Assembly: GCA_002842035.1 (NCBI GenBank) | Contig: PHBP01000010.1 | Coordinates: 1 to 42,327 of the forward strand | Reading direction: 5' to 3' | Source of the DNA: Candidatus Cloacimonetes bacterium HGW-Cloacimonetes-2 | GTDB taxonomy: Bacteria; Cloacimonadota; Cloacimonadia; Cloacimonadales; Cloacimonadaceae | Length of the DNA: 42,327 bases | Shown here: positions 1-42,327 of the stretch, piece by piece | Layout: every line of letters starts with the position of its first letter | Position numbering within the stretch: position 1 is the stretch's first letter | The notes under the pieces: generated by a model | What the model saw: only the letters and a program-made list of their open reading frames with translations | What the model was told of the DNA's origin: nothing | Databases searched by the model: none | Made by a program: the position numbers and the translations under genes

Positions 1-762
1 GATATGAACGGAGATGGCTATGATGATTTCCTCAGTTACGGAATGAATGTTCACCTGGGCTCACCCGCCCTGTCTGTATCACCCAGCTTCACTTTATCTG
101 GTCCCACTGCAAGTTGGGGAGGATCTAATAGTGGCATTCTACTCATGGTCTATGGCGATTTCAATGGCGATGGCTATGATGATATCGTGGCTTCAGACCA
201 CCGCTGGAGCTTATTCAATGGTGATGTGGTTATCTGGTTGGGCGGGCAGAACGTTAACGGAACATATGACCTTCGATTACCTGCACCGGAGATAGGCAGC
301 AATTTCGGTTATTCAAAAGCTACCGGCGACTTCAACGGCGACGGACTCTGTGATTTAGCGGTTTCTGCCCCATACTATTATGAAGGAGGACCTCAATTTG
401 AACAGGGCAAAGTATTCATATACTCAGGGAATACTGCATTAGCAGACACTACTGTGGGAAACGAAGATGAGCTTGCCCCAGATATCACAAATAGTATTTG
501 TATATATCCTAACCCCATCTCAAGGAATGAGCCTTTTACTAATCTGAAGTTAAACAGTACCGGCATCAGCAGATATGAGAGAATCACAGTAGAGATCTTC
601 AATCTAAAAGGGCAGAAGATTAAAACTTGGGATATTGCTGCAGACAATCCTGGCAGTGGGGATTATCAAATAGATTGTGAGGGAATCGCTACCGGCATAT
701 ACTTCATCCGTGCAAAGCATAGGACTGAAAGGCTGGGCAGCACGAAGCTATTAATCTACTAA
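1..762 (+). CDS. FG-GAP repeat protein with type IX sorting domain (5' partial)
   Basis: The reading frame is already open at base 1, so the N-terminus and any signal peptide lie outside the window. At least three Ca-binding-type FG-GAP/integrin-like motifs are visible (NGDGYDD at the start, GDFNGDGYDDI near residue 50, GDFNGDGLCDL near residue 108), which is the repeat of beta-propeller domains. The last 80 or so residues form a Por/type IX secretion C-terminal sorting domain: YPNP, then VEIFNLKGQKIKTW, GIATGIYFIRA and a short basic end. In this family the domain directs export across the outer membrane and is then cleaved. The protein is therefore inferred to be a cell-surface or secreted beta-propeller, possibly adhesive; its ligand is unknown. 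The next gene starts 16 bases downstream, so the first three genes probably form one transcript. Confidence 0.8.
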   Translation, partial: DMNGDGYDDFLSYGMNVHLGSPALSVSPSFTLSGPTASWGGSNSGILLMVYGDFNGDGYDDIVASDHRWSLFNGDVVIWLGGQNVNGTYDLRLPAPEIGSNFGYSKATGDFNGDGLCDLAVSAPYYYEGGPQFEQGKVFIYSGNTALADTTVGNEDELAPDITNSICIYPNPISRNEPFTNLKLNSTGISRYERITVEIFNLKGQKIKTWDIAADNPGSGDYQIDCEGIATGIYFIRAKHRTERLGSTKLLIY

Positions 763-778
763 CAATAAGGAGAGACAA

Positions 779-2332
779 ATGAAAGCGACAAAGGCATTGG
801 TATTGTTATTACTCCACTGTGTAGCTGTGATTATGCTATCTGCACAACAGCCAAACGTTGTAATTACTTTAGATAGTTCTATTCCGATCCCATACTCTTA
901 TGATGAGGTGATCAAACTCCCGAATGGTGATTTGCAATTCTATAAGATGACTACTGCTAATGGAAGCATACAGGTAACAGGATTTCAATATCTCTCGCAA
1001 AGCAATACTCTGACCGAAGTAGAGCAGATTGGTAACATTACCGGTATCGAGGGCACGGCAGTCAAGGAAGTTTATACGCAACGTTTTGGGAAATACTATG
1101 TTGTCTATCAATACCCGCAAGACAATCCTCAAGGATTGGTAGTAATCCGCTTGGACGCCAATGATCTTGAGTTCAGGATTATTGATAACACGCAGTTTGG
1201 CTCTGACTTTATTGGGTGGAGCCGAATCGATATTGTGTCTGAGAATCACTTGGTTATTGCTTTGGATGACAGTCTTGAGTTTTACGACTTTGCGAGCGAC
1301 ACCAGTCAAACACTTCTGGATGGAGCGAATTACCAAAGTAGTCCAATTCAGCAAAAAAGGGTATATGCCATGCCCACCGGTCATTTCATGTATGTTAAGG
1401 ATACAAGCGAAGACGATACCGTGGAAACCTGGTTCATTTTTGACTCTCAGGGGGCTCATCAGTTTACTATGATAATGACAGATCCATGGTTTGGTGTGAG
1501 CGTAATCGGACCGTCCTATGGTCAGGATTGTGATTTTGTCCACGACAGGTTTTACATCGGAACTCCCGGTATGGCATATGATAGTGCATTATTAGAGTGT
1601 CACTTCCCCAGTCCTGACTCACTGAATGTTTTTATTGTCGGAGCTCCTGTATCAGTTGACGAGCATTTATTCAGATTGGTCAGGTTTGGAGATGATAGAA
1701 TACTAAGGTTTTATCATGACTATTATGATGATTTGAACTATCTATACATAAACCACAGCCCCCTGGAGGATAATCCGGAATTTACCCACTGGACTTGCTT
1801 CGGCCCCATTGAACCTCACATTGATAGCATGAATGAAATATTAGTTACAATCTCAGCCCGATATGAAAATTACATATTAGTCAATGCTATGTGTACTTTG
1901 GATTTTCCTACCCCACATACATTTACCTTTCCTGCATCCTCAGTAAATGTCTATTTGCCAGTCGTCACCTTCACTAATGAAGATCAGTTGTTCATGATCA
2001 GCAATGGGGTGCTGTATGCGTTTACGGTGAACTTCTCGGTTTCCAATGCTGATGAGACCGAGGTACCTGCTGTGCACACCCTTTCTGCCTACCCCAATCC
2101 GGCCAGCTTGAAGGGTGTGATTACCTTCAAGGCTTCGCTCAAACAAGCGATTGAACTGGATATCTATAACGTTCGTGGTCAAAGAGTGGATACGATAAGC
2201 CTGGATTCGGAGGGAACAGCAGAGTGGGACTTGCGTAATCACAAGGGCGCAGCGTTAAGCGCCGGAGTGTATTTTGCAAAACCACGCAATCATAAGGATA
2301 TCAAACCGGTAAAATTCATAGCATTACACTGA
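779..2332 (+). CDS. Secreted protein of unknown function with type IX sorting domain
   Basis: This is a 517-residue protein with a clear signal peptide (residues 1-22, hydrophobic core LVLLLLHCVAVIMLS, ending SAQQ). The start is supported by AAGGAGAG about 7 bases upstream. The middle is beta-rich with no catalytic motif I recognise; spacing of aromatic and acidic strands would suit a beta-propeller, but I cannot assign a family. The last 80 residues are a type IX C-terminal sorting domain (AYPNPAS, LDIYNVRGQRVDT, LSAGVYFAK). It sits between two other type IX cargo genes with intergenic gaps of 16 and 14 bases, so it is probably co-expressed with them. Confidence 0.8.
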   Translation: MKATKALVLLLLHCVAVIMLSAQQPNVVITLDSSIPIPYSYDEVIKLPNGDLQFYKMTTANGSIQVTGFQYLSQSNTLTEVEQIGNITGIEGTAVKEVYTQRFGKYYVVYQYPQDNPQGLVVIRLDANDLEFRIIDNTQFGSDFIGWSRIDIVSENHLVIALDDSLEFYDFASDTSQTLLDGANYQSSPIQQKRVYAMPTGHFMYVKDTSEDDTVETWFIFDSQGAHQFTMIMTDPWFGVSVIGPSYGQDCDFVHDRFYIGTPGMAYDSALLECHFPSPDSLNVFIVGAPVSVDEHLFRLVRFGDDRILRFYHDYYDDLNYLYINHSPLEDNPEFTHWTCFGPIEPHIDSMNEILVTISARYENYILVNAMCTLDFPTPHTFTFPASSVNVYLPVVTFTNEDQLFMISNGVLYAFTVNFSVSNADETEVPAVHTLSAYPNPASLKGVITFKASLKQAIELDIYNVRGQRVDTISLDSEGTAEWDLRNHKGAALSAGVYFAKPRNHKDIKPVKFIALH

Positions 2333-2346
2333 AGAAGGAGCGTATT

Positions 2347-5300
2347 ATGAAGTACATAATGATACTGATCATGTGCTTTCCAGCACTGTTGTTACTCTAC
2401 GGAGCATCCGGGGACTTCAACAATGGCTCAATTGTGATAGAATTTCCCAATAGCTTAAATCCCACGGTTGAAGATGGGGTAGTCATTACTGGATATGCAG
2501 CAGTAGACTCCCTTAACGCTGAATTAGGCGCAGTTGATTTCGAATATTATGACCTAAGTTGGACAACCAAGTTGAGGTATATATTGGTCCTTTACTTCGA
2601 CGAATCCAGATTGGTTGATGTTGAGAATGAAGCGGGCTCATACATACAGGCAACAGCTGGACTGGGAACTCGAGTAGAGCACTTCATGAACCCAGAGGTA
2701 AACTCAGTCCCCGGAGAATATCTGTATTCTGATACAATTTATCATCCTGAGGACACTCTCTGGCCAATGTACAATGATATGGATGATAAACGCAATTGGA
2801 GGATATTCGCGAGACTTCAGGAACAGGACGTACATGGTAATTGGTCGACAAATTATGATGCATGTGATCCATGGGAAGAGTATTATAATCTCACGAATCA
2901 GGTAGAGGTAAATGAGTTTAATAGACCCTTCCCATATAAATGGGCATATCATGGACATGCATCACTCTGGCATCACTTGGCTGATTATAACAATACTTAT
3001 AGAGCTTGGGATTATACTGAAGGAGAGAATACTTTAGCAATATGTTTGGACGGCCAAGGATTCTGGACTCAACACCCTGATCTTGTTGATCGTTGGCTTC
3101 CAGGATATCCTCAGGATTCGAACCATCACTATGTCCCTTCAGACCAGACACCAGCCACCTACCCAAGTTGGTGGAGTGGGAAGTACCATGGTACGAACTG
3201 CGCCGGAGCCTTGGCTGCGAGCAAGGAGAACCTGCCTGAAAGTGAATTGACTTCTCATAGTAGCGTGGGGGTCGCCCCACAAACAATGCTACTTGGAAGG
3301 GGCCATACATCCATACTTGATTGTCTGGCTTACTTACATCTACATCCGGAACTAAGTCCAGCGGTGATATCCAGAAGCCACACCCAGGAGTGGTCAGACA
3401 TAACTTTTGATGGATGTGAAGAATTGATTAGCATGGGAGTAACTATCGTGAATTCAAGAGGCTATGTCCAAAATTATCAAAGCTTTGCTTCCAAGTACGG
3501 TCGTTTGCTGGAAGGTTATATCTGTGTGGGAGACTACAATCCAGATTGGAAAATAAGGACAAAATACGATGTTGATATTTTGAACTCAAATGAAGATTTG
3601 TACAAAGCTGATATCAACGCTCCAGGATGGGATATTTGGGTACCAGGCATCCACCATACCTACGAATCAGGATTCACTCAAATTGGTTACGGGTTATCGA
3701 TGGGGACAAACACATCAATTGCTGCCCCTCAAGTGGCTGGAGTTGTGTGTCTAGTCAAGTCCTTATACCCTTGGATGTCCCCCCCCCAGGTTGAGAGGCA
3801 AATCAAAATGGGTGCTCATAATCTTGATGAGTTGATTGCCGCGAACACAACCTTTTTGCCCAATACTCCTCCGAGTTTCTTTGGTGCCGGTTGTTTAAAT
3901 GCCTACAGTTCGTTATTTCTGCATGGGACTTTTGAGCGTAATTTTGTTTTTTCTAATGAAGCTAATAATACCGCATTGTTAGGACGTGGCTTTACATTAA
4001 GTAATAGCAGCATGACTGTGGCAAATGGAACATTGAGAATTGAAAAGGATGCAAACATTTTGTTCAATAGCTCTGTGTTGATTCTCGGAGACAATGTTAC
4101 CGTTCAATTTGAGAAGGGGGCCAAACTAGATTTATGCCCAAATTCATCATTAGTGTTGGGAAACAATGTTACCTTTAGAACCGAGAACAATGATACATGT
4201 CTAGGGTTAGTGAAGTTTGGCAACAACACTCAAAGCATAACTTTTAATAACACTATATTTATAAATGTTCCTATTGAAATTAACAATACTGAAACTGCGT
4301 ACAACGGTTGTACATTCACACGATCTAGTTTGCTTCATAACAATGAACCTTTGAGTATCAACTATTGTGATTTCGAGTTTTCCGGATTGCAAGCCATTCA
4401 GACAGTTCCTGATCCTGATGATTTGTGTTGGATTGGGAATACTGAGGTAAGCAACTCAACATTAGCTGGCATACAAATCACTGGTTACTCTAAAGTGAAT
4501 ATTCAGAACAATAACATACACCACAACTTTAGTGGTATTGAATTGTACGAATGTTCTGGCGGTGTTGTTACAGACAACGAAGTCTCATACAATGGTAACG
4601 GAATACTGCTATATCATTCTAATGCAGACATTACTGGTCATAACAACATTACTTATAATTATAGTAGTTCTGGACACGGAGATAATAGGGGAGGATATGG
4701 TATCGATGCTCGACATTTGACCAGTTGGAATCTCATAGGTCAGGATACTTATCCAATCCAGATCATTCACGATAATCAACGAGAACAGATTTTGATGCAG
4801 TCTAATTCAATCCCTTCCTCAATGTATTTTAACAAAGTATATAGTTCCAATCATGATAAACCGTATCTTAGGATGTGGGATGATTACATTGGATCATCTC
4901 GTATGATAAACATCTCCAATAACAACTGGTCTAGTGACTTCATCCCTACAAGAGATCTATCTCCTGAGTCTGCATTTACCTATTTGCCAATGTGGGAGCC
5001 AGGAATACCTTTACAAGTTTTGGAAGATGAAGCATTTTTGCTGTTTGAGGAAGCTATGTCAGCAGCTAATAATATGGACTACGTTGTTGCTGAGCAAAAA
5101 TTGAAGCAGATTATTGCAGAATACCCAGAGACAAAAGTCTGTGTTGATGCATCGAAACAGCTCTTGATTTTGGTTGAGAAGTATAATCAGAACTATGAGG
5201 CTTTGGAGTTATACTATACAACCTATCCCACACTGAGAAATGACCCAATTCTGATAAAAATGGCAGACTATTTAGCCAATTTCTGTAAAATGAAGTCTGG

Positions 5301-5835
5301 GGATTATCCTGAAGCTATACAGTTTTTTGAAGATCTGATTCTTAATCCTCCAAGTTTACCAGATTCATTGTTTGCTGTTATTGATGCGGGGTATGCCTAT
5401 TTGTTAATGACACAAAACTCAGACAAGAGCTCTTATGTCGGAGATCTAAAATGGTTAAAACCAACTTCTGTCTCGGCTTACTTGAATAGCCGCAATGCTC
5501 TGATCAATAACAGGCTATTAGTAGCAACTCAGCATAGTCAAGAAACACCTGATTTTCCCGAGGCGATACGAATCAGTAACTATCCCAACCCCTTCAATCC
5601 GAACACTACTATAAACTTCTATCTACCTGAGCCAGACAATGTAGTTCTGGAAGTATTCAATATCAAAGGACAAAGAGTCAAAACTTTAATAAACGATTAT
5701 AAAGAAGCTGGATCGCATAGTTTTGTGTGGAATGGAACAGATCAGACCGGACGTATCGTCTCCTCGGGAGTATATTTCTATAGGTTATCGACAGGAACAA
5801 GATCAATAGTAAAAAAAATGTTATTGATGAAATAG
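2347..5835 (+). CDS. Secreted subtilisin-like (S8) serine protease with beta-helix and type IX sorting domain
   Basis: This is a 1162-residue exported protease. A signal peptide covers residues 1-20. The S8 triad is readable: Asp235 in AICLDGQG, His281 in KYHGTNCAG, and Ser457 in NTSIAAPQVAG. The Ser block has two extra residues compared with the usual GTSMAAPHVAG, and no normal AAGN oxyanion block is evident after GVTIV (363-368), so activity is likely but not certain. Residues of about 530-830 are Asn-rich and repetitive (NNTI, NNNIHHN, DNEVSYNGNGI), typical of a right-handed parallel beta-helix. A helical TPR-like stretch follows (about 900-1030). Residues 1076-1162 are a textbook type IX sorting domain (NYPNPFNPNTTI, FNIKGQRVKTL, SSGVYFYRL). 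A run of nine C occurs in codons near residue 479. The ribosome site is GAAGGAG. A strong terminator follows the stop codon. Confidence 0.9.
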   Translation: MKYIMILIMCFPALLLLYGASGDFNNGSIVIEFPNSLNPTVEDGVVITGYAAVDSLNAELGAVDFEYYDLSWTTKLRYILVLYFDESRLVDVENEAGSYIQATAGLGTRVEHFMNPEVNSVPGEYLYSDTIYHPEDTLWPMYNDMDDKRNWRIFARLQEQDVHGNWSTNYDACDPWEEYYNLTNQVEVNEFNRPFPYKWAYHGHASLWHHLADYNNTYRAWDYTEGENTLAICLDGQGFWTQHPDLVDRWLPGYPQDSNHHYVPSDQTPATYPSWWSGKYHGTNCAGALAASKENLPESELTSHSSVGVAPQTMLLGRGHTSILDCLAYLHLHPELSPAVISRSHTQEWSDITFDGCEELISMGVTIVNSRGYVQNYQSFASKYGRLLEGYICVGDYNPDWKIRTKYDVDILNSNEDLYKADINAPGWDIWVPGIHHTYESGFTQIGYGLSMGTNTSIAAPQVAGVVCLVKSLYPWMSPPQVERQIKMGAHNLDELIAANTTFLPNTPPSFFGAGCLNAYSSLFLHGTFERNFVFSNEANNTALLGRGFTLSNSSMTVANGTLRIEKDANILFNSSVLILGDNVTVQFEKGAKLDLCPNSSLVLGNNVTFRTENNDTCLGLVKFGNNTQSITFNNTIFINVPIEINNTETAYNGCTFTRSSLLHNNEPLSINYCDFEFSGLQAIQTVPDPDDLCWIGNTEVSNSTLAGIQITGYSKVNIQNNNIHHNFSGIELYECSGGVVTDNEVSYNGNGILLYHSNADITGHNNITYNYSSSGHGDNRGGYGIDARHLTSWNLIGQDTYPIQIIHDNQREQILMQSNSIPSSMYFNKVYSSNHDKPYLRMWDDYIGSSRMINISNNNWSSDFIPTRDLSPESAFTYLPMWEPGIPLQVLEDEAFLLFEEAMSAANNMDYVVAEQKLKQIIAEYPETKVCVDASKQLLILVEKYNQNYEALELYYTTYPTLRNDPILIKMADYLANFCKMKSGDYPEAIQFFEDLILNPPSLPDSLFAVIDAGYAYLLMTQNSDKSSYVGDLKWLKPTSVSAYLNSRNALINNRLLVATQHSQETPDFPEAIRISNYPNPFNPNTTINFYLPEPDNVVLEVFNIKGQRVKTLINDYKEAGSHSFVWNGTDQTGRIVSSGVYFYRLSTGTRSIVKKMLLMK

Positions 5836-5852
5836 GATCAAATGAAGTCAAG

Positions 5853-5878
5853 AAAAGCCCGGGGTAACCCGGGCTTTT
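5853..5878 (+). terminator. Rho-independent terminator after the protease gene
   Basis: A perfect 11-bp inverted repeat, AAAAGCCCGGG / CCCGGGCTTTT, with a GTAA tetraloop begins 17 bases after the protease stop codon and ends in four T. The A-run on the left makes it potentially bidirectional. It closes the type IX cargo operon. Confidence 0.92.
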
Positions 5879-6205
5879 AAGTGGGTTACTCTTTCTGCAA
5901 TTAGAAAGACCTAAGACTTTAGATTGTAAATGCAAAAGCTGCGATCAGATGGTGCAATAAGTGAGGCTTACTAGTGCTTTCTTTACTGTATCGACGTTGA
6001 GACTTTGCAAGTCTATCACAAAAAAGTTAGTGTCCACCAAAAAATGAATCTTGCTCCACCGGCTTTGAGCCCGCAATTGGAGATGTATAGGTCAGACGGA
6101 GTGAAGCTGTCCAATTTCTGCCCGGTTGAGGTGTGTAGGCATAGATCTCATAGCGCTTGTCCAGAATATTCATCAGCTTTAGATTCGCCTATTATTAGCT
6201 TAGTC

Positions 6206-6325
6206 CTCTCCTGCCGCACAGTCATCCCGAGATCAAGAGCAGATCAAGAGCAAATCAAGTCGAACGTGGTTCGACTTGATTTGCTCTTGAATTGCTTTTG
6301 ATATGCTCTTGACTATAGGGGGGGG
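6206..6325. repeat. Modular palindromic element, copy 1
   Basis: The core is an inverted repeat pairing 6232-6265 with 6269-6302: 34 bp around a GTG loop, with one A-A mismatch and otherwise Watson-Crick or G-T pairs. It is assembled from 11-nt modules: on the left ATCAAG-AGCAG, ATCAAG-AGCAA, ATCAAG-TCGAA; on the right the reverse complements of ATCAAG-TCGAA, TTCAAG-AGCAA, ATCAAA-AGCAA and GTCAAG-AGCAT. A CTCTCC on the left and a run of eight G on the right may be the outer ends, by comparison with copies 3 and 4. The outer limits of this copy are less sure than the core. Confidence 0.85.
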
Positions 6326-6393
6326 AAGGAGGGTGCAGCTATCCACTGCAGCAATTGTGCAGCTACTTGAAGTCTATATGTGGGAGGCAGTTC

Positions 6394-7164
6394 TTATTGC
6401 TGTGATGAATTGATAAAGGAGCCGATGATGTCGTCGATTTCACCCTTTACGAGCATCTCTCGCAAAGCTTTATTGATTTTATCCCGGTGCGGCGAGTTCT
6501 TTCTAAAAGCTATGGCATACTGCTCGTTTGTGGCATACTCGAAGGCAACCGTAAGGGGATTGCTCTGGGTAAAGCTCTGTGCCGGAGCATGATCAAAGAT
6601 GGCAAAATCTATCTCACCATTCAATAGGGCTGCCAGGGTCTGGGCATTGGATCCAAAAGTCTGTAGCATCTTTCGGGGCATCAGATTGGTGGCAATCAGC
6701 TTTTCATTGAGCAGCTTGGCGCCGGTCGTAAGATTCTGAGTCCCAACTCTGTATGCTGCCAGATCTTCCAGCTTGCTGATCACAGCAGGATTGTCACTCC
6801 GCTTCAAAAGAGCTTGCTTGGATGTGAAATAGGGAACTGAATAATCCACGAGCTGCTTGCGCTCTTCAGTAACTGAATAAGCAGAAATGATCATATCAAT
6901 CTTCCCTGATTGCAGAGAGGGGATCAATTGCTCAAAATCCAGATCCATAATCTCATAATCAAAGCCTGCCAATTCTGATAGCCGTTTGATTATCTCGATA
7001 TCTATGCCCACAAATTCCGTATCCACCCTGGATTCAAAGGGAGGATATTCCACGTTCATCCCGATAACCAGGGTCTCACGCTTGCTTTTTTGACAAGAGA
7101 AGATGATAAAAAATATTGCCACTACCACCGATAATAGCAATAGATAAGGCAAAATACGCTTCAT
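6394..7164 (-). CDS. Amino-acid-type ABC transporter solute-binding lipoprotein (family 3)
   Basis: This 256-residue protein belongs to the bacterial extracellular solute-binding family 3 (SBP_bac_3), which binds polar amino acids or similar small ligands. A lipoprotein signal is present (hydrophobic 4-22, then IIFSC with Cys24), so it should be membrane-anchored. Family landmarks are VIGMNVEYPPFES near residue 33, FVGIDIEIIKRL, the segment GKIDMIISAYSVTEERKQ, a QALL strand, and GEIDFAIFD. AAGGAGAG lies 6 bases before the ATG. There is no permease or ATPase next to it, so its transporter partners must be encoded elsewhere. It is separated by 163 bp from the Nif3-like gene upstream and probably has its own promoter; a TTGACA is present on the minus strand at 7231-7226. 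The ligand cannot be told from sequence. Confidence 0.85.
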   Translation of the reverse strand: MKRILPYLLLLSVVVAIFFIIFSCQKSKRETLVIGMNVEYPPFESRVDTEFVGIDIEIIKRLSELAGFDYEIMDLDFEQLIPSLQSGKIDMIISAYSVTEERKQLVDYSVPYFTSKQALLKRSDNPAVISKLEDLAAYRVGTQNLTTGAKLLNEKLIATNLMPRKMLQTFGSNAQTLAALLNGEIDFAIFDHAPAQSFTQSNPLTVAFEYATNEQYAIAFRKNSPHRDKINKALREMLVKGEIDDIIGSFINSSQQ

Positions 7165-7327
7165 ACGACTCTCCTTGTCAGATTAAGATCGCTCTTAATT
7201 ATTAGGAGAATGAAAAGCGAAGCTTTGTCAAGACCAAAATCAGCCTTGAAAATATTTACCCTCAATTCTGACGGGTATTTGTTGCCGGATTTCCACAGAT
7301 TAGGTTTGAGAGGTGCCGGTTGATAAG

Positions 7328-8416
7328 CTATAGGTATTGGCTAAATATTTCAAACTCGTGGGCTTGTCTGTGTAGCGTGGCAGCCTCCAAGCCCAAACCC
7401 AGCATTTTTCCTCTTAGGAATTCCAGCACAGGATACTCTGTGTAAAAATGCCCCGCATCGATCAGAGGAATCGGGCTGTCCAGCAGCCAGTGATAGGTCA
7501 GATCACCGGTGATCAGGACATCTGCCTTTGCCGCTGCTGTCCTGATCATAGAAGAGCCTGCTCCTCCGCAGATGGCTATTTTGTCTATAACTGCCTTGTC
7601 ACTTAGCCCCGCAGTCCACAATCTGAGGCTTGGTACAGCGAGCTTCTGCTTGCAGTCTAGCGCGAGTTCTCTTAGCTGAAAAGGTCTTTTTGCCCTACAG
7701 ATCAAGCCCAAGCCAAAAAGCGGATTCTGATCGCTGAGCGGGTGATGAAAGATCAGCGGCTCTTCATAAGGATGCACAGCCTTGATAGCACCCATCAGGC
7801 TTCCCAGCGAGAAACCATCAGCCAAAAACTCCAGCTTATACTCATCCGGATGACTGTCCTTGAGTGCTTCCCCGCTGAAGGGCAGGGCATTTTCCAGCGG
7901 TCTAAAGCTGCCCTTAGTCTCAATTTGATTGCTACAACGATCATAATTTCCGATTCTGCCGGCACCTGCGGCAAAGGCTGCTTCTCTCACTGCCTCGGCT
8001 GCCTCCGGTGGCACCACTACTGAGACCAGGTATCTCGTATAGCCGCTTTCCGGGCTAAGAGAGCCAATTATTTGCAGATCAAGAGCCGCTGCCAGGGCGT
8101 GATTAACGCTGTAGAGCGCGGTATCCAGATTCGTATGCAATGCTATCAGAGCGATTTTGTGTTCGATCATCCTCAGAATAGTGGGATCAGTGAGGTTTTT
8201 TGTGCCTCTCAGCCAGATAGGATGATGGCTCAGGATCAGATCTGCGCCGGCATTGATTGCTTCATCCAGCGTATTGGGGGTGAAATCGAGCGAGATCATC
8301 ACCCGCTTGATTTCACGCTCCCGGTCACCTACCAGCAGCCCCACATTATCCCAATCCAAAGCCAAACTCAGTGGCGCAAAGGCCTCAATTTCCTTTAGCA
8401 GTTTGGCGAGCTTCAT
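7328..8416 (-). CDS. Nif3-like dinuclear metal centre protein (GTP cyclohydrolase I type 2 homologue)
   Basis: This 362-residue protein has the Nif3/YbgI/YqfO pattern. The N-terminal half contains DWDNVGLLVGD, the metal-ligand block LILSHHPIW (His64-His65) and HTNLD (94-98). The C-terminal half contains the GGAGSSMI loop, ADVLITGDLTYH and the second metal-ligand block DAGHFYTEYPVLEFL. The long middle segment (about 130-240) matches the extra CutA-like domain of the long YqfO type. Such proteins form hexameric toroids with two metals per subunit; their biochemical role is still debated (some act on GTP or cyclic compounds). The gene starts 6 bases after the DUF4476 gene stops, so the two are likely cotranscribed. 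Confidence 0.92.
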   Translation of the reverse strand: MKLAKLLKEIEAFAPLSLALDWDNVGLLVGDREREIKRVMISLDFTPNTLDEAINAGADLILSHHPIWLRGTKNLTDPTILRMIEHKIALIALHTNLDTALYSVNHALAAALDLQIIGSLSPESGYTRYLVSVVVPPEAAEAVREAAFAAGAGRIGNYDRCSNQIETKGSFRPLENALPFSGEALKDSHPDEYKLEFLADGFSLGSLMGAIKAVHPYEEPLIFHHPLSDQNPLFGLGLICRAKRPFQLRELALDCKQKLAVPSLRLWTAGLSDKAVIDKIAICGGAGSSMIRTAAAKADVLITGDLTYHWLLDSPIPLIDAGHFYTEYPVLEFLRGKMLGLGLEAATLHRQAHEFEIFSQYL

Positions 8417-8422
8417 CTCTTT

Positions 8423-9082
8423 CTAATCTCTCATCAGTTCAGCGGCTTTGGTCTTGTCGCCGATCGTGCTGAAGCTATCCAGGATACGATATCTGTTTTG
8501 CGGATCGGTGCATCCGGGATAAAGTGTTTGAAGAGCCTGAAGCCTGTCCTGGCTGAAGTGGAAAGCCTCGAGGATGCGAATGATCTGATCTGCACTATAC
8601 CTGTAAGATTCGCTGGCAGTGGTGATAATGGTGAGCTTATTGCGACGGAAAGGTTCATCCATTACAGTCTGCAAGAGCTGATTGAATTCATCGGTCATAA
8701 TCGGATAGCGCTCCGGTACGGGACGTGGACGCGGCACCAGGCGGGAAGGTGTATAGCCACCGCGGGCGGGATCGATCATAGCGCCAATATCTGCGGTACT
8801 ATCGCTTTTGGAGACGCTGATATCCATATCTTGCGGAAGCAGTTGCAAGAGTGCATAAGCCTCATTCAAGATCGCTGCTGCATCTGCCATTGTCCTGCGG
8901 TTGAGCTCGGGATAAACAAGCTGTTCGACCCTTTTGAGCCGCGCTACAACTTGCTCCAGGATTGCACCTGAGGATATTTTGGCATCTGGACCCGCGACGG
9001 GAAGCTGGGGAGGAAGACTATCCAGAGCGAGCAGAGCCGCGCTCATTATTACTGCAATAATCATCAAGCCGATTTTCTTCAT
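8423..9082 (-). CDS. Secreted DUF4476 domain protein
   Basis: I start it at the ATG at 9082 (219 residues) because it gives a clean signal peptide (MKKIGLMIIAVIMSAALLALDS) and is preceded by AAAGGAG at a suitable distance; the longer open frame to 9181 adds 33 charged residues ahead of the signal. The mature N-terminal half is helical and Pro/Arg-rich near the middle (VPRPRPVPERYP). The C-terminal 90 residues fit DUF4476: EFNQLLQTVMDEPFRRNKL, then YSADQIIRILEAFHFSQDRL, LYPGCTDPQNRYRILDSF. This domain is common in FCB-group exported proteins; its function is unknown. It is the first gene of a two-gene unit with the Nif3-like gene. Confidence 0.75.
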   Translation of the reverse strand: MKKIGLMIIAVIMSAALLALDSLPPQLPVAGPDAKISSGAILEQVVARLKRVEQLVYPELNRRTMADAAAILNEAYALLQLLPQDMDISVSKSDSTADIGAMIDPARGGYTPSRLVPRPRPVPERYPIMTDEFNQLLQTVMDEPFRRNKLTIITTASESYRYSADQIIRILEAFHFSQDRLQALQTLYPGCTDPQNRYRILDSFSTIGDKTKAAELMRD

Positions 9083-9208
9083 TTGAAACACTCCTTTCAT
9101 AGTGAGCCCCATCCTGAAACAACTGGACAATCTGACAAGGATTTTTTCGGGACGGGGAGCTTCGCCGGTGAATGAGTTCACAAGTTAATGAGTTAATAGT
9201 GATTCCCT

Positions 9209-9231
9209 GTGGCAAATCAGGAGTTTGCCAC
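9209..9231. repeat. REP-like hairpin
   Basis: GTGGCAAA / TTTGCCAC form a perfect 8-bp stem around a 7-base loop. Read on the minus strand the loop contains TCCTG, as in two of the REP hairpins at 17864-17916 and 28504-28558, and GGAG stands at the foot. It is a possible third sequence class of the same REP-like family, but only one copy is seen. Confidence 0.5.
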
Positions 9232-9427
9232 TCCAATAGACCTAAGACTAGAAAGTCAGTGATTCGACATATCTGATAAAAGGGATTTTCACAGGCAGTA
9301 ACTATCTTTGAACAATGCGGAGCTTCACTTGTTCACTCATTCACAGTGTATCGTCCATCCCTTGCAAAGCCAAGTAATACAAAAAGCTCCAAACCATAGC
9401 ACCCTATAGACATCTCTGACAAATCTC

Positions 9428-9457
9428 TTGACACGACTGCTCCGATAAAAATAGTGT
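9428..9457 (+). promoter_or_regulatory. Candidate promoter of the mre operon
   Basis: A perfect TTGACA at 9428-9433 is followed after 18 bases by TAGTGT (9452-9457), about 70 bases ahead of the mreB start codon. The -35 box is convincing; the -10 box is weak. Confidence 0.35.
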
Positions 9458-9525
9458 GCTATGTTGGCTTATAGTCTGACGAGCTTAGTTAATGAATTCA
9501 CATATAGTGATATAGAGAGGTTTTA

Positions 9526-10563
9526 ATGTCCTTGTTCGATTTCTTCGGTATGATGGCTAATGACATAGCGATCGATTTGGGAACTGCAAACACCCTGGTT
9601 TACAAAAAGAATGGTGGTGTTGTGATTGATGAGCCATCCGTTGTGGCTGTTTCTGCGGATGGAAAAAAGATTATAGCGATTGGAGCTCAGGCAAAGGAAA
9701 TGCTGGGCAAAAATCCCGACGAAGTGCGTGTGATCAAACCACTCAAAGATGGCGTGATCGCAGATTTCCAAGTTACCGAGCTGATGCTGCGCAATCTGAT
9801 CCTTCGCGCTCAGAAAAAGCGCCTGCTGGTGCGTCCCCGCATTATTGTCTGTGTACCGTCCGGTATTACAGAAGTGGAAAAACGTGCCGTGCGAGACAGT
9901 GCTTTGCATGCCGGAGCGCGTGAAGTATTTTTGATTTCCGAGCCGGTCGCTGCTGCGATTGGAGCCGGACTCCCGATTGAGCAGCCCTGCGGAAATATGG
10001 TGATGGATATCGGTGGCGGTACCAGCGAGATTGCCGTAATCTCTCTATCCCATATAGTTGTACACAATTCTATCCGTGTCGGTGGCGACAAGCTTGATAC
10101 CGATATCATCAGCTATCTGCGCAAGAAGAATAATCTCCACGTGGGTATTCAGACTGCTGAAAAGATCAAAAAGACCATCGGCAGCGCTTATCCGCTGAAA
10201 CAAGAGCTTACGATGGATGTGCGTGGCAGGGATATCGTTTCCGGCTATCCTGTTACCATCAAGATTTCCTCCGAGGAGATTCGCGAAGCCATCTCAGAGA
10301 CAGTCTCCACAATGATCGATGCCATCAAGCGTTTGTTTGAACGTACTGCTCCCGAGCTTTCCGCCGATATCGCCGAACGTGGTATCTTCCTTACCGGTGG
10401 CGGAGCCTTGCTCAAGGGTCTGGATGAAAAGATCCGCAAGACGGTTGATTTGCCCGTGCACGTAGTGCCGGATCCTCTGGAATGCGTGGTCAAGGGTGCC
10501 GGAACTGTTTTGGACGATGTGGATAATTACCGCGAAGTCCTGATCAAACGCATCGAAGATTAA
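9526..10563 (+). CDS. mreB: Rod-shape determining actin homologue MreB
   Basis: This 345-residue protein has the normal MreB length. The actin-fold nucleotide motifs are intact: phosphate-1 DLGTANTLVY near residue 18, VCVPSGITEVEKRAV near residue 105, phosphate-2 MDIGGGTSEIAVISL near residue 160, and the adenosine motif FLTGGGALLKGLD near residue 285. MreB polymerises on the inner membrane and guides the elongasome that builds the lateral wall. It starts with ATG after AGAGAGG and heads an operon with mreC, mreD, PBP2 and rodA, the classic elongasome order interrupted by one unexpected gene. Confidence 0.98.
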   Translation: MSLFDFFGMMANDIAIDLGTANTLVYKKNGGVVIDEPSVVAVSADGKKIIAIGAQAKEMLGKNPDEVRVIKPLKDGVIADFQVTELMLRNLILRAQKKRLLVRPRIIVCVPSGITEVEKRAVRDSALHAGAREVFLISEPVAAAIGAGLPIEQPCGNMVMDIGGGTSEIAVISLSHIVVHNSIRVGGDKLDTDIISYLRKKNNLHVGIQTAEKIKKTIGSAYPLKQELTMDVRGRDIVSGYPVTIKISSEEIREAISETVSTMIDAIKRLFERTAPELSADIAERGIFLTGGGALLKGLDEKIRKTVDLPVHVVPDPLECVVKGAGTVLDDVDNYREVLIKRIED

Positions 10564-10613
10564 GTTTCTCAAGTGCCCGGAATAGCCGGAATTATTTATA
10601 GGGGAAGAGCCTG

Positions 10614-11384
10614 ATGTACAAACAGTATATCGTGCCAGCAGTGCTGCTTTTACTAGCCTTGGTGATGCTGATCGGGACTACCGAATTGCGCGAGGCAAAA
10701 GCTGCTTTCTTTGGCAGAACTGTGTTTTACCCCTATATGCATTCTCTGAGGCTGATCGAATCAAACAAAGCTATGCGCACGGAGATAAACAGCTTGCAGA
10801 AGGACCTTGCCGAGTACCGGCTGCACAATCTGGCACTGGAAAATCAGCTCAAACTGCTCTTGAATTCTGTATCTGTGGGGTTTGAGACCGGAGGGATAGA
10901 TTTTACTGTGGCAGAAGTGATTGGATACTCGGGGCAGTTTCAGCAGCGCAATCTGATAGTCAATAAAGGGCGTTTGGCGGGGATCAAAGGCAATAGTCCG
11001 GTGATCTCATCCGGCGGTATTGTGGGCAAAGTAATCAGCGTATCTGATACCTATTGTATTATCTTACCCTTTTCCAATCCGGCTTTTCAACTGCCTGTGA
11101 TGAACAAAGCTGCCACCGTGCAGGGCATCCTCTCCTCTGATATCAGCGGAACAATTTCGATGAATATGATCAAGCTCGGCAGCCAGATCTCTGCCGGGGA
11201 TACGATCGTGAGCAGTAACCTCTCGAGGCTCTTTCCCAAAGGCTATCCGGTCGGTAAGGTGCAGCGCCTCAGAGAATCCCAGGATAATCTTTTCATCAGT
11301 GCGGAGATCAGTCCCTTTACCCTGGTGGAAAATCTCGAGCACGTATTCATATTGAAGGTAAAAACGAATGACGAAAGTATTTGA
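10614..11384 (+). CDS. mreC: Rod-shape determining protein MreC
   Basis: This 256-residue protein has one N-terminal membrane span (about 7-24), then a coiled coil (about 50-82, LQKDLAEYRLHNLALENQL) and the two-barrel periplasmic domain with the hallmark segments VNKGRLAGIKGNSPVIS and GGIVGKVISVSD. MreC links MreB/MreD to PBP2 in the periplasm and activates it. Its end overlaps the next gene by 17 bases, which implies coupled translation with the F420-ligase-like protein. Confidence 0.95.
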   Translation: MYKQYIVPAVLLLLALVMLIGTTELREAKAAFFGRTVFYPYMHSLRLIESNKAMRTEINSLQKDLAEYRLHNLALENQLKLLLNSVSVGFETGGIDFTVAEVIGYSGQFQQRNLIVNKGRLAGIKGNSPVISSGGIVGKVISVSDTYCIILPFSNPAFQLPVMNKAATVQGILSSDISGTISMNMIKLGSQISAGDTIVSSNLSRLFPKGYPVGKVQRLRESQDNLFISAEISPFTLVENLEHVFILKVKTNDESI

Positions 11385-12048
11385 ACCCATTATCACCGTC
11401 GCGGGAAGGCAATTTGTACGCATCCCGGTCAAGACCAAAATCCTTACAGCGGAAGATCGTATGGCTGATATCATCCGGGAATTTGCACTTCCCCAGATGA
11501 AGCCCGGAGATATTGTCTCGATCAGCGAGAGTCCCTTGGCGATTACGCAGGGTCGGGCTATACCGGTCAGCGAACTCAAGATTGGTATTCTGGCTCGGAT
11601 CTTGTGGCGCTTTGTGGCAAAGGTGCCCTACGGAATAGGGCTCAGAGCACCTGCCAGTATGCAATGCGCGATCGATGAGTGCGGAGCTGGCAGGATCATC
11701 CTGGCTGCAGCAGCGGGAGCGATCGGCAAGCTCTTCAAAATCAAAGGATTGTTTTACATAGTGGCGGGAATGCAGGCAGCTCTGATTGATGCAGCAGAGA
11801 CTTCTCCGGTGCCACCATACAACGAGACAGTTATCAAGGGTCCGCTGGAACCTGCTAAAGCAGCTCAGGAGATAGCGGATGAACTGGGTATCAGAGTTGC
11901 TGTGATGGATATCAACGACATTGGCGGTTGCTGGATGATCGGCGCCAGCGAAGGCGTCTCCAAACACTTTATGGAGCGCGTTATGAAGGATAATCCGCAG
12001 GGACAGGGCGACGAGCTTACGCCTCTCTGCATAGTCAGGCGGATATAA
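11368..12048 (+). CDS. Coenzyme F420:glutamate ligase (CofE)-like protein inside the mre operon
   Basis: This 226-residue protein resembles the F420-0:gamma-glutamyl ligase family (PF01996/COG1478). It has RIPVKTKILTAEDRM near the N-terminus, GDIVSISESPLAITQGR (compare the family pattern GDvv...k.vS.aEGR) and a late MDINDIGG. In archaea and actinobacteria the characterised members join glutamate to F420-0 using GTP. I see no other F420 genes in the window, so the true substrate is unknown; a glutamyl or amide transfer connected with wall precursors is speculation. It lies between mreC and mreD, overlaps mreC by 17 bases, and ends 6 bases before mreD. Ala/Gly-rich stretches (AAAAGAIGKLF) could touch the membrane. 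Confidence 0.7.
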   Translation: MTKVFEPIITVAGRQFVRIPVKTKILTAEDRMADIIREFALPQMKPGDIVSISESPLAITQGRAIPVSELKIGILARILWRFVAKVPYGIGLRAPASMQCAIDECGAGRIILAAAAGAIGKLFKIKGLFYIVAGMQAALIDAAETSPVPPYNETVIKGPLEPAKAAQEIADELGIRVAVMDINDIGGCWMIGASEGVSKHFMERVMKDNPQGQGDELTPLCIVRRI

Positions 12049-12054
12049 AAGCAG

Positions 12055-12549
12055 ATGGTTCTGAAGTACGTCTGGGCTTTTCTCTTTGGGCTGGTCTTTC
12101 TGTATGTCCAGCTCTTGTTGATGCCCGGGCTTGCTCTTGGCGGAGTGATACCCAATATCCTGCTCGCCTGGCTGATCTTCAATATCTGGTCCAAACCAAC
12201 CGGAGTATCCTCCGTATCTGCCTTTCTGATCGGTATAATGTACGATACGACTCTACCCTCGACCTTTGGGATGAATACCCTGATCTTTGTGCTGCTCTGT
12301 GTGATCATCGATCTCTTTCGCAAACCGTTTGAGGTTGATAGCATTGTGGCAAAGATTCTGACCCTGGTGATCGGAAACTTGGTCTATGCTGTGATTATGC
12401 ACCTGATAATGGGGCTGGGCTTTGGCTTTACAGGGGAGCTCTTTAGGCTGGTCTTGATCAGCTTTGCATACAATCTGGGGCTTAGTTTTGTAGTCTTTTG
12501 GGCTATGACTTTCCTCTCCAAATTGCGTCTGTGCATAGTCAATGATTAG
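12055..12549 (+). CDS. mreD: Rod-shape determining membrane protein MreD
   Basis: This 164-residue, strongly hydrophobic protein has about five membrane spans and the MreD feature of an early Pro-rich span followed by a short acidic/Gly loop (GIMYDTTLPSTFGMNTL). MreD is poorly conserved; the assignment rests on size, topology and its position between mreC and the PBP2 gene. It overlaps the PBP2 start by 8 bases. Confidence 0.88.
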   Translation: MVLKYVWAFLFGLVFLYVQLLLMPGLALGGVIPNILLAWLIFNIWSKPTGVSSVSAFLIGIMYDTTLPSTFGMNTLIFVLLCVIIDLFRKPFEVDSIVAKILTLVIGNLVYAVIMHLIMGLGFGFTGELFRLVLISFAYNLGLSFVVFWAMTFLSKLRLCIVND

Positions 12550-14425
12550 ATCCACGCCTGTCCTGGTCTATAGAATTGTGCTGGCAATTCTCTTCCTGGC
12601 GCTGATCATAGCGCTCTTTAGGCTGCAAGTGATCAAAGGTGAGTATTACAAGCAGGTGGCGGAGCTTAATTTCGTTAGAATCCGCCGTGTACCTGCCACC
12701 CGGGGTGAAATCTACGATAGTAAGTATCGCCCGATCGTGGTCAATATCCCCTCTCACAATCTTTATCTCACTTCCGGCAAGATCCACAATCTGCCTTCGC
12801 TGGTGAGGTTCCTCTCCGCCTATTTCGGGATCACGGAGCAAGACTTGGAACAGCTCGTCTTTCAGCAGCGCTTCAAGACCTATGAAGAGATTCTGCTGGC
12901 AGATAATATCCCATATGAGACTGTGCTAAGTCTCTCCGAGATGATGAATTACTATCCGGAGCTATCGTTTCGGATCGGTACTACCCGCAGCTATCTCTAT
13001 CCCAACCACTTTACCGGATATGTGGGTCGCATCAATGAGGACGAATACAGCCAGTACAAGCAGGAAGATTACTCTATAAACAGCTACATAGGCAAAACAG
13101 GGCTGGAAAGCTATTATGAGGTATTACTGCGTGGTCAGGATGGCAAAGAGATCGTGCAGGTGGATGCCCAAGGCAGGAGCCTGGATCTCTTCCGTAATGA
13201 AGGCTCGATTGAGCCGTTAAATGGCTTGTCCTTGGTGCTTACGATAGACAACGACCTCCAGGAAGCTGCCAATCAGGCTTTCCCAGCAGGACGCAAGGGA
13301 GCAGTCGTGGTGCTGGATGCCAAGACAGGTGGTGTGCTTGCCTATGTAAGCCGTCCGGAATTTGATCCCAATGTCTTTATGCAGCGCATCAGTCCTGAGA
13401 TCTGGGCAGAACTCAATGGAAAAGACAGACCAATGCTGGATAGGGTGATTCACGCTGCTTATCCGCCCGGCTCAGTCTTCAAGCCTCTTACTGCCGAGAT
13501 AGGGTTGGAACTGGGGCTGGTCTATCGCAATACCCGCCTTGCTTCCTGTGTGGGAGGAATGCAGTATGGCAATAGATTCTTCCGCTGCTGGAACCACGGA
13601 GGTCACGGTAGCACAAACGTGATAGATGCTCTCAAAGTCTCCTGCGATGTCTATTTCTACGATCTGTCACAGAGGATTCGCCTCGATGTCTTCCACGATT
13701 ATGCCTATAAGAATTACCTCTGCGTAAAGACCGGGATAGACCTGCCGAACGAGCGTAATGGCTTTTTCCCTACGACATCCTGGTATCACGAAAAGCTCGG
13801 TAAAGCCATCAATATCCAGGGACACAAGATCAATCTCTCGATCGGACAGGGTGAAGTTCTTACGACTCCTATGCAGATTGCTGCTTTTTACAATGCTCTG
13901 GCGAATAACGGACTCTGGATCCAGCCTCATATCCTGCAACAGACTGTGGGACGCGGCAGACTTACCAGAGAGGAAGTGCAAGAGGTAAAGACTACACGTC
14001 TGCCGATAAGTCCTGCCAATCTGGCCATCATCAGGGATGGACTCTGGGCAGTGGTCAATGCTCCCGGTGGCACCGGCGCAAATTCCAAAGTCTCAGATGG
14101 CACTGTCTATGGCAAGACCGGCTCTGCGGAAAACTCTATGGGAAAGGTGACTCACGCCTGGTATGCCGGTTATTTGGTGACTGACAAGCCTGAGATTACG
14201 GTCGTGGTGTTTGCAGAGAACGCGGGAGGCGGTGGAGCAATAGCCGCTCCTGTCGCCAATCGAATCTTCAATTACTACCTCGGTAATCGTGAAATGATCC
14301 GTCAGGTAGTACCAATTCCTGCAAACCTGCAAAGCAACGAAACACCTATCGAAACACCGCCGGTGGAATCTATTCCTGCGGAAAACCCCGCTCCATCGCC
14401 TGTAACGGGGGAGGCTGAAGAATGA
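12542..14425 (+). CDS. mrdA: Penicillin-binding protein 2 (elongation transpeptidase)
   Basis: This 627-residue class B PBP has one membrane anchor (about 10-28), a pedestal domain beginning RVPATRGEIYD, and a transpeptidase domain. Catalytic motifs are present: SxxK at Ser311-Lys314 (PPGSVFKP), SCD at 367-369 in the SxN position, and KTG at 525-527 (YGKTGSAEN). GQGEVLTTPMQIAAFYN is typical of the family. It crosslinks peptidoglycan during elongation and works with RodA, whose gene overlaps it by 4 bases. SCD in place of SxN is common in this family. The last 35 residues are Pro/Glu-rich and probably disordered. Confidence 0.96.
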   Translation: MIRSTPVLVYRIVLAILFLALIIALFRLQVIKGEYYKQVAELNFVRIRRVPATRGEIYDSKYRPIVVNIPSHNLYLTSGKIHNLPSLVRFLSAYFGITEQDLEQLVFQQRFKTYEEILLADNIPYETVLSLSEMMNYYPELSFRIGTTRSYLYPNHFTGYVGRINEDEYSQYKQEDYSINSYIGKTGLESYYEVLLRGQDGKEIVQVDAQGRSLDLFRNEGSIEPLNGLSLVLTIDNDLQEAANQAFPAGRKGAVVVLDAKTGGVLAYVSRPEFDPNVFMQRISPEIWAELNGKDRPMLDRVIHAAYPPGSVFKPLTAEIGLELGLVYRNTRLASCVGGMQYGNRFFRCWNHGGHGSTNVIDALKVSCDVYFYDLSQRIRLDVFHDYAYKNYLCVKTGIDLPNERNGFFPTTSWYHEKLGKAINIQGHKINLSIGQGEVLTTPMQIAAFYNALANNGLWIQPHILQQTVGRGRLTREEVQEVKTTRLPISPANLAIIRDGLWAVVNAPGGTGANSKVSDGTVYGKTGSAENSMGKVTHAWYAGYLVTDKPEITVVVFAENAGGGGAIAAPVANRIFNYYLGNREMIRQVVPIPANLQSNETPIETPPVESIPAENPAPSPVTGEAEE

Positions 14426-15639
14426 TCAATCGTAAGAAGTTTGACTTTCGCCTGCTCACAGCCTTGATGATCCTGATTATCTTTGGCTGTGTAGCAATCT
14501 TTAGTGCCTCAACGACCCGTATTGGCGATCGTAGTAGCACCCAAAACCACTGGTGGAAGCAGATCATCTTTTCCGTGATAGCTTTGGGAGCAGTGGTTGC
14601 GATGATCAAGCTGCCGATGCCGGTCTTTGATCTGGCTATTCTACCGCTATTCTTTGTGAATCTCCTGGCTCTGATCCTGGTGCTATTTACACCAGCGGTA
14701 AATGGCAGCCATCGCTGGTTCAGCTTTGGCGGGATAAACGTACAACCTTCAGAAAGTGCCAAGCTCCTTACCATTCTGATCGTGGCACGCAGCATCTCCA
14801 AAGAACATCTCACGGAGATGAAACAGATACTCTATGGCATCGGGATTATGATTGTTCCGGTGGCTCTGATCATCATAGAGCCGGATTTTGGCACGACTCT
14901 GGTCTTTTGGTGCAGCCTGCTGGCGATGCTGATCGCCGCGGATGTTCCACTCTTTTACATCCTGCTTATCATCAGCCCGGTAATCAGCATAGTAAGTTCC
15001 TTTTATCTCCCTGCAATGATAATCTGGCTCTTGATTCTGATCCTGCTCTTGATACGGTTTCATCTTTCCTGGGTAGCAGTCACCGTCGCCTCCATCATCA
15101 ATACCTTTATTGCCTTGATAATGCCGGTCTTTTGGAATAGTCTCAAGGATTACCAGCAAAACCGTATCCTCACCTTTATTGATCCAATGCGCGATCCCCT
15201 GGGAGCCGGTTACCAGATCATCCAGGCAAAGATAGCCGTCGGCAGCGGCGCAATTGGCGGGAAAGGCTGGCTCGCAGGTACTCAGAAGAATATGAATTTT
15301 CTGCCGGAGCACCACACCGATTTCATCTTCAGCGTGATTGGCGAAGAGTTTGGCTTTGTAGGCAGTTTGCTCCTCCTGGGCGCATTCTTTTACTTCTTTT
15401 GGCGGCTCAGTGTCTGCGTGATCGATCTCAAGGTCAGGGAACGCCGCATTGCCACTGCCGGGATTATGGCTTATCTTATGTTTCAGACCTTTATTAATAT
15501 TGGGATGAATATCGGGCTGGTCCCGGCCACCGGTATTCCCCTGCCTTTTATCAGTTATGGCGGGTCAAACCTCCTGATCAATACAGTTGCAGTCGGTGTG
15601 ATCCTAAAGTATATGAACGAACGGGGATTTATGAAATGA
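14422..15639 (+). CDS. rodA: RodA peptidoglycan glycosyltransferase (SEDS family)
   Basis: This 405-residue polytopic membrane protein has about ten spans. SEDS hallmarks are GAGYQIIQAKIAVGSG, LPEHHTDFIFSVIGEEFGF and the C-terminal TGIPLPFISYGGSN. RodA polymerises lipid II into glycan strands and pairs with the PBP2 encoded just before it. A second tract rich in Leu and Ile (about 185-215) is longer than usual. It overlaps the following lipoprotein gene by 4 bases (ATGA). Confidence 0.96.
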   Translation: MINRKKFDFRLLTALMILIIFGCVAIFSASTTRIGDRSSTQNHWWKQIIFSVIALGAVVAMIKLPMPVFDLAILPLFFVNLLALILVLFTPAVNGSHRWFSFGGINVQPSESAKLLTILIVARSISKEHLTEMKQILYGIGIMIVPVALIIIEPDFGTTLVFWCSLLAMLIAADVPLFYILLIISPVISIVSSFYLPAMIIWLLILILLLIRFHLSWVAVTVASIINTFIALIMPVFWNSLKDYQQNRILTFIDPMRDPLGAGYQIIQAKIAVGSGAIGGKGWLAGTQKNMNFLPEHHTDFIFSVIGEEFGFVGSLLLLGAFFYFFWRLSVCVIDLKVRERRIATAGIMAYLMFQTFINIGMNIGLVPATGIPLPFISYGGSNLLINTVAVGVILKYMNERGFMK

Positions 15640-16241
15640 TTTACAAAGCGCGTTTACTGATTGTGACTGCCCTGGGTCTGTTGATCCTGAGCTCCTGTTT
15701 TGTGGGCTCCAGCCTGATTTTCTTTGAGTCTGACACCGTTGGCAAGACCAACCTGGTGCGCAACCACGGCTTTAATACGAACGAATTGGCAGAACAGAGC
15801 TTGCCTCAGGGCTGGACTCTGATGAATGCCTCCACCCGGGTGCCGGAATCTATCGCAGTAGATTATACCGAGAGCATCGAGGGCGACAATTCCCTGCGCA
15901 TCGATGCCTCTCCCAATGCCGTGATGATTGTCTCGGAAGCCTTTCCTGTGCGTCGTTATGGCGGTTATTACGTGCGAGTGAAGCTACGTTCCGATCATCT
16001 TCTCAATCAAAAGGTCCAGCTTCACTTTATCACCTTTAATCCTAATGGCAAGACCCTCAATCGCTTCAAAAGCAAGCTGCGTCCCCAGACTGAGTGGAAG
16101 AATCTCTCGCTCAGCGCCGGATTCATCCGCGAAGGTGCCCGCTTTGGCCGCGTGGCGATCCTGATCCCACCCTTTGCCGAAGGCTCCATCTGGATAGACG
16201 ATGCCGGAGCCTGGGAAGTTCATTCCTTTAACATTGACTAA
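15636..16241 (+). CDS. Lipoprotein with carbohydrate-binding-module-like fold
   Basis: This 201-residue protein has a lipoprotein signal (LLILSSC, Cys21). The mature part looks like a CBM4/9 or galactose-binding jelly roll: LVRNHGFNTNE...LPQGWTLMNAS at the start (the usual N-x-GF...P-x-W opening), then EGDNSLRID, YYVRVKLRS and a final SIWIDDAGAWEV strand. It may bind glycan, possibly peptidoglycan given that it follows rodA directly in the elongation operon, but no enzymatic residues are seen. The function is inferred from fold pattern and place only. Confidence 0.65.
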   Translation: MIYKARLLIVTALGLLILSSCFVGSSLIFFESDTVGKTNLVRNHGFNTNELAEQSLPQGWTLMNASTRVPESIAVDYTESIEGDNSLRIDASPNAVMIVSEAFPVRRYGGYYVRVKLRSDHLLNQKVQLHFITFNPNGKTLNRFKSKLRPQTEWKNLSLSAGFIREGARFGRVAILIPPFAEGSIWIDDAGAWEVHSFNID

Positions 16242-16243
16242 GC

Positions 16244-16681
16244 ATGCGTCTGGTACTCCAACGCGTAAAGCGTGCCTCGGTAGAGATTGATGGACGCATC
16301 AACGGCGCTATCGAGGGCGGACTCCTGATCTTTGCCGGTTTTACCGATACTGATACTGCGGAGCTAATCCCCACCGCGGTCTCCAAGGTAATCCAAATGC
16401 GCATCTTTGCGGATCAGGCAGGCAAACTGAATCTCTCCCTCCTCGATACCGGAGGCAGCATCCTGATCATCTCCCAATTTACCCTTTATGCCAATTGCAG
16501 CCGTGGACGCAGGCCGGATTTTACCCACGCCGCTGCTCCGGACAAGGCAAGAGCCCTTTACGACGAATTGATCTCGCAATTCAAAGCCACCGGCATCAAT
16601 ATCCAGACCGGTATCTTTGCCGCCGATATGCAGGTTGATCTGCTCAATGACGGCCCTATCACCATCATTTTGGATTACTGA
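16244..16681 (+). CDS. dtd: D-aminoacyl-tRNA deacylase
   Basis: This 145-residue protein has the DTD family length. It has the N-terminal MRLVLQRVKRASVEIDG, the active-site SQFTLYANCSRGRRPDF (SQFTL at 77-81) and the C-terminal NDGPITIILDY, matching the NxGPVT motif with the Gly-cisPro pair. It hydrolyses D-amino acids (and misacylated glycine) from tRNA. It starts 2 bases after the preceding stop codon. Placement in a wall-synthesis operon is sensible, since D-amino acid pools are high where peptidoglycan is made, though that link is inference. Confidence 0.95.
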   Translation: MRLVLQRVKRASVEIDGRINGAIEGGLLIFAGFTDTDTAELIPTAVSKVIQMRIFADQAGKLNLSLLDTGGSILIISQFTLYANCSRGRRPDFTHAAAPDKARALYDELISQFKATGINIQTGIFAADMQVDLLNDGPITIILDY

Positions 16682-16703
16682 TATTACATAAACGGAGCTA
16701 CTT

Positions 16704-16916
16704 ATGCACAAATACTATATCGCTGCTGTGGAATTTCCCACCATTGCCCTCGCCCTGCTCTTGATCTGGGACGGATTTGGCCTCCAAGGTTGGGTCGGAA
16801 TCGAAGCTCTGGCAGGTCTCTTCCTCGCCTTTGTCGGCTTTGAACTTCATCTGATCTATCACCGCAAGGAACGCGAAGAGAATCTGGCAAAAAAGAATGC
16901 TGCCAAGGACAAATAA
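16704..16916 (+). CDS. Small two-span membrane protein
   Basis: This 70-residue ORF has hydrophobic segments at about 5-24 and 31-54 and a highly charged C-terminus (YHRKEREENLAKKNAAKDK). CGGAG precedes the ATG at a good distance. It lies 22 bases after dtd and 9 bases before the PAP2 gene. It belongs to no family I recognise; a small accessory membrane protein of the envelope operon is the likeliest reading. Confidence 0.7.
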   Translation: MHKYYIAAVEFPTIALALLLIWDGFGLQGWVGIEALAGLFLAFVGFELHLIYHRKEREENLAKKNAAKDK

Positions 16917-16925
16917 AGCCACTGT

Positions 16926-17705
16926 ATGAAATCCATCTGGTGCCTGCTCGTGATCCTGCTATCCGCTTCAATGCTGATAGCAGAGCAGGATACGGCTTAC
17001 CTGAGTGCATATCTGGAATCCTATCCCCATACTGTACTCAAAGGGGCAAGTGCGCCTCTGAAATGGCAGGCTAAAGACTGGATCCTCGCCTCCGGTGTGG
17101 TCGCTGCAGGCTGTGCGCTTTACATTGCTGATGAGGAAATCCGCGATATGAGCCAGCGTAACCGCAGCCCCTTCACAGATGACCTGATGACCGGCTTCAA
17201 GCAGTTCGGGGAGGGAAAATACATCATCCCTGTGATGGGACTCACCATCCTGGGCGGGCATCTTGCAGATCATCCCAAGACCTTTGATACCGGAATGCTC
17301 TGCCTCAAGAGCTTTATCATCGCCAATTCCGCCACGCAGGTGCTCAAATTTGCCACTCAAAGACAGAGACCTATCTCAAACAACGGCAATAATTTCTGGA
17401 ATGGAGAAGGCTTTACCCGGCGCAGGGATTCTTTCCCCTCCGGGCATACCACGATCGTCTGGAGTCTGGCACCGGTGATCGCCGATCAGTACAAAGATTC
17501 ACCCCTGGTGCCTCCTTTGGTTTATACGATTGCCGGGCTGACGTCTTATTCCCGCATAAACGATGATAAACACTGGGCTACAGACGTCTTTGCCGGGGCG
17601 GTGATCGGCTATCTTTCGGCAAAACTCACTCTAAGTGGTACTCCCAGATTGCAGTTTTACCCGGATCCCCGGCTCAAAGGTCTGGCATTTCAGTATGGGT
17701 TCTAG
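16926..17705 (+). CDS. PAP2-family phosphatase, exported
   Basis: This 259-residue protein has a signal peptide (1-19) and the three phosphatase motifs of the PAP2 superfamily: KFATQRQRP (Lys141-Pro149), PSGH (171-174) and SRINDDKHWATD (Ser209, Arg210, His216, Asp220). Members dephosphorylate lipid phosphates, including undecaprenyl pyrophosphate, phosphatidate and lipid A. Being last in a peptidoglycan elongation operon makes undecaprenyl pyrophosphate recycling attractive, but the substrate is inferred. There is no clear ribosome site before its ATG; coupling to the preceding small gene, 9 bases upstream, is likely. Confidence 0.9.
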   Translation: MKSIWCLLVILLSASMLIAEQDTAYLSAYLESYPHTVLKGASAPLKWQAKDWILASGVVAAGCALYIADEEIRDMSQRNRSPFTDDLMTGFKQFGEGKYIIPVMGLTILGGHLADHPKTFDTGMLCLKSFIIANSATQVLKFATQRQRPISNNGNNFWNGEGFTRRRDSFPSGHTTIVWSLAPVIADQYKDSPLVPPLVYTIAGLTSYSRINDDKHWATDVFAGAVIGYLSAKLTLSGTPRLQFYPDPRLKGLAFQYGF

Positions 17706-17863
17706 CCAGTGGATGAGTGAATAAGTGATTTGCTGCGCTGGGGGCAGGGACTGCGTCCCTTGCAGTAAGAACTTAGTCAGTTTGAACTTAGCACTGCGCA
17801 TTGTTCGAGGATTGTTTCTAACAGGCTGAAACTGTCTTAGCTGTCGTCATCCATCTGATATAC

Positions 17864-17916
17864 GTGGGTGCGTCATCCTGACGCACAGTATCTGAGCGAC
17901 AAGATGTCGCTCCTAC
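17864..17916 (+). repeat. REP/BIME-like pair of hairpins, copy A
   Basis: There are two perfect 8-bp stems with 3-base loops: GTGCGTCA TCC TGACGCAC (17868-17886) with foot GTGG on its left, and GAGCGACA AGA TGTCGCTC (17894-17912) with foot CTAC (reverse complement of GTAG) on its right. The feet point outward, as in BIMEs made of two inverted REPs. An inverted copy is at 28504-28558. REPs with GTAG-type feet are typical targets of RAYT (REP-associated tyrosine) transposases; none is encoded in the window. Confidence 0.8.
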
Positions 17917-17949
17917 CCCCCCCCCTCAGTTATTCCTGGGACTGCCAGT

Positions 17950-18082
17950 TCTTGCCCCAACACCCATAGGTTCCAAGGTATCACCAGCAGATCAAGAGCA
18001 AATCAAGAGCAATTCACCTCGAACCACGTTCGACTTGATTTGCTCTTGATCTGCTGGTGATATGCTTTAGTCAAGAAAGGAG
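17950..18082. repeat. Modular palindromic element, copy 2
   Basis: The left arm has four modules (ATCACC-AGCAG, ATCAAG-AGCAA, ATCAAG-AGCAA, TTCACC-TCGAA) and the right arm three (complements of ATCAAG-TCGAA, ATCAAG-AGCAA, ATCACC-AGCAG), around a CAC centre at 18025-18027. The outer 24 bases (17979-18002) match 18039-18062 perfectly, but only if the inner 11-nt module is looped out. The right flank keeps the full ATATGCTTTAG end. Outer limits are approximate. Confidence 0.85.
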
Positions 18083-18277
18083 AATGAGCTAAGAGCTTGT
18101 AACGTTATCAAGATGAGTCTGAGTCCCCATTGTCCATAAAAAGCTTTAGTGAAACATACTAACATGGCCTTTACACGCAATTCCATTCATAATACGGTCA
18201 CAATACTATGATGCTATTCTGCAGGTGCCACCAATTCAATAATTAAGTGAATTTCCAGCGCTCGCTTACAAATCAGC

Positions 18278-18305
18278 TTGACAATCTAAAAGCAGTTTAT
18301 AGAAT
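18278..18305 (+). promoter_or_regulatory. Sigma-70-type promoter of the small secreted protein gene
   Basis: A perfect TTGACA (18278-18283) and TAGAAT (18300-18305, five of six to consensus) are separated by 16 bases, about 28 bases before the start codon at 18334. It lies inside the longer open frame that begins at 18247, which argues against that earlier start. Confidence 0.5.
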
Positions 18306-18333
18306 GCAACTTATTATGATTCTGGAGGAATCA

Positions 18334-18759
18334 ATGTTAAGAATCTTATGGCTATTGGTATTCGTTGTTATTACAGGACTTATGTTTGCCCAGATGGTTC
18401 CGGTGGAAATTGTGAATGAAGCCGAGGATAGCACGGGGCGCTTGTTGGTTACCAAGTTTAGGGATGTAATCAGGTCTTCGCCATCTTATACTATTACATA
18501 TGCTTCTGATGAACCGCATTTCAAGATCAAAATTGACACAATGGATCGCTGGAAAGGAGATCCGGAGAATGAAGGCTTCTCTACAATCTACAATTATACG
18601 ATTCTTCTAAGTTACGATGGGTCAGATACATACTGTTATAATCAATTAGGTTATGCAGGTAGAGATACTTTAGATAGAATTGCCTACAGTTTCTACTCGG
18701 ATCTGGACGAGTTCATCGAAGCTTTTCGGGCTATATTGGTCAACTATCTGGAGGAATAA
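18334..18759 (+). CDS. Small secreted protein of unknown function
   Basis: I place the start at 18334 (141 residues), where GGAGG sits 5 bases upstream and the protein opens with a signal peptide (MLRILWLLVFVVITGLMFAQ). The open frame reaches back to 18247, but that would bury the signal and overlap a good promoter. The mature protein is acidic with alternating strands and helices: VEIVNEAEDSTGRLLVTKFRD, then YTITYASDEPHFKIKIDTMD and YNYTILLSYDG. This recalls small periplasmic proteins that report a variable sum over strands, but I recognise no family. It is monocistronic by position and is followed by structured DNA. Confidence 0.7.
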   Translation: MLRILWLLVFVVITGLMFAQMVPVEIVNEAEDSTGRLLVTKFRDVIRSSPSYTITYASDEPHFKIKIDTMDRWKGDPENEGFSTIYNYTILLSYDGSDTYCYNQLGYAGRDTLDRIAYSFYSDLDEFIEAFRAILVNYLEE

Positions 18760-18780
18760 CCCGATACTGCAGATAACGCT

Positions 18781-18862
18781 ATTGTTTTGACTTATAATTC
18801 TGCCTGGCTTGCTTGTGAGTACTGCTTGATTATCTGCGGGCAGAATTATGAGTTAAAACAAT
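18781..18862 (+). repeat. Long stem-loop after the small secreted protein gene
   Basis: Bases 18781-18804 pair with 18839-18862: 24 pairs of which 22 are Watson-Crick and 2 are G-T, around a 34-base loop. Bases 18769-18776 (GCAGATAA) are complementary to TTATCTGC at 18830-18837 inside that loop, so a pseudoknot or an alternative fold can form. The stem starts 22 bases after the stop codon at 18759. There is no T-run, so it is not a standard terminator. Confidence 0.7.
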
Positions 18863-18905
18863 GCAAGCATATCCCTTTATGCGTATTGTACAGAGACTCA
18901 GTGTA

Positions 18906-18968
18906 ACTCAGACAAATGCCAGTGAAGAGTGTATATCTGTTGCAGATAGCGAAGGCATTTGTTTTAGT
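18906..18968 (+). repeat. Second stem-loop in the region upstream of purA
   Basis: ACAAATGCC at 18912-18920 pairs with GGCATTTGT at 18954-18962, extended outward by further matches with one mismatch. A small TATCTG TTG CAGATA hairpin (18934-18948) is nested inside. Its GCAGATA(A/G)CG echoes the GCAGATAACG at 18769. Confidence 0.5.
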
Positions 18969-19125
18969 CACAACTGGGATTGGCGATGACTCGCTTTTAG
19001 AACCCTCAAAACAGGAGATCAGATAAGTCCTTCTGAGCACATGTGACATGTTGTATCAGCAGCCTTCCATGCCTCCTGCCCCCCCCTCCTTTCTCCTTTA
19101 CTTCTTGTTCAACAAAAAAACCCGT

Positions 19126-19163
19126 AAGATCTGTCCCAAAATGCCAAATCTGTCCCCCATATA
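19126..19163 (+). repeat. 38-bp dispersed repeat with two ATCTGTCCC boxes, copy upstream of purA
   Basis: It contains two direct ATCTGTCCC boxes about 21 bases apart and ends CCCCCATATA. A copy matching 34 of 38 positions lies on the minus strand at 38692-38655, also upstream of and in the same direction as a gene. It could be a paired operator, or the end of an insertion element. Confidence 0.65.
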
Positions 19164-19224
19164 CTAATGTAAGCACTTTCAGAAAATGCGGTTTTCTCTG
19201 TGCCGGAAGGTGGGGGAAAAAGAC

Positions 19225-19257
19225 TTGACAGTTTGCAGCCGGATTTGAGGGTGATAA
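19225..19257 (+). promoter_or_regulatory. Candidate purA promoter
   Basis: TTGACA at 19225-19230 is followed after 21 bases by TGATAA (19252-19257), 24 bases ahead of the start codon. The spacing is long for a sigma-70 promoter, so the -10 choice is doubtful. Confidence 0.3.
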
Positions 19258-19280
19258 ATAGTAAAAAACTGGAGTAAATA

Positions 19281-20549
19281 ATGAGCTCATTGGCGGTTTT
19301 GGGTTGTATGTGGGGAGACGAGGCAAAGGCCAAGATTGTTGATTACCTGGGCGACCGGGCGGATTATGTGGTGCGCTTTCAGGGCGGATCAAATGCCGGG
19401 CATACGATTCATCACGCGGGGCAAAAGTATGTGTTTCATTCCGTCCCGAGCGGGATTCTCTATCCTGCCAGCAAGTGCGTTATTGCCAGCGGAGTGGTGA
19501 TCGATCCCTTTGCTTTGGTAGATGAAATCGAAGCTTTGGCTGGTCTGGGTATAGATTTTACCGATAGATTCTATATCGATAGCAGAGCAGGCTTGGTGCT
19601 GCCTCTGCATCAGGAATTGGATAACCGCAGCGAGAAGCTCTTGGGAGATAGCAAGATCGGCACCACCAAGCGCGGTATAGGCCCGGCTTATGCCGATATC
19701 GCCTCCAGAGTCGCGATCCGCTTTGGCGATCTGGCTTATCCGGATTGGCTAAAAGAACGTGTTGTCGCGCTTTATCTGCATCACCATCAAAATGTCGTTA
19801 AGAGCGAACTGGAAGAACTTCTGGATAGACTTTCAAAGGCTTATGACAAGCTAAAGTCCTTTGTCTGTGCAACGGATGAGCTACTGCGCGCAGCCTATAT
19901 GGAAGATCAATATATACTGTTTGAAGGTGCTCAGGGAACTTTGCTGGATCTCAGCTATGGTACCTATCCTTATGTAACATCATCAAATACAATCTCCGGC
20001 GGGATCTGCACCGGAGCGGGTATTCCACCCAGAATGATCGATAAATGCCTGGGTGTTTACAAGGCTTATAGCACCCGGGTGGGCGAAGGCCCTTTCCCGA
20101 CTGAGCTGCTCAATGAAATCGGGGACAAGATCCGCATCCGGGGAAATGAATTTGGTTCCACGACAGGACGTCCGCGTCGGGTAGGATACTTTGATGCGGT
20201 CGCGGCGGCATATACAGCGAATCTAAACGGGCTCGATGCCATTGCTGTGACGCTTTTGGACGTATTGAGCGGAGTGGAAGATCTGAAGATTTGCACCGGT
20301 TATTGGATTGGAGACCGGAGGCTGGAAAGCTTCCCGGCGCATCCTCTGGATTTGGCGCAAGTCAAGCCGGAATATCTCGATATGCCGGGCTGGGAGGCGG
20401 AGATCAGCGATTGCCGCAGCCTGGGGAAATTACCCAAAGCAGCCCGCGAATACCTTGAAGTGATTCAGGATCTGGTCCAGAGACCGATAGAGCTGGTATC
20501 TGTCGGCAAGGACCGCAATCAGACAATCAATCTGTTGGCAAAAAAGTGA
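19281..20549 (+). CDS. purA: Adenylosuccinate synthetase
   Basis: This 422-residue enzyme joins IMP and aspartate using GTP, the first committed step to AMP. Family motifs are QGGSNAGHT (34-42), GTTKRGIGPAY, EGAQGTLLDLSYGTYPYVTSSN, TRVGEGPFPTEL and GSTTGRPRRVG. The N-terminal GTP-loop reads WGDEAKAKIVD where nearly all PurA proteins have WGDEGKGKIVD: both glycines are alanine. The catalytic Asp and the following lysines remain. GAGTAAATA precedes the ATG; the ribosome site CTGGAG is moderate. It is the first of a run of five (+) genes with short gaps or overlaps. Confidence 0.95.
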   Translation: MSSLAVLGCMWGDEAKAKIVDYLGDRADYVVRFQGGSNAGHTIHHAGQKYVFHSVPSGILYPASKCVIASGVVIDPFALVDEIEALAGLGIDFTDRFYIDSRAGLVLPLHQELDNRSEKLLGDSKIGTTKRGIGPAYADIASRVAIRFGDLAYPDWLKERVVALYLHHHQNVVKSELEELLDRLSKAYDKLKSFVCATDELLRAAYMEDQYILFEGAQGTLLDLSYGTYPYVTSSNTISGGICTGAGIPPRMIDKCLGVYKAYSTRVGEGPFPTELLNEIGDKIRIRGNEFGSTTGRPRRVGYFDAVAAAYTANLNGLDAIAVTLLDVLSGVEDLKICTGYWIGDRRLESFPAHPLDLAQVKPEYLDMPGWEAEISDCRSLGKLPKAAREYLEVIQDLVQRPIELVSVGKDRNQTINLLAKK

Positions 20550-20556
20550 GGTCTTT

Positions 20557-21768
20557 ATGAAGAGATTAGTTTTACTGGTAGTGGGCATTATGATATGCTC
20601 GATGGCGCTGGCTCAGGATCTGGGTCCTTATATCAATGCGCCCTTACCGCAATTCATCAATCCGTTTTTTGACGGATTCTCGCATAACTATCTGGGGGCT
20701 GCCTCTTTGGGTCGTGCGAATACCGGGATGGGACTAATGGGCGGAGTGGAATCGATCCTGCTCAATCCGGCAAGCTATGATCCCGATAAATCGGAAGTAG
20801 CGGTGGAGCTGATGATCAAGCCTCCCGTCGATGTGGAGGGTTACCAGCAGGAAGCTCGTTATTCCAGTCCCAATCCTCTGGCAGTGCTGGGCTTAGGCTT
20901 TCCCATATCCAATACTCTGAGCGGAACGGTGATATACAGCCAGCCCAAGAGCCTTTATCTGGATAGTTTCAGCTTTGAAATGCACGGTGGTGCCTATTGG
21001 CTGATGCGCTATCCCAAGTATTATCTGCATCAGTTTAGCGGTAATCTGGCTTATCACAGCCAGAATCTGCATCTTGGCGTGTCTTTACACAATCAGTTGC
21101 ACGTTTTGGACGATGTTCCATTGATTCGCAGTTTTGAGCGGATCAGCGATACCAAGTATATCCCGAGGGTGGAGATTGGCGCACTTTATACGGGAGAGAG
21201 CGGAAATATCGGGCTTAGCTTCATACCTCCCAGCGACGCAAATTGGGATTTGAAATACAAGCAGTATGACAGCCTCCTGCCGCTCAAGATGAGCGTAGGC
21301 ACCAGTTTCTTTGAAAACAGCCGTACCTGGCTTTTGGATCTGGATTACGAGCAGTACAGCGCCTTGCATTCAGAATTCAAAGATCGCCTCAGAATCAAGG
21401 CGGGATTTGAGATAGAGCGCCGGAATACGACCTACAGGCTGGGTTATTGCTTCTCGCCCGAAGTCTATCACGGTGACTACTCAATACTGCTCAATACGAC
21501 CGCCAATGCTGATACCTCAAACGTCTGGGACGATGTCCCGTTGATTATGGGAGTCGATACCAATACGCAGCATTTCCTGAGCGCGGGCCTTAGCTATCAG
21601 CACAAGATCGGCAGTATCAATATCGGGCTGATGCAATCCCTGGTGGGTAAAGCGCCTCTAACGCAGATCAGCTTGGGGCTCAGTATTTTCCTCGATGTCC
21701 TGCGCAAGCAGCCGGTAGGTGAAACAGATGAGACAGAAAGTCAGCATCCGAAAGATAGACACCTATAA
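20557..21768 (+). CDS. Outer-membrane barrel protein, PorV/FadL-like
   Basis: This 403-residue protein has a signal peptide ending ALAQ. The mature N-terminus carries the signature of the PorV/FadL-type barrels of the FCB group: YLGAASLGRANTGMGLMGGVESILLNPASYD. The rest is amphipathic strand repeats with aromatic girdles and short turns, ending LGLSIFLDV. It is inferred to be an outer-membrane beta-barrel, possibly a transport or type IX accessory protein. The start follows GAGG, 7 bases after purA. The last 41 bases overlap the DUF362 gene. Confidence 0.7.
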   Translation: MKRLVLLVVGIMICSMALAQDLGPYINAPLPQFINPFFDGFSHNYLGAASLGRANTGMGLMGGVESILLNPASYDPDKSEVAVELMIKPPVDVEGYQQEARYSSPNPLAVLGLGFPISNTLSGTVIYSQPKSLYLDSFSFEMHGGAYWLMRYPKYYLHQFSGNLAYHSQNLHLGVSLHNQLHVLDDVPLIRSFERISDTKYIPRVEIGALYTGESGNIGLSFIPPSDANWDLKYKQYDSLLPLKMSVGTSFFENSRTWLLDLDYEQYSALHSEFKDRLRIKAGFEIERRNTTYRLGYCFSPEVYHGDYSILLNTTANADTSNVWDDVPLIMGVDTNTQHFLSAGLSYQHKIGSINIGLMQSLVGKAPLTQISLGLSIFLDVLRKQPVGETDETESQHPKDRHL

Positions 21769-22858
21769 CCTCACAGAGATCGAAGCGGCTGTAAACGACT
21801 TTCTTGGCGGCTTAAAATCCTCCAAGATCAGCCGGAGTAAGCGCATTCTGATCAAGCCCAATACCCTGGGTGCTTTTAGCCCGGAAAAGGCTGTGACTAC
21901 GCATCCTGTGGTCTTGGAAGCGATAGTCCGCTACTTCCTGGACAAAGGCAAGGAAGTCTGGATGGGAGATTCGCCGGGCGGAACAGCCAATGTCGATGCT
22001 GTCTTCAAGACTTGTGGCTATGCTGCTCTGGCAGAGAAGTATCCCATCAAGCTGGTCAATCTTTCGACCAGTGGTTTCAGAGAAATCGAGATCGAAGGCA
22101 TCAAGATCAAGGTGTCTGAATTGCTCTGGAAATGCGGGGTCGTGATCAACGTTGCAAAGTACAAGACTCACTCGCTAATGGCTTATACCGGAGCGATGAA
22201 GAATCTCTATGGAGTGATCCCGGGGATGGTCAAGACGGAGTATCACAAAGAATATCCGGATACATTGAGCTTTGCCAGGCTCTTGCAACTCTTGCACAAA
22301 GCTGTAAAGAGCAGGATTACTTATAACTTTATCGATGGTATTGTCGGGATGGATGGAGCCGGTCCTTCGGCTGGGAATCCACGGAACTTTGGGCTGCTCT
22401 TTGGCTCCACATCTGCTCCTTCAGTGGATGCGGTAGCTTCCAGGATAATGGGCTTCAAGATAGGTGATGTGCCGTATTTGTCCGAAGCTTTGCACGAAGA
22501 AGGCATCCTGCCCTCCAGGATTGCCATTCCCACGAGCTTTAGGAACTACCGGATCGAGGATGCGGATATCAGGACTGTCAAGCTGCGTAAAGAGTTGCTG
22601 GTGCACGTTCCGGCTTTTGCCAAGAAGACCTTCAAAAAGCTCTATAATGTGCATCCCTTTGTGGGGCCGGACTGTAAGCGCTGCGGAATTTGCGTCAAGA
22701 GCTGTCCCGTCAAGGCTATTGAATATCAGGCGGATGGTTATCCCAAGATAGATCAGAATATCTGCATCAAGTGCATGTGTTGCCACGAGCTTTGTCCGCA
22801 CCATTCAATAGAGATCTATAAACCACCGATAATGAAGCTGATTGGGAGATTCATATGA
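21728..22858 (+). CDS. DUF362 protein with C-terminal two-cluster ferredoxin domain
   Basis: I prefer the ATG at 21728 (376 residues), preceded by AGGTGA, over the GTG three codons earlier. The DUF362 part has KRILIKPNTLGAFSPEKAVTTHP, the GDSPGG loop, VVINVAKYKTHSLMAYTGAMKNLYG and a central FIDGIVGMDGAGPSAGNP. The last 61 residues hold two 4Fe-4S motifs: CKRCGICVKSC (from 316) and CIKCMCCHELC (from 346). DUF362 proteins are thought to be redox enzymes or iron-sulfur proteins; the reaction is unknown. The gene overlaps its neighbours on both sides (41 and 4 bases). Confidence 0.9.
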   Translation: MRQKVSIRKIDTYNLTEIEAAVNDFLGGLKSSKISRSKRILIKPNTLGAFSPEKAVTTHPVVLEAIVRYFLDKGKEVWMGDSPGGTANVDAVFKTCGYAALAEKYPIKLVNLSTSGFREIEIEGIKIKVSELLWKCGVVINVAKYKTHSLMAYTGAMKNLYGVIPGMVKTEYHKEYPDTLSFARLLQLLHKAVKSRITYNFIDGIVGMDGAGPSAGNPRNFGLLFGSTSAPSVDAVASRIMGFKIGDVPYLSEALHEEGILPSRIAIPTSFRNYRIEDADIRTVKLRKELLVHVPAFAKKTFKKLYNVHPFVGPDCKRCGICVKSCPVKAIEYQADGYPKIDQNICIKCMCCHELCPHHSIEIYKPPIMKLIGRFI

Positions 22859-23184
22859 AAGCCGAAGGCAAGCCGCTGCCCCGATATCTGAATATCCTGT
22901 TTTGGCTCCTTGTGGTTGGAATCTGTTCTTGGATTTTGGTCTGGGGTGATTATAGTTTTTACAAGACCTGGCGACAGAAAGTCCAGCTGCAGGAGCTCAA
23001 CGAATCAGTAAGCAAGCTCAAGGCAGTGAATGACAGTCTGCGTCAGGAAAACGAACGCTTGAAGACCAGCCCGGAAGCGGCGGAAAAGGCTGCCAGGGAA
23101 CAATTTGGACTTACCAAAGAAGGCGAGAAAGTCTTTAGGTTTGTGCCCGCACCGCCAACTAATAAGGGGGAAGAGGATAAGTAA
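22855..23184 (+). CDS. FtsB/DivIC-like septum formation protein
   Basis: This 109-residue bitopic protein has a membrane span at about 11-31, then a coiled coil at about 38-75 (LNESVSKLKAVNDSLRQENE) and the short C-terminal motif AAREQFGLTKEGEKVFRF, which is typical of the septum formation initiator family (FtsB/DivIC). In the divisome this protein forms a complex with FtsL and FtsQ and activates septal synthesis. It starts with the ATGA overlap of the DUF362 gene stop. Confidence 0.88.
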   Translation: MKAEGKPLPRYLNILFWLLVVGICSWILVWGDYSFYKTWRQKVQLQELNESVSKLKAVNDSLRQENERLKTSPEAAEKAAREQFGLTKEGEKVFRFVPAPPTNKGEEDK

Positions 23185-23189
23185 TTGAG

Positions 23190-24812
23190 ATGAAGCATAT
23201 ACAGGATCCACTGGACCTGAGTTTACACTTACCGGAGCTACGTGAGAGGATAAGGCCACTGATATCAAAGCTGGTGCACAGCGATCCGGGCGAGATGCTA
23301 TCCAGTTTTCCATCAGTAGATGAGATCAAGCATCTGGGGCTCTTGGATGTTTCAGTAGTATTTCTGGATGAGCTTACCAGCTATCTGGCAGAGCTGCGCT
23401 GCCTCAACGACAGCCACCTGATGGACTTTATGAGTATTCTGCATCAACTGCCGGTTACTGACGGCAGTATCTGGGAAAAGACTCTCTACAACCAACTCTC
23501 AATGGAATACACTGATCCCACCCAGGCAATAGAAAAGTTTAAATCACTACAACTGCTTTACACAATGCTTAGGCTGGGATTTGATGATCTGGCTTTTATC
23601 AGAAAAGAGCTGGCAAAGATCACAGCTGATCCAAACGAACTGAGGCTGGAGATCCTGAGGGGTATGATCCGGATCAGGCTGGACAGAGCAGAGAACAAGC
23701 TCGAATCCTTGCTCAAAGAGTGTGTGCATCTGATCAATCTCTGCTACTTCCACGAAGGAGCTGATTGCGCCCTGAGCCTGGTGGCACGCTGGATTGTTAC
23801 TCTCGATTGGAAGGATCTGCAGCACTATAAGAAAGCTATTCTGATCAAGCTGGTAGATCTCTATAAAAACAAACGTTGCCAAAACACTGCGACTCTGCTT
23901 TATGCTCTCTTTGATATGTCGGACAAACTGGTCACTCCAGCGGAAAAGTACGGCTACTTCCGGCGTTTATCCAAACTCCAGGCGACACTAATGAATGAGT
24001 TTGAGCTCCAGCGTCTCTACTTCTTTGCAGGCAACTATCCCGCGGAAAACAGCAGCAGATTCAAGGAATCAATCCTTTATTATCAATACTCAAACTACTT
24101 CTTGTATCGTTGCTGGGACAGGATCAGAGCAATCAGCAGATACTTGCGCAAGGAACTCAGCCCTGCTCGCTATGCCAGGATTGTGCATAGCATCGAGGAT
24201 CAGGTCCACGATCTGGGTAACCAGGTGAGTTTTCAAAACAACAGCTATGTTGAGACTCTCCAAGCAGACTACGACAAGATTGAGAAGCTTTACAAGAAGG
24301 TAGAGGAGCTCTCTCTGACAGACACTCTGACCGGCCTGAGAAACCGGCGCTACCTCCAAAACAACATCTATCATATGATCCACCTGGCTGTAAGGCATCA
24401 AGTTCCAATGAGCTTTGCGATGCTCGACATCGATCACTTCAAGCTGGTTAATGACAGCTATGGTCACGCAGCCGGAGATTATATCCTCAAAGAGCTTGCC
24501 AAGCTCATCACCACTGAGTTCAGAAAGAGTGATATCATCGTGCGGTATGGAGGTGAGGAGTTTCTGATGCTGCTCTTTGATACCGGGATCGAGCAATCCC
24601 TGCGCATCCTCGAAGAGGTCAGAATCTCCGTGGAAAAGTATCCCTTCAATTACAAAGGCCAGACTATCCCTATTACCATCAGCATTGGCATTTCGGAGAA
24701 TTCTTTTTACGATGGAAGCGAGCTCGATATCGGCGCAAAGATTGCCGAAGCCGACAAAGCGCTCTACAAAGCTAAGAACTCGGGACGCAACAGGATCTGC
24801 ATCCACGAGTAA
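23190..24812 (+). CDS. GGDEF diguanylate cyclase with unknown N-terminal domain
   Basis: This is a 540-residue soluble protein. The C-terminal domain (about 370-540) is a GGDEF diguanylate cyclase with LTDTLTGLRNRRYL, DIDHFKLVNDSYGHAAGD and the active-site GGEEF at 454-458. RKSD (445-448), five residues earlier, is an intact allosteric I-site, so product inhibition by c-di-GMP is expected. The first 360 residues are mostly helical and Leu-rich with no membrane span and resemble a TPR-like or scaffolding region; I cannot assign it. It starts 5 bases after the FtsB-like gene stop, with the ribosome site inside that gene, so the two are coupled. Confidence 0.9.
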   Translation: MKHIQDPLDLSLHLPELRERIRPLISKLVHSDPGEMLSSFPSVDEIKHLGLLDVSVVFLDELTSYLAELRCLNDSHLMDFMSILHQLPVTDGSIWEKTLYNQLSMEYTDPTQAIEKFKSLQLLYTMLRLGFDDLAFIRKELAKITADPNELRLEILRGMIRIRLDRAENKLESLLKECVHLINLCYFHEGADCALSLVARWIVTLDWKDLQHYKKAILIKLVDLYKNKRCQNTATLLYALFDMSDKLVTPAEKYGYFRRLSKLQATLMNEFELQRLYFFAGNYPAENSSRFKESILYYQYSNYFLYRCWDRIRAISRYLRKELSPARYARIVHSIEDQVHDLGNQVSFQNNSYVETLQADYDKIEKLYKKVEELSLTDTLTGLRNRRYLQNNIYHMIHLAVRHQVPMSFAMLDIDHFKLVNDSYGHAAGDYILKELAKLITTEFRKSDIIVRYGGEEFLMLLFDTGIEQSLRILEEVRISVEKYPFNYKGQTIPITISIGISENSFYDGSELDIGAKIAEADKALYKAKNSGRNRICIHE

Positions 24813-24839
24813 CACAATCAGCTATCTTGTAAAAGGTAC

Positions 24840-24873
24840 TTGACAGCAAGCAGCGGTCTGAAAAGTCTATACT
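24840..24873 (+). promoter_or_regulatory. Candidate promoter of the ABC ATPase gene
   Basis: TTGACA (24840-24845) and TATACT (24868-24873) are separated by 22 bases. AAAGGAG and the ATG at 24888 follow. The long spacing makes the -10 uncertain; the position fits a fresh transcription start after the GGDEF gene. Confidence 0.3.
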
Positions 24874-24887
24874 CAAAGGAGTATCTT

Positions 24888-25991
24888 ATGGCAAAAGTAG
24901 TCGTTCAAGACCTCAATAAATATTATGACAACGGCTTTCACGCCGTCAAGACAGTGAATTTTGTAGCTGAAGATAAAGAATTTGTAGTGCTGGTCGGTCC
25001 CTCCGGATGCGGCAAGAGCACCATTCTAAGGATGATAGCGGGACTCGAAGAGATCAGCTCCGGCAATATCTGGATTGGCGACAACCTCGTGAATAAGACT
25101 CTTCCCAAGGACAGGGATATCGCGATGGTCTTTCAGAACTATGCCCTATATCCTCATATGACTGTGTTTGAGAACATGGCTTTTGCCCTGAAACTCCGCA
25201 AAGATCCCAAAGATGTAATCAAACAAAAAGTCCAACACGCTGCCGAGATGCTGGGCATCCAAAACAATCTCAAAAACCGTCCCGGTCAGCTCTCCGGCGG
25301 ACAGCGTCAGCGTGTAGCTTTGGGCAGAGCAATCGTCCGCAATCCCAAGGTCTTTCTCTTTGACGAGCCTCTCTCCAATCTCGATGCCAAGCTGCGTGTT
25401 CAGATGCGCGCGGAGATTGTTAAGCTCCACCAACAGCTTGAAAACACTATGATCTACGTTACACACGATCAAGTGGAAGCAATGACCATGGCAGATAAGA
25501 TCGTCGTGATGAAAGACGGCATCATCCACCAAATCGCAAGTCCTCTCGAGGTTTACAATCATCCTGCCAATATGTTCGTTGCCGGCTTTATCGGCAGCCC
25601 TGCGATCAATATGGCCACAGGAAAGATCGTAAGCCACGATAATGCCTTGGCATTTGATAGCGGAGATTTCATCGTCAAGCTGCATTCGGACCAGTTTAAC
25701 GCTCTCAAGGGCTACATCAACAAGCCCGTTGTGATGGGTATCCGCCCGGAAGACATCTATGATGCCCGCTTTGATTCGATGGCAGACAGCCCCCAAAGCT
25801 TTATGACCACCTGCGACCTGGTAGAGCCTCTGGGTAACGAATACCACGTAATTCTCAAGACTGCCAATGCCGAGTTTACCGCCCGGTTTGATCCCAAGGA
25901 ACTCCCCAAAGTGGGGCAAAAGCTGGAAGTGACAATTGATATGCTCAAGGCTCACTTCTTTGATCCCGAAAGCGAGATCAGCCTTTACTGA
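24888..25991 (+). CDS. ABC transporter ATPase of the MalK/UgpC type
   Basis: I start it at 24888 (367 residues), after AAAGGAG; the open frame to 24840 begins with a TTG that is part of a TTGACA promoter box. ATPase motifs are Walker A GPSGCGKST, Q-loop FQNYALYPHM, signature LSGGQRQR, Walker B VFLFDEPLSNLD and the switch His in YVTHD. The C-terminal 130 residues form the TOBE-type regulatory domain of sugar importers (VMGIRPEDIYDA). It should energise import of sugars or glycerol phosphate by permeases. No permease or binding protein lies beside it; such ATPases often serve several transporters. The family is sure, the substrate unknown. Confidence 0.92.
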   Translation: MAKVVVQDLNKYYDNGFHAVKTVNFVAEDKEFVVLVGPSGCGKSTILRMIAGLEEISSGNIWIGDNLVNKTLPKDRDIAMVFQNYALYPHMTVFENMAFALKLRKDPKDVIKQKVQHAAEMLGIQNNLKNRPGQLSGGQRQRVALGRAIVRNPKVFLFDEPLSNLDAKLRVQMRAEIVKLHQQLENTMIYVTHDQVEAMTMADKIVVMKDGIIHQIASPLEVYNHPANMFVAGFIGSPAINMATGKIVSHDNALAFDSGDFIVKLHSDQFNALKGYINKPVVMGIRPEDIYDARFDSMADSPQSFMTTCDLVEPLGNEYHVILKTANAEFTARFDPKELPKVGQKLEVTIDMLKAHFFDPESEISLY

Positions 25992-26034
25992 TAAGATACC
26001 ACTCCACAATCCGGTAAGATAACCGGCGGATAAG

Positions 26035-26802
26035 ATGAAGATTCTGCTCCTGTTACTAGCGATGACGGTAATGGGAGCAGTCACTTTTTTGGGTGCAGTG
26101 GTGATCGAATCCACCGCCAGCCTCAGCGGACTCAATGGCATTACAATGCTCTCCTCCAATCCCGCTGACCACGCCTTTTCCCCACTGATTGGAAGCCGCG
26201 GGATCAGCTATTCCCTGTGCAACAACTTTGGCACCTCGGTCGCAAACGTCTATGGGCTGGGAGTTGCGGATCGTGCCGGAATCTTTCAATTGGCATCGGG
26301 TATCCGGCTCCAGAGCTCCGAAGACTACCGCTGGCAGGACCAATACGCTTCTCTGGCTATTATGGATCCCGGAAATCACGTTGGTATCGGTGCGACTCTG
26401 CATCTGGACTACCAAAAAGCCGGCAGTGCTCCCTCGACTTACGACTGGTCTTGGGATGCAGCTTGCAAAGCAGATTGGGGCGATTATGGTATGGAATTTC
26501 GCCTGATCAGGATGGATTCCGAGGATCGTCAGCTTCACATCACAGCTGTCAGCAGGCTTTACTCCGATATGGCATTTGCCACCACCTATGTCTGGGGAAA
26601 GAACGGCTATGCCTCACTGAGAACTGCCAGTTCTTACACCATCACGGATGAGATCATCCTGCAAAGCTCCTGGCAAAGCAATCCCTCCCGCTTTGGTGCC
26701 GGACTGCAGATCAAAATCGACAAGCTCAATCTGAGCTATGCAATTCGTACGCACAACGAGCTGAACCTGACGCACTGCTTTGATCTGGGCTATAGCTGGT
26801 GA
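26035..26802 (+). CDS. Exported beta-rich protein, PorV-like barrel candidate
   Basis: This 255-residue protein has an N-terminal hydrophobic signal (1-19). The mature start, LSGLNGITMLSSNPADHAFSP, resembles a shortened form of the PorV-type opening (...SNPA...). It then consists of alternating strands with Tyr/Trp (ASLAIMDPGNHVGIGATLHLDY, RLYSDMAFATTYVWG, INKLNLSYAIR-like end) and finishes on FDLGYSW, an aromatic C-terminus typical of outer-membrane barrels. An outer-membrane location is inferred; no function is known. It overlaps the next gene by four bases (GTGA). Confidence 0.6.
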   Translation: MKILLLLLAMTVMGAVTFLGAVVIESTASLSGLNGITMLSSNPADHAFSPLIGSRGISYSLCNNFGTSVANVYGLGVADRAGIFQLASGIRLQSSEDYRWQDQYASLAIMDPGNHVGIGATLHLDYQKAGSAPSTYDWSWDAACKADWGDYGMEFRLIRMDSEDRQLHITAVSRLYSDMAFATTYVWGKNGYASLRTASSYTITDEIILQSSWQSNPSRFGAGLQIKIDKLNLSYAIRTHNELNLTHCFDLGYSW

Positions 26803-28304
26803 AACGGGCTTTAGTCCTAATACTCGCTCTGATTCCCTGTCTGTTCTATGCTCAGTTCGCTGTGTCTGATAGTATCTTTTCGCCCTCCAGCCCTGCCGAA
26901 GACACTGCGACCCGCTATTATGATCTCCTGCAAAAGCTTTTGGATCAGGAGCTTGATAGCTACCAGTTACGCGGGACTTACTCCTCGGATACCTACAAAC
27001 TAAAGTCTGCCATTCGATACGCTAATCTCCGGATAAATGGCTCGTTTAGCCTAAAAGATGGCGATACCCGGGAGAATGCCAGCCTTAGCTACAGGAATTC
27101 CAAATCCTGGCTACGGGAGTTTCGCCTGATCAATTATGGAGTTGATTTTGCCCGTGGACTGATGATCGGCTCATCCGGCTATTCTAATGAGCTGATGCGT
27201 TTTAACAATCCCGGAGATGCAGCTTATTACTATCTTTCAGGGCTGGCTGTGGAGCTGGAATCCCGCAATCTGAAAGCCGATCTTTTCATTTCCCGGCAGG
27301 ACCGCCGCAGCCTGAATGCACCCACGGGAAGACTCTCGAGGACAAAGAATAACGGTCTTTACTCCCTCAGGGAAGAGATCGGAGGGATCGGACTGAGCTA
27401 TGAGACCAGGCATCTCAAGCTCGCAAGTCTTTACTACCATCAGGATTACATCAGTGATGGCGCAGATGACTCCCTGCCCGCTATGGATGCTCTCAGCCTG
27501 GCAAGCGATTGGCAGAAGGGGCGTCATCAGCTTGCTCTAGAGGCTGCTCTTATCGGGGATGGCAACGCCCAAAAACTGCTCTGGCGAGTGAAGGATCGCA
27601 AATATGACCACAGCTTTCAGCTCAGCCGGGGCGATCGCTACCAGCGTCCTGCCTATGCAGCTTTACCTCACCAACTCTCTGGCAGCACCAATGGTTTGGA
27701 GTGGTCTCAGGATCTTGATCTTGTGCTCAGTAGGATGTTTACAGCTTCTGTAGCATATCAATCATATATTCCCGGCAGTCATCTCGAACTGGATAAAGCA
27801 CTCTCGGTCTATAAATTAGGTATCGCTTACCGGGACTCTTTGAATACGGTTCGCTTGCTGCTCAGGAGCTTGGATAGGGCGATCCTTACTGCCGCCGATA
27901 GCAGCTATGTCAGCACCAAGCCGCGCCACCAGCGGATAAGTCTTGAGCTTTCCCGCGAGATCAACGCAAATCTCGATGCCGCAGTTTATTTCCGGTATCA
28001 ACTGGAGGAACGCTCTGTTTATGAGAACAACGCCTCGTATTGGAGTGCCAGAATCAAGTGGCATAATGATTTAATGAGTGTGCAGGGAGCTCTCCAAAGC
28101 TGGCAGACCACCCGTGAATTACTTATCGGGGAGACTTCTTTTTCGTTCGGTGAAATCACCTTGGAGCCGGTCAATTCTGATCGACTGCGCTTTACTTTGA
28201 GCGCAGACTATAAAATAAAGAAATTGAAGCTGGGTTTGGGAGCCACTTACTCATTCTTTGATCAGAAGCTGGTTAGTATCTATGTAAATCTCTCCGGGTC
28301 ATAA
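26799..28304 (+). CDS. Outer-membrane barrel-like protein of unknown function
   Basis: This 501-residue protein starts with GTG inside the stop of the preceding gene, so it is translationally coupled to it. A signal peptide ends FYAQ. After a helical segment (TATRYYDLLQKLLDQELDSY) the rest is a run of amphipathic strands. The region INYGVDFARGLMIGSSG...AAYYYLSGLAVELE is reminiscent of the barrel part of FCB-group proteins that carry ComEA-type helix-hairpin-helix domains, but the hairpin domain is missing here. The C-terminus GLGATYSFFDQKLVSIYVNLSGS looks like a closing strand. No catalytic residues are seen; outer-membrane location is inferred. Confidence 0.55.
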   Translation: MKRALVLILALIPCLFYAQFAVSDSIFSPSSPAEDTATRYYDLLQKLLDQELDSYQLRGTYSSDTYKLKSAIRYANLRINGSFSLKDGDTRENASLSYRNSKSWLREFRLINYGVDFARGLMIGSSGYSNELMRFNNPGDAAYYYLSGLAVELESRNLKADLFISRQDRRSLNAPTGRLSRTKNNGLYSLREEIGGIGLSYETRHLKLASLYYHQDYISDGADDSLPAMDALSLASDWQKGRHQLALEAALIGDGNAQKLLWRVKDRKYDHSFQLSRGDRYQRPAYAALPHQLSGSTNGLEWSQDLDLVLSRMFTASVAYQSYIPGSHLELDKALSVYKLGIAYRDSLNTVRLLLRSLDRAILTAADSSYVSTKPRHQRISLELSREINANLDAAVYFRYQLEERSVYENNASYWSARIKWHNDLMSVQGALQSWQTTRELLIGETSFSFGEITLEPVNSDRLRFTLSADYKIKKLKLGLGATYSFFDQKLVSIYVNLSGS

Positions 28305-28330
28305 TACTTAGCCTCTTTTAGCAAGACATT

Positions 28331-28453
28331 CTCCCCCTGTGCTTGCCTATGGTCTAAAGCATATCACCAGCAAATCAAGTCGAAATCAAGTCGAACCACG
28401 TTCGAGGTGATTTGCTCTTGATCTCGACTTGATCTGCTGTAGATTGTGGGGAG
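28331..28453. repeat. Modular palindromic element, copy 3
   Basis: The ends are CTCCCC (28331-28336) and GGGGAG (28448-28453), 123 bp overall. Left modules, outer to inner: ATCACC-AGCAA, ATCAAG-TCGAA, ATCAAG-TCGAA. Right modules as reverse complement, outer to inner: ATCAAG-TCGAG, ATCAAG-AGCAA, ATCACC-TCGAA. The centre is TCGAAC CAC GTTCGA. The arms carry different module orders, so pairing is interrupted at 2- to 4-base steps while the 11-nt register is kept. Confidence 0.88.
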
Positions 28454-28503
28454 ATATGGAGTGGAGGAGGGAATGACGGAGTGGATGGATTTAGGTATGG
28501 GGT

Positions 28504-28558
28504 GTAGGAGCGACATCCTGTCGCTCAGATTGGCTGTGCGTCAGGATGACGCACCCAC
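28504..28558 (-). repeat. REP/BIME-like pair of hairpins, copy B
   Basis: This is an inverted copy of the pair at 17864-17916: GTAG, then GAGCGACA TCC TGTCGCTC (28508-28526), then GTGCGTCA GGA TGACGCAC (28536-28554), then CCAC. Stems are identical to copy A; only one loop and the linker differ. The two hairpin types in one pair are therefore inherited as a unit. Confidence 0.82.
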
Positions 28559-28675
28559 GATTAGTAAATGAATCAGGACAGAGAAGAAAGCGCTTAACGC
28601 AGAGGCAAGTAACGAAACAGGTTCTGTCAATTAGAAACGATCTTCAATTAAACCGCAGCGCTAAGATCTACCTGC

Positions 28676-31600
28676 CTAAGACATCTCTATCAGGCTTTGC
28701 AGGCTCTCGATAGCTATCTCAAACTGGTTCATATAGTCCAGCCGTGCGTGATGTTCCAGCTCTATGACCAGTTTCAGGCCTCGTGACAGATCAAAGCGGA
28801 AGGGATGCTTGAGCTTGCCGCCCAATTGCAAGAGCTGCTTTTTGGAGGGTAGATTGGTCTCTCGGAATTCCATCGTGATCACACCATTGCGAACCTGGCA
28901 GGTCTGCAATCCGGCTTGTTTGGTAAGTACTTTGAGCTGGAAATAAAGCATCAGCCAGCGCGCTTTATCGGGGATTTTACCAAAGCGGTCGCTGAGTTCC
29001 TGCTCCAGTTCCTTTAGTTGCTCCAGATCTTCCAATTCATTGATCCTGCGGTAGATCCTCAGTCTCTCCTCGTCGTCGTCTATGTAGTCCGTGGGGAGAT
29101 AGAGGTCAATCTCCGTCTTGAGGCTCATCCTCTGCTCGGGGCTTTCCTCGATCCGGGCATCTTCGCCCTTCTCTTTGATCTCCAAAGCGTTTCCGAGGAG
29201 TTTGTTGTAATAGTTAAAGCCTATTGATTGGATGATTCCGCTCTGTTTGGTACCCAGGATAGTGCCGGCTCCGCGAAGCTCGAGATCACGCAGAGCTACC
29301 TGGAACCCTGCGCCCAGATAGTCGTATTGGGTGAGGGCTTCCAGACGGTGTTTTGCGTCTGTGGTAGTGCTTTTGGGGATCAGGAGATAGGCGTAGGCAC
29401 GGCGGTTGCTGCGCCCTACCCTGCCGCGCATCTGGTACAATTGAGCCAGACCGAAGGTGTCCGCCCGGTCGATGAGAATGGTATTGGCATTTGGTATGTC
29501 GATCCCATTTTCAATGATTGTGGTGCTGATCAGGACTTGGTATTCGCGGTTCAGGAAAGCATCCATCACGTTTTCCAGGTGATGCTCCGGCATCTGAGCG
29601 TGGCCAACCCCAAAGCTTACACCCGGCATAGCGGTTCTCAGTTCTTCTGCTACAGTCTCAATCGTCTGGACCCGGTTGTGGATAAAAAAGACTTGTCCGC
29701 CGCGATCGATCTCTCTACGGATGGCGTCTTTGATCACTTCGATATCACGCGGGGTGATGATGGTGCGTATCGGTAGTCTCTCCTTGGGAGAGGTCTGCAT
29801 CAGCGAGATTTCTTTCAGCTTGGCAAGGGCAAGATTGAGGGTGCGGGGGATGGGCGTCGCGGACATATATAGCGTATCCACATTGCTTTGCAGCCGGCGC
29901 AGTTTCTCTTTGTGCCTTACTCCAAAGCGGTGTTCCTCATCGATGATCAAGAGCCCGAGCTTTCTGAAGCGGACGTCCGCAGAAAGCAGCCTGTGCGTAC
30001 CGATGGCGATATCGATCTCGCCCATTGTGATGCCGACCAGGTCACGTTTTACCTGCTGACTGGTGCGGAACCGGCTGAACATCGATATTCTCACCGGATA
30101 CTGAGCCATTCTCTCCTTGAAAACGCGGTAGTGCTGTTCTGCAAGGAGGGTTGTCGGCACTAATACAGCTACCTGATAACCGCTGCAAACGGCTTTGAAA
30201 GCGGCTCTGATAGCTACTTCCGTCTTGCCGAAACCAACGTCGCCACAGAGCAATCTCTCCATCGGAGCAGGCAGTTCCATATCGGTTTTGATTTCTTTGG
30301 TAGATCTTGCCTGATCCTCAGTATCGTCGTATATAAAGGATTCTTCCAGCTCTCTTTGCCATTCGGTATCCGGCTTGTGAGGAATTCCGGCACGCTTGGA
30401 GCGCTCTGCGTAGAGCTTTACCAGTTCTGTGGCAACCAGCTCAATCTGCTCCTGGGCTTTCTTTTTGGTATTATTCCACTTGGCAGAGCCGAGCTTGCTG
30501 AGGACAGGCTTGCTGCCTTCTTCGGCTACGTATTTGGAGAGCAACTGCAACTGGAAGGTAGGCACATAGACCCTGTCTTCATCGGCATATTCCAGCACCA
30601 GACACTCCACGTCCTGTCCATCCAGCTTGATGATCCTAAGTCCTTCAAAGATGCCTATTCCGTGGTCAATATGCACCACATAGTCTCCGGGCTTGAGGTT
30701 TTCATAATCGATGATCTGCTCACCAGGTGAGTAGCGGGGAGTGTAGCGTTTGCGTTTGTAACGGTTGAAAATTTCGTGGTCTGTAAAGAGCTCCAGCCCG
30801 GTGTCTTCGATGAAAAAGCCTTCGTGCAATACTCCCAGATGCTGGTCGCAATCGAGCTGATAATCCGCGAGCAGTTCCCGCATACGTTTGCTTTGGGATT
30901 CATTGTCAAAGAGCAGGATTGCGTGTGCAGAGAGGCTATCGAGCTCTCTGAGGCGCCTGCTGAGCAGCTCCAGATCGGAGTTGATTGCGGTCGCGGAGAC
31001 AAACGGGGCACGGGTGGATGCGACTTCAAAGGGCAGCACGAATTCGCTTTGGGAGAGGAAGAGATTTCGGGAGCTATTGATCAGGCTGTAGATGTATTCT
31101 TCTCCGGCAAGGATCTTCTCGGGTTTGGGCAGTTTCGCCTGGCTGTGGTTTTTCTTTTCACGTTTATACTGCTGTATGCACTGCTCCAGGAGCTGTTCAA
31201 GTTCCTCTGCGATATAAGGATAATTGTTCCAGATGATTAGCCTGTCATCAGCCGGGAAGTAATCCGGGAAGCATTCCGTCTGGGGGATCAGCAGGCTGTA
31301 ATAGTTTTCAATGCCTTCAAAATAGCCTTTGCTGCGCACCTGGCTGATAATTGGTGAAGCGCTGATAACGTCGTCCAGAGCGAGCTCTCGGGCCGGGATG
31401 ATGCTGATCTGCTTTAGGTCTCCGGGTTCTGAACGCTGAGTCTGGGCAGAGAAATGCCTGATCGAGACGATTTCATCGCCATAATACTCCAGCCTCACAG
31501 GCTTTTGCAAGGGAGGGCTGAAGACATCGACAATGCCGCCACGCCGGGCAGCTTGGAAGACCTTGGCGACCTGATACTCGATCTCATAGCCCATATTTGC

Positions 31601-32074
31601 CAAATCCAGCATTAGCTCTTGAGGGGGATACTCATCGCCTTGTTTGATCGTACGGATGTGACGCTTGAGGCTGTTTCCCGGAGGCAGGTATCGGATCAGG
31701 GCTCGGATAGAGAGGCTATAGACGGCTGGTTCACCTGCGATGGCACTCAGGAAGGATTCCATTCTGGTGGCACGGATGGAGTAGTGCGGAGAGCGTTCTT
31801 CATAGGGCAGGATCTCGTAATCCGGCAGGTAAAAAGCCTTGTCTCTGCCTATCAGCACGCAGAGATCGTCCCAGATGTCTTCGGCGATTATGTCATCCTG
31901 TGAGACGATAATCAGGTTCTTGCCGCTGGTTTTATAGAGGTCTGCGGCAGCTAAGGCACGGGCTGATTGATTGAGGTGGTAATGCTGCTCTCTTTGGGCT
32001 CCCTTTGGGATGTCTCTTAGAGCTTTGAAATATGGTGATCTGTCCAGGTAAGCCAGTATCTTGTCGTAAAGCAT
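28676..32074 (-). CDS. mfd: Transcription-repair coupling factor
   Basis: This 1132-residue protein is close to the usual Mfd length. Its N-terminal UvrB-like region includes YEERSPHYSIRATRM and RRGGIVDVFSP. The CarD-like RNA polymerase-interacting domain is about 455-525 (LKPGDYVVHIDHGIGIFEGL). The superfamily 2 translocase has Walker A GDVGFGKT (611-618), DEEH (712-715), SATPIPRT and the TRG-type GAGTILGTKQSG. Mfd removes RNA polymerase stalled at DNA lesions and recruits UvrA. The ATG lies 3 bases after the helicase gene stops, so the two repair genes are coupled. It is the last gene of the minus-strand operon. Confidence 0.97.
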   Translation of the reverse strand: MLYDKILAYLDRSPYFKALRDIPKGAQREQHYHLNQSARALAAADLYKTSGKNLIIVSQDDIIAEDIWDDLCVLIGRDKAFYLPDYEILPYEERSPHYSIRATRMESFLSAIAGEPAVYSLSIRALIRYLPPGNSLKRHIRTIKQGDEYPPQELMLDLANMGYEIEYQVAKVFQAARRGGIVDVFSPPLQKPVRLEYYGDEIVSIRHFSAQTQRSEPGDLKQISIIPARELALDDVISASPIISQVRSKGYFEGIENYYSLLIPQTECFPDYFPADDRLIIWNNYPYIAEELEQLLEQCIQQYKREKKNHSQAKLPKPEKILAGEEYIYSLINSSRNLFLSQSEFVLPFEVASTRAPFVSATAINSDLELLSRRLRELDSLSAHAILLFDNESQSKRMRELLADYQLDCDQHLGVLHEGFFIEDTGLELFTDHEIFNRYKRKRYTPRYSPGEQIIDYENLKPGDYVVHIDHGIGIFEGLRIIKLDGQDVECLVLEYADEDRVYVPTFQLQLLSKYVAEEGSKPVLSKLGSAKWNNTKKKAQEQIELVATELVKLYAERSKRAGIPHKPDTEWQRELEESFIYDDTEDQARSTKEIKTDMELPAPMERLLCGDVGFGKTEVAIRAAFKAVCSGYQVAVLVPTTLLAEQHYRVFKERMAQYPVRISMFSRFRTSQQVKRDLVGITMGEIDIAIGTHRLLSADVRFRKLGLLIIDEEHRFGVRHKEKLRRLQSNVDTLYMSATPIPRTLNLALAKLKEISLMQTSPKERLPIRTIITPRDIEVIKDAIRREIDRGGQVFFIHNRVQTIETVAEELRTAMPGVSFGVGHAQMPEHHLENVMDAFLNREYQVLISTTIIENGIDIPNANTILIDRADTFGLAQLYQMRGRVGRSNRRAYAYLLIPKSTTTDAKHRLEALTQYDYLGAGFQVALRDLELRGAGTILGTKQSGIIQSIGFNYYNKLLGNALEIKEKGEDARIEESPEQRMSLKTEIDLYLPTDYIDDDEERLRIYRRINELEDLEQLKELEQELSDRFGKIPDKARWLMLYFQLKVLTKQAGLQTCQVRNGVITMEFRETNLPSKKQLLQLGGKLKHPFRFDLSRGLKLVIELEHHARLDYMNQFEIAIESLQSLIEMS

Positions 32075-32077
32075 TGT

Positions 32078-34267
32078 CTAGTCCGGTTCTGTTTGCAGGA
32101 ATGATCCCTTGATCTTGGCAAGTTTACCTGCCGCGAAAGAGATCGTGAGAGTGGCGTCACTACCCTCTCCGTCAACATTCAGGATCATACCCTTGCCGTA
32201 TTCTTTGTGATAGACGGTCTGCCCAATCCGCCAGAACTTTTGATCCTCACGTATCTTATGCTTGATCTTGGGAACTCTGCGGGGTGCTGCCTGGATACCG
32301 GGATCGATGTCTTCTCCGGCAAAAAGGTATGGCTCCAGTTCCTGGATAAACAGGCTGGGCTTGGTGAAGTAAAAGCTGTCGTAAAGCCGGCGGAACTTTG
32401 CATAACTGATAAAGAGGCGTTTCCTGGCACGGGTAACGCCTACGTAGAAGAGCCTGCGCTCTTCTTCGATCTCTTCCCGGGTCCCCATACTCATCCTGTG
32501 AGGCAGGAGTTCCTCTTCCAAACCGGCGATAAAGACTGAATCAAATTCCAGTCCTTTGCAATTGTGCAGGGTCATCAGTCTTACGGATTCCATACTCTCT
32601 CTGACCTGATCCAGCCCTGTCTGCAGCGCCACAAAGGGCAGATAGTCTGCCAGGAGTGGAGCTCTTTCATTCTCGGATGTAAAGCGCTCTGCAAATTCAC
32701 TAACCGAGGTGACAAACTCCACGAGGTTCTCTGCTCTTGCCAGTTCCTTGGGGTCTTTGGAGGCGTTGTACAGAGCAACAAGATCAAGCTCCTCCAAGAC
32801 TGTCTTGACCAGATCCAGCACCGGGACGCTATGCACCAGCTTGCGCCAGCTTTCGAGCTTTGCCGAGAAGGCACTGATCTTGGTTCTCGCTGCAGTCTGT
32901 AATCCGGGTACTTCATCAGCACTATGCATTGCTTGATAAAGGCTGATCCTGTTTTTTCCTGCATAACTGATCAGGTGATTCACAGAGGTAGTGCCTATTC
33001 CCCGGGGAGGTTCATTGATGATCCGGAGCAGGGCTTCATTGTCGGAGCTGTTGCTGAGAGCTGCCAGATAGCCCAGGAAGTCTTTGATCTCCTTGCGCTG
33101 GTAAAAGTAGAGCGAACCAACTATGCTGTATGGTATCCTCGCCTGCATCAAAGCGTACTCAAAGACACGGCTCTGGGCATTGGTGCGATAAAGCACCGCT
33201 ATTTGATTGAGTGAGGTTCCTTTGGCCCGTAGGATATTGATCTCCTCCGCGATTCTGGAGGCTTCCTCGTTCTCGTCCTTATAAGAGCAAAGCCGGGGCT
33301 TTTCTCCCTGTCCCAGTTCTGACCACAGTTCCTTGGGATGCCGCATCCTGTTTTGTTTGATGATGGCATTCGCAAGCTCCAGTATAGCGGTCGTTGAGCG
33401 GTAGTTTTGCTCCAGCCTGATAGACCTCACACCCGGGTAATCCTTTTCAAATTCCAGGATGTTACGAATGCTGGCACCTCTGAAGCTGTAGATAGCCTGG
33501 TCGTCATCTCCCACAACGCAGACTCTGTGGTGCTCTCTCGCTATCTGATAAACGATCTGAAACTGTGCCTGATTGGTATCCTGATACTCATCGATCATCA
33601 CATACTGAAAGAGCTTCTGATACTTGGCTCTGACCGGTTCATTAGTCTGCAAGAGCTTTGCTGTATAGAGCAGAATATCGTCAAAGTCCAGCGCTTGGTT
33701 TAGCAGCAACTGCTGCTGATAGAGCGTGTAGATCTTGAGAAACTTGGAGAAGTAACCCTCTTTATCGTCCAGCTCATCCTTCCTGGCTTGCAGATCCTCC
33801 GGCAGCATCAGGCGGTTTTTGTAGCGGCTGATCCCGTTTTGGACCCTACCCATCGGCACCTTGGCTTTATCTATGTTTTGCTCTTTATAGATCTTCTTGA
33901 GTACAGAGAGCTGGTTATCGTCATCGTAGATGGAGAAATTGCTATGAAAGGGCAGATTGGCTGATTCTTGCCTTAGTATCCTGCTGCAGACAGAGTGGAA
34001 AGTCCCCACCCACAAGCTTCTGGTAGGGAATTCCAAGAGCTTCTCGAGCCTTTCCTGCAATTCCCTGGCTGCTTTATTGGTAAAAGTAACCACCAGGATA
34101 TTCCAGGGAGCGACCCGCTTTTCTTTCAGCAGATAAGCACAGCGATATATGATGGATTTTGTCTTGCCGCTACCGGCTCCTGCGAGTACCAGGATAGGCC
34201 CGTCCACGCTTTGCACCACCTCAAGCTGGCGCTCATTCAGTTCTCTTTCGTAGAGTATCTCTTGCAC
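32078..34267 (-). CDS. UvrD/PcrA-type DNA helicase
   Basis: This 729-residue superfamily 1A helicase has Walker A AGAGSGKT (29-36), TFTNKAARE (Ia), DEYQDTN (226-232), GDDDQAIYSFRGA (III) and VRLMTLHNCKGLEFDSVFI, EERRLFYVGVTRARKRL (V/VI). The C-terminal 50 residues (WRIGQTVYHKEYGKGMILNV) are the Tudor-like RNA-polymerase-binding tail of PcrA/UvrD. It unwinds DNA 3' to 5' in excision and mismatch repair and rescues stalled RNA polymerase. The start codon is GTG with only a weak ribosome site; no in-frame ATG offers a better start. Its neighbour mfd acts on the same stalled polymerases. Confidence 0.96.
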   Translation of the reverse strand: MQEILYERELNERQLEVVQSVDGPILVLAGAGSGKTKSIIYRCAYLLKEKRVAPWNILVVTFTNKAARELQERLEKLLEFPTRSLWVGTFHSVCSRILRQESANLPFHSNFSIYDDDNQLSVLKKIYKEQNIDKAKVPMGRVQNGISRYKNRLMLPEDLQARKDELDDKEGYFSKFLKIYTLYQQQLLLNQALDFDDILLYTAKLLQTNEPVRAKYQKLFQYVMIDEYQDTNQAQFQIVYQIAREHHRVCVVGDDDQAIYSFRGASIRNILEFEKDYPGVRSIRLEQNYRSTTAILELANAIIKQNRMRHPKELWSELGQGEKPRLCSYKDENEEASRIAEEINILRAKGTSLNQIAVLYRTNAQSRVFEYALMQARIPYSIVGSLYFYQRKEIKDFLGYLAALSNSSDNEALLRIINEPPRGIGTTSVNHLISYAGKNRISLYQAMHSADEVPGLQTAARTKISAFSAKLESWRKLVHSVPVLDLVKTVLEELDLVALYNASKDPKELARAENLVEFVTSVSEFAERFTSENERAPLLADYLPFVALQTGLDQVRESMESVRLMTLHNCKGLEFDSVFIAGLEEELLPHRMSMGTREEIEEERRLFYVGVTRARKRLFISYAKFRRLYDSFYFTKPSLFIQELEPYLFAGEDIDPGIQAAPRRVPKIKHKIREDQKFWRIGQTVYHKEYGKGMILNVDGEGSDATLTISFAAGKLAKIKGSFLQTEPD

Positions 34268-34288
34268 AGAAGCCCCGGGTAAACTGAT

Positions 34289-34705
34289 CTAAGGATTGAT
34301 CCTGACAAAGACGTGTGAAGAGATTGGCCCCTCCAGACGCCTGTCTCCATAGGTCTTCCAAGCGGAAATCTTGTAATAGTAATCACCCGGAAGCACCACA
34401 TGCCAGGGATCAGAGCCATGCACGCAGCTATTGGTGGTCACTGTATCCACTACTGCAAAGCTGGAGTTGTACGCCAGACCCCGATAGAGATAATATCCAT
34501 CCGTATTAAAGCCACTATTGGCTGTCCAGCTAAAACTTACTGTCTTATAGCCCTGCCCGCCCTGGATAAAGAAGGTGATGTTGGTCACCGGGTCTGGCAC
34601 TACTACATTATTATCGCCAAAGGGATCGAGCGGATTGGTGCGCCTCAGGCCGCAAGAACCGAGCAGGAGCATTATTGGGATCAGGATTAGTATCAGTTTC
34701 TTCAT
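34289..34705 (-). CDS. Small lipoprotein with fibronectin-III-like domain
   Basis: This 138-residue protein has a lipoprotein signal (LILIPIMLLLGSC, Cys18). The mature part reads as one Fn3-like beta-sandwich: PVTNITFFIQGGQGYKTVSFSWTA, GYYLYRGLAYNSSFAVVDTV and GDYYYKISAWKTYGD, with the Tyr/Trp spacing of such domains. No catalytic residues are seen; an adhesive or structural role is likely. The gap to the DUF5683 gene is 10 bases, and the helicase gene starts 21 bases after its stop. Confidence 0.7.
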   Translation of the reverse strand: MKKLILILIPIMLLLGSCGLRRTNPLDPFGDNNVVVPDPVTNITFFIQGGQGYKTVSFSWTANSGFNTDGYYLYRGLAYNSSFAVVDTVTTNSCVHGSDPWHVVLPGDYYYKISAWKTYGDRRLEGPISSHVFVRINP

Positions 34706-34715
34706 CTATACTCCT

Positions 34716-35300
34716 CTAAAACCTCAGCTCTATGCCATCCGGCCCGATCTGCAGATTGGAGCCTTTGTGCCGCTCTTGAATATCTCGCCAAATCTCTGCA
34801 TTGTAAGTCTCTGTAGATTGTACCACGTCGTAGATATTATATACCCACACGATAAAGCCCAGCCCCAGCGAGATGATAGAATACTGATAGGGCGCTTGCG
34901 CTTTTTTGTAATAGTTATAGATATCATTGATCTGGGTGGCGTTTTCATACTTGCGATAGTAATTCATCGAGCGATCGTAAAAGAATAGCGATGTCCCTAC
35001 AGCCACGATCTCCAGGCCCAGGATGATCTCTGCCTTGATCGGCTGCTTGGTGGAAAATTGTCCCCATCCGGGCACTAGCGCACTCTTTAAGATATTGGCA
35101 TTGAGCGATTGGGCTTCCAGTTCATAGAGATGCAAAAGCTTTTGCCGATCCAGCAGATCTGTGCGATAATCACTGCGCTCATCATAATTTGCCCAGCCAT
35201 ACTTCGTAGTATCTGAGAAGGCAGTAATATCAAATTCTATTTGTGCCCGGGCAAATACAGCCAGTAGCAGCATTGTGATCATCAGAATCAGCCGTTTCAT
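34716..35300 (-). CDS. DUF5683-like exported membrane protein
   Basis: This 194-residue protein has a signal peptide ending ARAQ. The motif LKSALVPGWGQFSTKQPIKAEIILGLEI (here from residue 71) is the DUF5683 signature, followed by two hydrophobic segments (about 85-107 and 140-160). Proteins with this pattern are frequent in FCB bacteria near envelope genes; their role is unknown. The start ATG overlaps the stop of the TPR lipoprotein gene (ATGA). Confidence 0.75.
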   Translation of the reverse strand: MKRLILMITMLLLAVFARAQIEFDITAFSDTTKYGWANYDERSDYRTDLLDRQKLLHLYELEAQSLNANILKSALVPGWGQFSTKQPIKAEIILGLEIVAVGTSLFFYDRSMNYYRKYENATQINDIYNYYKKAQAPYQYSIISLGLGFIVWVYNIYDVVQSTETYNAEIWRDIQERHKGSNLQIGPDGIELRF

Positions 35301-36697
35301 TGCATCAACTCCTCTGAGATACGGTTGAGAGGCAGGATCGTCCTATCCCTCAGATTTACCTGCCATACATAAAAGAAAGTCTCTTGCGGAGTCAGGATAT
35401 CATATCGTGCTTCATATTTGTATTGCCCGGTGGAAAGCAGGATCTTCCAGCCAGTATCCCTGATCTCGGAAGGTCTGTATCGTGTGAGCAGATTGGCTTT
35501 TTGCTGCCTCAGCTTGTTATTGAGGCTCCCTCCACGATACTCGTTGATGATTCTCTGGGCAAAGCCCTCTGGATTCCTTTCTGCCTCGATCAGATTTTGC
35601 ATAATCTGGATCTTTTGCCGATACTCTGGCTTTGCTTCCAGTTGGAATGCCTGTTGATACAGCCTGAGCGCATCAGAATAACGCCTTCCGGCTTCCAGAT
35701 TTTCCGCTTCGCGAACCACTTCCTGAGCTCTGGCGATATTGATCCTGACCTGGTTCAATCTTTCGATCGCCCTTACCGCCGGCTCATATCCCGGGATGAT
35801 CTCAAAAGTCTTATTGTAATGTATCAGAGCATTCTCAAAATCCCTCTCTGCGAGGTATCTATCACCCCGCTCTATAAAGAGCTGAGTAATCGAGCTAAGC
35901 CGGGCATTGATCTCAGCGCGTTTATCCGGATTGTACTGCAAGGCTATCCTGAACATCTGATCCGCTCCCAGGTAATTCTCTGCCACCAGCAGCTCTTCTG
36001 CTTGTGCCTGATACACATCCGAGATGATCCTCTGGATCACAGTATGATCCACCACCGGATATTTGTCGATCTCAAACAGTAATGCCAAAGCATCAGTATG
36101 ATATCCCGTGTTGGACAGCGTTCTGGCATAATCTATCATTGCAGGGATCAACCTGCTGGCATAATTGCGCGCCTGAATCTCGTAAGGATTGTCCGGATAG
36201 GCATCATAGAGTCTTTTATATGTGCTCCAAGTGGCCGGATTGTCCAGATTTACGGTAAAATATCTTACCAATTTGCGATACAGAACCTCGGGCACCAGGA
36301 TTGATTCCGGGATCTCCCGCAGGATCATATTGAGGTAATAGCTACTGGTCTCCAGATCCCGATTAGCCTCTGCTTCGATAGCCAGGGTTCTGTAGATTAG
36401 TGCTAATTCCTGATCTGATTCCGGGGAATTGGAGATCTTCAGGAATCTGATTGCCAGCGGCCAGTTTTGCCTCTGGATCGCCATTTTCGCCAGCTCCAGA
36501 TAGCTGCTGCTGCGCAGAAGCTCTGCCCGGGTGATCAATGCACCATTCTGGGCAGTGAGGATAAAGCGGTCCAATTCCTGTATCGCTGAAGCATATCTGC
36601 GGTTATTGTGCAATTCTTCAGCCTGACGCAGCCGGTTGATCTCGCAAGCACTCAAGCTGATGAGCAGTGCGAGTATCAGTAGTATTCTATATCTCAT
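35297..36697 (-). CDS. TPR-repeat lipoprotein
   Basis: I start it at 36697 (466 residues), because this gives a lipoprotein signal (LLILALLISLSAC, Cys18) and overlaps the preceding gene by 11 bases; the longer frame from 36724 adds nine polar residues before the signal. The rest is a helical repeat protein with TPR-like units: RLRQAEELHNNRRYASAIQELDRFI, LELAKMAIQRQNWPLAIRFLKI, LIHYNKTFEIIPGYEPAVRAIERL and YSDALRLYQQAFQLEAKPEYRQK. It ends in a beta segment (YEARYDILTPQETFFYVWQVNL). It is inferred to be a periplasmic scaffold. Confidence 0.78.
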   Translation of the reverse strand: MRYRILLILALLISLSACEINRLRQAEELHNNRRYASAIQELDRFILTAQNGALITRAELLRSSSYLELAKMAIQRQNWPLAIRFLKISNSPESDQELALIYRTLAIEAEANRDLETSSYYLNMILREIPESILVPEVLYRKLVRYFTVNLDNPATWSTYKRLYDAYPDNPYEIQARNYASRLIPAMIDYARTLSNTGYHTDALALLFEIDKYPVVDHTVIQRIISDVYQAQAEELLVAENYLGADQMFRIALQYNPDKRAEINARLSSITQLFIERGDRYLAERDFENALIHYNKTFEIIPGYEPAVRAIERLNQVRINIARAQEVVREAENLEAGRRYSDALRLYQQAFQLEAKPEYRQKIQIMQNLIEAERNPEGFAQRIINEYRGGSLNNKLRQQKANLLTRYRPSEIRDTGWKILLSTGQYKYEARYDILTPQETFFYVWQVNLRDRTILPLNRISEELMQ

Positions 36698-37424
36698 ACC
36701 ACCGGTTTTCCTCAGCAAATTCAAATCCTTCAGGACTCGCCTCTGCCATAATCATATCAAGTTCATCGGATATTCCGTGATTGAGCAGGACTCTTTTTAC
36801 AGATAGGTCTTTTAGCTTTATTATTTGGGCAGCATCAGGATGCAGAGCGTCAACAATTATGCTGTGGCAGCCTTTGATCAGAGGCTCAATGCAATCCACA
36901 GTACTGAGATCGGAGCTATAGACCAAGTCTCCGCGCTCGCCTTTGATCCTGAAAGCAAAGGATTTCATCTGATTCTTTGCTCCCACTGCCTCAATCTGCT
37001 TTTGATAGCCCAATAGGTGATCTGTCGGTGCGAAGACGATCTGCGGATGCTCGGCTCCAATCTCGCTACAATCCTTGAATTCCAGCTTAAAGCCAAATTT
37101 CTCCCTAAAGGTGTACATCGTTTTCAGGCTTTCGATGATAAAGTCCTTATTCTCGGGCAGATAGACCGTGAGCGGCTTGCTCCTGCCATTCAAATAGAGC
37201 ATCTGCATTAACATAAAGAAGCCGGAGATATGATCCGGGTGGTAATGGCTGATCGCAACCAGATCTATTTGATCCGCACTGTAGCCCAGTCCCAGCAAGC
37301 TTTTGCTGCAACCCTCACCCGTATCCAGCAGGATCAATTTGCCAGCCTGTTCCACTAGCACACTGGAGAGATTTTTATCCAGTTGCGGTAATCCCGGTCC
37401 GGAGCCCAGAATCCTAAAGCGCAT
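36687..37424 (-). CDS. MBL-fold metallo-hydrolase, RNase Z-like
   Basis: This 245-residue protein has the ribonuclease Z/arylsulfatase type metallo-beta-lactamase pattern: LGSGPGLPQLDKNLSS at the start, ILLDTGEGCSKSLLG, the metal motif HYHPDH (His60, His62, Asp64, His65), DLVYSSDLS with its Asp, and the late NHG. The flexible exosite arm of true tRNase Z is not evident, so the substrate is open. It begins with TAATG overlapping the stop codon of the MraY/WecA-like gene and its end overlaps the TPR lipoprotein gene. Confidence 0.85.
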   Translation of the reverse strand: MRFRILGSGPGLPQLDKNLSSVLVEQAGKLILLDTGEGCSKSLLGLGYSADQIDLVAISHYHPDHISGFFMLMQMLYLNGRSKPLTVYLPENKDFIIESLKTMYTFREKFGFKLEFKDCSEIGAEHPQIVFAPTDHLLGYQKQIEAVGAKNQMKSFAFRIKGERGDLVYSSDLSTVDCIEPLIKGCHSIIVDALHPDAAQIIKLKDLSVKRVLLNHGISDELDMIMAEASPEGFEFAEENRWYEI

Positions 37425-38560
37425 TACTTTACCTTTTTCTCTTTCAATTGATTTGCCGGTATCGAGACCGGCACCTGATCCAATTTGCGTCCAAAGACCA
37501 AAAATAGCGTCGCAAAAAGCCCGGTGGTGATCAGAAGCAGGTTGCGGTTGCCAATCCTAAAGACGATTATTGCAGTCAAAACGATCAGTACATTGATCGC
37601 ATAGATGATCATAGCGGTTACTTTGATCGAGCCCAGCACATTGTTGATCCTGTGAGTGGAGTGGTCCTTGCCGCCTTGCATTACGTGTCTGCCATCGCGT
37701 TTTCTGGTATAACTTACCAGCGCAATATCAAAGATGGCATAGCTTAAGATCAAGACCGGCAGCAGGAAAAAGACCTTGTCGTTGTGAGTATTGCTGGCAT
37801 AGCGCGCCATCAGGATACCCATCGAGGAGAGGAAATAGCCGATAAACATCGAGCCCGCATCGCCCAGGAAGATTTTGGCAGGATTAAAGTTATATGGCAA
37901 AAAGCCAAAGGTAGAGCCCGCAAAGCTCAGCGAGATCAGCCCGATCAGCGCCATCGACTGGCTATTTGCGGGGGTGGTATTGAGCAGACTAAAGATAAAG
38001 AAGCCCAGCCCCAGTATCCCCGCCATTCCGCTGATAATCCCATCCATATTATCCAGGAAGTTCAGCGCGTTCATCAGCCCCACCATCCATAAAACCATCA
38101 AAGGCAGTGCGATATAGATTGAGCTAAAGCTGTAGCCCAGCCAGGGGAGATTGATTGTGCCAAAGAGCAAGCCCAGCTCATTAAACGTGAAATTTGAAAA
38201 GATAAATACAAGACTCACAAGCAACTGCCCAAACATCTTGACCAGCGGACGCATTCCAAAGCGATCGTCCAAAGCGCCGATCATCACGATCAGGACACTC
38301 CCGGCCAGATAGCCGATCATCGGCAGATCAAAATAGCGTCCCGGAGTCATCACCACATCAAAGATGCAGAGCAGGAAAAAGCCCAAAAAGACACTGATCC
38401 CGCCCATCAGCGGTGTAGCCTTGAGGTGCATCTTTCTGGCTTCCGGCTTGTCCACAAAATTGGCCCACCGCGCGAATTTTATCACAAAAGGCGTAAAGCC
38501 ATATACAAAGAGCCACGACATTATGAATACGCTCAAGTACTCATAAATTCGGTTATTCAT
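37424..38560 (-). CDS. MraY/WecA-family undecaprenyl-phosphate sugar-1-phosphate transferase
   Basis: I start it at 38560 (378 residues) after GGAG, since the longer frame adds 28 hydrophilic residues and runs over a TTGACA. This polytopic protein of about ten spans has the WecA pattern: FVDKPEARKMHLKATPLMGG, the Mg-binding DD (98-99), NALNFLDNMDGI (164-175), FLGDAGS (231-237) and a cytoplasmic loop KRDGRHVMQGGKDHSTHR. WecA-type enzymes load GlcNAc-1-phosphate (or a similar sugar) on undecaprenyl phosphate for teichoic acid, O-antigen or polysaccharide synthesis. It heads the seven-gene minus-strand operon that ends with uvrD and mfd. The exact sugar is not known. Confidence 0.9.
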   Translation of the reverse strand: MNNRIYEYLSVFIMSWLFVYGFTPFVIKFARWANFVDKPEARKMHLKATPLMGGISVFLGFFLLCIFDVVMTPGRYFDLPMIGYLAGSVLIVMIGALDDRFGMRPLVKMFGQLLVSLVFIFSNFTFNELGLLFGTINLPWLGYSFSSIYIALPLMVLWMVGLMNALNFLDNMDGIISGMAGILGLGFFIFSLLNTTPANSQSMALIGLISLSFAGSTFGFLPYNFNPAKIFLGDAGSMFIGYFLSSMGILMARYASNTHNDKVFFLLPVLILSYAIFDIALVSYTRKRDGRHVMQGGKDHSTHRINNVLGSIKVTAMIIYAINVLIVLTAIIVFRIGNRNLLLITTGLFATLFLVFGRKLDQVPVSIPANQLKEKKVK

Positions 38561-38654
38561 CTTCACTCCATCATCTTTCTTAGTTTTCAAGTCCATCAGA
38601 TATCCAATTTTTGTCAATATGTAAATCCCGGTTTGATCCACCACCCTCCATTAT

Positions 38655-38692
38655 TATATGGGGGACAGATTTGCTCATTTGGGACAGATCTT
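38655..38692 (-). repeat. 38-bp dispersed repeat with two ATCTGTCCC boxes, copy upstream of the WecA-like gene
   Basis: This copy has 34 of 38 positions identical to 19126-19163, read on the minus strand. The same similarity continues as TATA(A/C)TAATG. It ends 95 bases before the WecA-like start codon, compared with 118 bases before purA for the other copy. Confidence 0.65.
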
Positions 38693-38778
38693 CAAAAAAA
38701 TGATTGGAGTTCTTTATGGTCGGTGTTAATCGATAATCTCAACCGGGATTACTGTACCCGTGGTTGCGATAAGTCTGT

Positions 38779-38907
38779 TTAATTGTGTAAGTATAAGTAG
38801 AATGCTATCATAGCCCCGGCAATTGAGGTATTATCGGCAAAAAGACACGTGGTCGGCAAGATAGACAATAACAACAAACATAGCAGAACCAAATCATTAT
38901 GTTTCAT
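38779..38907 (-). CDS. Short secreted or membrane peptide (42 residues)
   Basis: A 42-codon frame starts with ATG at 38907, 11 bases after the TAG of the lipoprotein gene, and is preceded by GGGAGG at a good distance. The product begins with a strong signal-like segment (LVLLCLLLLSILPTTCLF, residues 6-23) followed by ADNTSIAGAMIAFYLYLHN. It could be a lipoprotein-like or membrane peptide. Evidence is the ribosome site, the position at the end of a three-gene cluster and the signal-like N-terminus; no homologue can be judged at this length. Confidence 0.5.
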   Translation of the reverse strand: MKHNDLVLLCLLLLSILPTTCLFADNTSIAGAMIAFYLYLHN

Positions 38908-38917
38908 CGAGTCCTCC

Positions 38918-39949
38918 CTATCTCACTACTATATCGGCGTAGAAATACAGTTTTGAGCCATCCCAGGTGGGGGCAAGCATGATGATGCTGTAAACGTCGA
39001 TGCCCGCATTAGATCCAATAACAATGCTCTTCTGGTGAGTGTCAAGATCGTATCTGTAAATCTGCTGATCATCAAAATAAAACACGAGGTTTGCATCTTT
39101 ACAGATCTTGATCGGGCTTCGGGAGAATTGCTCATTCACATAACCGAGATTATAACGAGCGTAGTTCTGGAGATCAATAGCAATGGCGTAGGACTTGGCT
39201 GATTGAACATATTTAGTAATCAGGTAGCATTGGTCGGTGCTGGTCTCAAACATGTTCTTATAGCTTGCCGAATAAGACAAATGGAGTGTAAATGTTGAGT
39301 CAATAAAGCTTATGCTGCCTAAGCCGTGTTTGTTTTCTAAGACAAACTTACTAAATCCTCCAGTAATCTTGCCTTTATATGGAGCAGCCACATAGTTTGT
39401 TGCATATACATTGTGAAGAGAATTGTCGGTGAGATCAATATATGAGTATACTGTCTGTGGTGTATCGCCTTTCCCCCAATAACCTCTCATAGTTACATAA
39501 AGCTCGTCGTCTGACAACATCGGTTCCGCCCAATAATAATCAGCCGGTGTCTCGGTTATCTTAAAGACTTCATTAGTTGACAGTTTCAGCTTGTATAAAT
39601 CTCTGCTTGCTGCAAAATAGGCTGTGCCCCCATCTCTTGTAAACTCAAGTTTCGGCGCATCAAACAAGACAAGATTCTCCGGTGTAATCTGTTCTATCCT
39701 GATCGTATCTGTCTCCGAGATCCACAGCTTTTCACCATAGAAGATGATCCGATTGTCTTTGGTCATGTAGATATCCACTAATCCTGGGGTATTGAATGGT
39801 GATTTCTTTATCTTCCTGAATCCTGTTCCATCCGCATTGATACTGCAAAGCCAGGGCTCAGGACGCGGATATTCTGGTTCAGTCGGCCAACATGATGCCA
39901 ATAAAAGCGCCAGGCCCGCCAACATAGCCAAGTATATATATCTTTTCAT
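38918..39949 (-). CDS. Lipoprotein with TolB-like beta-propeller repeats
   Basis: This 343-residue protein has a lipoprotein signal (LALLLASC, Cys20). The mature part shows propeller-like repeats of the TolB/DUF5050 type: PWLCSINADGTGFRKI, EKLWISETDTIRIEQIT, RDLYKLKLSTNEVFKIT, and a final DDQQIYRYDLDTHQKSIVIG. Such proteins read-out or bind extracellular partners; a function is not evident. The RBS is TAGGAGGAAG. It starts 9 bases after the stop of the upstream small secreted protein gene, so both are likely cotranscribed. Confidence 0.72.
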   Translation of the reverse strand: MKRYIYLAMLAGLALLLASCWPTEPEYPRPEPWLCSINADGTGFRKIKKSPFNTPGLVDIYMTKDNRIIFYGEKLWISETDTIRIEQITPENLVLFDAPKLEFTRDGGTAYFAASRDLYKLKLSTNEVFKITETPADYYWAEPMLSDDELYVTMRGYWGKGDTPQTVYSYIDLTDNSLHNVYATNYVAAPYKGKITGGFSKFVLENKHGLGSISFIDSTFTLHLSYSASYKNMFETSTDQCYLITKYVQSAKSYAIAIDLQNYARYNLGYVNEQFSRSPIKICKDANLVFYFDDQQIYRYDLDTHQKSIVIGSNAGIDVYSIIMLAPTWDGSKLYFYADIVVR

Positions 39950-39958
39950 CTCTTCCTC

Positions 39959-40267
39959 CTACCTATCCACTCTGTTATATTCTTTGATCAGGTATTTACT
40001 TTGTTTCACAAGACCTGAGTTACCTTCAAACACTTCCGGATTGTCCAGATAAACCGCCATTAGCTTGGCTGGCAGTAGCTTGGGCACCGACTCCGAGAAA
40101 TAGACCTTGGTTAGTTCCTGCACAGCTTGTCTGATTTCAGGACTAATGCCTTCCACAACAGGAACATCAAGTGCTCTCACCAGGCAGCTCAAGCTAGATC
40201 TTCCCATCGAGCAACAGATCAACATAACGATACATGAAAAAAGCACTAATTTACCGCATTTATTCAT
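39959..40267 (-). CDS. Small secreted protein of unknown function
   Basis: This 102-residue protein has a hydrophobic signal-like segment (7-23, LVLFSCIVMLICCSMG) whose cysteines do not form a proper lipobox. The mature part is helical: SPEIRQAVQELTKVYFSES, then KLMAVYLDNPEVFEG. The ATG is preceded by TAGGAGAAG. It heads a short cluster with the TolB-like lipoprotein and the 42-residue peptide. A TTGACA lies 59 bases upstream. I recognise no family. Confidence 0.65.
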   Translation of the reverse strand: MNKCGKLVLFSCIVMLICCSMGRSSLSCLVRALDVPVVEGISPEIRQAVQELTKVYFSESVPKLLPAKLMAVYLDNPEVFEGNSGLVKQSKYLIKEYNRVDR

Positions 40268-40639
40268 CTTTCTTCTCCTAGGTTTTATGCCAAAAACATA
40301 CTGGTGATTATCATCCAGATTGTCAATAACTTTCTATCTCATCCTAAGAGACTGACGTCACGAGATTGACATAAAAAACTACCTTGAAAAGACCATTTAT
40401 CCGGCCCGGCATTTGCTTGCTGTCGTCGTTGCGGATGTGTTAGCGTCGTGATTGTCTGGGAGGGATGGTCAATTATTGGTCTGAATTGTGCCATTTCGCT
40501 CTCTAAATGCTCTTTCAGGGGGGGCAGAATCCGGGCAGAGCTCTCCTATATCAGGCTCGCTGAATTTTCAATCTACGCTTCGGATTCAAGGGGTTTCTCT
40601 TGCATTACAATTCCTTTGACGATATTATAGATGTCATAG
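40268..40639. other. Intergenic region without recognised gene
   Basis: This 372-bp region lies between two minus-strand genes. Besides the candidate promoter at 40295-40326, I note a perfect TGACGTCA palindrome (40353-40360) and a run of seven G near 40518. The one open frame of 60 codons on the plus strand has no convincing ribosome site. Nothing else is seen. Confidence 0.55.
40295..40326 (-). promoter_or_regulatory. Candidate promoter of the small secreted protein cluster
   Basis: On the minus strand TTGACA (40326-40321) is followed after 20 bases by TATGTT (40300-40295), 28 bases before the start codon. The spacing is longer than usual. Confidence 0.3.
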
Positions 40640-41395
40640 CTATTTTCTGTGTTGCTGGCGGGTTTTATAGAGCTTCTCGGTGAAGCCATCCTCTTGGGTA
40701 AATGCCTCAGCCAGAGCCCGGATCTGTCTGTCAAGCATGGCACATGCCACACCGATCAGCACCAGCGCAGCATTGGCAGCCAGTTCGGAGTATTGGGAGA
40801 TGGGTAGCTCAGGGGAGCTGGTGGCTGCTATGGGCTTAATGGACGATATGGACGATATGGACGATATGGACATTCCTGGAGTCTCTGCGCATTGTCCATT
40901 ATGTCCATCACGTCCATCTTGTCCATTCTGTCCATCAGGCAGACCCTGTCTTGCTTGACCATCCTGTGCTTTCCTTTCTCTACTCCGCAGTTCCTTCACC
41001 CACTCTGCCACTTCCTCGGCAGTCTGGCAGCGTCTTTGCAACAGTTCTTTTCTGCGGGGATCATCATCAGCCCAAAGGGCAAATCCCCGCTGCCGGAGAT
41101 AATCTTCATAATCCAGCTTGAGCTCTTCCAAGCTAGCCCTGGCAACATTGGTCAGCTTCAGTTCGGTTTTCTTGGAGGTACCGCTGGCCAGGCTGCCTTC
41201 CGCGATGTTTTGCACTCCGGATCTGGCAGCCTGAACCATCTGATCATTGGTTCTGCTATATTTGTCGATATACCGGTCGCAGAAGCGCACCGTGAGGTCA
41301 TAGACCAATTGAGCTAGCTGAAAGCTCTTGAGCTTGCGATAGCCTCCGTGTTTGGGAATTAGAATACCTGCTCCACTCTTTAATGCTGCTGCCAT
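40640..41395 (-). CDS. Four-helix-bundle (23S rRNA intervening-sequence-like) protein with low-complexity insert
   Basis: This 251-residue protein belongs to the four-helix-bundle family related to the S23 / IVP proteins. Its N-terminal 120 residues carry the conserved blocks KLKSFQLAQLVYDLTVRFCDRY, RTNDQMVQAARSGVQNIAEGS and TELKLTNVARASLEELKLDYEDYL. A low-complexity insert (about 145-190) translates 9-nt DNA repeats into GQNGQDGRDGHNGQ and SISSISSIS. The last 50 residues are helical again (NAALVLIGVACAMLDRQIRALAEAF), so the insert splits the bundle from its suffix helix. GGGAG precedes the ATG. The molecular role of the family is unknown. Confidence 0.82.
   Translation of the reverse strand: MAAALKSGAGILIPKHGGYRKLKSFQLAQLVYDLTVRFCDRYIDKYSRTNDQMVQAARSGVQNIAEGSLASGTSKKTELKLTNVARASLEELKLDYEDYLRQRGFALWADDDPRRKELLQRRCQTAEEVAEWVKELRSRERKAQDGQARQGLPDGQNGQDGRDGHNGQCAETPGMSISSISSISSIKPIAATSSPELPISQYSELAANAALVLIGVACAMLDRQIRALAEAFTQEDGFTEKLYKTRQQHRK
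40839..40937. repeat. Two inverted 9-nt repeat tracts inside the four-helix-bundle gene
   Basis: Tract 1 (40839-40873) is three and a half units of ATGGACGAT. Tract 2 (40893-40937) is five units of (T/C)GTCCATNN. ATGGAC and GTCCAT are complementary, so the tracts can pair as a hairpin with a regular 3-base interruption. Three more units (TGTCCATTA, TGTCCATAC, TGTCAATAC) lie outside the gene at 41437-41463. Confidence 0.8.
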
Positions 41396-41476
41396 CTCAT
41401 AGTTCTCCCATTGCTAGTTCTTTTGATAGTCTCAATTGTCCATTATGTCCATACTGTCAATACTAATCTACCGAGG

Positions 41477-41598
41477 CTCCCCCTGCCTGGCAGAGGTCTA
41501 AAGCATATCACCAGCAAATCAAGCCGAAATCACCTCGAACCGCGTTCGACTTGATTTGCTCTTGATCTGCTGGTGATATGCTGTTGATCAAAGGGGAG
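41477..41598. repeat. Modular palindromic element, copy 4
   Basis: The ends are CTCCCCC (41477-41483) and GGGGAG (41593-41598), 122 bp overall, the best-preserved copy. Left modules: ATCACC-AGCAA, ATCAAG-CCGAA, ATCACC-TCGAA, preceded by the cap GGTCTAAAGCAT. The centre is TCGAAC CGC GTTCGA. Right modules (reverse complement): ATCACC-AGCAG, ATCAAG-AGCAA, ATCAAG-TCGAA, ending ATATGCTGTT. Confidence 0.9.
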
Positions 41599-41687
41599 TA
41601 TCAGGAAATCCGGATGAATACCCCAGGTCGAGATCAGGCTTTTCCCTATGCTTGGTTGAGTATTTACTACAGCTTAACTATAAACCC

Positions 41688-41898
41688 TCACTGAAAACTT
41701 CAAATCCACTCACCAAAACTTCAAATCGGAGAAATCGGGGTATTGTTAGGCTATTCGGTGACTTCAGTTTTTATCACCATTTCTTCAAATATCATCACCG
41801 TTTCTTCAAATTTGATCACTGAAAACTTCAAGCTTTTATCATGCTTTCTTCAAATCGCCATCACCATATCTTCAAATCTTGATCATGGAGATTTCAGC
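41688..41898 (+). repeat. 22-bp-period direct repeat array (iteron-like)
   Basis: Units resemble TCACNNNNNCTTCAAAT. They start at 41688, 41710, 41774, 41795, 41816, 41839, 41861 and 41883. Steps are 22, 64, 21, 21, 23, 22 and 22, so even the gap equals three periods, and a degenerate half-unit (CGGTGACTTCAG) lies near 41756. A further unit, with the shared flank TATAAACCC, is at 42220-42237. About two helical turns separate units, so all boxes face the same side of the DNA. This is compatible with a protein-binding array. Confidence 0.72.
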
Positions 41899-42327
41899 AT
41901 AGTTACCGATTAAGACATAAGAAAACCACTAAGTTTTGAATAGCAAGATTGGCTTACAATTAGACTTCATTTACATTAGATTGGGGTTATCAAATGGAGA
42001 GAAGTAACTTAGTATTATTCCTGAAGCCTGGATTTGGAGAACAAAACTACATCCGAAAAGTACTTAAAGTAGTCCGGGCATCTCAAATGGCAATCCTTAA
42101 GATGCATTAGTAAGCAGAAGTATAAGACAGTAAGATTGATTCCTGTAAACTCATCAGAACCACTCAGATTGCTAAAGTACCATTTGCTGTCTTGTTTTTC
42201 GTACTCTGGGTATAAACCCTCACTGAATACTTCAAATGTCCAAGTCCAAAAGATGATGAACCAGACGATTAGGGCGTTTGAAATATGCTAATTTCTTTAA
42301 GATCATTGTATTGTATATATGGCGCAA

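Follow-up and report, generated by a model that had tools for sequence, protein, structure and literature searches.

Intergenic elements built of 11-nt units keep about 5 kb apart across unrelated sequence families in the genome of a Candidatus Cloacimonetes bacterium

What kind of element is assembled from 11-nt modules that are shuffled between its copies and even between its two arms, and what is conserved in it when its sequence is not? The question is raised by positions 28331-28453 of the window, by which we mean the whole stretch of 42,327 nucleotides analysed here (contig PHBP01000010.1 of Candidatus Cloacimonetes bacterium HGW-Cloacimonetes-2, GCA_002842035.1), which is part of contig C6 of an assembly of 2.51 Mb in 14 contigs. 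A sequence-only reading had described each arm as a chain of 11-nt units, and the modules that it gave for this copy read back exactly: the left arm is ACC-AGC, AAG-TCG, AAG-TCG and the right arm, as its reverse complement, AAG-TCG, AAG-AGC, ACC-TCG, with both inner units terminating in TCGAAC. Together with 6204-6319, 17963-18072 and 41479-41594, it makes up the four copies in the window of what we call family A (Table 1), and the sequence ATCAAGAGCA, at up to one mismatch, has 25 matches in the window against 5.6 expected from shuffling. The genes neighbouring the four copies are ordinary and have no common link among them: a subtilase with a FlgD-like domain and a solute-binding protein at copy 1, a PAP2 protein at copy 2, the repair-coupling factor Mfd, recognised by its TRCF and CarD-like domains, at copy 3, and, at copy 4, a match to a 23S rRNA-intervening-sequence protein that is weak and under its cut-off.

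Table 1. Family A elements of the window, parts of the copy under study, and array units in related genomes (positions are those of the window)
Feature	Position	Strand	Description
Family A element, copy 3 (under study)	28332..28464	.	133 bp = 65 + 3 + 65; core TCGAAC at 28391
Left arm, copy 3	28352..28396	+	four 11-nt units, TCGAAC last
Three-base centre, copy 3	28397..28399	.	CAC
Right arm, copy 3	28400..28444	-	four 11-nt units
Family A element, copy 1	6201..6333	.	aligned with genome-wide copies
Family A element, copy 2	17960..18092	.	aligned with genome-wide copies
Family A element, copy 4	41476..41608	.	aligned with genome-wide copies
Array in G012, same genus			11-nt unit GACTCTTGCAG
Array in G011, same genus			11-nt unit TCATACCGCTA
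Arrays in G010			11-nt units GTAATGAGTCC and GCTTGATTAAC
Array in G013			11-nt unit GATCCCCTCGT, relative of family B

Genome-wide, the exact core TCGAACNNNGTTCGA occurs 53 times (reversed control, 0) and a 20-base core at up to three mismatches 58 times (control, 0). Our statistics on the arms come from a gapless alignment of 53 of the 58 copies, i.e., 106 arms, and the geometry of these is fixed. All 106 have the same length, in 11-nt units with zero indels, so that slippage, which had been offered as a source of the exchange, is unsupported and the proposed check of length turned up no variation in the aligned copies. Every arm repeats TC precisely at -11, -22 and -33, save for one T at -21, with T at -11, -22 and -33 and A at -14, -25 and -36 throughout. 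TCGAA terminates each arm and is followed by the final C in 105, the claim that the innermost unit always ends in TCGAAC thus failing for a single arm. Because conservation ends near position -65 in either direction from the centre, with flanks that are unrelated between copies, the element measures about 133 bp; read inward, each strand has a border rich in pyrimidines, and the centre of the element is CAC/GTG, CGC/GCG or CGG/CCG in 51 of the 53 copies. Among the 48 copies tested, 45 are intergenic and the remaining three lie inside doubtful ORFs, and the flanking genes are convergent, tandem and divergent alike, without regard to gene direction.

Within this frame the half-unit states are truly discrete, intermediates being nearly absent. 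The innermost dinucleotide is AG in 60 arms, CC in 45 and AA in one, and never AC or CG, and the inner triplet is AGC in 72, CCG in 21 and TCG in 13. The proposed two-by-two code stands as far as the half-units are discrete, but there is a third state, CCGA, in 21 of the 106 arms, and TGG and CGG are found more rarely still. Likewise, ATCACC-AGCA(A/G) is the usual outer unit within the window but not genome-wide, where the outer dinucleotide is CC in 46 arms, AG in 47 and something else in 13. As for the free swapping of middle units, discrete states do reassort, but 101 of the 106 arms have AG as their middle dinucleotide, and the innermost dinucleotide is alike in both arms of just 12 of the 53 copies against 26.3 expected (0 of 5000 shuffles gave so low a count). 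This avoidance of like innermost states leaves free exchange between the arms of a copy unsupported. Covariation of the arms, suggested as a check, came out divided: the third dinucleotide disagrees as well (11 alike against 20.3 expected, P 0.003), whereas the inner triplet AGC/CCG/TCG agrees slightly above expectation (34 against 27.1, P 0.012).

Could such an element work as a transcribed RNA hairpin, i.e., as a terminator, a processing site or a stability element? Single family A copies fold strongly, and convergent gaps are over-represented for this family (15 of 45, against 47 of 278 of the other gaps). However, in the pairing alignment of 52 copies (the 53rd is missing from it, lying at a stretch edge), 78.2% of the cells are paired compared with a shuffled mean of 81.4%, and 500 of 500 shuffles are at least as high. 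The arms are therefore not kept complementary and differ beyond chance, which makes a conserved RNA hairpin or free slippage unlikely. Moreover, compensatory changes are absent, no T run follows the stem in family A copies, the elements occur also between divergent genes, polarity relative to gene direction is unclear in the families B (five opposite, two same) and C (four and four) that are described below, and Rfam gave zero matches in the window. We find the RNA hairpin barely credible on these grounds, and an intrinsic terminator is rejected because of the missing T run beyond the stem together with the presence between divergent genes. The A-form RNA meaning that the sequence-only reading had attached to eleven bases is unsupported because pairing is lost and all gene orientations flank the elements. 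Its idea of a constraint on period rather than on exact pairing has been borne out: lengths are fixed, states are discrete and pairing lies below the shuffles, hence period and states are constrained and pairing is not. The pattern that it had named as contrary, ordinary compensatory changes with no module classes, is not what the copies display.

A hairpin and tandem-array search outside the known copies brought to light unrelated 11-nt units in other intergenic gaps, namely those of family B (GATCCCCTAGT) and family C (GCAGGATACAA), as well as the single elements D and E with still other 11-nt units. Lag 11 gave 135 peaks in 1.378 Mb, compared with 5-13 at each of nine other lags (on C1, 31 versus 0-5; on C2, 45 versus 0-4). 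The plan of family B is fixed: CTTGT and ACAAG pair at its centre, each side carries 11-nt units, and there are pyrimidine and purine borders; family C is less symmetric, its right arm being weak and out of phase. The reversed-pattern control is invalid for family B because the unit resembles its own reversal, and the label C for C2:156356, 161346, 208522 and C1:65885 is a script default, not a sequence match. All families together amount to at least 205 elements genome-wide. Throughout families A-E and their relatives, many of the units, read inward, start with GATC, GATTC, GACTC or GAGTC (often GANTC), possibly the trace of a common ancestor or of a methylation or protein motif.

Taken together, all families form one self-spacing set, in which a mutual exclusion of about 5 kb operates across unrelated sequences. 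The 30 elements of all families on C1 leave no gap shorter than 4.4 kb, where random intergenic sites predict 11.0, and the 49 elements on C2 leave one, where they predict 14.6, short-gap counts that none of 20000 random draws equalled (the spacing lists left out C1:8094, a DnaA-box cluster, and C2:181277, 228880 and 407738, which have no family match). Neighbours from different families also stay apart, by a minimum of 5.2 kb on C1 and 3.6 kb on C2, and along the 156 kb of C1 93-249 kb, 22 elements follow one another at a mean gap of 7.4 kb with a coefficient of variation (CV) of 0.18. A strict lattice of family A alone is ruled out, for on C2 this family showed no periodicity (best power within the null, P 0.48), and evenness appears only once the families are combined.

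In a one-parameter model, real intergenic sites are filled randomly under an exclusion of about 5 kb until nothing more fits. For three regions, the yield is 21.8, 30.8 and 30.6 elements (22, 30 and 32 observed) with CVs of 0.20, 0.35 and 0.37 (0.18, 0.45 and 0.41 observed); the intergenic sites that exclusion leaves are thus filled, and the long gaps in the model are stretches with little intergenic room. For C1 as a whole, the variance is matched less closely: at 5 kb the model gives a CV of 0.35 against the observed 0.45, and no simulation was as uneven. The fit does not distinguish between selection and insertion immunity.

Different contigs are dominated by different families: A on C2, C6 and C9, B on C1, C11, C14 and C4, and C on C8, C10 and C3 (chi-square 169 on 24 d.f., p 8e-24, among the 205 elements listed). 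The gene dnaA is on contig C14, with DnaA-box-like repeats beside it. Copies of TTATCCACA, which we take to be DnaA-box-like, cluster on two contigs, at C1:8091-8136 and at C14:56150-56249, the latter beside dnaA, so that B is the family of those contigs. Replication polarity was considered and rejected, as the orientation of family A is mixed on C2 and family B on C1 uses both strands, and a pattern search of the genome for a dif site gave one 3-mismatch hit, the same number as in the control. The first 43 kb of C2 hold just one element; C2:1-40000 (L075, L076) has a GC content of 0.42 and a skew down to -0.11, versus a GC content of about 0.48 elsewhere on C2, and is perhaps a recently acquired island.

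Beyond this genome, the same plan recurs with other sequences in related species. Among 124 genomes of the phylum (own included), the family A core was found in three others with 1-3 cores each; in G006 the core-bearing stretch equals L053, and in the remaining two genomes the cores stand without arms. L053, a contig of the same species, matches the locus at C2:388 kb with 98.6% identity along 2.6 kb; its element keeps all arm units except one base and has the centre CCG instead of CAC. Gene order is heavily scrambled between genera, and this same-species locus is occupied by an element. IMG/VR contained one contig with the element, matching the C12 locus. Four genomes of the same family, examined in samples, carry 11-nt arrays with other units (Table 1), and in G012 a two-state swap between the arms, GCAGGACTC or GGCCGACTC, is seen by eye. 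Of 49 genomes of the taxonomic family, two contain B-like arrays and one contains C (own genome counted in both), from which it follows that the element sequences turn over quickly.

The separate genus represented by G013 has 27 elements (32 peaks, reduced to 27 by eye through removal of REP-like and chance rows; a regular expression kept 28), and the smallest of their 13 gaps is 6.8 kb, where 4.9 gaps below 5 kb were expected (P 0.0001). A conserved gene neighbourhood between the genera is not significant: genes adjoining G013 elements adjoin elements here in 5 of 13 cases, versus 10 of 49 other genes (P 0.16), the examples being suggestive. In four outgroups (G057, G050, G121 and G103), no lag-11 array was found at threshold 22 in small samples of 99 kb together.

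What the families share is a helical phase. Measured from the dyad, modulo 11 bp, the GC peak falls at 6.7 in A (30 copies, near-identical cores removed), 6.8 in B, 7.3 in C, 7.2 in E (two copies), 6.1 in G013, 6.7 in G012 (two copies) and 4.6 in G010 (one copy). The coherence has a P of 0.0009 over all seven families, 0.0007 for A, B, C and G012 alone and 0.013 with G010 added, values that treat the families as independent although B, E and G013 are related. The common GC phase agrees with shape-dependent wrapping; a GC-rich closing stem beside the centre could give one too.

DNA gyrase cuts with a 4-bp stagger and is conserved between species. The elements might be strong gyrase sites of the phage Mu kind, spread along the chromosome to manage supercoils: their 133 bp, two-fold layout and composition phased at about 11 bp on both flanks resemble the E. 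coli gyrase motif, which covers 130 bp with two flanks of a 10.75-bp GC period (PMC6379681). The right arm of the Mu site wraps with AT minor grooves inward (PMC11626157; also PMC12393610). Given this likeness, we measured the GC phase about the Mu cut, which is annotated in AF083977 and was placed via the cut sequence in PMC11626157. On the flanks, at period 10.75, the phase is 2.3 for Mu and 7.0-8.1 for A, B, C, G012 and G013 (10.5 on the outer flanks of E, two copies; 6.8 for G010, one copy), i.e., about half a turn apart over nearly the same flank range, and the elements therefore fail as dyad-centred gyrase sites. In addition, the centre of family A is odd, with three bases against the 4-bp stagger, and the elements are strict, species-specific sequence families that differ between species although gyrase is conserved. 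We consider gyrase sites very unlikely.

In our best explanation, to which we give about an even chance, the elements are non-coding, dispersed double-stranded DNA of about 130 bp and putative platforms of a two-fold complex that excludes a second element within about 5 kb. With several 11-bp units on either side of a two-fold centre, base composition would alternate on one face of the helix, and each element may be occupied by a complex with two-fold symmetry, a dimer or an oligomer that binds or wraps DNA and reads the phased units. This complex would itself be the cause of exclusion, either because it blocks further insertions or because it organises a neighbourhood of about 5 kb in which an additional element is lost or counter-selected, and new sequence families would arise and displace old ones by copying. 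Counting against this explanation, sequence within a family is too strict for shape alone; the phase could come from the closing stem and is drawn from few families, some of them related (B, G013 and E) and three with one or two copies; the exclusion model matches the variance on the whole of C1 less closely; and conservation of position beside particular genes between the genera is not significant. Its fuller form is possible but tentative, namely a spacing system in which a nucleoprotein complex may keep 11-bp-phased elements at least about 5 kb apart and fill nearly all free sites, the families acting as regional addresses (one of them on the dnaA contigs) and the sequence being replaced between species with the helical plan kept. 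The host would gain a chromosome divided into similarly sized units, but self-immunity in a selfish element would produce the same picture.

Indeed, a purely selfish mobile palindrome (MITE/REPIN-like), moved by a transposase, endowed with target immunity over about 5 kb, saturated and of no use to the host, is an alternative that we hold possible, if somewhat unlikely. The copies had to disperse somehow, saturation with exclusion matches the element numbers, and the families are species-specific. Known REPs can pile up within 200 kb of their own transposase gene (PMC2817692), and such accumulation would explain regional families, so that local spread could yield the regional pattern as well. 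Against this, family likeness of neighbours within contigs is at the level of shuffled labels (108 versus 111.8), exclusion crosses families of unrelated sequence, and in 52 family A copies end repeats at k = 4-9 were no different from permuted pairs, i.e., there is no target-site duplication and MITE membership by this mark is rejected, though old insertions could lose the duplication. Furthermore, the single Y1 transposase detected genome-wide, the RAYT-like Y1_Tnp at C2:456445 (C2:456285-457141, L154), sits among 12-nt TGTGGGTCCGTC arrays and not among 11-nt elements; the nearest family A copy is C2:458899, about 2.3 kb off, and the GTCCGTCA-TGACGGAC repeats may stem from this source. Membership in the REP/RAYT (REPIN) system was likewise rejected, there being no cognate RAYT among the 11-nt repeats and no GTAG/GTGG head, none being conserved in the 53 family A copies to -72 or in the profile to -206. 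Host-selected organising sites (domain boundaries, anchors or segregation sites), with spacing from selection alone and the family as a regional address, would suit the evenness over 156 kb of C1 as well as the dominance of families by contig, including B on the dnaA contig. Yet simple exclusion accounts for the spacing with no optimum, dominance may come from local spread, the pattern search yielded no dif site, and no origin-terminus axis is established because the contigs are unordered; we regard such sites as improbable.

Bacterial repeats are known to be dispersed, and REP, BIME and REPIN sequences with their RAYTs resemble our elements in being short, palindromic, intergenic, species-specific, high in copy number, dispersed and possibly regional. 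They differ in having no 11-nt unit plan; we know of no even spacing or cross-family exclusion among them, and the REP-like palindromes of this very genome are unevenly spaced on C1 and C2, unlike the 11-nt elements. Palindromes of this kind, GAGCGACATCCTGTCGCTC and TGCGTCAGGATGACGCA, lie at 17832-17921 and 28499-28590 of the window, each next to an element, and 10 of 17 on C1 and 11 of 13 on C2 are within 500 bp of one (raw counts). Plasmid R1 parC consists of iterated 11-bp repeats bound by ParR, and iteron plasmid centromeres share with our elements two sets of 11-bp direct repeats open to wrapping by a protein; here, by contrast, there are about 200 chromosomal copies, inverted arms and several families. 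The "structural code" of bacterial genomes at about 11 bp has the period in common but is a statistical signal mainly of coding DNA (PMC4132750), whereas ours are discrete intergenic elements with a fixed plan. Among open-licence PubMed Central papers, we found no described set of elements that spaces itself across unrelated families with one exclusion distance. The parts (dispersed repeats, phased DNA and target immunity) are familiar; their combination is unfamiliar. If functional, the elements would give a little-studied phylum a built-in ruler for its chromosome domains; if they are selfish, they would be a natural, genome-scale case of target immunity at saturation. Both readings give concrete predictions.

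Several other repeats were observed in the window. Arrays of 9-bp units (ATGGACGAT / TGTCCATNN) occupy 40839-40950 and 41426-41464, and TGTCCAT/ATGGACA runs like these occur near the elements of G012. Beyond the fourth element lie a 21-22 bp array, ATCACCATTTCTTCAAAT, and a 27-nt repeat pair (41762-41885 and 41679-42237). Finally, 19126-19169 and 38649-38692 form an inverted pair of 44 nt, 89% complementary and beginning with AAGATCTGTCCC, which resembles another dispersed repeat.

Follow-up and report, generated by a model that had tools for sequence, protein, structure and literature searches.

The window, the whole stretch of 42,327 nucleotides analysed here (contig C6:1-42327 of a 2.507-Mb genome in 14 contigs), contains the four copies of a palindromic element that a first-pass annotation had noticed. 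Copy 1 (6205..6329, dyad at 6267, ±62 bp) occupies the convergent gap between a subtilase-like gene (2347-5835, plus strand) and a gene for a solute-binding protein (6394-7164, minus strand), and copy 3 (28336..28460, dyad at 28398) lies in a second convergent gap, between a gene at 26799-28304 (plus strand) and a TRCF-type Mfd gene (28676-32074, minus strand), bearing out the earlier remark that two of the copies separate convergent genes. Copy 2 (17964..18088, dyad at 18026) follows a PAP2-family gene (16926-17705, plus strand) in a gap between tandem plus-strand genes, and copy 4 (41480..41604, dyad at 41542), with 11-bp arm units such as AGCAAATCAAG, lies in a divergent gap to the right of a minus-strand gene (40640-41395). 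Six flanking genes were identified around the four copies. The previously noted centre TCGAAC NNN GTTCGA was found in every copy, with GTG as the middle triplet in copy 1 (6260..6274), CAC in copies 2 and 3 (18019..18033 and 28391..28405) and CGC in copy 4 (41535..41549); neither the elements nor their cores are assigned a strand. Copies 3 and 4 do share GGTCTAAAGCAT and C-rich and G-rich ends, as had been described, but the exact ends given for them amount to a loose consensus family-wide.

A covariance-model search of the whole genome, which the first-pass annotation had proposed, was run with a model built from 43 copies and returned exactly 58 copies of this family, here termed class A, each detected on both strands and all 58 at full length. 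The family thus extends well beyond a few copies, and it gave no Rfam match that would place it in a known named repeat family. Given that the bare 12-base core is expected to match by chance ~0.15 times, class A is no chance occurrence. Its arms consist of tandem 11-bp units such as CTTGATTTGCT, which reach to ~7 bp from the dyad and vary at fixed positions only, for example as CT or GG at positions 8-9, where 35-36 of the 43 copies carry CT in one arm and GG in the other, compared with ~21 expected. Two copies separated by 10 kb, at C9:18657 and C9:29011, are oppositely oriented and match perfectly over 91 bp. A same-species contig showed 99% identity over 2.6 kb, and the single orthologous copy compared, L097 versus C2:388276, differed by three core changes, with indels in the flanks; in L097 and L103, the only two contigs compared from the same species, both sites were occupied.

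Class A occurs mainly in C2, C6 and C9. A terminus or origin macrodomain site of the matS/parS kind was considered and rejected, as the GC skew of C2 has no switch and the dnaA contig carries class B, another sequence class. Because the dnaA contig bears the same architecture in the form of class B, the regional absence of class A is an effect of class. A plasmid or phage origin was likewise rejected, as collections of plasmids and phages yielded no match.

In a sequence-blind scan for palindromes with arms repeating at a given lag, in which lags were compared within the same sequence, 89 palindromes were recovered at lag 11 and at most six at each of lags 9, 10, 12, 13 and 14. The source genome contains at least seven unrelated classes of sequence, class A among them, with a common architecture of ~90-125 bp, dyad-symmetric ends and arms of tandem 11-bp units; the others are B (GTGATCCCCTA), C, D, E (related to B), F, G (CAGGATACAAG) and H. 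In this genome the classes are dyad-symmetric and 102-125 bp long, and most end in loose CTYCC/GGRAG inverted ends. Neither the 11-bp arm units nor the further classes that share them had been described in the first-pass annotation. In relatives, sampled at 193-320 kb each, the same architecture appeared with different sequences in another species of the genus and in four or more other genera, the latter with ATCAAAAGTAT, ATCAATACGGA, ATCAAGCGTTA and TCTCTCTTAGC classes and a GTCC class; the complete genome G011 carries AAGCAATGGGT and ATATGGGAATC classes, and the elements of G044 and G011 are 91 bp long. Class A is missing from the congeneric G001, which carries 13 AAGACTCGGCG-type elements of the same architecture in 193 kb. 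No 11-bp-unit palindrome was found in a 50-kb E. coli stretch, in phage Mu or, above a strict threshold, in ~130 kb of G026 from another family of the order, and the literature searched, with partial coverage, describes no such element for Cloacimonadota.

Class A forms a very stable fold (z −7.5 and −5.6), and a turn of A-form RNA takes 11 bp, so that transcribed hairpins acting as bidirectional terminators, mRNA 3′-end stabilisers or processing sites have to be weighed. However, class G showed no such folding: of four copies, three had z ~0 and one −1.9, so a hairpin is not the shared feature. Over the whole class A stem, standard pairs made up 74.4%, compared with 78.4% in shuffles, with none of the 500 shuffles falling below the observed value; double changes were also fewer than in shuffles, and no compensatory covariation was observed. 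The arms carried 8.2 mismatches per 39 positions, compared with 7.1 per 39 for re-paired arms (P 0.0005). Pairing below and mismatches above chance indicate that the palindrome is kept imperfect, possibly through avoidance of a perfect, unstable palindrome. No T-run follows the stem, and the window gave no Rfam match. The asymmetric classes G and B/E showed no preference for gene orientation (9/9 and 8/6), which also speaks against a transcribed role. With the class G fold, covariation and orientation bias all absent, RNA hairpins were rejected as the shared feature, and we regard the transcribed-hairpin explanation as quite improbable, even though the elements are enriched at 3′ ends and in convergent gaps.

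That enrichment was measured in a catalogue covering 1.15 of the 2.51 Mb (C2, C6, C9 and parts of C10 and C14), with gene calls from a purpose-written script that placed 86% of the catalogued DNA in coding sequence. None of the 106 elements, at 96 loci, lies inside a gene. Among gaps of at least 150 bp, elements occupied 27 of 39 convergent gaps (69%), compared with 53 of 167 tandem and 15 of 63 divergent gaps (24-32%; Fisher P 6e-6), and in tandem gaps the element lay nearer the upstream 3′ end in 42 of 59 cases (P 0.0015).

The elements also keep a distance from one another. Not one of 91 spacings across classes was shorter than 3.6 kb, whereas random placement in gaps gave a mean of 19.7 short spacings (minimum 8 in 5000 draws), and when gap types were matched there was one short spacing against 17.6 expected (minimum 7). 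The repulsion acts across classes, with non-A loci avoiding A loci (P 0.006). The overall spacing CV of 0.71-0.75 is only moderately low, the strong signal being the hard lower limit. The exception is a set of ten abutting pairs in C2, C9, C10 and C14, 98-150 bp from centre to centre, which always include class G together with A, E or F. Even spacing was also seen in both distant genera tested: in G048 three pooled classes (18 elements) had a minimum spacing of 9.1 kb, and in G011 the minimum among 11 elements was 10.6 kb (P 0.0013).

These observations bear on whether the elements are MITE- or REP-like mobile repeats of the non-autonomous kind, with each class amplified on its own and the spacing set by insertion into tolerant gaps or by target immunity. 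The copies within a class are clearly amplified, as the 58 class A copies and the pair identical over 91 bp illustrate, terminal inverted repeats are present in most classes with recurrent CTCCC/GGGAG-like ends, and the elements are exclusively intergenic. Against this, a check for target duplications in classes A, G and B/E showed that identical 3-8-mers were not over-represented at any of the boundary offsets, and the full-length state of every class A copy leaves no partial or decayed ones. Moreover, a single transposing family would not predict repulsion between classes without common sequence, and we know of no basis for target immunity across unrelated sequences. The sole Y1 (RAYT-like) transposase match, at C2:456445-456648 (L262) in a 242-aa open frame, is flanked by a different repeat, namely REP-like hairpins on both sides (GGTCCGTC/GGAGCGAC, GTGGGTCCGTCATCCTGACGGACAG and GAGCGACAGGATGTCGCTC), not by 11-bp-unit elements. 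We therefore consider mobile repeats an improbable explanation. Of the earlier description as non-autonomous, MITE-like or structural, the structural part is supported, and the MITE-like part is not, given the missing target duplications and partial copies and the cross-class spacing.

The elements resemble MITEs in being short and multi-copy with inverted ends, but differ in having cross-class spacing and neither target duplications nor fragments. Like the BIME-2/REP sequences of Enterobacteria, which bind gyrase, they are palindromic repeats that lie between genes, frequently at 3′ ends; REPs, however, form a single sequence family of RAYT-made hairpins, 20-40 nt long and carrying a GTAG-type motif, whereas the elements here measure 90-125 bp, are built of 11-bp units, fall into many classes and are evenly spaced. 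ERIC and other intergenic palindromes of 100-170 bp are similar in length, imperfection and location, but each is one sequence family, and we know of none with an 11-bp-unit architecture or even spacing across families. The "class A flexible patterns" of prokaryote genomes, 11-bp periodic nucleotide patterns proposed as protein interaction sites, are degenerate, ubiquitous and at most 50 bp long (PMC1242344), in contrast to the discrete, amplified elements found here at about one per 10 kb.

Taking these observations together, the best reading is that the four window palindromes belong to a single sequence class within a set of double-stranded DNA structural sites that spans the chromosome and is constrained by shape and spacing, not by sequence. 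What unrelated sequences have in common can only be recognised as shape, and bases recurring every 11 bp in each arm, roughly a turn of the helix, present the same groove face turn after turn. The lack of a hairpin in class G, the mismatch excess in class A and the lack of target duplications fit poorly with either an RNA hairpin or a MITE, and we consider it likely that the elements are evenly spaced, structure-read double-stranded DNA elements of some kind. The 11-bp period over ~90-125 bp, taken with the two-fold symmetry of the sites, suggests that the DNA wraps around a protein that is itself two-fold symmetric; a period above 10.5 would suit a right-handed wrap. The sites would thus be wrapped by a shape-reading, sequence-indifferent protein, with selection retaining about one site per 10-20 kb. 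Intergenic elements at such intervals throughout a family of uncultured bacteria suggest fixed anchor points, perhaps for gyrase, that help to organise the chromosome. More specifically, and with somewhat less than even confidence, we propose a family-wide chromosome ruler, in which wrapped sites defined by helical architecture and spacing, not by sequence, set supercoiling domains, with several interchangeable classes per genome that are fully replaced between congeneric species and sit in convergent and 3′ gaps.

If such a reader exists, DNA gyrase is the most likely protein, an assignment that we make only tentatively from comparison with known gyrase sites. The two element arms would wrap on the two GyrA C-terminal domains, and the sites would capture gyrase where positive supercoils collect, in convergent gaps and behind 3′ ends, at roughly one capturing site per supercoiling domain. 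The source genome encodes a GyrA with six CTD blades, and structural work on gyrase places AT minor grooves on the inner face, against each CTD blade (PMC11626157). In E. coli, the gyrase motif is 130 bp long and symmetric, with arms of 10.75-bp GC period, and the enzyme is enriched at BIME-2 and drawn downstream of transcription (PMC6379681). Most classes here match the ~130-bp dyad-symmetric footprint of a strong gyrase site, although some relatives have elements of only 91 bp, and their 11-bp phasing, as opposed to 9, 10, 12 or 13 bp, is near 10.75 bp. Like the Mu strong gyrase site, they would be read via DNA bending and not via sequence, are intergenic and would be linked to supercoiled domains; the 400-500 supercoiled domains of E. 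coli, at ~10 kb each (PMC3820752), are near in size to the element spacing seen here. On the other hand, the E. coli motif has a non-periodic central 36 bp whereas class A units reach ~7 bp from the dyad, and it is degenerate, in contrast to the exact 11-bp tandem units, amplified families and even spacing of the present elements.

The phase of GC along the arms gave a mixed picture. Modulo 11, it was 7.2 for the Mu strong gyrase site, 7.4 for class A and 7.2 for class B. Several consensus elements had a phase near 1-2 or 9-10, and measured from whole-element dyads the phase was not common to all classes (Rayleigh P 0.9), although an earlier pass had looked coherent; with that coherence lost, a universal GC phase was rejected as proof of gyrase. 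A GC-phase model derived from the elements ranked the Mu gyrase site in the top ~0.6-5% of Mu under the better settings, but the scan of phage Mu did not single it out.

A different nucleoid or wrapping protein would account for these observations too. A non-gyrase nucleoid or segregation protein could bind the 11-bp phased arms and anchor or loop the chromosome every 10-20 kb, which would agree with the failure of the universal GC phase expected of gyrase; even spacing across classes would suit any shape-reading organiser, as would sequence turnover with a fixed architecture. Yet no candidate protein was identified, and a bias towards convergent gaps and 3′ ends points to supercoil handling more than to a general organiser, so that we think an organiser other than gyrase rather unlikely.

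How the size of bacterial supercoiling domains is determined has yet to be settled, as has the question of whether genomes encode gyrase sites. The E. coli signals are degenerate, whereas here, if the reading is true, the sites are discrete, countable and evenly spaced, and sequence turnover with shape and spacing kept provides a natural experiment in shape-based DNA recognition. Should gyrase not be the reader, the elements would point to an unknown chromosome organiser. The example further shows that repeat families without common sequence can act as a single functional set, which a search for repeats by sequence overlooks.

Other repeats accompany the elements. A separate REP-like family of GGAGCGACATCCTGTCGCTC and GCGTCAGGATGACGC hairpins occurs in the window at 17832-17921 and 28499-28590 and also in C9 and C14, and 10 of 14 REP-like clusters lie within ~205 bp of an 11-bp-unit element. 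A 44-nt inverted pair (AAGATCTGTCCCAAAATGCCAAATCTGTCCCCCATAT), 89% complementary, is separated by 19 kb in the window (19126-19169 and 38649-38692). To the right of copy 4, inverted-repeat stretches (TATAAACCCTCACTGAAAACTTCAAAT) bound a ~6.6-kb unit from window position 41678 to C6:48348, possibly a mobile unit; the same TATAAACCCTCACTGAAAACTTCAAAT repeats recur in C12, at the start of C14 and in the viral contig L103.
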